From contig NC_134514.1 of the NCBI RefSeq assembly GCF_027942865.1, positions 38,373,765 to 38,437,764 of the forward strand: a stretch of DNA of 64,000 bases. Direction: 5' to 3'. Under the pieces are notes generated by a model. That model did not search any database and had not been told where the DNA came from. It saw nothing but the letters and a program-made list of their open reading frames with translations. The position numbers were made by a program, and so were the translations under genes. Below, piece by piece: positions 1 to 64,000 of this stretch (position 1 is the stretch's first letter; each line of letters starts with the position of its first letter). This DNA is from Odontesthes bonariensis. Taxonomy: Eukaryota; Chordata; Actinopteri; Atheriniformes; Atherinopsidae.

Positions 1-2163
1 TGCAAGTAACAGATTCTGTTCTTGCAGACACTGTCGAAGATAAAGATTTGGTCAACTGAGTAACAGTTTTTTGAGCAATGAGTTCTTTAAGCCTGGACAA
101 CAAACAAATTTGAGAGCTCATGTGACATTTGCTCTGACTGAATGATTTAATTCAAATGTATGCATTTTTATATTGTTAGTTACAGAGAGAAAGTGCACTT
201 AACTTTCTGGAGAAAAAAAAAATCATCATAGAACATTTAACAGAGACCTAGAAATCCATGTTTTCTGTGTAATGGTCATTGTTCTGTTGAGCTGAAAATA
301 TATTATTGGATTCCTACACATACAACAGAACCAAAAAAACTTTGCAATGTCCTGCAAACTTCACATAGTTTCTAAAACGTTTAGATTACGTGTCATATGA
401 CACCCTCAAAATACGTAATCCATTCCCAGTTGTACAATTTCTTAAAGAAAACAAATCCCTTATCCAAGTCATGATAATAGTGCCAAAAAATCCACTAAAA
501 GTCCATGCGGGGTGTATCTCCTCACAAAAGAGCCTTTCTCATTCACCTGTACCAATACAAGTGTAGATGCAGCTAGAGGGAGCATTGCTTTTTTAAGAAG
601 AATTACATCTAGCTGCCACGGGACAGCCTCACCAAAACAGAACCAGTACTGTCCCGTCCAATTGAAAAATAGGGTGCCTGGGTCGACTGGTGAACAAACA
701 CTTCCATCTCAACAGGGACCAACATGCATATGATGGAGTACGACATAAGTGCCATCTATAGTGCAGCTATAATGGAACTCTGAGAATACCAAATAATTAG
801 AAGCATTAGCTGTAAATAGTTTTTAAATCAGTTCCTTTGAACTGATGACAAGCTGACCTGGATGTGCATGAACCTGGATGTTCAGAAAGAAACTCAGAAG
901 GAGCGATCTACAATTTAAGAGACAGAAACACCAACGTCTGCAGAAGCAGATGGCTTTTCAAAGGCATTCCTGGAGACTTGTGAAATTGAAAAAGTATAAA
1001 TCGGTGGCGCAGGCTCAGGAGAGTGAAGCGAGCTTCATCACAAACAACAATGAAATATAATTGAGTTAGTAGAATTTTCCCAAAGATCCACTGTGCAATT
1101 AAAACACCTTCCACTGAAAAAAATTTCATAAGGGGACAACTGTATTATGACAAATATATACTTTAAAAAAAATATATCATTGACACGCATTACACATACT
1201 TTTACATCAATACACACAATGTACTATCATACTGATTTGTGACTGTATCAGCACCTCCAGTTCATATTCAAGACAAATCTCCAGTGATTAAATAAAATAA
1301 CAATAGATAAATATGTTAAAACACTAAGATCTGCACACAATGGCATGTTTACCATGTGAGGGGTTAATGAGGAAAGCTGTGGTGGAGCTCCTCTGAAAAG
1401 GGATTTTAATGTTCTATATCATCATTTAATTAAAGAATGTATAAAAAATATATCTGTTTTACATAAACAGTTTGACTTACTTAAATACTCAGCTATAAAA
1501 TGCACCGTATTTACAACAGCAACATTAGTCGAACTTAAATCTTACAACTAGAGACAGAGGTGAAGTAAGACACATTTAAAGTTCCAATGTGTAGGATTTA
1601 GGGATATCTACTGGCAGAAACACTTTCATTAGGATAGACTCCTGTGAAATGTAACAATATTGTATAAATGTATAAATAAAATACATTTACATTTACAAAT
1701 AAGAATCAGAGTTTTCCATCAATAGACAGCACGGATCCTCTTATTAAGGCTGCCATATAACACGTTGCAGCGGTACGTTTCTACAGTAGCCCTGGAAGGA
1801 CAAATCAAACCCTGGATCTACAGAAGGCGATTCTCATATTCAGCTCTCAGCTCTCGGGATCAGGGCTACTCAGGCTACATCGGTTGCAATCAACATTTTT
1901 GCCACTAGATGTCATAATATCCAACACACTGCTCCTTTTTTCAGCATTTCATTAACAATTTGAGAGGGAAAAAGAAAAGATACACACAAATAGAATCCAT
2001 TCAAAAACTAAACAAAACAACTTTTCAAGTGACAGTTATAGAGACGCTGAGCTACAAGACAGGTCTCACCACAACCTTATGAGCAAGGCTGCTTTGAGCT
2101 GTAACAATGTGCAGCAGAACTGCCGACATAAGGAATAGAAATGCTGACAATGGGAAGTGCATT
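1..2163. other. Region downstream of PPM1D, no gene recognised
   Basis: This AT-rich stretch follows the PPM1D stop codon in the direction of that gene, so part of it is probably PPM1D 3' UTR. I see no convincing exon on either strand; the short open frames at 512-733, 878-1060 and 908-1129 lack family resemblance. Around 1578-1690 the sequence resembles the end of an interspersed fish repeat that I have seen in many teleost introns, but the copy is incomplete. I did not find a clear AATAAA on the minus strand, so the 3' end of the PPM1D transcript is not defined here. Confidence 0.5.
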
Positions 2164-13325
<11,162 letters not shown>

Positions 13326-13437
13326 GGCTACAAATGTGAGAGGCTCTTCGTTTTCTCGGAACAGTGAGCATATAAAATCACGGGGATAAAATTTAATGCA
13401 GAGCTACGTCCCGTCTTTGTTTATGTTCAAGCGTAGT

Positions 13438-13447
13438 AAGCATGCTC
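13438..13447. promoter_or_regulatory. p53-type half-site upstream of PPM1D
   Basis: AAGCATGCTC fits the RRRCWWGYYY half-site exactly. It lies about 115 bp upstream of the PPM1D ATG. PPM1D is a known p53-induced gene in mammals, so the location is suggestive, but I see only one clean half-site and no adjoining second one. A single 10-bp match has real chance odds. Confidence 0.35.
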
Positions 13448-13460
13448 AACGCATACGCGT

Positions 13461-13468
13461 TGACGTCA
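13461..13468. promoter_or_regulatory. Full palindromic CRE upstream of PPM1D
   Basis: TGACGTCA is a complete cAMP-response element about 136 bp upstream of the PPM1D start codon. Mammalian PPM1D promoters have been reported to depend on a CRE close to the start, so the site is likely conserved in function. A further TGACGTGG and AACGTCA pair occurs at about 13491-13507. Confidence 0.6.
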
Positions 13469-13516
13469 GAGACTGCCTTCTTCTGGTAAATTGACGTGGC
13501 AACGTCAATTTAGCTG

Positions 13517-13530
13517 TTGCCCTCTAGCGG
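13517..13530 (-). promoter_or_regulatory. CTCF-like motif upstream of PPM1D
   Basis: On the minus strand the sequence CCGCTAGAGGGCAA closely matches the CTCF core. It lies about 190 bp upstream of the PPM1D ATG, on the edge of the PPM1D/APPBP2 intergenic region. Motif match only. Confidence 0.45.
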
Positions 13531-13740
13531 TTAGAAGTCCCCAGGTTTAGGAGCAACTCCAAGTACCCCAGTGTAATCTAGGTATTGCATTTTCTGATGA
13601 GACTGCAAATGCAGCAGTGCTTAATGAACTGTATGACTGTGGTTTCTGCATGTTTTTTTTACGACGAAAATTACATTAAAGCTAGATGTCCAAACTTTTA
13701 CTTTTGTCCTCAAATATAGTTTTCCATTTCAAATCTGAAA

Positions 13741-13835
13741 GTAATAATAAAAATAATAATACATAAGTTTTATATAGCGCTTTTCCAAATGCTCAAAGAC
13801 GCTTTACATAAGGAACAAACAGAAAGCAGAGACAA
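13741..13835. repeat. Fish interspersed repeat fragment (TTATATAGCGC type)
   Basis: TTTTATATAGCGCTTTTCC followed by TCAAAGACGCTTTACA is a motif found in a very common teleost dispersed repeat. The copy is worn and its ends are not clear. The surrounding 13550-14780 is AT-rich and shows no gene; poly(A) tracts and a run of G at about 14727-14739 are low-complexity. Confidence 0.5.
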
Positions 13836-14784
13836 AAACAAGACATTATAAACAAAGGTAATAATGAAATGTATGGAAAACGATGGATTAAACTTATAGA
13901 AGGGGAACATTGGGAAAACTGAGTCAAAGAAAAAATAATAAACTAGCCTAAAAGGTAACTCAAAAAAGATAGATTTGCTATAAAATGTTTTTTGTTATAG
14001 TGATCATTTATTCTTTAATGTATTGGCTATTGGTCCTCTTATGTCGATAATCAAAAAACAAAAAAGATGTCAAAACCATAATAAACTAAATCAAATCAAA
14101 CGGCCACTGAGACACCATGGGAGTGAATTTACGCAGGTAATTGAGTCCATTGTCCAGGCAAAAAATTACGTTTCTTTCGGTTTATTTCTCCAACCACAAG
14201 CAAACAAACAAATGACAATGGCCTTTGCCGCCTCTCTTGCCCTGGTAAAAACCTATTTGCCCTCCCAGGTGCCTGCTCACCTGTGACTGCCTGCTCATAA
14301 GTAAACTCTCCAGTGCGCCCCAGCTACCACTTGCTTTCAAAATAAAAGCACAATTAAATACCCAAATTAACTCAAACAATACTAAATATCATAAACAACC
14401 AAAAAAGGTTAATTCCCCAAACTAAACCCCCAAAAGATAACTAACTAATAAGTGAGGCAAATATACAAAATAACAAATAGCTCCTACATTTTACTTTAAT
14501 GTTTTTTATTTTTACATTTATTTATTGTTTTGAATTATTATTATCATTATTTTATTATCCTTATCCTTTCTCATTATTATTATCTGTACAATTTCTACAG
14601 TTTTAAACTTATGAGTGAAACAGCCTATGTAAAATTGTGTTTTGATCTATGTTATAGACTTAATTAAAAAGGAAAAAAGGAAAAAAAAAAAAAAAGGATA
14701 AAGAAGGAAAAAGATCCTCCATGGAGGGGGGGGGGGGGGATGGGTTTAAAAAAAAAAAAAAAGACAAGAGAAAAACACTGTTAC

Positions 14785-15012
14785 AGACTTTAGGCAGAGA
14801 GGAACATTTTATCAGGTGTTGTAGGTGATTTTGAACAGGTGGGTTTTGAGCTGGCTTTTGAATGAGGGGAGTGTATCGGAGTTCCGGATGGCGGGGGGGC
14901 AGGGAGTTCCAAAGGGTAGGGGCAGCGATGGAGAACGCTCTGTCCCCAAGGATGCGGTACTTGGTCTTGGTGATGGGAGTGAGGAGCATGCTGAGACGAA
15001 ACAGCACTAAAA
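14785..15012 (-). pseudogene. LINE fragment, C-terminal reverse-transcriptase tail (L2-like)
   Basis: Minus-strand frames read ITKTKYRILGDRAFSIAAP and TLWNSLPP, then after a frame change an ...FKSQLKTHLF-like phrase. This pattern is the end of ORF2 in L2-type fish LINEs. Only the last 70 or so residues survive, with frameshifts. The assignment is by eye. Confidence 0.55.
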
Positions 15013-15164
15013 TGTACCGTCACTTTGAAATCTCCAAGTGGGAGGATATTGAAATAAACTATGTTTAGCGGATCTTCATCCAACTCTGGAGGAAAAATTT
15101 CCAATTTAGCACAATTTATTGATTTGCAATCAAGCTGAAGTTGCTTTTTGATTTTGACCACTTA

Positions 15165-17360
15165 GAATAGAATAGCCTTTATTGTCATTGCACTGCTTCC
15201 GCAGAGCCATCCTGCACCACAAAGGTTAAAAAACAAGGCAAAAAAACAACATAAAGGACATTATAAACATAAAAACATTTGGATAAAAATATATAAAAGA
15301 GTCGGGTAAGACCGACTGTGAGTGAGTGGAAAGTGTGTGTGTCCATGGATGTTTGCAGTCCGATTGGCCCAGGGCAAGAAACTGTCTGTTAGTCTGCCGG
15401 TGCGGGACCTTGTTGCCCTGTAGCGTCTCCCAGAGGGCAACAGATCAAACAGCGGGTGGTAGGCAGGGTGTGAGGGCTCTCCTGTGATGGCCTTGGTTTT
15501 TCTGAGGCAGCAGGATGTGGAGAGGTGTTCCAGGTTGGGCAGCCGATGACCCTTTGGGTAGTGTTTATGACCCTCTGCACCGCCTTCCTGTCCTCAGCTG
15601 TGGAGCCTGAACCACACACCCAGGCAGGATGTTGGAACACTCTCCACAGAGGAGTGACAGAAGGCCAGCAGCAGCTTTGTGTTCAGGTTGTTCTTCCTGA
15701 GGACGCGCAGGAAGTGAAGCCGCTGCTGAGCCTTCTTCACCAGGGCCCGGATGTTAAACGTCCAGGAGTGGTCAGCAGAGATGTGGGTGCCCAGAAACCT
15801 GAAGGTGAGGACAGTTTCCACTGGTTCTCCATTTATGAGGAGGGGGGGTGGTCCTGTCTGTTCTTCCTGAAGTCCATGATGAGTTCTTTTGTCTTATGGA
15901 CATTCAGGGTCAGGTTGTTGTCTGAGCACCACAGTGACAGCTTCTCTACCTCAGCCCTGTATGCTGTCTCATCCTCGTTGCTGATGAGTCCAACCACGGT
16001 GGTGTCGTCGGAGAGCAGTAGAGGGCTCAGAACACAGCCTTGGGGGGAACCAGTGCTGAGTGTGAGTGTGGAGGAGTAGTGGGGGCTGAGTCTCACAGAC
16101 TGTGGGCGACTCCTCAGGAAGTTTTTAATCCAGGTGCAGGGAGCTGAAGCAGTTTGTTAAAAAGAATGTCCGGGATCATTGTGTTAAACGCTGAGCTGTG
16201 ATCCACAGTGTGAGGGCGTCCTCTGTGGACCGGTTTGCCCTGTAAGCGAACTGGTGTGGGTGGAAGGAGGGAGGGAGGCAGTCTCTGATGTGCTGGGAGA
16301 CTGATCGCTCCAGGCACTTCAGACGTGAGGGCGATGGCTCTGTAATCATTCAGACTCACTATGGCAGGTTTTTGGGGATGGGGATGATGGTGGAGGCCTT
16401 CAGACATGTGGGGACAGTGGCATGTGTCAGGGAGAGGTTGAAGAGCTTGGTGAGGATCCCTGCCAGTTGGTCTGCACATGCCTTACTCACCGTCCAGGCC
16501 AGCAGCTTTCCTGGGGTTCACTGCTCTAGGTTTTTCCTCACCGAGAGAGGAGGGGACCTAGAGCCGAGGGCAAAGAAGCTGTTCAGCTCCTCTGCCAGTG
16601 TGCCTCTGCTGCCGCCGCTAGAGGGTGTGGAAGGGGGGTGGCCTTTGTAGTTGGTTAGGGCCTGGATGCCCCTCCACATCTGTCGTGGGTTGTTGTCAGT
16701 CAGGTATCCCTCCATTTTCCTCTTGTAGGAATCCTTGGCCTCTTTGATGCCCCTCCTCAGGTCAGCTCTGGCGGTGCTGTAGAGAGCTCTGTCTCCTTTT
16801 CTGAAGGCCTAGTTTCGAGCTCTGATCAGGGTCTGGACTTCCTTTGTCATCCAGGGCTTTCTGTTTGGGAAGGCCCAGATGCGTCTTTCCTCTGTGACGT
16901 TTTCTACACAGCACTTTATGTAGAAGTGGACAGACTCGGTGTGTGTGTCCAGGTCCTGATGTTCAAAATATGCTCCACTCTGTGCAGGCAAAGCAGTCCT
17001 GCAGCTGGGCAAGAGCCTTTTCAGGCTGGACTTTGATGGTCTGTGAGGCCGGTTTTGTTTAAGGAGGCGTCCTGAGGGGAGTGTAGGCCCGGAAGGGGAG
17101 CAGAGAGAGATGATCTGACTGTCCGATGTGGGGGAGGGGGGTCGCTCTGTTGGCATGCTTGAAGTTTGAATAAACATGATCAAGTGTGTTATTTCCCCTG
17201 GTTGCACACTTGACGTGCTGGTGGAATTTGGGAAGAACAGTCTTGAGGCATGCTCTGTCAAAGTTCCCAGCGGTGATGTGCACGCCATCTGGATGAGCCT
17301 TCTGTTGTTTGGATACCATGAGCTGAAGCTTCTAGACGTTTGTGCAGAGGTCAACAGCTA
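15165..17360 (-). pseudogene. Decayed non-LTR retrotransposon (Rex1/CR1-like), endonuclease to 3' tail
   Basis: Minus-strand pieces follow ORF2 order. At 17319-17059 is the end of an endonuclease domain with PKFHQHVKCATRG, NNTLDHVYSNFKHA and the catalytic GQSDHLSL. At 16479-16114 comes the early RT region. At 16096-15833 is [14 protein letters not shown] joined straight to [10 protein letters not shown], then [15 protein letters not shown]. At 15821-15594 are FRFLGTHISADHSW and AQQRLHFLRVLRK, and at 15640-15389 the C-terminal DRKAVQRVINTTQRVIG region. The 3' end carries an AATAAAGGCTATTCTATTCT-type tail at about 15163-15182. The stretch normally found between the SPLL and ADDT motifs is missing, and there are frameshifts and stops, so it cannot move by itself. 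It occupies the middle of the PPM1D-APPBP2 intergenic region. Confidence 0.8.
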
Positions 17361-17444
17361 GATGACTCCCAGGTGAATAAGTTTTATAAAATAATTGTGG
17401 CGCAAGAACAAAGAGAACTATGTGGGTATCTCTCTTTCTCTCTC

Positions 17445-17640
17445 CAGGAGCAGGAGGTGAGGAAAAACCTTAAAGCAGTGAACCCCAGGAAAGCTGCTGG
17501 CCTGGACGGTGATTAAGGCATGTGCAGACCAACTGGCAGGGATCCTCACCAAACTCTTCAACCTCTCCCTGACACATGCCACCATCCCCAGATGTCTGAA
17601 GGCCTCCACCATCATCCCCATCGCCAAAAACCTGCCATAG
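17445..17640 (+). pseudogene. Inverted fragment of the same LINE family
   Basis: This plus-strand piece (AACCCCAGGAAAGCTGCTGG, then ACCAACTGGCAGGGATCCTC, then CACCATCATCCCCATC) is the reverse complement of about 16368-16545 in the neighbouring LINE. The two copies form a large imperfect inverted repeat with about 0.9 kb between them. Copies of AGTTTTATAAAATAATTGTGG occur at about 17380 and 17643, bracketing the fragment. Confidence 0.75.
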
Positions 17641-17749
17641 ACAGTTTTATAAAATAATTGTGGTGCGAGAACAAAGAGGAAGTGTCAGAAATAGAATTAC
17701 TACTCTCAGCAAAGAAGTTCCTTTGCATCAAATTATGGCTTAACTAAAG

Positions 17750-18235
17750 ATTTGTAAAGGTGGCAGTGTTGAACATCATCATGAAATCACATCATCAGAG
17801 GATCAATACATTAAACTCTGATCAGTCGGAGACTGAAAAACAACTTCCTCAGTGAGAGAGAATTTGCTTAACAAGGAACCCAAGACTCCAATCAAAATAG
17901 GGTAAACAAGGGCAAATGCTTTGGCTGGGCTGAGATAATCCAGCATTTTACAACGGATGACAGAAAAAACGAGAGGTATTTACTGATTAATCCAAGTTAG
18001 AGGCTTGAGGCATTGACCAACCAAATTCAATTTGTCATAAACAGGCTTCACTTTCTGGTTTGCATCTTTGTGGACAAGGATTTTACTGTAACTGGGCGAT
18101 GAGCCCAAATACACCTAAAAGTTTCAAGAATTACTAGAAGAACAAAGAGCACAGTCAGTCACCCGACCTCAATCCCATAGAAAATGTATGGAGAAGCTGA
18201 AGAATGAAAAAGTCAAACGTTCTGCACATACTCAC
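17750..18235 (+). pseudogene. Possible Tc1-like transposase remnant
   Basis: Around 18160-18215 the text GACCTCAATCCCATAGAAAA then TGTATGGAGAAGCTGAAGAA corresponds to the DLNPIENVW...LK motif near the end of Tc1-type transposases. The upstream stretch may be the rest of a badly worn copy, but I cannot frame it. Ends are not defined. Confidence 0.4.
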
Positions 18236-18237
18236 TC

Positions 18238-18545
18238 TTTTGATTCAATTCAATTCAATTCATTTTTATTTATATAGCGTCAAATACAACAAATGTCATC
18301 TCAAGGCACTTAGATAATAAAGTCCAATTCAAGCCAATTGGAATTAAATTAATTGTAATCATAATTATTCATAAAATAATCCAATTCGTTCATATAGAGC
18401 CAATTCAAAAACAATTTCCTAGCTAAGGAAACCAACAGATTGCACTGAAACTTTTTTTTTTTTTCGGTCCAATCTCCCGGCCTGAGCATGCCTGAGGCGA
18501 CTGTGGAGAGAAACAGTATCTTTGATGATAGTAAGATCATCCTGA
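18238..18545. repeat. Fish interspersed repeat with TTTATATAGCG core
   Basis: ATTCAATTCATTTTTATTTA leads into TATAGCGTCAAATACAACAA and later CTCAAGGCAC. This is a well-known teleost dispersed repeat. The far end (CGGTCCAATCTCCCGGCCTG onward to about 18500) also belongs to it. No coding capacity. Confidence 0.55.
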
Positions 18546-19336
18546 GATAACAGGGCTAGTTTGTGTCGCTCAAGTGCTACTGTCATCTAAGCAAAAGGAG
18601 CACCAGACAAACAAGATATCTCGAAATTTTTCATAAATTCAACTTTAAATTTGAACACTGACTCTCATCTTAAATCAACAGTTTATCCCCTCTTCTCACT
18701 TATATAAACTGAATAATTGGACTGTGACACAATTAGTCATTTATGTTAAAATGGCAAACTCTTTCTTACTGTTTTCATCCATATCAATTCAGTTATGTGA
18801 TCAGTATTAAAAGGAAAGAGCTTTATGTAAAGGTGATGAGTTTCTTGAACGTTTAAACAGCATTATTATGCTTTTTTAATCCTGCAGCTGATTTAAAAAC
18901 TAGAAGGCAAAAGTAGATTTAGAGGACGAGGTAACGTGTTAAGCAGTCAGAGTCACAGACATGTCAAAAACACCTTTTTCTTTCGCTTGTTTAAAGCATA
19001 GCGTAAGCTGTTATTCTTTGAGGAGAAAAAGATGTTTTCGTCCTTGCACGATTGCGTCACTGCGTCAGTGTCTGTAAATGTGTGCGTCGGGACGGGGGCA
19101 CGGAAATGCTGCTGGCTTGACGAATTATCATCTGAGATGAAGGGGAAGGATGGACATTGTACATCGATTTTAGAATTGCACCGTGAAGCTGTGGACAATA
19201 CGACTGTTTGTAGCTCCACTACACAGTGAATGTTATATGAGGACTCAAGGAGAAAGGGTTTTTATCGCAGTGAGGTAACGAATGTAGGGGAGAGTTGGGG
19301 AGGGCTGTAGCTGCTGGGGTTTTTCGGAAAAACAAC
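18546..19336. other. Upstream region of APPBP2
   Basis: Intergenic sequence leading to the APPBP2 start. The final 300 bp is less AT-rich with GC-rich patches around 19090 and 19290-19320, which fits a promoter and 5' UTR. No TATA box or conserved element is clear to me. Confidence 0.5.
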
Positions 19337-22300
19337 ATGGCTGCGGTGGAGCTCGAATGGATCCCAGAAACGCTATACAACACCGCTATCTCGGCTGTGG
19401 TTGACAACTACAGCCGATCAAGAAGGGACATACGGTCGCTCCCAGAAAATATTCAGTTTGATGTTTATTATAAGGTAAGTTTGGCTGAAATGTGTCTGAA
19501 ATCCACCATCCGGTACGAGTTTCTGTGATCAGCTGCTAACGTTACTGCTAACCTTAGCTTAATATCGACAACGTTACGGTGGCTCTGTCCATAGAAGAAT
19601 TGCTTTCAGGAAAACCAAATAGATGAACGACTATTTTTAACTGAGTTTAATTTTTGAACACCCATGTGTTCATTTGCTTAACGAGCTGTTGACGAATAAA
19701 AAGCCTTTGGCGACATTGACCCTGGTGGTAAACATGCAACAGAGTAGTTTCAGCATCGTTCTGTACACAAGGCGTTTTTAAAGGTTTGTTTTTGCCAGTA
19801 GTTCCTATGACTCACTGTAATGAAACGAAGGTTAGCCTCTCCTTTGCAGGCAACACATCTGTGCTGAGCTGGACCAGACACCACATTTGTTATGGCTGTA
19901 TTTTCTAACCTTGAAAGCCGTTCGTTGAGTCGCCAGGACAGTTGGGGAAATGTTCCATTAAAACCAGGCGACAACACAGCTGTGCCATCAGCGATGACAG
20001 AATCCATGGCCCTTTAAATTGGTTAACCTCACAGTTACAGTAGGCTATCTGATGTTCAATGTAACATCTGCCTATAAAAGGCCATCCGTATTAACATCTT
20101 ACCGTGGCCCAATTTTCATACAATTGAAATGATTTGATTCTGAAGTACATGAGCATTTCATTTTAGGCCACGTTTTGATCAATTGCAACAAACTGGGTGA
20201 CGTCAAAATTCTTTTGGTGAAGAAATGTCATCCGTACAGTTTGGCAATGATATTTTTATTGGATTTGGTGTCATGAGAAAATAAAAATCAGGAAAACACA
20301 AACTTATCAAACAGACATGGCATCACAATTTCTTTACTCACCTTGTGAAAAGAATAGAGCGTCACATACGACTTTCAAGCTGGAACTGATGCAACTTCAT
20401 TTTGTATAGGTTTCTGTGAAAGAAAGCACAGAGGTACAGTTTCAAAGTTGATCCACTGGTAAAACCCATCTGAGGTGGCAAGGAAGGAGGTCTTGTTTTT
20501 CATATAGACGTGCCTACATTGTATGTGTTGTCATGGAATGCACGGCTTTAACCACCAGTGCTGTCGTCACTTAGTTGATTCTATGGTGTGTAAAACTACC
20601 AACAACGTCCTTTTTTGTTTTTTGTTTTATTTTGCTGCATTTTCTAATTGTTTATATTTTTGTTGGGCTCAACTGGGAAAAAAAAAAGAAGCTAGATCAT
20701 CTTCTGATTATGAACCTTGGTTCAGTAAAATATGATTGAGCTCCTCATCATTCAACTAGAACGTTACATATTTCTTAACAGTGCTGCAATCTGTCTGCTT
20801 CTGAACATTATTAGTAACATATGGAAAAGCTCACTGCCTTATAAGTCATGGTTGGATTCTGTGACAGCTGACGAACTATAGCTGTCAATAGCCCCCAAAA
20901 AATGTTTGAAGAAAATGGTACATCCTACAAGTTAGCTGATTAGCTGATTAAATAGTTGATTAAATGTATCCGCTGTTGACACCATGTGTCCCAAAAGTAG
21001 TACAAGTTGTGCTAACACCAGCATAGTATTATGCTGACAATGGCAATTCCACACAAATGTCAAGCAAGTACTATGTTGTTCATGTTTACTATCCTAGCTT
21101 ACTATGTCTACATCTGCATATTAGCACTGCAACTCTTGTAAAAAAAATAAGTCCTCACTTTTGCAAGTCCTTGGTCATAAACCCAAATCTCTGATTAATT
21201 AGAACTGCTGCTGAGATTAGATGAAGTCACCAGTTGGTACAAAACAGTCTGAGGGGTTCAAACTGTACATATTGTTAAATTATGATGAAAGAATGGCCCA
21301 CTCACGACATCAAGTTGTTACAGTATATCAGCATGATAAACGTGCATTTGATTGTGTTCCTGCCATACCGTAAGCGTTTTTAGACACGTGCTTTCAGTCT
21401 GGTGGCAACTAAAGGTGTCGGTGTCATGTGTGAGTTACCCTCCTCTTCATTTCCTGTAGCAGTTGATGATGGCACTCTGACTTGGTTAGACCTAGATTTC
21501 TACACGTATCTCATTAAACTTGGCACATATCTAAACTGATGCGGTCACATTAATGGACAGACAGACAAAACGGCAGTAGTTTGACATATGGTGAGTCGTT
21601 CAGAGAAAATCGACAGATGTCATTATTAAATAGATCATGTTCAAGCTTTCCTCTTCCCTGGTTTTACCTGCTTTTGATTATACTGTGATTATGTCAGCAT
21701 TTTGAACTGCCTCCATTCACCTCCGTTTTACCACAAAGCAGTATATTTGTTGTTGTCATGAATCAGTTTGGCCAAATGACATTTTACGAGAAACTGTAAC
21801 TCCGGAAGGACTCATTTTTTGGGGTGCTGCAGCTTCTCTTATGACAAACGGCTTTGACTATGTGTAGATCAAGTCCCCAGATGAAGTACTTAATAAGTAG
21901 TTAATATCAACTATGCCATAGCTGTTATTTAGTTAAACCCTTGCAACTATAACACTAATTGTTCAACAAGCTTAAACATGTTGAAAAGTGATATTTAAGT
22001 TGCTTCGTCCAGCACCACTTGGCTTTAAACTGCTGTGTTTAACATGCTGACATCCATTGTTATGGCCATATGACATGTTGTCAACTGTGACTCTGCAAGG
22101 ACGATGATACCTAACTTTATGTATTGTCCAGAATTGCGCAAATGGCAAATATCTTGCTGAGACTGTGGTTCTTTCCAACACAGTTACAGGCATTTCTGAA
22201 TGAGGCGTGAGGAACTTCATGGAACAGTGATTGCATAAAAGACAGCTTTGACCGGAAGAGGACCCTAAAGGCCCTGCCTTCCAGTGTATAACTAACTCTA

Positions 22301-24986
22301 GCTTAGTGCATTTTGATGACAGGCTAGACATCAGCTTTTTTGTTTGTTTGTTTTTGCGAAACTCACGAATAGTAGTATTTTCCAAAGTATCAGTTAAACA
22401 TACCCAAAATAGGACAGATACTCCACTCATGTAATTACAGATCAGACTCTGTGCAGCTTACTGACTTTCATTGTTTTATCCTTTTTCATCCCATTTGTGC
22501 ATGTGTGTGTTGTCTCAGCTTTACCAGCAGGGTCGGCTCTGCCAGCTGGGGGGAGAGTTCTGTGAGCTGGAGGTATTTGCTAAAGTGCTGCGGGCCTCAG
22601 ACAAAAGGTAAGGGTAATGTTGATGGTATTTCCACACACCATCCCCACTGGCCCACCAGTTATCTTAGAAAATAGTTCTCATCACTGTGTCCACTAGGGA
22701 TGCTCCGATCAGCATTTTTGGGGGCCGATCCGATCACCAATCACAGGAATCCTAAATCTGCCGTTTACCGATCACAAAATCGATGGGCGAATAATAAAAA
22801 TCCTCAATGTTGTGTATTTACAATCTAGCCTTGTGCACCACTTAAAGTGTTAAAACATATATATTTGTACTAAAATAAATAATAAATACATCAGCTTTTT
22901 ATTTATGTAAACATTACATGCCCTTTCAAGAGCAATAGATAAATAAAAAACCAACAACTAAACCTTAACTGAGGGAATAAGCAAGTAAGAATAAGCAACC
23001 AAAATGTATTCGGTTGCTCATTCTTACTTGCTTATTCCCTCATAACAATATATAAGAATAAGCACAGTTTTTAAATAACCTTAACATTTTTAAAAAACCT
23101 TGGCACAAACCAACAACTAGACATTAACTGTGAGGGAATAAGCAAGTAATAATAAGCAACTGAAATGTATTCTAGAATACATTTCGGTTGGTATACATCC
23201 GTTAGGTATTTGCGTCCGGGGGGGGCATAGCGTGGCTCAAGGCACGATATCAACCGTCGGAACCCCGTGTCCTCCACCACAGAAAGAGGCTGCTTGTCAA
23301 GTCCAATGAACTCCATAAGCGTTTTTGTTATATCCCTCCACCTTTTACTGTCCCTGCTGCATGGCTCCAGGCGTTTAAACGTTTCACTGACGGTGAGCTG
23401 AGTGACGGTTGGGGTTTGTTTTCCTCGCGCTTGTTTTTCATACTCTCCGTATTCCGTAGTGTGCCGCGTTCTTAAATGTCTGATTAGGTTAGTGGTATTA
23501 AATTGTCGTTGTGTAATGCCACCTCTTGGAATTGCGGCCTCGCATATTTTACAAACTTTTTATGTCTTTTTGCGAAATGGCGAAAAAATTCCACACCGGA
23601 GAACTCATATCAGCTTCTTTCATGAGAGCAGAAAACAGTCGCCGGTAAGTTACGGGAAAGAAAACCGTTTAATTCATATAAATTTAACATAAATCTCATT
23701 GATAATTTCATATAAAGTCACACGGAGAAAAACAGTCTCGGGTAAAAAACAAAAAAAACCCTTTTTTTTCCTTTTTTTTCTTTTCTTTTTTTTTTTTTTT
23801 AATTTGCGATCGGCTTTTCTGATCGGCACTTCAAGAGCCCACCGATCAACCTGTTTAGGGTCCATATCGGCCGATCACGATCGGCGGCCGATCGATCGGA
23901 GCATCCCTAGTGTCCACTTATTAGATTGTTAGGAGCTGGTAATGCTGTATGTGTTGAAAAATGTCTACAGACACACTAAGGCTACGGCTACACGGGTACG
24001 AAAATTCTTGCAACCACACGGCAACGCTGCTGTAAAGACTCAGGTCCAGACGAAAACGGATGAAACGATGCAGTACACACGCCACTGTGTCACGCCACGC
24101 TGTGAGACAATAGAGAAGTCTCACAGCGTCAACGTTTGACTGACGCAAAAACGTTTTCGCTGTAATAATGGAAATGAAACGACCTCGTTTTCAAATCTTC
24201 CCACTCTGGAACCCGTTCTCAAAAACTATCGTTTTGGGGTAGTGGGAACGCCGGCTCCGTGTGGCCGCGACAGCCAAACGATAAGAAAAAGTATCGTTTA
24301 CAGTGAAAAACGTTTTCGTGTAGCCGCAGCCTAATGCTAGTAGTATGTTTTGATGAATGCATTTATTGAATTTGAAGTTATGGTCCAAAACTAGATAATT
24401 TGTTTTAATTTGCCTGAATGAAACACTACTGCACCCCCAGCAATAGCGTTATTGTTTTTTAGGTTGTCTGTCTATCACACTCATCTAAATTCAATTTCAA
24501 TGTAAAGGTGAATTGGACCCAATATACCTTTTTTCTTTCTTTCTAAAGCCATTAGTGAGAAGTATTGTTTCGGGGGGTGACACTAGCAAGATTTTTAACA
24601 GATACTGATGTGAGCCATTTATCTGAAGTATCTGCTGACACATAGCCTCCATCCAATAGTTACATTTGCCTCCAGAAAATGGTCGTAAACTACACTGAAA
24701 GTAGTGCTGGGCGGTGTACCGGTTCACACCGAATACCGGTTTATAATTTCATTATGATATGAATTTTTAATATACCGCCATACCAGTGTATTTGATTACA
24801 CAACGGGGGAACGCTGCGTCGTGCGACATTGTTTGAGATGGGACCCTTTTCAGTGTTGCGCTTCTAAACACGCATGTTTACTGTCTATTTTTAACGCTAT
24901 TTAAAAAATACTCGTATTCGTTAAGCTGCATTTCCTTTCCCTGCTCTCCCTCCGTCTCTGTCAGTCATGCGTCTCTCTCACATAGC

Positions 24987-25024
<38 letters not shown>

Positions 25025-28000
25025 CCCCTCCCCTCCGTGCACACCGCGTGTGTCTCCATCAGCGAGATCATGCCTGGAAGCGTGGAAGCTTGCTAGCTTC
25101 AGCGTCGCGTTAGATTAGCTCAACCGAAAGAAGACGGCTGGCGAAATTCACAAAAGGTTGGTATCACGTGCAACTTTTATAAAATCACACATTAAAAAGT
25201 CCTATAAAAATATTTTATATTTTTAATACAATGTTGTCCCGTCCCGTCCCGACCAATAGCAAACAAACGATTACGCCTTCTTTATAAAGTTAACTAGTCG
25301 CAAGTTTGCCGTAAAAAAAAAAAATGAAGTTGGGTTGTCGAGGTCAAAACACAAGCAGCTGTGAATCAAATAAATTAGGTTTTTTAAACTCTTACACTGA
25401 ATGTTTGCTGCTTCAATCCAGATGAGTATTGAGGATGAGGACCAGCCTGAACCGGAGGTATCAGTCTGAAACAGAGCTGAACAGTCCGACCACTGTAATT
25501 AATGTTATTAATTTGTTTACAATGAAGATGTGAATATTAATACAATAAAGTTCTGTGTGACCAATTATTAACAAAGGAATTATTTTAAAGAATTTTTATT
25601 TTAATTTTTAATTCTGTTCTCAATCTGTAGAAAATGCTGTGAACACCTAATTATGCATGAAAAAAAATACCGTGATATACCGTGATACCGTGAAAAAATA
25701 CCGTGATATGTATTTTTGGTCATACCGCCCAGCACTAACTGAAAGTGATTAAAACCAATAGCACGTGTTTGTAACTTTTCAGTGCAGTAAGGAAAACGGT
25801 TCCCGTTCAACTCATAGTTTGTGGCAAACTTTATTGTATTTTTCTATTCTATTTTATCTATTCTACTACATACATGCACAATGATATATCAACCAGATAT
25901 ATTTCCAAATGTGCAATGGTCTAAATTAAAACACTGTATATATACGCATGTCTATATGGTCTATATTGTTTATAGTGTTTATACTGTTATTTTAATTCTT
26001 TTTACTATTTTGGTATTTAGATTTTTTTTTTTCTCTTGCTGCTGTAACGTGAACATTTCTCCACTGTGGAACGAATAAAGGAATTCTTATTCTTATTCAA
26101 TAGATGATCAAGAGTCACATTTTCTGCCACATCAGGCTTGTCACACAGAGCAATGAATCCAATATCCCCTTTTTAAAACTAAAGAATTGAATGAATGAAT
26201 TGCATCTGACTTGGCAAAGCTTGTAATATACATCAACTTGATGCACCCTGGACACCGTGGCTCAGTGGTTAGAGTCGGTCGTCCAATAACCAGAAGATTG
26301 GCAGGTTCGATTCCCACTCTGACACACAACTGACAGCTGGAGGTATCAGTCCACCTCCTTGTCATGGCCGAGGTGCCCTTGAGCAAGGCACCTTACCCCC
26401 ATGCTCCGTGGGTGCTGTAAATGGCTGCCCACCGCTCCAGGTTGGCATCTGTCTCTATGAGTGTGTGACCCTGTTTGCCTGTGGAGATCTTCGGGTCCTC
26501 TGACTCTCTGTATTGCAGCACCTCCCTGTTGGCTCACCTTGAACTCCTCATTCAGGCTGCTGATGGGGAGCTTCAGCTTGTTGTTCTGGCCGTACAGGGC
26601 GATGCTGCTCAGGCTCCGAGATAGACCCAACCACTTCCGCAGAAACCTGCTGACTCTCCTCTCGAAGCCCTCAATGGTGGAGATTGGAACCTCATAGATC
26701 AGGAGGGGTCAGAGAATCTGTGGGAGGATGCCGTGTTGGTAAACCCAGGCCTTGAACTTGCCAGGTAGGCCTCACTTGTCCACTGCTGCCTGCCAGGCTT
26801 CCAGCTTAAGGTTGGTTGCATGGATGGCTGCCGTGTCTTTCAGGCTGCAATCGAACACCTTTCCCAGGCTCTTCACTGGTTTCTCAGTGATTGACTGTAT
26901 CTGGGTAGTGCCGAGTGTAAAGACGGAGGAGAACACAATTATAGAGCGTTAAATTACTTACTTGTCCGAGGTCTGTAGTTGGGCCAAAGAGAGTTGGTAC
27001 TGATCCAGGGTTAATTTTCAGACACAAGGCCAGCTCGTTATTGGCCCAAGTTCTGGAAACATTCGTCGGTAAAATGTTTGGCTCACACATACACAAATCT
27101 CTTCAGTTCTGTCGTCACTTTCCCAGAAAAAAACTAAATGTGTCCACTGGCTCTTTAGAGGTTCTGATGCAGGAGCTCTAAACAGATTTTTTACATCCAT
27201 GTACAGAGCAATGAGCTGGCCAAAGAGCTGTGGGCGGGGAAAGGCAGTTTTGGCATAGCCATATATGGGCTCTGGGGGGAAATAACCTCAACGTCATATG
27301 AGGCGCTATGTAATATGAGGCAGCTTTCCCGATCAGGCCATCTGCATGGTCACATTACCAAAGGCGGAGAATAATTTCCAGTGCATGGTTTAGGTCTATC
27401 GTCATTTTTAGCCACTGGGGGACCGCAGGCAGGCTAGGGGAACTCATATTAATGTTAAACAACCTTAAAAAGTGAAAATTTCATGCCATGGCTCCTTTAA
27501 GAGGTTGTTATACAGGCAGACAGGACAATGATAATCTGTGACTGAGCTTTTATCTATTCTTATTATAAAGAATTTCAATGATAACAAAACGGTGTGAAGC
27601 AAAGCCCTGAGGCTATCCTCCTTTCACCAGCACAGAAGGAAATAATGTGACCCCGGCTGTGTTTTGTTTGGCTTTTTCTTTTCACATCACTGCAAAAGTG
27701 ATGCCGCTGATAAAAGTTATGTGTTACACCAAAAATGTTTTTAATGTAGATTTATCCTTTTTAAAAAATTAGTATCTGTTTGGTCTATTTAAAAGGCAAT
27801 ATAAAAGATGGAAGCACCCCTCAGGATACTTCACTGACCTGTTTACTTACATGTAAAATGAGTTTTGATTTGTTTTCTTTTTTATTGCTCCAGACCAGAG
27901 GGATGATTGTGAGCTGATTTCACATTTGATTGGATTCTGGATTGGCAGTGTAAACCTTTGGTGTCCATTGAAATTGCCTATATTGTGTGTGTGAGAATCA

Positions 28001-31000
28001 TCTACTGTACATTTTAGAATCTTCTTTGCAGTAACATGCTTACAGCTTTTTGTACTTGGAATCAGAATCCTGATTATTTGCCAGATCTTAATACCTTTTT
28101 AAATGAAATTCTTATTTCAGAGTTTGATGCATTTACCCACCCTGTTTTTCACTGCGCTTGTTGTTGCCTCTCCCACTACAGGCATCTACTGCATCACTGT
28201 TTCCAGGCCCTGATGGACCACGGTGTAAAAGTGGCCTCAGTTCTAGCAAACTCCTTCAGTCGTCGTTGCTCCTACATCGCAGAGTCTGATGCCCATGTCA
28301 AAGAGAAGGCCATCCAGTTCGGCTTTGTGTTGGGTACATGGATGTTTTCACACAGTCACACTGAGTTTAGTCTGATAGCCACAATCACTTTTTATTAACT
28401 CTGGTAGCCACTTCATGATGGTCTACATGTATCATGTCTCTAAGGATGAGAGTTGATGAGATTTTATTGCTATCGATGTTGCTTATGAAACGGATTCTTT
28501 ATGAGTTCTTGACCCAATTCTCTTTCAGTGTCGGCACAATTGCTAAATAAAAATTCCAAAACGGAAAATACTTTGTGTTTAGACATTTTATGTTTTTGTT
28601 TTTTTACAAATAATATGTGCAAAATGTTTAACTGATTAGAATTTCAACATGAGACTTGAAATCATGTTAGCCTTCCAATCTTGGAAAACTACATTTTTAA
28701 TGTCTCATTGTTAAGGCTCTTTCCATGGAGTTCTATGTCAGCCAACCTAACAAAAATGTGGCTCTTGTTGACAAAAGGATGCAAGTCTTTCTAAACTAAT
28801 TTGGTAATAACATTGTGATATTTGTTGGCACTTTCCTCATGTATTACTCTTACTGCCTGTGTAGTTTGAGTGAAGGAGTTTATCTGAACTGCCAGAATCC
28901 TGAGGGCTCATTTCGGCTGTAGCAACAGTATTGGCCAACATCTGAAATGGAGAAAAGAGGTGATGCTGAGATATATTGGCCTAACATCTTTATTGGCTGA
29001 TATTCAGCTTGTTGACTGCAGTTGACTAGTTGCCAAATAGGATAACATTTAGTCCTGAAACATTTATTTACAGCATTTATATATATTTGATTTATTTCTT
29101 TAAGCACCAACATGTTGTTGGGTTGGCTAAATAGTCTTTAGAACAGTTTTTCTTGTATTCAGAAACACAAACGGTCTTTGTATGTGAAAGGTTACAATAA
29201 TAGGTTTTATACATTTTGTATGAAATAATTTGTGCTCATTCAAAGATGTTGTGAAGAAGGGCTGAGATCCTTTTTTTTCAGAATGTGTATTCCTTTTGTT
29301 TTCCTGGCATTAAAGGAAAAATAAATGACAAAAACAATCTCTATGAGCTATTTACCGAGAATTTCACAATCGGGTCGTCTCCAGAGAGATATTGTTTTTA
29401 GTTGGGCTGTCTTAGTCAAAGGAAAATGTGCCAGCAGTGGAGCTGATAACATTAACTGGATATCTACCCTTGGTTCCTGATGCTTTGCTTGGTAAACTGT
29501 AGCAGTATGGTACACGTATGTAGCATCCTGATAGGGATTCCCTTTCTGTATAGGAACCCGTTTCTGTGTGTTGCTGCTGACGTAATCATTTTGCGGTTAT
29601 AAGAACTAGTGCCCTTATCACCTTTTCTTTGTAAAATGCAGTCATGCTTTGAGTTGATTTTTTTTTCCTCTTTGCTGTAACTTCATTTTACAGCAACCCA
29701 TGTAAAGGATATTATAAACTCAGACGCCTACAATTCCATATCTGGAAAATTTTAAACCGGTTTTCAACTCCCATCCCCTCGCATGTTTACAGAAATGACA
29801 CCATTTTGATTTAATTAAACTTTTTGAAATGAAGTTTTTTGTAACTTGTTGTGTTGTCTGGACAGAATGACCTCCTCCATGGGATTAATCTTGTATTCTT
29901 TATTTTAGGTGGCTTTTTGTCAGATGCTGGCTGGTACGGAGATGCAGAGAAAGTGTTTTTGTCGTGCCTACAGCTGTGCACGCTCCACAGTGAGGTCCTC
30001 CACTGTTTCCGGGCTGTGGAATGTTGTGTTAGGTCTGTTTCAAAATGCTGCATTTTTCACTCTGCCATGTCATGTCATGTCATGGGTTTTCCTTTAAAAC
30101 AACAATGAAACTGAATTTAGTAGTCTTGTATGACAACACAGCTGCTATATGTATGTTTACAGTATAATTTGTCTAGCCATTAGAACTTTGGAAACCAGTA
30201 AAAAGTTGTGGTTAATGGCTGCTTTACAATGATGGAACAGTAAATGGGGACTAAATTAATAAAACTTTTTTTTTTAAATTTACATGTGAGATTGAGATTG
30301 TTGTTAAAGCTCCCCTCTCGATTGTCACCTCAGGTTACTCCATGTCCGCAATGGCAACTGTAAGTATCACCTGGGGGAGGAAACCTTCAAGCTTGCTCAG
30401 TCTTACATGGACAAACTAGCCAAACATGGCCACCAGGCCAACAAGGCAGCGCTGTACGGCGAGCTTTGTGCCTTGCTCTTTGCCAAAAGCCACTATGATG
30501 AGGTATAGATGTTAAACCAATGGGTGGTGGTTGTTATTTCTTATTGTTTTTTGATTGGAGGTGTAATCGAAGTGTTTTTTAAAAAAATTTCTTGCATTCC
30601 CTTGTCTCACAGGCATATAGGTGGTGCATAGAGGCTATGAAGGAAATTACTCCAGGGTTGCCTGTAAAAGTAATTGTTGATGTTCTCCGACAAGCCTCCA
30701 AGGTAAAATTCCCATTGTTCTGACTGTTAAAGACTGCCTGCAGGTTCCACTGTGGAGGGTATGTCCACACTGTTACAGATCAGAGTGGAGGAAGGACTTG
30801 CTTCAGCTTTAGATGCTCGGACGCTCATTCAGACAGTAAAGTTCAGTTTGTGTCTTTTCTGCAGGCTTGTGTTGTGAAGAGGGAGTTCAGAAAAGCAGAA
30901 CAGCTGATCAAACATGCAGTGTTTCTTGCAAGGTAACCTGCTGTGTCCTTAAAAAAGCCCAAATGTAATTCTTGGAGTTATCATGAATTTTGATCATGTG

Positions 31001-33968
31001 TTTTGTGTCTTACAGAGAACATTTTGGACACAAGCATCCCAAGTACTCCGATACGCTGCTAGACTATGGATTTTACTTATTAAATGTAGACAACATATGC
31101 CAATCTGTTGCTATTTACCAGGTAAGAGCAGTGTTTGGGCAGAGATACTTCTCTGTATTCTAAATTTCATGACGCCATCTGATCAAATCCTTTTTTCTGT
31201 GCATAATTTAGACAGCCCTGGACATCAGACAGTCTGTGTTTGGGGGGAAAAACATTCATGTTGCCACAGCCCATGAAGACCTGGCATACTCCTCATATGT
31301 CCACCAGTATAGCTCTGGGAAATTTGACAACGCTCTGTGAGTCCAGTAAATCTTCTAACTGATTCTGTTTTTTAGATGAAGCACAGTACCTGCCCCATAC
31401 TCTGAGGGCCTGAGCTGTCACTGCTACTAATTTACACACTTTCAGGCTAGTGCTGTTGCATATATTAAATAGATCATTTGACAGTAACAAATTAGTAAAA
31501 TGGCAAGGAGCACGGATGGAGATATCATTTTTCTTCTCTTAAAATGACTCCTCTGTATACACAGGAGCTGAATTGGGAAGCACTGTGACTTTTGTCACTG
31601 TTATTCAGTTTGAGCTTTTTCTTAAGAAAGACATTTGAAATTCTTGGAAGTGTTTATACTGAATTAGATGGAACCCAGTCTGAGTCACATGACACGTTGG
31701 GTCAGATGCTGTTTTTGTGCCTTAGATTCCATGCAGAACGTGCCATCGACATAATAACTCATATTCTGCCGGAGGACCATCTTCTGCTGGCCTCCTCTAA
31801 GAGAGTCAAAGGTAAGGCGAGCCTGCCGTGTTCGCAGGGCTGCTGCCCACTGTGTGGAGGCACAGTGGGGAATATCAGGAAAGAGCTCCATCTTCAGGAG
31901 AGAAAACAATCCGAGACAACCACATCTAAAAGGAGTTATTGCTGCTATATGCTTTGTTAAAGCCTGATCTCTTTCTGTCAGCCCTTATCCTCGAGGAAAT
32001 TGCCATCGACTGCCACAATAAAGAAACAGAAGAACGTCTCCTGCAGGAGGCTCATGACCTGCACCTTTCCTCACTGCAGCTGGCCAAGAAGGCCTTCGGG
32101 GAGTTCAATGTACAGACAGCTAAACACTACGGCAACCTTGGTCGACTTTACCAGTCAATGAGGAAATTTAAGGTAAATGGATTTGTGAGTGAACGTGTGT
32201 ATGAGAGTGTTTGATTTGTGATTCATGGTATTCGTATTATCCTGATGAATGAGTTCTTTAAAAAAAGAAATGATGCTAATAGTATTTTGTTTATTAATGA
32301 TTCCTGTTTTGATGTATATTCCCAGTTATTTGACGAATAACTGTTACATGGGATTTTTATTCATGCGCTGATGAAAGCATCACATTTGAAATAACCAGCT
32401 CACTAAAGAGGGATGGGAGCGTTGGTCAACAAATAACAATGTTATTACAATTCCTCCATATTACTGTTCTTCAGTACTTGAGCTGGTTATTGTACCTTTG
32501 CTTCAACCAAACCTATTACTAACAGCCCTGATAATATCATCTTCTTATGAGACTCACATCATCTACTGAATGATGGTGAATTTTTAATATCTGTTCAAAC
32601 TGTCTCCAGCTGAGATGTATGATGTGGTATTGAAAACTGACCAGTTGCCTTTCCTTTTTTCAGTCTGTTTCACATCGGTACAAAAAAGTAAATAATAAAA
32701 ACATATTTAGCTATTTGTTGTTATCTATGGGAACTCGAATGGTCCAACCCATTGCTTTTCAGCAGCAAACACAGCTTCTGGCCAAACTTTTACAGGCGTT
32801 CACTTTCAGTTATGATGCTTCAGTGGAAAAAGGGCCAAAAGTTTTATGGCTCGGAAGAACAAATATTTGGTGTTTTCCCCTTACATGTTGGCACAATCTG
32901 TGTTTTTGTGTGAACCTGAACCCAGGAGGCAGAGGAGATGCACATCAAAGCCATCCAGATCAAGGAGCAGCTCCTGGGTCATGAGGACTACGAAGTGGCC
33001 TTGTCTGTGGGTCACCTGGCGTCTCTATACAACTACGACATGAACCAATATGAGGATGCAGAGAGGCTCTACCTGCGCTCCATTGCCATCGGTCAGTAGG
33101 AGGAAAGCACCAGCAGATATATGTTTTCAGTGTTTTACTGTAAATTAACATTAAGGTCCAAAAGCTGGTATCATGAAGCAGCAAATCCTTTGGTTACTGG
33201 GCTTCAATGTTTTGTTTATTCTTCACACAGCAGGTTATTGAGTGGCCCAGTGTACATTCCAGAGGTCTCAACTACAAGCCTGTCTCATTCAACATCACCA
33301 CATCTCTTATATGAAGTTGGTGCACAAATGTGTTTATTGCAGCAGAAGGTGAAGCTCATTGAAATGAAAAACGAAAAAAGAATAGAGAGGTTGAAACAAG
33401 TTGTACCCAAATGTAATTCATGCTCTGGAGAGAGTCTTCAAATGTTTAAAAGCTGATAAACTGAGTGGGTGCACATGGGGATAAAAGGGAGCTGGTTGGT
33501 TGCCACTACCTGGAAAAAATCCCAGATTATTCCTAAACTAAAATCTTCCTTTTATGATATACTGGTGAGTCGTTCTAATTTGGTTTTAAAACAGCCAATT
33601 GATGAGCAGTGATGGGCTACGTGGTGTCTGTACTGCCTAATCTGAGGCAGTCTTGTGCTATAATTCGATAATATATAGTAATGCAAGTGTTCCCTTTGCT
33701 TGTAGGTAAAAAGCTGTTCGGGGAGGGTTACAGTGGGCTGGAGTACGACTACCGAGGCCTGATCAAGCTTTACAACTCGGTGGGGAACTACGAGAAGGTG
33801 TTTGAATACCACAATGTACTGTCCAACTGGAACCGGCTGAGGGACCGGCAGTTTGCTGTGGCAGACGCTCTGGAGGATGTCAACACAACACCCCAGCAGA
33901 CCCAGGAGGTGGTCCAAGCTTTCCTACTGGCTCAGAGCCTCGGCCCCACCCGTCCCTGTCTTGGCTGA
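19337..33968 (+). CDS. appbp2: APPBP2 (amyloid precursor binding protein 2), 13 coding exons, complete
   Basis: TPR protein that binds the APP sorting signal and microtubules and acts as a substrate receptor of CUL2 ubiquitin ligases for C-terminal degrons (known for the family). Coding exons: 19337-19474, 22519-22607, 28182-28333, 29909-30032, 30334-30502, 30613-30702, 30865-30932, 31016-31121, 31212-31336, 31726-31811, 31982-32172, 32926-33091, 33706-33968. Every junction is GT-AG and the phases are consistent, giving 588 aa (human 585). The first 46 residues (MAAVELEWIPETLYNTAIS...) differ from human, as I recall it, at one position. Helical repeat blocks follow, with TPR-like pairs such as QTAKHYGNLGRLYQSMRKFK and VALSVGHLASLYNYDMNQYE. 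The C-terminal tail after ALEDV is the least conserved part and ends RPCLG instead of the human VEGPSC. Head-to-head with PPM1D. The start is fixed by the conserved N-terminus. Confidence 0.97.
19475..22518. other. APPBP2 intron 1, nothing distinctive
   Basis: AT-rich first intron. The longest open frame (21972-22430, minus) has no family resemblance. I see no bounded transposon or RNA gene here. Confidence 0.7.
22971..23041. repeat. 30-bp-arm hairpin inside hAT element
   Basis: GAGGGAATAAGCAAGTAAGA at the left is mirrored by TCTTACTTGCTTATTCCCTC at the right, with arms of about 30 bp, one mismatch, and an 11-bp loop. A third partial copy at about 23131-23160 leads into a separate palindrome, GAAATGTATTCTAGAATACA and onward, around 23162-23185. 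Confidence 0.85.
23185..23605 (-). pseudogene. hAT transposase N-terminus: BED zinc finger plus following segment
   Basis: The minus strand reads VCKICEAAIPRGG then NTTNLIRHLRTRH, a C-x2-C...H-x4-H BED finger. Past a linker comes MEFIGLDKQPLSVVEDTGF and RRLISCLEPRYAPPGRKYLT, the segment that follows the finger in ZBED/hAT-Ac transposases. Just upstream of the finger a VWNFFAISQKDIK phrase lies in another frame, so there is a single-base-type frameshift in an A run and a stop codon. The RNase-H catalytic domain and dimerisation region are missing. Non-functional. Confidence 0.8.
23980..24331. mobile_element. Harbinger-like MITE, 352 bp
   Basis: Left end GGCTACGGCTACACGGG, right end inverse GGCTGCGGCTACACGAAA, bordered on both sides by TAA (23977-23979, 24332-24334). 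No coding capacity. Inserted only about 60 bp beyond the hAT element in APPBP2 intron 2. Confidence 0.75.
24702..25737. mobile_element. hAT-superfamily MITE-like element, 1036 bp
   Basis: Ends are TAGTGCTGGGCGGTGTACC and, inverted, TAGTGCTGGGCGGTATGACC. An exact 8-bp duplication ACTGAAAG flanks it at 24694-24701 and 25738-25745. Subterminal ATACCGTGATA repeats occur near the right end and ACCGAATACCGG near the left. A (CA)n tract lies at about 24990-25022. No transposase frame seen. Confidence 0.92.
26252..26465 (+). repeat. tRNA-derived SINE
   Basis: The head resembles a tRNA: CCGTGGCTCAGTGGTTAGAG works as an A box and GGTTCGATTCC as a B box, spaced as in a pol III promoter. The body has the fish SINE phrase GTGCCCTTGAGCAAGGCACC. 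The cloverleaf is degenerate, so this is a SINE, not a functional tRNA. It sits in APPBP2 intron 2. Confidence 0.8.
26470..26885 (-). pseudogene. Non-LTR reverse-transcriptase-related fragment
   Basis: On the minus strand, pieces read LPGKFKAWVYQHGILPQILR, then EVPISTIEGFERRVSRFLRK and WLGLSRSLSSIALYGQNNKL. I recall this pattern from fish LINE-encoded polyproteins downstream of the RT domain. A stop separates two of the pieces. Which LINE clade it belongs to is not certain. Confidence 0.6.
27290..27500. repeat. Partial fish MITE (TTAA-type right end)
   Basis: The stretch ending TTTCATGCCATGGCTCCTTT and AA resembles the right end of a frequent TTAA-flanked fish MITE. I could not find the matching left end, so this is either truncated or too divergent to pair by eye. 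Confidence 0.35.
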
Positions 33969-34152
33969 ATCCTAATATTTCCTTTTCTCTTTATGAGGGA
34001 AAAGAGTAAGAGGCAGGCCAAGTTGTAGTCTGGTGAGAACACAAAGTTAACCCAAATGTGATGCTTCAGTTGCACACAGTTTATTAGCAAGATACAGTAA
34101 CTTCAGCTATCACCGGCTGGTCGGTTGGCTTTGTAGGCACAGTAGCTGTCAG

Positions 34153-34201
<49 letters not shown>
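34153..34201. repeat. (CA)n microsatellite
   Basis: About 24 uninterrupted CA dinucleotides, in the probable APPBP2 3' UTR. Confidence 0.95.
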
Positions 34202-34204
<3 letters not shown>

Positions 34205-35045
34205 TAGTGATTAAAAAGATTTTTTTTTTAAAAAGTAGAGAAGACACTGCTCAAACCTCATGACTCACACACCACCAAGATGCAGCCTCCCAGAGCATAC
34301 TGCTGCATTTAGTTTTTTTATCCAAGAAAGAGGAAACACTCATGACAAAGGGGGTAAAAAGAAAAACCTCCGACATCCTGCTAGGATGATCCATGACCTC
34401 TTTACTTCTCTGGTTTCACTCGCCTTCGTTCTTTTTCTTTCTTGTATTTGAGCTGGTATAGCTCTGAATGCCATGGGACTCCTCGCAGAACAGAAGCATG
34501 TTCTTCAGGGCGTGTATGACAGTATATGGATCCAACGAGCAGCATCAACCCAGATCCTCCATCACAGAAAGAACAGTTGGATATTTTTGACATTTGTACA
34601 GTGAAATAATACAGCAGATTGTACATTTGTTTCACTTGAAAGATTGTTTTTCGTTTGGCAGTTTTAGAAGAATTGAAAGTGGAATCTAAGAAGGCATCAT
34701 TGAACGCCTGCTTTGAAATGCTTGTTGGAGTGAGATTATCAACAAAGGAATGTATCAAATCTGTGGGTATGCTGTTACACACATGCAGGCTTAATAGGTT
34801 TTTTTCAATTCCTTTTTTTTTTTGTTTTGTTTTGGTCCAACTTTGTACTGACATAGCAGAATTCCAATGCCAATAATTTATATGCAGAAGTATGTGTTTC
34901 AGTAGCCCTTTGTTTATGCTTTCTTACTGAGTGAGCCATGAATAACTCAACACAATGTTAACCAGGGAACTGGACAGGAGTGCAAAGAGGAAGCGCTACA
35001 TGTACATGGGCTCAGAAGCCTCCCTTTATTTGCTTATCATGGGTC

Positions 35046-35047
<2 letters not shown>

Positions 35048-35092
<45 letters not shown>
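35048..35092. repeat. Compound (TG)n(GA)n microsatellite
   Basis: About 15 TG units run directly into about 8 GA units. Confidence 0.95.
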
Positions 35093-35094
<2 letters not shown>

Positions 35095-35327
35095 GAGAGT
35101 TGGTAAACGGAGATTTTCACTCTGGGTGCCCAAGTGCTCCACTGATGACAACCAGCCTTACACCAGCTTACAGTTATGTCTGTAGACGGACCCATACTTA
35201 AGTGCTTAATGAATTGTTCTACCCTTAAGGGCACTACAATGGGGACCAAAATTGTAAGTATGTGTTTGCAAGCCTACTAATTTGTACATCAGGTCTTTCC
35301 TCTTCACTGCATCCTGTCAGAGATCCC

Positions 35328-35333
35328 AATAAA
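35328..35333 (+). terminator. Candidate APPBP2 polyadenylation signal
   Basis: AATAAA, 1.36 kb past the stop codon, followed within 30 bp by TGTTTTGTG and a T-rich stretch, the arrangement expected for cleavage and polyadenylation. It is the first strong candidate downstream of the gene. Confidence 0.5.
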
Positions 35334-37569
35334 ACAATGTTTTGTGATTAGTTTTTTTTCTCTCCCTCTTTTAAACTGGACCATCAGCCTCCATCAGTGC
35401 TGTCCAAAATCTCATCAGATTTCCCACTGAGGAGCTGAAAGCCTTGCTCACAGCGCTGTTGTGCTGTCGTGAACCAGTGGTGAACAGGACAAAAAAAACT
35501 GTCCATGGCATGTGTTTTTAAGAATTTATGTCCGTGACAGTTTATTTGACAGCTGCAGAACTTTTAAATGATCAATTCATTCAAGTTACAGGAGTGAGAC
35601 ACTGATGGCTCATCTCCCAGCGCTATGTGGTTGTTACCATTGGCTTTTTTTTTTTTCCCTTTCAACTGTCAGCATTATATTTTTACTAAAGCACATATTT
35701 CAAATGAACTACATGTCAGGATCTCTTGTATTTGGTTAGAGAACTAAGACCAAGATATGAAATTGTCTCTTTTTTTCTCAGTGTTCTCCAGTCAAACACT
35801 AAACATGTCCTGTAATTTATTGGCAAACTTATGTAGAGATCCAGTATCTGTTTGACACTATAAGATATTAAAGCTGAATATAAAGCAACGGGAGTCTTTG
35901 ATCCTGAACAGTATATTCAGATGAGTTTGATCTGTTTTTTAAGTTCTAAAACAGTATACCGAGCAATCCATGTTTTTTTTTTTTTGTTTTTTTTTAACTT
36001 ATTCAAAAGCCTCAATTCCTCTGAAACAATCTTAGAACCTTTAATACTGAAATGAAATGGGATAGAGCAGCAGGTGCAGAGACCATCTGTATTTGAGGTA
36101 AGTGAGATCCAGTTTTGCTGATATTTTAGAGTTGAAATGGAACATGAGTGCTGCTGAACTGAGGTGAGCATGACTTCTGGAACTGAGTAGGGAAATAAAT
36201 GATGAGATTTTGTACAGTACAATCCAGGCTGAAAACCAATGGTAGGCATTAATATCTGCTCCATTGCCATGTGATGCCTTGAATAAATAGCCCACTGATT
36301 TGTTTTGTTTCTACATGAATGAATGAGGGAGATGAGCTTTGCCTTCATTCTTGCTGGACATGTCCCTTTCTGGCAGTGCCGTGATTGGCTGTACCTGAGG
36401 AGGGGTACAGCCCTCGCCCCCCCATAAAAGGTCGCTCTTCTGAACCCGAAATGCTTCGACTTTGAAACAAACGCACGGCACACCTCTCCTGGGTCACAGA
36501 GAGCAGTTCTACAGAAATACAACAGATCATAAGTGACATGACAAATGCATACAAGTGATAAATGAATGGGGGGAGAAAAACAAAAAAAAAAATCAAGCCG
36601 CCCCATGCTCCTACACTGAATGTGACTTCAGTCAAAGATCACATGCTGAGTTAATGAATTAAATTCTGTGTTAGAGAGGCTACTGTTCTGGAGCCGCTCA
36701 CAAGCATCTTCTGCTTTGGATTTTCTTTCTACCACATGTGAAAGTTAAAAAAAAGCATCTTCATGTGAAGCAGTTCCTGTCCTAACTCAAAGTGAAGCGT
36801 CAATTTCTATTTTTTTTTTTTTAATCCATCGACAATGACAGAGAAAGCACCTGATGACCACCTCCTGGTCGTCATGGTGATCTAATGAACTCGGAAATGG
36901 AGTAGTATCGTGTTGGGTTCTTAAAGACTGAGCAAAGCTGGGATTTCTCCAGCAGGCCTGTTTCTCGTTTGGATAAGATGGACACCAAATGCAACGATGG
37001 GATGTTTTCTGTTATTCTGATACTGCTTCACTGTTAGATGAAAAACACATTAAAAATGTATTACCGTTGACCACTATGGATTCCTCTTCTTTGTCTTTAT
37101 GCTGTACATGAGCTTATAATACATTCTTTCATTAGGACTTTAAATACAACTGACTACACCTTAAAATTTAGGGGCATGCTGAGATTTACATGTGCAGAGT
37201 GGTTCATGGTCCATCAATTACCAACTAATTCTATTCACAATAATGATCTTTTCAGTGAAAGTAAAATATATGAAAGTTTTAATAAATATGAAAGCCACAG
37301 GCTCGCTACCTTTTTTCCTGTGTACTGTATTTTGTCAATATAGAAAACAAAGACTTTAATAAGAAGCATTGTCCACTAAAGGAAACCCAAGTTGGCCCCT
37401 TAGAGGAGTCAAATAAATTATACAAACAGACCTTTAAAATGATTTATGTAACCAAACCCATTGAAGTGTTTTAAATTCATTAGACTTATGTTTGCTAATC
37501 AAACCGGATGCATTCAATCACCATTGAAATTATTTTGCAAAAAGTCAAGTTTTATTTTTGTCCTGTATA

Positions 37570-38025
37570 CATATGTATACAAAAGTATTCACTCACTCAC
37601 CCAAATAATTAAATTCAGGTGTTTTAATCACTTCCATGTCCACAGGTGTATATATTCAAGCACCTCAGCCTGCAGACGGCTCCCAGCTCTGTGGAAACAG
37701 TTTGGGGACGGCCCCTTCCTGTTCCAACATGCACCAGTGCACAGAGAAAGGTCCATAAAGACATGGAGGAGCCAGTTTGGTGTGGAAGAACCTGACTGGC
37801 CTGCACAGAGTCCTGACCTCAACCCGATAGAACACCTTTGGGATGAATTAGAGCAGAGACTGTGAGCCAGGCCTTCTGTCCAACATCAGTGTCTGACCTC
37901 ACAGATGAGCTTCTGGAAGGATGGTCAAAAACTCCCATAAACACTCCTAAACCTTGTGGAAAGCTTGCCCACTTAAGTTCATATGTGTGTGAAGGTAGAT
38001 GAGAGAATACTTTTGATAATATAGT
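37570..38025 (+). pseudogene. Tc1/mariner-type fragment with transposase C-terminus
   Basis: The plus-strand frame ends EPDWPAQSPDLNPIEHLWDE then LEQRL and stop, the classic end of a Tc1/mariner transposase. TATACAAAAGTATTC near 37576 and the inverse of GAATACTTTTGATAATATA near 38005 look like terminal inverted repeats. The N-terminal DNA-binding and most of the catalytic domain are gone, so this is an internally deleted copy. Confidence 0.75.
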
Positions 38026-38132
38026 TTATTTATATAAATAAATAAAAATATATCGTGTACATGTAAAATAAAGCTTTCCCTTTGGTGGATGCTCTTTTAC
38101 ACAATGGAATAGAGCAGCCATCTACTGACAAT

Positions 38133-39342
38133 GGCCCTCATTTATCAAACTTGCGTAAGACGAAAAACGTGCGTAGGTCGTGTGTACGTTCTTTTCTGCG
38201 CAAAGGTTGGCATTTATCAAATCCATCGTGAGCGCAGGAAAGATGAAATCGCCACGACAGGTCTGAGGCCGTGTACGCACTTTTCCATTTGGACTTGCGG
38301 TGACTGCAATAGCATACATAAACAGCAGCGTCACTAGTGCGTGCCTTATGAGTCGCAACAAATCCCTTGGTTAAAATTACAGACTTATCACTTCAAAGAA
38401 GGCCCATGTTTTATTTGACTTCAACATAAATATAAACATAAACGCAAATTAAATAAATTAAACAAGTACAACTCCGTAATTGGAAGAGTGATGGCTCATT
38501 ATTCAACCGCGCACCCTCACACCGAACAGGAGAGGCGCTTTAACACTGCGCACTGTGGAGAGGTTAGGGCACCTAAAGGGCAGGTGGATCTGTCTCTCGG
38601 CTGCGGGGGAACCCTTCTATATACGCCCGAAAAGGTATGCAATATTATTATTGCATGCGGGGTTCACATTGCCCAAAAAAATGGAGTGCCATTTCCAGAT
38701 GTACATCCAGAGGACCCCGTACCCAGAGATCCCACCAGCCTGCACATTCTGTTATTCAAGGAAAAAAGACGTAGCTCCGATCAGGCCAGCCACCCTCTCC
38801 TCCAAGGCACTCAAATCCAAACCTGGATCAGAGCCCCCCCCCCCCCCCCCCCCCCCCCTGTTTGTGACATGCTGCGTCCGAGAGCTGCGACCTTTTTTGT
38901 GGCCAATTTCATATCGGACCACTTCTTCCTGATCTTATTGGAGAAAAAGTAAAACATCGTTCAATTTTAGATTTCATTTAATCTGGAGTTTATCACATTT
39001 TATTGACCATCACAGTAGGGGAAAATACATAACTCGTCCGGTCTGCGATTTACATCGCCAACGCTGTTGGCAGCCGTCCCAGCTGTCAACAGCGTTGACA
39101 GCGTTTCTTTGCCGTCTTTTGTCTATCCATGTCGCAAATCTAGAGGTGCGGCCCTTTTATAGAAGGCGTGGTTAGGATCATTACGATGGATTTCACCCGC
39201 CAGATTTATCAACAGCCGCTCTGTTTTACGATGGGATTGGTGTGGTACGCATGTTTTGTAAATCTCACTTGAGCTTCTGCGTACGACGAGTTCTCCGCTC
39301 ATATCTACGATGGTTTCTACGACGGCTTGATAAATGAGGGCC
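38133..39342 (+). mobile_element. Harbinger-type element with transposase C-terminal remnant, 1210 bp
   Basis: Terminal inverted repeats GGCCCTCATTTATCAA are exact over 16 bp at the two ends. At about 38500-38715 the plus strand reads RRFNTAHCGEVRAPKGQVDL and LLYTPEKVCNIIIACGVHIA then QKNGVPFPD, which matches the C-terminus of Harbinger (HARBI1-like) transposases. The rest of the enzyme is absent. A run of about 30 C lies near 38828-38858. I could not identify a 3-bp duplication. The right end stops about 10 bp short of the stop codon of the neighbouring minus-strand phosphatidyltransferase gene, so that gene's 3' UTR would fall inside the element. Confidence 0.75.
38999..39004 (-). terminator. 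Candidate polyadenylation signal for the phosphatidyltransferase gene
   Basis: AATAAA on the minus strand, about 350 bp downstream of the stop codon and inside the Harbinger element. A second minus-strand AATAAA lies at about 38410-38416. Confidence 0.4.
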
Positions 39343-39352
39343 GTTGAGTCTT

Positions 39353-42300
39353 TTAGTTCTTCTTCTCTGGCTCATCACTGATGAGGTATTTAATGTGTGT
39401 CCAGATGCACCACACCTGCAAAGAAACCCATGGAACGCATTTATGAGAGGCAAGTATTTCAAAGCAACTTTTGTCATGTCAGTGCTCAGGACAGGTTGCT
39501 GGGTGTTTAAGGGAAAGCTCCAACTTACCTCAGCTGACAGAGCCAACAGACGCCCCACAGCCAACAGCACGGCCCCCATAACCTGGATGGAAACAGGCAG
39601 ATCCAACCAGCTGGACAGCAGACCCCTCTCATACGCATACAGCCACAAAGGAAGGCAGTGCAGCCCGCTCACCACCCACACACCGAGGGGGGTCCGAAAC
39701 CCTGACAGCACAAAGACTTATTCAGAGCAAAACAATACATCCACGTTGCTTTATTTACAGTAGAAGACCTGTTACCGTTTGCCATGATGGCCTGGATGAG
39801 GCCAGGACTGCTGGTGAAGCTGTTTTTCCACCGGTCACCTCTGGTGTTGTGGTTACACACAAACACACACCATTCCAGTGAAGACACCAGCCAGCCCCAC
39901 TGAAATGCAATGCATGCAGGACATCTGGTAAGAAGCCATTATCAGCCGTCATTCAGCATGGGTAACGCACTCAACTGAGCCTTTGAACTGGACCACTGTC
40001 ATTCTAACAGTATACATGCACAAGAGGAGAATGGACTTATTAACTCAAGAATTGACGCTGAAGACAGTGAAAAAGGAATTTATGACACTGCAGTTATAAA
40101 ACAACTCATCGTCTTGATGGGCTGCTTTTCTATCACAGCTTCTGACATGTTTAGCCATCTGACGAAAGAAAAACAAACATTTATGAAGAAGAGAAGCTTT
40201 ATTGGGAATTGAGTTGTATTAAAATACTCGTAGGCTTCACTTTTTTAACAAAAAGATGTAATGTTGAGCGTATACATGCAGGAAGGATTTCATCCCCTAT
40301 CGCGTTATCTGCATGCGTTAGTTCTGGTTTTCAGTTGCACTCACATATTTACATGTATTTCTGTCCAACTTATGCAATCATTTGTTTTCTTCTGGCATCA
40401 TGTAAATGTGCTTACTCAGGTGTCAATGTTAACAGTTTTAAATGTTACGTTTAAAGTACATTTTGTTAATAACACATATAGTTTTACCTAAGTTGGAATC
40501 TAAATCAAGATGTTTTTCTTCTAATTGAGTATTTTGGAAGTGTAGAGCTGGTATTGAGATAAAAAATGAAAGCCTAACCAACACATCTGTGTGAATGTAT
40601 GCTTCAACCATCACACCTCTGACAGCAGACTCCACAGCATGCCTCTGCCCAGATTGTCCACAACGACATCCAGCCATGCCCCCAATCTGGAGGTCTGACC
40701 AAATTTCCTTGCCAACCAGCCGTCCACTCCTGCACACAGGAGAAGACAAGATTCCTGAATCATTATGAATGGAGCTGACCAAATAAACAGTTTGTTGTAT
40801 TCAGAAAGAAAAATAAGGCACTGATGGAAACATAAAAAGGCATCAACTTTCATGGGAGACAAGGCAAATGATGATAAAGAAACCCATTTTGATAACATCC
40901 AGTCCAGGAAAGAATGCTCTCTGGGAGGCAGACTCCCATTGGTCAGCCACAGCAGAGCTTTGGGACTTATTGCAGATGGGCCATGATAACGTATGCCACT
41001 GCGTGAGCAATAGAAGTGTCTTAAATGGAATAAAGCTGCAATTCATGTTTCACTTGGAAACAAAGATCTGAATATGGTGCAGATGCTCCGCTGCCGTATC
41101 TTTGTAAATAATGGCTCGATCCCGTACATATGATCCGCAGTTCTATAACAGCCAGCAGCAGGGACACTCCAGCTCTGTTTCAATCCTTCAGGAGCATAAG
41201 CTCCAAACTCTCCACTGCAGAACTCAGACCTTATAGTGGAACTGAGAGTTAGCTGCCACCTGCTTAATGCTGTGCCAGCTCACACTCCTTCAGGCACCCA
41301 CCAAACAGAATCTCTGAAGTCATCTGGTAGTACGAAGGAGCAAGAAGTTAGCAGCAAATCCGTCATGTCCTGAGAGAAGCAGAGAGGCGCATCCATGGAC
41401 CGGGCTCGTTGTGGCCAGAACAACCTTCAGATGCTTGATCAGTCCGAGCTGGAGCCTTCCAGCACCAGCCCTAAACCAATCGCTTTGATTGGTTTAGGGA
41501 TATCTGAGGCCAACTCAGGGGCGAGGCTCGGGTATTTTTAGTGGTGCCAGGGCACCACCGTGAGATAGGTCGGCACCCCCTGGCTCAGCACATTTTCAAA
41601 ATATTATATTATGCAAAAACACTTTTTTTTTGCTCAAGGATGCATTATTTTAGTGACCATTTTATTTATTTGTTTTTGTTTTAACTCTTTACTCCCAAAA
41701 TAAATGTTGAGTTATCTTCAATATTTGTCTCAGGCTCTCTGTTATCCCTGTCAAGCCACAGTCTTTTGAAATGAAGAGGTCCAAATTGAATGTTGTAGGG
41801 GAAAACACTACTCAAAGCAAAACTAATACGGCTCCAAAATTTATAAACGTACTAGTTCGCCTCAATTAGTGAGAAATAATGTGCCTCTGTGAGCACTGGG
41901 GGCTGGGCCCCCCTAAAGACCAGATCCTAAAATCGCCCCTGGGCCAACTCAACACCTTCCTCTTTGTCCTATTCCTAAAACAAAGGTTTTTTTTACAGAG
42001 TGGCAGGTGTACACTGTGGACATGAAAAGTTGTAACGTTAGGGGAGGTGGCACCAAGGACCTGAGAGATTTCAAATCACAACTTTCTTTCATCTTGTTGC
42101 ACATCTATTCACCGTGTACAGAAAGAATCCAGAATCAGACCAGGACTCTGCTGATCATTGCATTCTGACAGCAAGCCCACTGAGAGGCATCAGCTCTGCA
42201 AAGAAAAATCTAATAGTGTTCAAAATGTTGCAGTGTGTGAGAACACTGAGAGGCATTCAACTCAGAATCAGATTTCTTGTATATGCAAATATATTGGCCC

Positions 42301-42906
42301 ATAAAGACTCCCATGGCAAACTCTCTCAGTGGGCTTTTGAAGTGGTCACATCAGGAAATAAATGACTTGAAGGATTATGGCAATCTTGGATCAAATATGC
42401 ACAGTATTGGTGATATTAGCAGGAAAGTGTAGATTGTAAAGGAAAATTGGAGCAATGAATTGGCATACTTCAGCACCTGAAAAGCTTTGAAATGGTGTTC
42501 TGAAAGTGGAAAGAAAGGCACAGAGGCTGCCTCACCTCACCATCAAGGGCCGTGAACACGGAGTACAGAAGCAGGAAGAGCGCTGGGGTCTCACAGGCAG
42601 CCCACGCAGCAAACACGAGGCTAATCCTGGCGTATCCTGAAAGAGACAGGTGACTCATCACAACAGCCAACCGAACAAACTCACCAAGGACCCTTCTGAA
42701 ACCAGCATGGCTTTTTAGGGGCCACGTTTTTACTTCCCAGCTATGCAATGTGTTCCATTAGGCTAACGAGCTCATTTATGTTTGTAATGACGTCATCTGA
42801 GCTAACTGTGAACTATCTGCTAATTCATATACATGATATGATATTCTCAAACAAAAACCAAGTCTTTCTCACCAACGATATTGGGCCAGTACAGCAGAAC
42901 TCCCAT
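39353..42906 (-). CDS. Phosphatidylinositol-synthase-like CDP-alcohol phosphatidyltransferase, six exons, complete
   Basis: Predicted membrane enzyme that joins a CDP-activated lipid to an alcohol head group. Coding exons on the minus strand: 42906-42873, 42636-42541, 40729-40617, 39899-39776, 39701-39529, 39415-39353. All introns are GT-AG and the phases are 1,1,0,1,0, giving 200 aa (human PI synthase 213). The N-terminus reads PNIVGYARI, as in PI synthases. The full family motif is intact: D43-x2-D46-G47-x2-A50-R51-x8-G60-x3-D64-x3-D68, in ALDGVDGWLARKFGQTSRLG. The rest is hydrophobic with several membrane segments and ends EPEKKN, a lysine-rich tail like that of PI synthase. An in-frame stop codon lies three codons before the ATG, which supports the start. 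The middle region (SSLEWCVFVCNHNTRGD) aligns only loosely with PI synthase, so the head-group substrate is uncertain. I recall no such gene between APPBP2 and USP32 in human. Confidence 0.88.
41516..41941. mobile_element. hAT-superfamily MITE, 426 bp
   Basis: Begins CAGGGGCG and ends CGCCCCTG, flanked by an exact 8-bp duplication GGCCAACT (41508-41515 and 41942-41949). No coding capacity. It lies in intron 2 (40730-42540) of the phosphatidyltransferase gene. Confidence 0.9.
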
Positions 42907-43503
42907 CTCCGGTCAGAATGATACAGAGTCGGCTCAAGCCACTGAACAGTTCAGTGAACTGAGTTCAGAGATAATCTGCCAGCCCTGACTCCGCGCCACA
43001 TAAACAACCTGCATAAACTGGAACATATCCAAGTGATATCTTCATTTTGGTGCCACCGTGGAGCGTCCAGGAGCCGGCAAGTATAGCCTACGGGTTCAGC
43101 TGTGTGCGCGCGCCTTCAGCTGGAGCTCCATGACGCTGACGCACGCGCGTTCGCTGACCTCCGCCCACACCAAACTCTGGACTAATCTATAGCAGGAAGT
43201 GGAGAGGGTTAACAACCTGTTTTAGTGTTTTTGCTTGTTGTACATGTTGAGGGAATGAAATATTAAATGAAATGATTGGACGTGTGTTACAGATGCAAAC
43301 GGTGACATATTGAAACAAACAGAAGAAGAAATGTCTGTTGGGAAACAGCCGACTTTAAACTGGTACTTTTTTTTTTTTATAGTTGAACTGGGTGACGAGC
43401 CACCATCAGAATAAGATCACCAAGTTCCCTGTTGTCATGACTAATGTGAACACAATTCACACTATTACTGTAGTGAAGGCAAGACATGCTTCCTGAAGTG
43501 ACT

Positions 43504-43633
43504 TTTTTTTAAATACAACTTTATTTTGTTTTACAAGATACAAAAACAGTGCAAAAACATGACAAGTAAAGAGGAACAAATAAGCATACCAAAATAAATA
43601 CATACATAAGTAGTTTAAATAATAAATGAAGAC

Positions 43634-43694
<61 letters not shown>

Positions 43695-43982
43695 ACCATG
43701 GGACATGAACAATGAGGATTACACTGAGTTAAAGAATTCAAATTGGGAGACTAGATTTATAGTTTTGATAGCTTTCTTGTTATTAGAGGAGGAAATTGAC
43801 TTGAAATACATCTGGAGTTCTATCATGAAAGCACAAAAACTGGGTTTCACTTTGGCAAATTTACATTTGTGGATGTAATACTTAGCAATAATTAAAATTA
43901 GATTTATTAAAAAATATTCTTTTTCATTGGTAGCATCACTCTTTATAAAACCAAAAATGACATTTTGCAGAAGGAGCTCAAA
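43504..43982 (-). mobile_element. 5'-truncated L1-like LINE with 16-bp target duplication
   Basis: The insertion is bounded by identical GCTTCCTGAAGTGACT at 43488-43503 and 43983-43998. It begins with a T run, which is the poly(A) tail of a minus-strand element. The minus strand near the far end reads YYIHKCKFAKVKPSFCAFMI, which matches the C-terminus of L1-type ORF2 proteins. A (GA)n tract lies within at 43633-43691. The long exact duplication and tail indicate target-primed reverse transcription. Confidence 0.85.
43633..43691. repeat. (GA)n microsatellite inside the L1-like insertion
   Basis: About 29 GA units with one interruption (GAGGGA). It produces the long Ser-Leu open frames on the minus strand, which are not genes. 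Confidence 0.95.
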
Positions 43983-44059
43983 GCTTCCTGAAGTGACTCT
44001 CAGCCAGTAGATGTCGCTGTGACGTGAAGACGAACATTACACACTTCCTCTTTAGCGAT

Positions 44060-44074
44060 CCACAAGGTGGCGCC
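44060..44074 (+). promoter_or_regulatory. CTCF-like motif upstream of USP32
   Basis: CCACAAGGTGGCGCC is a near-ideal CTCF core, about 390 bp upstream of the USP32 ATG and between two divergent genes. A second weaker match, CCAGTAGATGTCGC, lies at about 44004-44017. Motif match only. Confidence 0.5.
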
Positions 44075-44462
44075 ACATGCACTCCTTCACGGTGGTTATA
44101 TTCCGGAGCTAACGTCCAAACGCACTTCCATCTCTTCGTTACACTGCATACTGATTATAAGTGTATTGTGTAGAATTCATAATCAGAACCAAAACACTTT
44201 GTTGGAGTCCCTGAAGACGAATCAAAAGAGATCACTGTAATCATTTGGGTTCTGTTTACAAGCATCAGAAGGCACCGATCAACTGACTTGTAAAGTGAGA
44301 TCATGTGACAGAATGGAGGCGTCGCTGAAAACATTCACCCGTTCACCACATACACACACCGCCAGGAACCCATTTCACAATAAACGGATAAGACAACAAG
44401 CACTTCTGATCAACTAGATTTGTAACGTTTATTTCCTCAAATCGCTATGAAATGAGGGGAGC

Positions 44463-47400
44463 ATGGGGGCCAAAGAGTCGAGGATAGGATTCCTGTCGTA
44501 TGACGAGGCTGTCAAGAGAGGTAAGCCGAAAACCAAGAGGCCAAACCAACCTTAGTTGCGTTAGCTTAGCTAACTGCCTGCTTTTAGGCTAGCCCGGTAC
44601 AAAAGAGAAGCTCCTGACCACCCGTTAGAATCTGGCGGTTTAGGCTGAATTTCTTCTTTTGTAGGGTAGACGATTGATGAAGATAAATACACAATTTTGA
44701 GTGAACTGTTATGCTCAACTATGTAAATCGGCATCGATGTAGTGCAAAAAAGATGATTAGATTTGTAAGTTTTGCAATAGCTAATACTGTTTTTTCCGCA
44801 GTCGCCTGCACTGAAAACACACTACAATGGACTGCTATAGAACGCAGCTTCCAATAATAAGAGCTTTAATAAATCGTATTTAAATCATCTTTACGTTCAT
44901 TTTAGCCATCCCGAGCTAAATTATTGTTTCTTGAGATATAGAATTTGTACTCGGGGGTGTTTTATGAGGCTTGTGTGTTTACTTATAACCAAGGTCAAGT
45001 TAAATTGGCCCAATGATGGACAGTGGTTGGTATAACGTTCTTCTCATCGCTATGAAAGCGTTGTTTGTATGGCTGAGGAAGGGTGGGTTGACAGGTTACA
45101 ATTTACTATAAAGGTCCTGTTGGTAGCTTTGAAGGATTGTTAACTTTTTTTTTGGCTTACCCACCAGTGGGCTATTTAGCTTTACCACCTAAGCTAACTA
45201 CTGCTGAGTAACGTTAATGTCTCCGCTGCTTCTGGTTTGCATGTTTAGTGGCACAATAGTTAGCTGACATCCAGCTAAAATCCCGGAGGGGAATGCCTTC
45301 GTCTGTCGGTTTTTAAGTCTGGCCATGAGGTAGAGGGTTAACGCTAATCTTTAGTGTTTGTGCTGGTGGGCTGTTAGGTTCTTCTCAACTTCACACATGT
45401 GCTAATAATGTACTAAGAACGTTTAGAACCGCAAATAGATGTGCTTCGCATCGCTGTCGCTGCAGTTTGAGTCTTAAAATGAGCCTTTAAAAAAAAAAAA
45501 AATCCCATTAACAGAGCCATTGGTTTTAAACAAACAGCATGTCACAGGAGCATATATAATGTAAGCTGAACTTGCGTGGAAGCATTTCGTCATGCACAAG
45601 CTCTTATTGTTGGCATACAGGTTGAATATGAATACAGCAAACAAAGCTGCGTTGTAATTTATGTGTAGTCACTGTAAATGGCTGCTGGACTTGTGTAACT
45701 ATGGGCTAACATCAGGAAGCACACTGGAGATCTTATCCTGGATGGCCTTCTGGTTGCACTTTACTCTCTGGGTTTGCAACAGCTGAACTTTGTCAGTCCA
45801 GATTCCAGGAGGTTGTTACACATTGATCCAGGGCTGGGTCATATCTTTACCTGGTTCCCAAAAGGAAGTAGACTGAAATTTCCACTGGATTGATATGTAT
45901 GTCTACAGTGTCAAAAGGTATAAACAATGAAAAGTTTAAATGGCGAGGAGTCCCTATTAATGTCACTCCCAGCCCTGCATTTGTAAAAGCCATTGACCTT
46001 TTTTTGCCTTTGTCTTTCCAGTATCAAATCCTCATGCAGTGGTCTGTGCCATGTCTTAAGCTGATAGCCATTCCTGCTCTGATGATCACATTTGACCACA
46101 CACTCACACTTTCTCTGTCAAAAGCACACAGGCAGTGGAATGATCCAGCTTTATCTGATCAGTCACATGGCAGAATTGTTCATTCCCACACCAGGCTTGA
46201 TTGCAGCAATTATGGGTTCAGTTTTCATGTAAGGTCACTCTGCCAGGATAGTGGTGAAGTAATATTCATCAGACATCCTCTTGGAAAAGTTCCGCTTTGA
46301 GGTTTAATCTTACTTGATTCATTAAAGTGTCACTTCACAGGGTTGACAGTGCATTTATTTACAGTTTGTACAGGAATAATGCCCCTACGGAAAAAAAAGT
46401 TGTGAGGAAATATGTCTGCACCACCTGTTACACTATGTATTAAAACTGTGTGTTAAAAAAAAAAAGTGTAAAGTCGCCAATTAGAGCATATATTTAACTG
46501 ACTCACATGTTTAAGAGTCAACACAACAGATGGACAGAACACCACACCACAATATTTGTCCATGGTTGTAGAGGTGAGAGTCCACTTCCTTTTTCCCAAG
46601 GAGTTAAGTGACAGGTGATTCAACATTTACTCAAAAATGGAGAAAAAACTTCTTGTGTGTGGAGTAATATGCAATATTAGCATGCGTGACAACATTATTT
46701 TTTACGAGTAAATAAAAACTCAGACTTGCATTTGTAAATTATTATTAAAAAGAAACGCTCTTAACTTTGGAAAAAGTGTGTAAACGACCTGCGTAAATGA
46801 TGAATGCCATAGTGTTGGATAGTAGATTTGCATACTCCACGCCCAAAATGATACCATATAAGGCTGTGCTTCCTCTCTCCTGTGCCAGGAAGTGTTGAGT
46901 GTTGAGTCATGAGAATGGCATCAAGGCGCAAAAAGAACAACTTTAGGGCCTTTGATGCATATATGTGTGCAGTCTATTGCTCCGATTATGTTTGGGAATC
47001 CAGCCAAGGCATGAAAGTCCCTCTTAATTTGTACTTGTTGGACAGCGGTGTATGGGAATGTGATGTACCATGGGTGATAAACTGATGAGAGCTTTGATGA
47101 CCAAGGGGAGCGCACAGCTCACAGAGGACTGGGACACCCCCGATCTGTCTCCAATCTCCCTCTGAAAGGTTCCAGTGGCCAAAAATCCAAGGGTGGTGAG
47201 GACCTGGACGTGTGGTGGAACTGGGTTGGATCGGCGTGTTTCTCTCTGGAGTTGTGGCTCTAGCAAGCTGCATATTTACAGCAGCACAGTCCTTGGCAAT
47301 CTAAATCGCGATGTCAGCCATTCGTCTGTCTCCGCAAGGATATCTACACGGTCTCGGAGCACACGCTCTCTTCCAAGAGCCTGACGTGCTAAGACATCCA

Positions 47401-50400
47401 AAAGTAGCAAGTCAGCCGCTGGTTACGCTTCCCATTGACCTTGTTATATACAGAGTCAAATTAACCTTCAATTGGTGCATAATTTAAGTCAAACAGAATA
47501 ATGTCAGCATCCTTATGGGGTATAATGTATATATTGATTTATATTTGCTTCAAATTAATTAAATACCCAATCCATTAGTCAAGCAAACTTGATTGGAATA
47601 ACAGCGGACTATTTTAGGAAACTCCTACGACAGGTCTGGATCACTCGTAAATTCTGTTCGTACCTGAAAGAAAACGTAAAATACGAAAAGATTGGTGAAT
47701 GCGCAAATTCTCTTAAATTACTCGTACGCACGATTTAAGAACAAATCTGTGCGTACGAACGGTTCTTGCATGAGGCCCATTGTTCCAACATTAACTGCAG
47801 TTCAACATTTATTAACTCCCCTCATAGCAATAGAACTGCAGTTACATCCAGTCACCATTTATTGAAGCAGAATCTCAAATCTTGGGGTCCAAACAGCAAA
47901 CTGATGCAGACACACACTGCACAAGTTCAAATGCTCACTTTGGCCTAAGTTTCTCACTTACTGTCCACTGTTGATTCTATGATGGTCTGATATTACTGCA
48001 TAAACCTAGCCTGGCTGACGCGTCCACAATCTCGATGAGATGGTGGTCTGGGAACTAGGTGTGCATTTTCTCGTATTTGAGGCGTGGTTTACGAATGCCT
48101 AGAGCCGTTTATTGGGCGCTACGAATGTCTATCAAATGGCGTCTGGTTCTTCCCATGCTGCTTTGCGCGCGAATCATAGCCAAGATGTATCACTTATACC
48201 AGATGATGACAGAAATTCGACGAGGAAGAAGAAGAAAAAAAAGTAAAATAAAAATAAATTTGCGCTCTTAGCTACTTACAGTGATGGTTTGGAGTAGATT
48301 CACCCTAGGATCATTTGAACCGTGACATCCAGCCAAGTAGCCCACCCGCAGTTTTTCCGATATTGGCTGAACATCAGCTGAGTTACTGAGTTATTCCGAA
48401 TAGCTTAGTACAAGCGCTAACAGACCCTGGCAGTATCTCCAAAATTACCACACTAAAATCACATGCCATTACACCAAACTTCTACAGTAGTACAAATATG
48501 GTCTGTACTCACAAAACGATGCATTTGGAAGTTTGTACATAGTCCAGGAGTTTATTATTATCAACACAAGCCTAATAGCTTCTCTGCTGCTAAAGCTGCG
48601 TCGACGTCACTTCTTGATCTGGGAGCTTCAAAGTAAGATGAGGGTTGATCTACTACTGTAGACAACAAATTATATGCTATATTCTACATGACTTTTTATG
48701 TTGTAGAGTTGTGAATTTATTTTATCAATGGAGAAATTGAGCAGCCTTGCTTTGTTGTCTACAGTAGTAGATCAACCCTCATCTTACTTTGAAGCTCCCA
48801 GATCAAGGAAGTGACGTCGACGCAGCCCTAGGGTGAATCTACTCCGAAACACTTTCTAAGGCTGCATCGAACGGAAACGTTGTGTCCGCTGCCATGTTGG
48901 ATTAACACTCTACAAGCTTCGGTGTAGCGCATAGACGTCGTCATCGTCTTGCTGCCCCCCCCCGTTCTGTGATTGGTTCCCAAACTCAGGCAAAAATAAG
49001 GGCGGTGGTTTCCAGGCTGACTTTGCAGTGAGAATGAAATCGCACGCAAAGCAGCATGGGAATTCCCAGGCAAGCATAAACCAAGCTAAAGTGTTAAAAA
49101 AACGTTAAAGCTGTGCAGTGCCCATACTTTCTGTGCTTACAACCAAGTATAAAATGCTTTTACCTTTTTTTTGGAGGTCTGCAGCCAGAGCCTGTTTGCG
49201 TTGGTTGATGCCTATAATCTTTCACTTTGTGCAGGGCAAGGCCAACACAGACCAATACATACAGTATATGCTACTGTCACGCCTATAAAACATCTGTCTG
49301 ATAATAAGCCATGATGGACATTAATTAAATGTAGTGGTCAGCTCCTCTGTTTGTCAGTAGCCAATTCAAATACTTCAGAGTGCATGAAGACTTTAGAGTG
49401 AGTTGCTCATAGATCAAGGAGCACTTTGGTCTTTCTGCAGTTAATATGCTGCAGGTTTCTACAGCATACAGCAGTCTTAAGCCTTTCAGGAGGAAAGGTG
49501 CATAACTAAGGTGTGTAGTTTAAATATAAAAATAACTGCATTCTGTTTTTGATTCTGTAAACCCTATATATAGGTGAGCAAACTCAACTTGACTTAACTT
49601 TATTTGTATTGCACCTTTCAAACACAAGTGTGACACAAAGTGCTTTACGCAGCAAAAGCAAAATTTTGACAAACAACCAAGACAAAAAGACCAAAAGTGT
49701 GATGGCATACAACATAATGCTTCTAGGCTAATATGTCCCTCACTTTTTTAAAGTGTTTACTCATGTACTCTGTGTGAATCCAATCAGAACCCCTTGGTGA
49801 AATGTCCAGAATTGCTCCTCATCTTTTTTCAGCAGACCTGTTTGTTGGCTCACTACAGTGGGTCTGGTTCTAGAGATTTTCTGGAGCAATGTTTATTTGC
49901 TCCAGACATCATGCTGAACTATATGTTCCTTTCCACTTGCTTCTTGCTATTTTGGATATGCTGTTGTCGGTAAATGCATGCTGTTTTGATAGCAAAGCAC
50001 CAAGGGGCTTCATCTGCTATTCTCAGTGTCTTGTAATGCAATGACAGCATTTTGTGTGTCATGTCCTGCCTCCTGCACACTGGAGTTTCCTCCACTACCC
50101 AACACAACAGTTCAAGCTGTGGGAGCATATCTCCAACATAAAGCCTCCTGCTGTTAAACACATGAACAGGAACTGCAGAAAAAGTCTGGAGCACATTGTC
50201 TGCCCTTTCTCCTCCACTGTTTATGGATTAAAATGAGTTGTCATTCGTTCATATAGTAGACATGTCGAGTAACATGTTTATGTTGATATCAGGAAAGAAA
50301 AGCTTCAACCTCCAGTCTTCACGATGTAAACTAAACAAAGCAATTTCCATTCCATATTTTTTTGCATCACATCATGCTTCCTAGTCCCTCTAACAGTTGC

Positions 50401-53400
50401 TCTACCTCACCCCCCCCCCTCAGAGTGTGCAGCTCCCACAAAAAATCTCCCTCTTTGATGATACATATTCTATAATATATCTTATTTTACCAGTATGATT
50501 ATATATATGACAGCCACTGTGTAGTAAAATGATTAGAGTGCACTAGACAATGGATGTAAGGCAATTTGATCAGAAAATATGAACAGCTTTAGTTTTAGTG
50601 CTGCAGCCCTGCATCACAGCTCAGTATAAGTTGGATTTTTTTTGCAGAGTGGCTGTCTGTTCCTACAAATTTGTCTTTCCATCCTTCCTTAACCTTATGA
50701 CATTTTACAATGAAGTCAAAGAACAGAGCTTAGGAAAAATCTTTTTTGGGGGGTAGTTACTTGCTGTGGACATTAACACCTCTACCTTCAAGCTCTTACC
50801 AGTCAAACCTGCCCATAAACGTTACATCTTATAGCCTTGCACCGTGGGCATGCCACGTGGGCTCTTTAGAACCAAAGTGGTTCCATCTAGCAGTGTTTGG
50901 GCATTCTTCCTACAGTCTGCACAACTGCCTTTGTTAGCTGAACATTATTAAATATTAAACCCTGTTTAAGTATTGGAAGAATATGAGTAAATTGATGGTG
51001 ACTGTCGTGCATTTTTTATTGATAGCTACCAACTGAGCTCAGAATGGGAATTGCTAGGCAGACAAACTGTAATAATAATGGTCACTACTCATGCTATTAG
51101 CAGCACCCAGTTCACATTTTGTAATCACATTACAAGTTGTCCAGCAGTGTGATGGTGAGCCAGCAGTATACTTTTAAATATACTGACAGTATACTGACGT
51201 CAAAGAAGCTAAATAGAGCTCAGCCAATGTTCATTTTATGATTTACACCTCTGCTTTTTTCCAGTGGGATATTTTGACATTTTCAGTAACACTGATTGAA
51301 GAACTATATCAAGAAGCACTTACCCATTATTATTTTTATCAGTTCAAAAAATGTTTACACCTTGAAAAGCTTATCTGCATCTAGTTGTTGTTCCTACTTG
51401 TTCATCATCTGCACTGCAGCAGAAAACACAGCAAGTCTAAGCAGAGAGTATTGGAGGAACATTGTGAGAATCTGATAACTTGCTTATAAAAATAAAAGTA
51501 AGATCTTGTTGTTTTATGTTGCCGTCCTCCTTCCAATCCTATAAAACGTCAGCCTCGTCTGAATGTCTGTTGTCTTGCCCGCAGGTGAAATGAGCTTCTC
51601 AAGAACAGCGCTGCCTGTATGTTTCTGCCTGCTGCAGTTTCTGTTGACAGTTTGCAAAGACTAAAAGGTCAAAGAGGCTCATGTGAGTTCAGTTTTTGCA
51701 TTCTGTTCCAGGCGCCTCAGTGCTTCTGCCGGTGTGTTTCCAGTCTTACTGATAGCAGCTGGTCAACCAAGCCCTGCTTATTCAATTTAACAGCAAATAT
51801 TGAGTCACAGCAGGAGCTTATGTCTGCTGCTGCTCTGCTGCCATGATAATTTAGTAAGGGGCTTTAAAACTATGGTGGCCTGCTGTGAAAGTGTGGATGT
51901 GTTGGGAACGTAGGTGTGTGTGTACATTATGAAAGCGAGAGAGGGCGACGCTTTGAATGTAGTGATGCAAATGTGGGTGTTCCTGTGTCAGGCTATGACT
52001 GTGTGTCTGTGTAAACTTGTGTGGCGGGAAAGTGGAGTGGAGAAACCCAGAAATCAGACCCATTGTTTGCTGTAAATCGAACAGCAATATTTGTAATGCA
52101 GCTCAGTGTTCAAGAATACACCTTGTATCACAGCAAGTGTTCTCCCTAATGGGAATTTGCTTTGTTTTTTCTCTCCATTTTCCCTTCTTATGTCAATCAT
52201 TTTATTATGATCTGACTGTGTCATTTTGTCATTAAGTTGGCTACCTCTCATTGATTCATCGACGGAACACTTTATTCACTGTTTGGGGATACCTGAGCAT
52301 TAATTCAATTTCTATTTTTAAACAACTAACAGTCCAAATCCAAAGATACGTATTTTACACTGATCTTAGGCAAGAAAAGCAGCAAAACTCCTGTGCAAAC
52401 TTCCCTGCTCTACTGTACTCGGGAGAAGCCGAACGGCACCGAAAGGATCCGAGTAGTCCCGAGGGAACACGAGAACGGCGGTAGCTAAGCTACTAGCACA
52501 CCTGTGGAGTACTGCACACCTCTACGGTTATGACAGCGTTAAGCAGCGTACTGCCATGACCATCCACGTCGTCACCTTGTGTCCGTTGTGTGAAACCACA
52601 ACAGATACACTGTACACTGTTCCAAGCTACGCTAAAGTAATAAAGAAGGGTAAAAGAAACCTCTGGAGTCGCTGCAGTTTTTCTGACAGAGGACTAAGGC
52701 CTGTGTACACCAGCATCCAAAAGATCATTTTCAACTCCCATCTTAAAGGATAACTGCGGTATTTTCAACATTAAGCCTCTTTTCTGAGTCGTCTGCAATG
52801 TTTTAGAACCCCCCTCACCGCTTTTTTGATGTTTACTGCTGTCTCCGGTATTTGCCTAATTTTGATTCTTCTCAACCTGCTTCAGAATGGCAAGTCATGT
52901 GCATGTCCAAAAAGGTCCGTAAAAGCACCATAAAGGTCCGTTTTCAAAATCATCAACTCACCGGAGTGGTTACTGGTGTGCACTGGTAATCCATATCAAA
53001 TTTCGTTTTATTTGACATTTTGTACTGGATGTTCGTTGATATTACTCCGCCCCCGCTAAGAAAATAGTTCGAGCATGAACGAGCTGCCAAATAAAACACG
53101 ACAGAAGCAACTTTTGGATACATTAGATAAATAAATGTATTTAATGTATCCATACCTATTTTATGTTATTCCAATTGTACTGTCATCATGGCCTTTAACA
53201 TTTAACATGCAGACTGAACCTGTGTAGTCTGAGATGTAGCTCTTGCCTTGGAGGCCTGAACTGCCAAACTTTTAACTAATGAATAAAGTTGACGAGACAA
53301 AATATCAAAAGTATTTGGTTAATTCTATCAAAAAGTGTAAAGTATTTCATATTCTTCCTTTGTATTTTCCATAACCTTCCAACTTTTTCTAATTTGGAGT

Positions 53401-56400
53401 TACATTTTATGTTGAGAAATAACTTAACAACTACTAATTTGCCACTAGTGATTTAATAGCCGAACCACTAACTACAAAACAAACAGAAACTGCTCCAGAA
53501 ACTGAAGCATAGCTATACCTTTTACAGAAGGTTTTATGTCGCCTCATGAATGCTGTGTTCCTTCCATATATGACTTTTTCTGTTTCTGAAGGTTTGTGCA
53601 CAGTACAGATTTAGTTCTGATTGGCTGCCTGCAGTGTTACTAAAGCCTGTGATTCAGCACTTTGATACTTAGCGTTTATTATCCGCTCATAGATGGGCAA
53701 AGGACAGAATAAACATGTAGCAGAAGTGTCATTGCTTACTGTGTTGCTTTAGCCCATTTTTAAAATGAACTAAAGATAATGGTCTTGCAGCTGGTGTGAC
53801 TCGGCTCCTTAGAGGATGTAAGGAAGGAGAAGTAAGTTCTTATTTTCAGGTGAATTGACACCACAGAAACCTTTGAGAGAGCAGGAGCCTTTGCAGAAGC
53901 TTAATTCCCCGTCTGTGTTTTGAACAAATGAACCATAGTTGTTAAAGAAATAAACTTGTTGGTTAGGGTTTGCAGCGTCAAACCAGCGTCACCAGAGTGA
54001 AATGCCTCTGGTTGGTCATTTTTCATGTTAGATGCACTGATATATACCAGTCTTTAAAACCCACTGCAAACTGGTAGTTAAAGGGATAGTTCGCCTCTTT
54101 TGACATCTGCCAGCAGCCGCGCCTGTTAAGTTGTTTGCTGCTCGGAAGCAGGGGACTGCTCAGTCTGCACTTCGGTCTGCACAGTTTACACAGCAGGCAG
54201 TGATACGAAGGGGGAGAAAATAGCACCAAGCGATTGTGAGCTCTGACTTTTTCCTGGAGAACAATTTTGTGATGCAAATGTATTACTCTTTTGAACACAT
54301 ATTGTTTTGAGAAGCAAAACGCTTTATTTTTTTAAACCCCAGCGGACTAGCCGGACTACCTTCGTCAACGCCAAAACGAGGCCTGAACTCGGCTCACAGT
54401 ACGCAGTGGGGGGTAAGAAAATGTTCATAAACGATATTGCTAATATGGGATGTCATACAGCTTCATGTCAAAAGAGGCGAACTATCCCTTTAAGCTTTGT
54501 CAAGCCCACATTAGCCTTTGGTTTAAGGCGGATTTTGCTGTTATAATTGGTCCTGATCATCATCTTTGTACCAATTACTCCTTTGTGGAAGAAAAACAAA
54601 AAAACTTTGATGGGATCTGTGCACCCTCTTTGTTTTTCAAGTAACCAGAGGCTCAGTTTTCAGCCAACAGTAGTAACAGAGGCATGATCCACATGCAAGA
54701 AACATTTCTAAATTAAATAGTCACTGCTTACTGGATGGTGCACGCTGTATTATCACAAGCTGGCTTTTGTTTGTGCCCATTGAGGTAAGATGCTTTGCAC
54801 TGGGAAGCTATTTCTGCAGTTTAATGGAGTAGCCTACATGGTGTTACTCCTGAGAGCATCTGTAGCCACAGTAGTGTGTGGAAATGAAGATTTGACTGGA
54901 CGGAGAATGACTTTTGTATATCCAGTTTACTCTCTTTAAAACCATTTATTCTGTCCTGATTTGTGTTGTACTAATCATCTCAGAATTTCTTAAGATGATG
55001 CTTTATTAGTTCTTCTTCTCCTTTATGTGGTCTTCTTTTTTTAAAAATTTTCTATTTATTTTCCAGTTCCATCACTTTCAGAAAAAAAAAGTAACTTTTT
55101 ATGTCTCCTCCACAGTGATGGCTGTGGACAGTGGCACAGTGTTCTTACGCTATTCTGTATTTGTCTGTTCTCCTCTTGGGAGTGCACTTAATTGCCTTGA
55201 ATGTCTTCAAATTCAACACAAAAATAATCTAAGGTGGGAGATTGTAATGCTATTGCACATTTGGTTTTATTCTGATTAGGTGACTAGAATCTGAAAAATC
55301 TACCCCATAAATTCCCTCAGAGGCTACATTCCATACTGTATTTCATAAATCTTCATCCAGAAAAGCCAAACTTAAACTATCACTAACACCTTAACTGCAG
55401 AAAACAAGGTTACAGTGAACCAAGAGGAAGCTTTCATTAAAGCTATGGTAGGTAATCCTAGAGAGCTAGCAAGAGAGCTAGCAAGATTCGAAAGTGTCCA
55501 CTCCTCTAAGCTCCACCCCCCCCTCCCCATTCCGTCAGTGCTTCATCCAAAGCCGGTGGAACCGCATGCGCACATGGAGCAGGGAGCCGGCAGAGGGGGG
55601 CGTAGGCAGAAAGCAGAGGCATCTGATTGGTTTTTTGTAGGCGACCAATCCGATTGGTCAGCTTTTTCTCAGTCCTGCAGCTGCCACAGAGGTCTGATTA
55701 TTTTCGTCCCTTTTTCTAAATACATCTTGTATAGATTTCTCTCAGGATAGACGGACCATTTCACCCAGTATTACAAAATGTGTTTCTGAACAGGATTACC
55801 TACCATGTCTTTAACTGTGGATGATTGGAAGAAAGTGACATTCAGCGAGGAATCACTAATCTGCATTGGATAAGGATATGGTACCAGAACTTTTGATTGG
55901 TGCAGGTACTATGAAGTATATAAAGATGACTGCATAAAGAAAACAAGCAAATTTCCACAGTTACCAATGATATGGGGCTGATGTCAGGTAAACTTTACCT
56001 AAGGACCAGAGGAGATGGCAGTAATTACTTCTACAGTAAATGCACAGGTGGACATGGACATTTTTTTACACTTTTCTCATTATATCAGTTGATAGGAGGT
56101 TTTGTGATACTGAGGTCAGTACTCAGGATGAGAATGATTCGTGCCACAGAACAAGAAATGTTCAAACTTTTCTGCTGGAAAAACATATCAATTCAATGAC
56201 AGCAAACAAGGCAAGGCAAGGCAATTTTATTTGTAAAGCACAATTCGTACACAAGGTAATTCAAAGTGCTTTACAGCTACATAAAATCAAAAGAAGGCAA
56301 TAAAATCATTAAAAAAATAAAATAAAATAATCATTAATTAATTAATTTAAAAGTGAGTGCAGATAAAATACTTTCAGGTGTCAGATGCACAGCTAAATAG

Positions 56401-59400
56401 AAGTGTTTTCAGCCTGGATTTAAACATTGTCAGAGCTGAGGCCTGTCTCACAAACAGTCAGGATCTGTCTGATTGAAAACTCACAGGCTCCATCCTGCAG
56501 AGTTAATGTCTGAAGTCCATGCTGCAAATGTTTCATGCTGTCATAAAAGCCAGAGGAGGTACAGAGTAGTAAAGAGTCTTTTTTTCTTTGTTTGATAATG
56601 ATTTCTAATGTAATTGTTTGTTTGTTTTTTACTCCACTCATTAAAAGTTTTTGAGGGGTTTTATAACGGCAGAATATGTTTATTAAATTTTTTTGTAAGT
56701 AGATTACAGAACGGTGTGTTGGTGAGCACAGTCGCCTCTCAGAGGGCTCCTGGTTCGAATCCCAGCTCGAATCTTGTAACTTGGTACATCTGTGAAGGCA
56801 CCATTAATGCTGATAGGTACATAAAGGTTTTTGAGCAACATAAACCCATACAAGAATCTACTTTTTCAGGGACATCCCTGTTTATTTCAGCAAGACAATG
56901 CCAAGCCACATTCTGCACGTGTTACGACTGCGTGGCTTCATAGTAAAAGACTGGCCTGCCTGAGGTCCACACCTGTCTCCCATTGAAAATGTGTGGCGAG
57001 CTATGAAGCGCCTGAAGTCATATGTCGAGCAAGCTTCAAGAGCACATGTCCCTGTCCTAGCTTTTTTAGAACGTATTGCAGGCATCAAATTTAAGATGAG
57101 TGAATATTAAAATGATTTAAACATGACATATTGTCTTCTGTAGTTTATTCAATTTATAATAGACCCAACAGTGGCTCACTTCCCGTCAAGTGATTTAAAA
57201 TAAAAAAGTGGTATTGCAGTAAACTTTAGTCTGTCCTCATAGAACCTAAGCTATATATCTCACTATTTGACATCAATGGTATTTTCTTTTTTCCTACAAA
57301 GCACCACTGGCATATTGTCAGACTTCAGCTAGTGTCAGTAGAAAAGCCTGAATAGTGGTGTTAACACTGGAACACAGTGAGTACCTTTTAACTTATATTG
57401 CAGCTTCCTGTGCCTCTATCTTGAAACCTCCAAAGAATTGAAGGAATTAGCAGAACTGGTATGAAGTCATTGTGTTGTGGAAATAAGTTGGATGAGGACG
57501 CTGGAACCCACTGTCTGACAACTGATCCCCTCATTTCGACAGAACTATTCACCATCAATCCTCGGTTGCTTCGGTCCGGTGAGACGCCTGTCTCCTGGTG
57601 TTGTTTTCCTGTCATTGGTTTGTATTATTGCTTTTTTTGGATAAGTTTTTCTGGACATTAAGCATTAAAATAAATGAGGATGAAACTAACCTCAGGAGAG
57701 AGATTTATGGGATAAAACACAACTATGATGTAAACTCCTTGAGGTAAATGATCATATTTAAAGACATATGATGACACAGTATTGTCCATGTCAGTATCGA
57801 TCTGTGTAGGGCTGTATGATCCTAAACAACTTTGCTTTTTGTAAAAAACTATTGCACTGCAACCAAATGACCTGACTAGCTCAATGTGGAGATCAGGTGT
57901 TGTTTGAGGTGGTTGCATGATGTTTATTAGATAAATGTTTACTAGATTGGTCCCACTGAACCTCAGGCTTCCAGGTTATCCCTTCGTTAGGACTAAAACT
58001 CTTTACTCAGTGTGCCAATGAACGTGCACGCTTGAAAACCAAGTAGGGGTCTGTTGTCCTTGTCTGTGTACACGTTTACCACAGAATATAAATCTGTTTT
58101 TTTTTGCAGGTTAGAATAGAGCAGACTAGCAAAGCTAGAAGTATATCACTAACGTTATGTGACCTGATTGTTGATGGAGAGTGGTTGTTTGGGTGAAGGT
58201 AGAGGCCAGCAAAAAGGCCCTTTTTGCATGACTGTGGTAACCTCAGCACTACCATTGTAAGAAAAACGATGTATTCACCCACCTGTTTACTATGAAACAA
58301 ATATTTCATAACATCATACGTAACACAATGTGACACAAAAATGTGCATCTTTGACTCAAACATATGCCCATTTGGGTCGGAAGCAATTAAAGAATGAAGC
58401 CATTTGTGTTGATGAAATATTTGGTTTGTATTAATTCCTAAGTTATCAGGTTGTCATTTGAATGGCTGTGGATCAGTTGACCAGTTGGTTTCTGCACTGA
58501 CGTCCTCTGCAGCAGTAGTGCTTGCACATTTGTGTTTGCTGGGCCCAATCGACTCCCTGCACAGGGCAGAGAGTTTTGCTGTATCTAGAAAGCTCCACCA
58601 GAGTTTGATCTGGATGTAGTGACAATGGAGCTGAGTGTGTTTAATTTCAGCAGCAGAGCAAACAAGGTTATTGTTGCAGTTGGGACTTCATTCTAGTATC
58701 TTTCTCACACATAGGTGCACAGCCACACAATCTGTCATGAATGTGAGCTGTAGTGGAAGCCTTTTGCAGAGCATTTCAGCTGGCAGTGCTGTTACCACTG
58801 ATGGCTTTAGTGCTGTACTTTTCAGCTTTTACAAGAAATACCCAAGAAGGTTTTTGTTTTGTTTGGGTGCTTGTTTTTTAATCATATACAGGGGCCTCAA
58901 ATACATTATTCAAATAAGGGGGGTTTCCCTGCTTACCTGCTTCACACATAGGGGATTTATAAGCATTAAGGGGGATACTTCTTGTGATGTCAACTATCGT
59001 TTCCTGTTCTTACCTTAGATAGCATTTAGCTGCTTTCCTCCAACTTGAGGATTTCTTTTAACTATGTTTTCAGACCTAACTGTGTTATGATTTGTTATCA
59101 CTCTCCATCTCCTCTACAGCTTAGTTCATACTGAACATGACTGAACATCTGGCATGTTTCAAAAAGCTGTCAGAGGAGGAGTTGCGAGTGATGCCCCAGC
59201 TAATGAGCGAAAGAGACGGGTCATGTGACGCAACAGGGCGAACGCTTATTATCAGTCTTTTATTAGGTTGCTCCCTTATCTCTCATTACTGTGGCATGTT
59301 AGTCTCAATCTTTTTTTTTTTTTAAACACACCAACAGCATGATTTGAAGTAAGCCCTGCATTGTGACTTCGGGAAACCAAGCGGATGAAGCTGGGTCTTT

Positions 59401-61831
59401 CCTTTAACTGACGTGCTGCTTGAAATAATCCAGATACAGAATACCTTTAATCACTTCACTAACAAAAAAAGATCAACTCAGTACAACGTGTACAAAATTA
59501 TAACTTACAAAGAAAGATAATCACAACGATTTTAAATGCTAGGTGGTGGTTAACAGAAAATACGGGGACCCGCCCACCTCTCTCTAAGACACCTGCTCGC
59601 AGATGAACCATGACAAACATATCCACGTGACCACCTTATTCCCAAATATCCTCATGATCATAATACAGACAAAATATACATTCAACAGTTAACATCCAAA
59701 TACTATCATGAAATGAACTTGCCCTAATCTCATTTATGGCCCCTACACCCTGGTGAAATTGATTTTCCTTTGTTTTCATTGTTGTTCCTGCAAACAGTTT
59801 GTCTCAGTAAAGTATAGATGAAAGGAATCCGGCTTTTACTGAGCAAGACTGAAGAATGATGTGTGAAACCATTTAAACATTTAATGTGTCTCAGGATAAT
59901 CTACAGTCTTTTCTGCCAATAGTTTTAATGCTGTCAACAGAATGATGATAAATACGATTGCAGATTATATTCAAGTTTTGGAACCATCTCTCCTGATTTG
60001 ACCTCTTTCCTCCCTGTTTCTGTGCCACTCCAGTTACTGATGTGGAATTGAAGCGGCTGAAAGATGCCTTCAAGAGAACCAGTGGCCTCTCGTATTACAT
60101 GACCCAGCAGTGCTTCTACAGGGAAGTGCTTGGAGATGGAGTTCCCCCTAAAGTTGCAGAGGTAAGCCACTATGATGTCACGCAGTGTCATGTAGTTTAA
60201 GTGAAAAGTTGTGGCTACGGTTAAATGCTTCATGATCTCCAGGAAGCCACTGAAATTCCAGTCAGCAGTGTGGCAGCAGTCTCTTGAGCTCTGTAAACCA
60301 GCGGCCCACTAGTTACAGGAATATTTACATTAACATCACTAATGGAATGAATATCTGCAGTTAATGTTTTGAATACGTTTACAGCTGCTGGTATAAATAA
60401 AGTATTTTCAATTCAATTCTGGTCAGGTATGCAACTCAGATTTAAGGTGAACTTGAAGATACTCGTCCCCCTGCAGCAGCTGATTATGCACAAAGGTGTG
60501 ACAGTATGTGTTGTACACATACAGCTAAAACAGCACTCAGTGTGCCTTCTGTCTGTTTATGCCAATGCACTCACTTTCTGAAAGAGAAACTTTTGAGCTG
60601 GAGTTGGACCCACAGCGATTTGCCAGGGCACCTCCCTTCCTGCAGATAGAAACTGGGACTTCCCTGCTCATACTCATCAGGTTTTAGTTGCCCTTTTTTT
60701 AATTGACATTTTTGGGGGCCAAGCAGCGAAGCTGCGAAGGCACCCATTGTCTTAGTAGCTTTTCCTATTATTATTGATCTACTTTCTTCTGCAATTGAAG
60801 TCTATGGCAGCCCCTAGAACGCTATGGTAAAAGGTTAGAGCAATAGCCGTGGCCTAGTGGTGAGGGAGGTGGACTTAAGATCAGAGGGTTGCAAGTTCAA
60901 ATCCCGCCATTACCTCTCCCTACACCTCTATCCATGGCTGAAGTGCCCTTGAGCAAGGCACCTAACCCCACATTGCTCCAGGGACTGTAACCAATACCCT
61001 GTATCTAAATAGCTGTAAGTCGCTTTGGATAAAAAGCGTCAGCTAAGTGCAATGCAATGCAATGCAACGCAACGCAATGCATTGCAATAACGAAGCTGTT
61101 TAAAGCTGCAGTCTGCAACTCTTTTTCAAGCATAATGCCTGGAACTGTCCGGGGATTCTGAAAGTAGTACATTAAATACCCCAATACAAAAAAAAACGAG
61201 TTCTCTAGGTCCCCTATATGTCCCGCTAGGTCCCTCCAAAGCCAGCAGGTTTGTTTACAAAATTGCAGACCGGACCGGTAAAAGGTAACCAATCAGGTTT
61301 ACGAGCTGGGCTCTGCTGCCTGTCAATCACCGATTGTGCACGCGCGATACAAGGTAGGCTCGTCCCCACGCTTATTTATCTAGACTATTGAACTTCATTA
61401 CGGGCTAGTCTACTTACTGTGTCTTCCATGATCGCAAATGACAGGTGAGTTGATGAATGAGGAGTCGTGTAAGCGCATCTGGCGTGCACGTCTACGTGCA
61501 CGAGTTCTCATGTGTTTTGATGGGGCGGGACAGGAAGTTGAATAACTTTTTATTTTTCGGTTAAAAAATTAAGCATTTCTTGCATTTTGCGACTACGGAG
61601 GTCACCGTTTTCAACTTCAAGCGTTCTGATAGATCATGTAAACTCTTAAAATGCCAAAAAGTAGGACTTTACGTATGACAACAACAAATCCTGCAGACTG
61701 CAGCTTTAAGAGCTGTAACACTTTTTTATTTACATTATTAACTATTTACATTAACAACCAGTAGGTGTCGCAATTCAATGTTATCAATGCTGTCTTTTAA
61801 TGTCTGAGCCTGGTAAAGCATTATTACTTCG

Positions 61832-61862
<31 letters not shown>

Positions 61863-63470
61863 TTATTTTTATTACTTTATTTGAAGAATATGAGTGATCA
61901 AAGGGAAGCAACAGCAAATAACGTCTTCTTTGCTGCAACATAGCTTGATTTTGATGTGAAAAGGGGGATTATTTGGGGGATTATTTTCTCCAGGATCACT
62001 GAAAAAAATCTGCAGTCAGGGGTTCCATGAAAAGTAACCTTTACGTATAAGATTGGTGGAGTTCCCCTTGAATCTCAGTTTAATGCGTTATGCCCGTTCC
62101 ATGTATGTGGATGTGTTTTGTCACAGAGGACATTTTCATATCCTTTTCTTACTCAAATGACTAAAGGCATCTCTATGAATGTATGTGTGATTTAACAGTA
62201 GGAGTCATGATAAATAATCAAATTAGCACTGTTGTTAAAAATAAGTATGTGAACGAAAACATTACATATATAAAAGATGAATCAGCACATTATTAATTAT
62301 TTTGCTCGTACTCTGATTTTCATCAGTTAAAAATGAGCTTTCTGAGATTAGGAAGAGTAAGAAGCAGCTTTATTTTCTTTCACCACTGTTAAGATACTGA
62401 AGATAATCAGAAGGCAACAGATGGGAAAGTTTGGTGGTGCATTTAGAAGTTTGCAAAGTATGACACACATTTACTTCCTCTTTCTTTTTTAACCACAAGT
62501 GACGTTCTTTAAGTATGTGACCTACTGACGAGGATATTACTGATGAGCTCGCTGACTACAGAGCCACATCATGCCAGTCAGCTTTGCGTGTTTTCAGACA
62601 CTGCTGTGTAACCTTCTTTGTCGTACTCGAAGAGTAGCCTCGATAAATGACATCAGCACTGCCTAACGTGAACATGTAACATAGTCAACTGAGTAAGTCT
62701 TTGTCCCAGGCTTTTGTCATGAATGAATCCCACTATAAGCTTGTCTATAGTGTGGTAGACCATGGCCTTTACTACTCTTGTGTTCGGCTCTGCACAGCGA
62801 GGACTTTCTCCAATTCATTCAGAAACTATATCATCGCAGATAAGAATTGGTTGTTAATAGCAACAAAAAAAAGCAAGAGCAGAAGAATCTTGACTTTGCA
62901 CTTCCGAGGTTCTGCCAATGCAGCCAGCATGATATGAAGCTTGGTGGAGGTGAACATGGGTTCATCTGGGGAGGCTGGGTATGAATAGGAGTTTCAGACG
63001 AGCAATGTGTCAGGGTTGGGGTTATTTAATATTTGTTTTTAGTCTTGATTGTATTTTGGAAGTGAGACACACAGCTTTTCACAGTATAGTCAGCACATTA
63101 CCTAATAACTTTTGGAAACCTTTTTTTTCGGGCCTGCTTTATTTGTATGTTATCACCTCATTTTAATGTTAATGAACTAAAGCTGCAGTAATGTGTAGAT
63201 GGGGTCACGCTGTACCTATCATAGCATTTGCAGATGATCATTTTTGTAGAGTGCACCTGGACATTAGTAGCTTTCCCGTGTTGTCTGTTCATGTTGTAGA
63301 TGGGAACACCAGGGGATTCTAAAGTTGTTGTTGTTTTTCATACTTTGAATTTGTGTGTTTTCAGGTGATCTACACCTCATTTGGAGGCTCGCCCAAAGGG
63401 CTGCACTTTAACAATCTGATTGTGGGTCTGGTGCTTCTGACAAGAGGACGTGATGAGGAGAAGGCCAAGT
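44463..63470 (+). CDS. usp32: USP32 ubiquitin-specific protease, coding exons 1-3 (5' partial gene)
   Basis: Deubiquitinase of Golgi and endosomal membranes with N-terminal EF-hands, a DUSP domain and a split USP catalytic domain (known for the family). Only the first 97 codons are in the window: exons 44463-44520, 60034-60161 and 63365-63470, with GT-AG introns and phases 1 and 0; exon 3 ends in phase 1. The protein starts MGAKESRIGFLSYDEAVKR and continues TDVELKRLKDAFKRTSGLSY and LHFNNLIVGLVLLTRGRDEE, nearly identical to human as I recall it. The catalytic cysteine and histidine boxes lie beyond the right edge. Gly2 followed by Ser6 fits an N-myristoylation signal. Intron 1 is 15.5 kb. The gene shares a divergent upstream region with the phosphatidyltransferase gene. 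Confidence 0.95.
44521..46680. other. 5' part of USP32 intron 1
   Basis: Intronic sequence without a recognisable gene. The 136-codon open frame at 45890-46300 has no family resemblance. No bounded transposon was identified. Confidence 0.65.
46900..47785 (-). pseudogene. Harbinger transposase remnant and right terminus
   Basis: Minus-strand frames carry VLTTLGFLATGTFQREIGDR and SGVSQSSVS (the helix-turn-helix region of HARBI1-like transposases) and, in another frame, KRDFHALAGFPNIIGAIDCT with the first catalytic Asp. Frame changes and missing ends make it non-functional. AATGGGCCTCATGCAAGAAC (read on the minus strand, ending about 47780) looks like a terminus of this family and is related to the GGCCCTCATTTATCAA end of the 38133 element. 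I did not find the other end. Confidence 0.7.
48009..49013. mobile_element. Probable composite non-autonomous element
   Basis: AGCCTGG occurs at the left (AGCCTGGCTGACGCG) and inverted at the right (AGCCTGGAAACCACCGC when read on the minus strand). Inside, GTTTGGAGTAGATTCACCCT at 48287 pairs with its near-inverse ending at 48850, and that in turn contains a long hairpin. This looks like one element nested in another, but target duplications were not found, so the outer limits are approximate. Confidence 0.45.
48595..48826. repeat. Hairpin with 74-bp arms
   Basis: The left arm (48595-48668, GCTGCGTCGACGTCACTTC... to ...TAGACAACAA) and right arm (48752-48826) are reverse complements with only a one-base length difference that I can see. 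The loop is about 83 bp. Such a near-perfect foldback implies recent formation or gene conversion. If transcribed within USP32 pre-mRNA it could fold into a long duplex. Confidence 0.9.
49080..52740. other. Middle of USP32 intron 1
   Basis: Mostly unique-looking AT-rich intron. At about 49585-49650 ACTTTATTTGTATTGCACCT then AGTGCTTTAC is a worn fish dispersed repeat. Low-complexity C and T runs occur near 50410. No exon, RNA gene or bounded transposon was recognised. Confidence 0.6.
52743..53160. repeat. Partial TTAA-type MITE
   Basis: TTAAAGGATAACTGCGGTAT is a typical left terminus of a TTAA-flanked fish MITE. The inverse right end was not found, so the 3' limit is a guess. Confidence 0.4.
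53161..54077. other. USP32 intron 1, nothing distinctive
   Basis: AT-rich intron sequence between MITEs. No gene or repeat recognised. Confidence 0.6.
54078..54493. mobile_element. TTAA-flanked MITE, 416 bp
   Basis: Terminal inverted repeats of at least 29 bp, beginning TTAAAGGGATAGTTCGCCTC, are exact. TTAA at each end is most likely the target duplication, as in Kolobok or piggyBac-type elements. No coding capacity. Confidence 0.85.
54494..55436. other. USP32 intron 1, nothing distinctive
   Basis: Intron sequence between two TTAA-flanked MITEs. No gene or bounded repeat recognised. Confidence 0.6.
55437..55814. mobile_element. TTAA-flanked MITE, 378 bp
   Basis: Ends TTAAAGCTATGGTAGGTAAT and, inverted, TTAAAGACATGGTAGGTAAT; TTAA borders both sides. 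The left end contains a direct GAGAGCTAGCAA repeat. No coding capacity. Confidence 0.8.
56205..56290. repeat. Worn fish dispersed repeat (AAGTGCTTTACA type)
   Basis: GGCAAGGCAAGGCAATTTTA then TTCAAAGTGCTTTACA is a very common teleost repeat. Limits are approximate. Confidence 0.5.
56702..57112 (+). pseudogene. SINE head fragment followed by Tc1-like transposase fragment
   Basis: GGTGAGCACAGTCGCCTCTC plus GGTTCGAATCCCAGC at 56720-56766 is a tRNA-like A/B-box head. From about 56800 the plus-strand text encodes a TDRY...VLEQH-like phrase, FQQDNAKPHSARVTT in pieces, then KDWPA, SPIENVWRAMKR: the C-terminal half of a Tc1-type transposase with stops and frameshifts. Non-functional. Confidence 0.65.
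57113..60033. other. 3' part of USP32 intron 1
   Basis: Intron sequence before USP32 exon 2. I see no recognisable gene or bounded transposon; the open frame at 58635-59018 has no family resemblance. Confidence 0.6.
60703..60838. repeat. Fish DNA-repeat terminus (GGGGGCCAAGCAGCGAAGC type)
   Basis: TTTTTGGGGGCCAAGCAGCG followed by AAGCTGCGAAGGCACCCATT is a recurrent fish transposon end that I recognise by sequence. Only one end is present, directly before a SINE. Confidence 0.5.
60840..61080 (+). repeat. tRNA-derived SINE with GCAAT-rich tail
   Basis: AGCCGTGGCCTAGTGGTGAG (A box) and GGTTGCAAGTTCAAATCC (B-box region) give a tRNA-like head. The body has GTGCCCTTGAGCAAGGCACC, shared with the SINE at 26252, and ends TAAGTCGCTTTGGATAAAAA. 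The tail is a short (TGCAA)n repeat at about 61047-61086. It lies in USP32 intron 2. Confidence 0.85.
61100..61709. mobile_element. TTAA-flanked MITE with perfect 18-bp termini, 610 bp
   Basis: TTAAAGCTGCAGTCTGCA at the left is an exact inverse of the right end at 61692-61709. TTAA is present at both borders. The interior is moderately GC-rich with no coding frame. It is inserted just beyond a SINE. Confidence 0.85.
61829..61862. repeat. Poly(A) tract
   Basis: Over 30 consecutive A with no clear retroelement body attached. The remaining intron 2 sequence (61863-63364) shows no gene or bounded repeat. Confidence 0.8.
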
Positions 63471-63757
63471 GTAAGTTGCTCCGCATCAGCTCAAGTCTGC
63501 GTTCATGTTGTTTGAGTTTTTTTTCTTTCTTTTAAATCAAGTCTGTTTCTTTGTGTTGATTTACTCAGTAACATGAAATGTCTTGAAAAAGAAATTGAAC
63601 TACATAAGGTACAGTTCAGTGTTTGAACAGACCCAGCTGAAGTCTACATAACTAGACCCATTAATACCAACGTTATTTAAGCAGACATTACAACACACAG
63701 AGCTTGCCAAAGTTATTCAGTGATAGTTGTCTCTGCTCCTTTTGGCAAACTGTAGGA

Positions 63758-63820
63758 TACAGTGTTAATACAGTGTTAATACATTGTTAATACACTGTTA
63801 ATACACTGTTAATACACTGC
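63758..63820. repeat. 11-bp tandem repeat, about 5.5 copies
   Basis: The unit TACASTGTTAA recurs head-to-tail with G, T or C at the variable position. It lies in USP32 intron 3, just inside the right edge; the rest of 63471-64000 is ordinary intron sequence. Confidence 0.85.
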
Positions 63821-64000
63821 TACTTGGGCTTATTTTGTTGTACCATTTTTGTTTTTTCAATTCTGAGATAATAATCATTATTATGAGAATGGTCTTTTTA
63901 TGAAGCCTATGTGCTCCTTTAAGAATGTGGAATACAGCATAAGCATCGTTGCAGACGGAGCATAAGACCAGCAGCTGTTTTTTTTTTTTTTTTGCTCGCT

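Follow-up and report, generated by a model that had tools for sequence, protein, structure and literature searches.

The class I CDP-alcohol phosphatidyltransferases have a six-helix membrane fold, in which conserved aspartates coordinate metal ions and bind the CDP-alcohol, and the acceptor site takes its shape from later helices. To our knowledge, it is commonly assumed that vertebrates possess a single PI synthase gene, CDIPT. A zebrafish study reports a BLAST search that confirmed a single cdipt paralog (PMC7430711), and a second PI synthase gene is not mentioned in the available passages of PMC3882052 or PMC5902856. In the CDP-alcohol superfamily, excerpts of PMC7569605 describe the sole tmem269 with PS synthase activity.

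Here we describe a gene of the fish Odontesthes bonariensis that resembles CDIPT in its first half and departs from it in the second. Like CDIPT, it has six exons, the same first intron and a donor half that combines PNxxGYAR with the D-x2-DG-x2-AR-x8-G-x3-D-x3-D motif. Unlike CDIPT, it has its four other introns elsewhere and lies on contig C14 rather than C26; the two proteins are about 30% identical overall, with acceptor halves that could not be aligned above shuffles. The gene points to a phosphatidyltransferase activity for which we found no description in the literature searched. Nor did that literature, for which several of our queries were narrow, yield a published description of the gene itself, which may well have been annotated automatically in public databases. 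Given the single cdipt of zebrafish, the gene is either absent from that species or too diverged to have been counted. Where present, a second, diverged gene in fish would change the reading of cdipt mutants.

The gene lies between an APPBP2-like exon and USP32

The window, by which we mean the whole stretch of 64,000 nucleotides that was analyzed, maps to contig C14 of a 945-Mb assembly. It contains a PPM1D-like exon, whose PP2C domain scored above the Pfam cut-off, and an APPBP2-like exon, whose TPR matches fell below it; we take these to be PPM1D and APPBP2 from presumed sequence together with the PP2C and TPR domain matches. With what we take to be the human USP32 N-terminus as query, tblastn picked out 44463, 60033 and 63362 as the sites of three USP32 exons. 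The first coding exon of this divergent neighbor (44463..44519, plus strand; 84% identity over 19 aa) starts at 44463, and the gene described here is oriented away from it. The location proposed when the sequence was first read, between APPBP2 and USP32, is consistent with these matches, the names being partly presumed. Beyond the PPM1D end of the window, at a distance of 127-197 kb, are two T-box genes (C14:38.177-38.247 Mb); in human, TBX2 and TBX4 are presumably arranged likewise beside the PPM1D-APPBP2-USP32 block.

Several other elements were observed in the window. Remains of mobile elements comprise a DDE_3 (Tc1-like) piece at 37452-37865 on the plus strand, a reverse transcriptase piece below the Pfam cut-off at 15833-16156 on the minus strand and a BED zinc finger at 23071-23559 on the minus strand. 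A repetitive stretch at 11290-12042 (plus strand) contains long repeating open frames (LHTPNYTRP...). Three further frames searched gave no match.

A six-exon gene model encodes a 200-residue protein

From ATG to stop, the gene occupies exactly 39353-42906 of the window on the minus strand, and its six exons join without a frame error into a coding sequence of 603 nt (200 aa plus stop). Exon 1 (42873..42906, minus strand, as are all that follow) begins with the ATG and encodes MGVLLYWPNIV and the first base of a G codon, ahead of the donor GTGAGA. Exon 2 (42541..42636) runs from GYARI to ALD and the first base of another G codon, and falls within the span of the Pfam family PF01066 (residues 7-96). 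Exon 3 (VDGWLARKFGQTSRLGAWLDVVVDN; 40617..40729) holds the bulk of the catalytic motif and was also recovered in a genome-wide PF01066 search. The divergent acceptor half begins in exon 4 (39776..39899), residues 82-200 having no Pfam match; exon 5 (39529..39701) contributes residues 128-146 and 159-177, both predicted to be hydrophobic segments, and exon 6 (39353..39415) ends in the stop codon TAA. Each of the five introns is of the GT-AG type, and exons 2-6 are entered in phases 1, 1, 0, 1 and 0. The minus strand carries an AATAAA at 39004, about 350 bases beyond the stop codon.

Codon statistics were consistent with a coding function. Third-position GC was 0.69 in the coding sequence versus 0.36-0.44 in the gene's own introns, and the codon log-likelihood was 45.9. 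For 2000 stretches drawn at random from the minus strand, matched in length and each scored in the best of its three frames, the mean was -77 and the maximum -14.4. The codon table was small (150 PPM1D codons plus CDIPT, itself a homologue of the gene) and one reverse-strand frame of the coding sequence scored 20.2; therefore the margin carries more weight than the exact value. Together, the GT-AG introns, the phases and the codon statistics bear out the six joining exons and the 200-aa protein of the sequence-only reading.

A segment of raised CpG content at 43000..43200 (no strand assigned), 94-294 bases upstream of the ATG, is only suggestive of a promoter: its CpG observed/expected ratio is 0.95, and the surroundings (30000-63000) have a median of 0.34 and a 95th percentile of 1.06.

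The gene is distinct from its relatives in the same genome

We searched the genome with the predicted protein and obtained seven matches up to E 10. Five of these were exons 2-6 of the gene itself; the other two were weak (E 0.018 and 2.3) and contained in-frame stops, and no second copy was found up to E 10. Viral contigs contained no confirmed relative of this protein or of CDIPT.

The CDP-alcohol family search returned at least eight matches up to E 10, at no fewer than seven loci, which we named from their translations. Besides the C14 gene itself, we take these to include a CRLS1-like locus on C2 (two matches), two CEPT/CHPT-type genes on C13 and C3, an EPT1/SELENOI-like locus on C29, a TMEM269-like locus with a PS-synthase-type CDP-alcohol motif (C15:30327092-30327199) and CDIPT (C26:2933540-2939561). 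The name TMEM269 for the C15 locus is our own presumption, prompted by PMC7569605. The CDIPT gene, assembled from the genome, has six exons and encodes 212 aa with 65% identity to a presumed human CDIPT sequence. A zinc-finger exon 8.3 kb from it on C26 is presumably MAZ-like. Also near CDIPT on C26 is a long low-complexity array (record L045, 6305-7496), with several open frames across the two strands.

With an ordinary CDIPT present separately on C26, we rejected the identification of the C14 gene as CDIPT; CRLS1, CEPT/CHPT/EPT and TMEM269 were rejected likewise, each having its own locus. CRLS1 shares the CDP-alcohol motif with the predicted protein but lies apart on C2, matched it at 27.7 bits (BLAST with a CRLS1 piece) and has no intron at PNxxG, its exon running uninterrupted through the point of intron 1. 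TMEM269 and PssA-type PS synthases belong to the same CDP-alcohol superfamily, but the TMEM269-like gene on C15 is separate, and the window was not among the three matches of the PssA profile in the genome. The motif is also common to CEPT1, CHPT1 and SELENOI, though their loci (C3, C13 and C29) are separate.

The donor half resembles PI synthase

The predicted protein has a complete D-x2-DG-x2-AR-x8-G-x3-D-x3-D motif from residue 43 onward, as had been claimed, and matches PF01066 (CDP-OH_P_transf) over residues 7-96 with E 1.3e-11 (45.5 bits; cut-off 22). These features assign the conceptual translation to class I of the CDP-alcohol phosphatidyltransferases. For hhalign, we combined the fish's own CDIPT with three proteins from Cyanobacteria into a PI synthase profile free of presumed sequences; it matched with 97.2% probability, only over residues 2-79. 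Up to the last aspartate of the motif, 12 of 16 PI-synthase invariants were kept. As translated, the protein carries the N-terminal PNxxGYxR and the donor-site residues of a eukaryotic-type PI synthase.

NCBIfam gave 12 weak matches to several families, none at its own cut-off. One of them, the bacterial PgsA profile TIGR00560 (30 bits versus a cut-off of 109; residues 30-192), extended deeper into the C-terminal half than any comparison with a PI synthase. A PDB sequence search returned five weak matches in the motif region, the best at E 0.047. Simple hydropathy indicated four segments, versus five in CDIPT.

The acceptor half has diverged beyond recognition

Beyond the motif, the likeness is lost. 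Residues 83-200 aligned to PI synthases no better than 300 shuffles for all seven partners, and in Pfam residues 82-200 matched nothing up to E 10. In a comparison with the fish's own CDIPT and three PI-synthase-type proteins of Cyanobacteria, only 7 of 29 invariants after the last motif aspartate were kept, in a C-terminal alignment that forced gaps and is unreliable; the R that follows the last aspartate, together with SH, SHK, YY and EL, was mostly replaced. Most of the post-motif set of PI synthase (R, SH, SHK, YY, EL, LLK) appears to be missing from the predicted protein. A PI-synthase-type C-terminal exon overlooked in the gene model was considered and rejected: tblastn with nine queries over 38000-44500 gave no C-terminal match below E 0.1, the best being exon 5 itself (E 0.11) and one on the opposite strand (E 0.21).

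The PI-synthase likeness noted at first reading therefore holds for about residues 2-82, but not past the motif, where most of the invariants are gone. The accompanying proposal of an unknown substrate is reasonable, given an acceptor half that is not recognizable.

Relationship to CDIPT

Gene structure and sequence similarity both relate the gene to PI synthases. Intron 1 interrupts the same glycine codon in the same phase as in CDIPT, whereas the other four introns differ. We estimated by hand the chance of one such coincidence at ~4% (5 x 5 introns, about 600 nt). The shared intron favors a PI synthase gene with introns as the ancestor. In BLAST, the protein scored 44-70 bits against seven PI synthases and ~27 bits against CRLS1 and CEPT pieces; an eighth PI synthase (L020, Cyanobacteria; sequence shortened) gave no match. 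The scores were 70 bits for Arabidopsis and 58 for yeast PI synthase (both presumed sequences), and 50 for the fish's own CDIPT. This lower score to its own CDIPT than to those of a plant and a yeast counts against a recent split from CDIPT.

The tree suggested alongside the sequence-only reading was built from 13 sequences and 79 columns, with three rows of presumed sequence and one a CRLS1 piece. It sampled CDIPT, the CRLS1 piece and bacterial relatives, without CEPT/CHPT or other vertebrates; PGS1 has a phospholipase D fold and hence is no useful comparator. The protein was placed next to the PI synthases without support, and the AU test rejected none of three placements: beside CDIPT (p 0.19), outside the PI synthases (p 0.34) or with the PI synthases (p 0.61). 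Because it misplaced one long-branched cyanobacterial sequence, the tree carries little weight. Of the proposal that the gene is an old paralogue of CDIPT, then, a PI-synthase-type paralogue distinct from CDIPT stands, and the 79 columns fit an early as well as a late origin.

We also considered the chromosomal setting. In human, CDIPT presumably maps to 16p11.2 and USP32/APPBP2 to 17q23, regions that we take to hold the paired genes MAZ/VEZF1, YPEL3/YPEL2, GDPD3/GDPD1 and TBX6/TBX2-4. This pairing would make the C14 gene a genome-duplication copy of CDIPT. T-box genes were found beside the window on C14 and none on C26, the MAZ-like exon lay near CDIPT, and none of five Yippee matches lay on either contig. 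A genome-duplication origin from CDIPT is neither confirmed nor refuted by these results.

A candidate phosphatidyltransferase with a changed acceptor

With its donor site intact and its acceptor half rebuilt, the predicted protein is suggestive of an active phosphatidyltransferase that uses a different acceptor. On balance, we favor a diverged paralogue of PI synthase (CDIPT) that looks functional and is probably a CDP-diacylglycerol-dependent phosphatidyltransferase whose acceptor has changed. Such a protein would sit in an internal membrane, where its conserved aspartates would bind CDP-diacylglycerol (or another CDP-alcohol) and a divalent metal, and the phosphatidyl group would be moved onto a hydroxyl acceptor that fits the remodeled second half. 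Free myo-inositol, used as CDIPT uses it, is probably not that acceptor. Candidates include a different polyol, an isomer or phosphate of inositol, and glycerol or glycerol-phosphate, which sequence alone does not tell apart. Counting against the diverged paralogue are the single intron of five that coincides with CDIPT, the lower BLAST score to the fish's own CDIPT than to plant and yeast PI synthases, the AU test, which rejects neither a place outside the PI synthases nor one beside CDIPT, and the weak PgsA match over residues 30-192; the apparent loss of acceptor-half residues would also fit a dead enzyme. An extended form of the proposal seems to us somewhat unlikely: that of a vertebrate phospholipid synthase of unrecognized specificity, a PI-synthase paralogue (copied from CDIPT by genome duplication, or of an older lineage) whose remodeled acceptor half makes a phosphatidyl-lipid not at present assigned to vertebrates, the gene having been kept by fish and lost by mammals.

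The same observations bear on three other explanations. The PI-synthase-like donor half and the intron 1 shared with CDIPT would suit a second PI synthase, one that uses CDP-diacylglycerol and myo-inositol to make PI, possibly in a particular tissue, and has a fast-evolved C-terminal half; we regard it as unlikely, since the post-motif R, SH, SHK, YY and EL are mostly replaced. The divergent acceptor half would also suit a pseudo-enzyme or a gene early in decay, its catalysis gone whether or not it is expressed. Yet all motif residues, the splice dinucleotides and 200 codons are intact, codon bias is strong, and a decaying gene is not expected to preserve the motif in particular, all of which make this decidedly unlikely. 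Membership in another CDP-alcohol family (of the cardiolipin synthase, PG-phosphate synthase or PS-synthase/TMEM269 type), with an N-terminal likeness to PI synthase that does not reflect close kinship, strikes us as very improbable. The AU test permits a place outside the PI synthases, the sub-cut-off NCBIfam matches include PgsA, and a global alignment scored 79 with a cyanobacterial PgsA versus 87 with CDIPT; against this stand the PNIVGYAR start and the intron shared with CDIPT, the separate CRLS1- and TMEM269-like loci, and the lower BLAST scores to CRLS1 and CEPT pieces than to seven PI synthases.

PI-synthase-like proteins in Cyanobacteria

A pattern scan of genome contigs, with at least 595 pattern matches listed, included at least four cyanobacterial loci, all PI-synthase-like. 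Records L021, L022, L023 (match 3001-3243) and L020 (match 3001-3195) contain eukaryotic CDIPT-type proteins and derive from two Pleurocapsa, a Hyellaceae MAG and a Symploca MAG. Over about 220 aa, the proteins of L021-L023 are 38-41% identical to human CDIPT (presumed sequence) and to the CDIPT of this fish.
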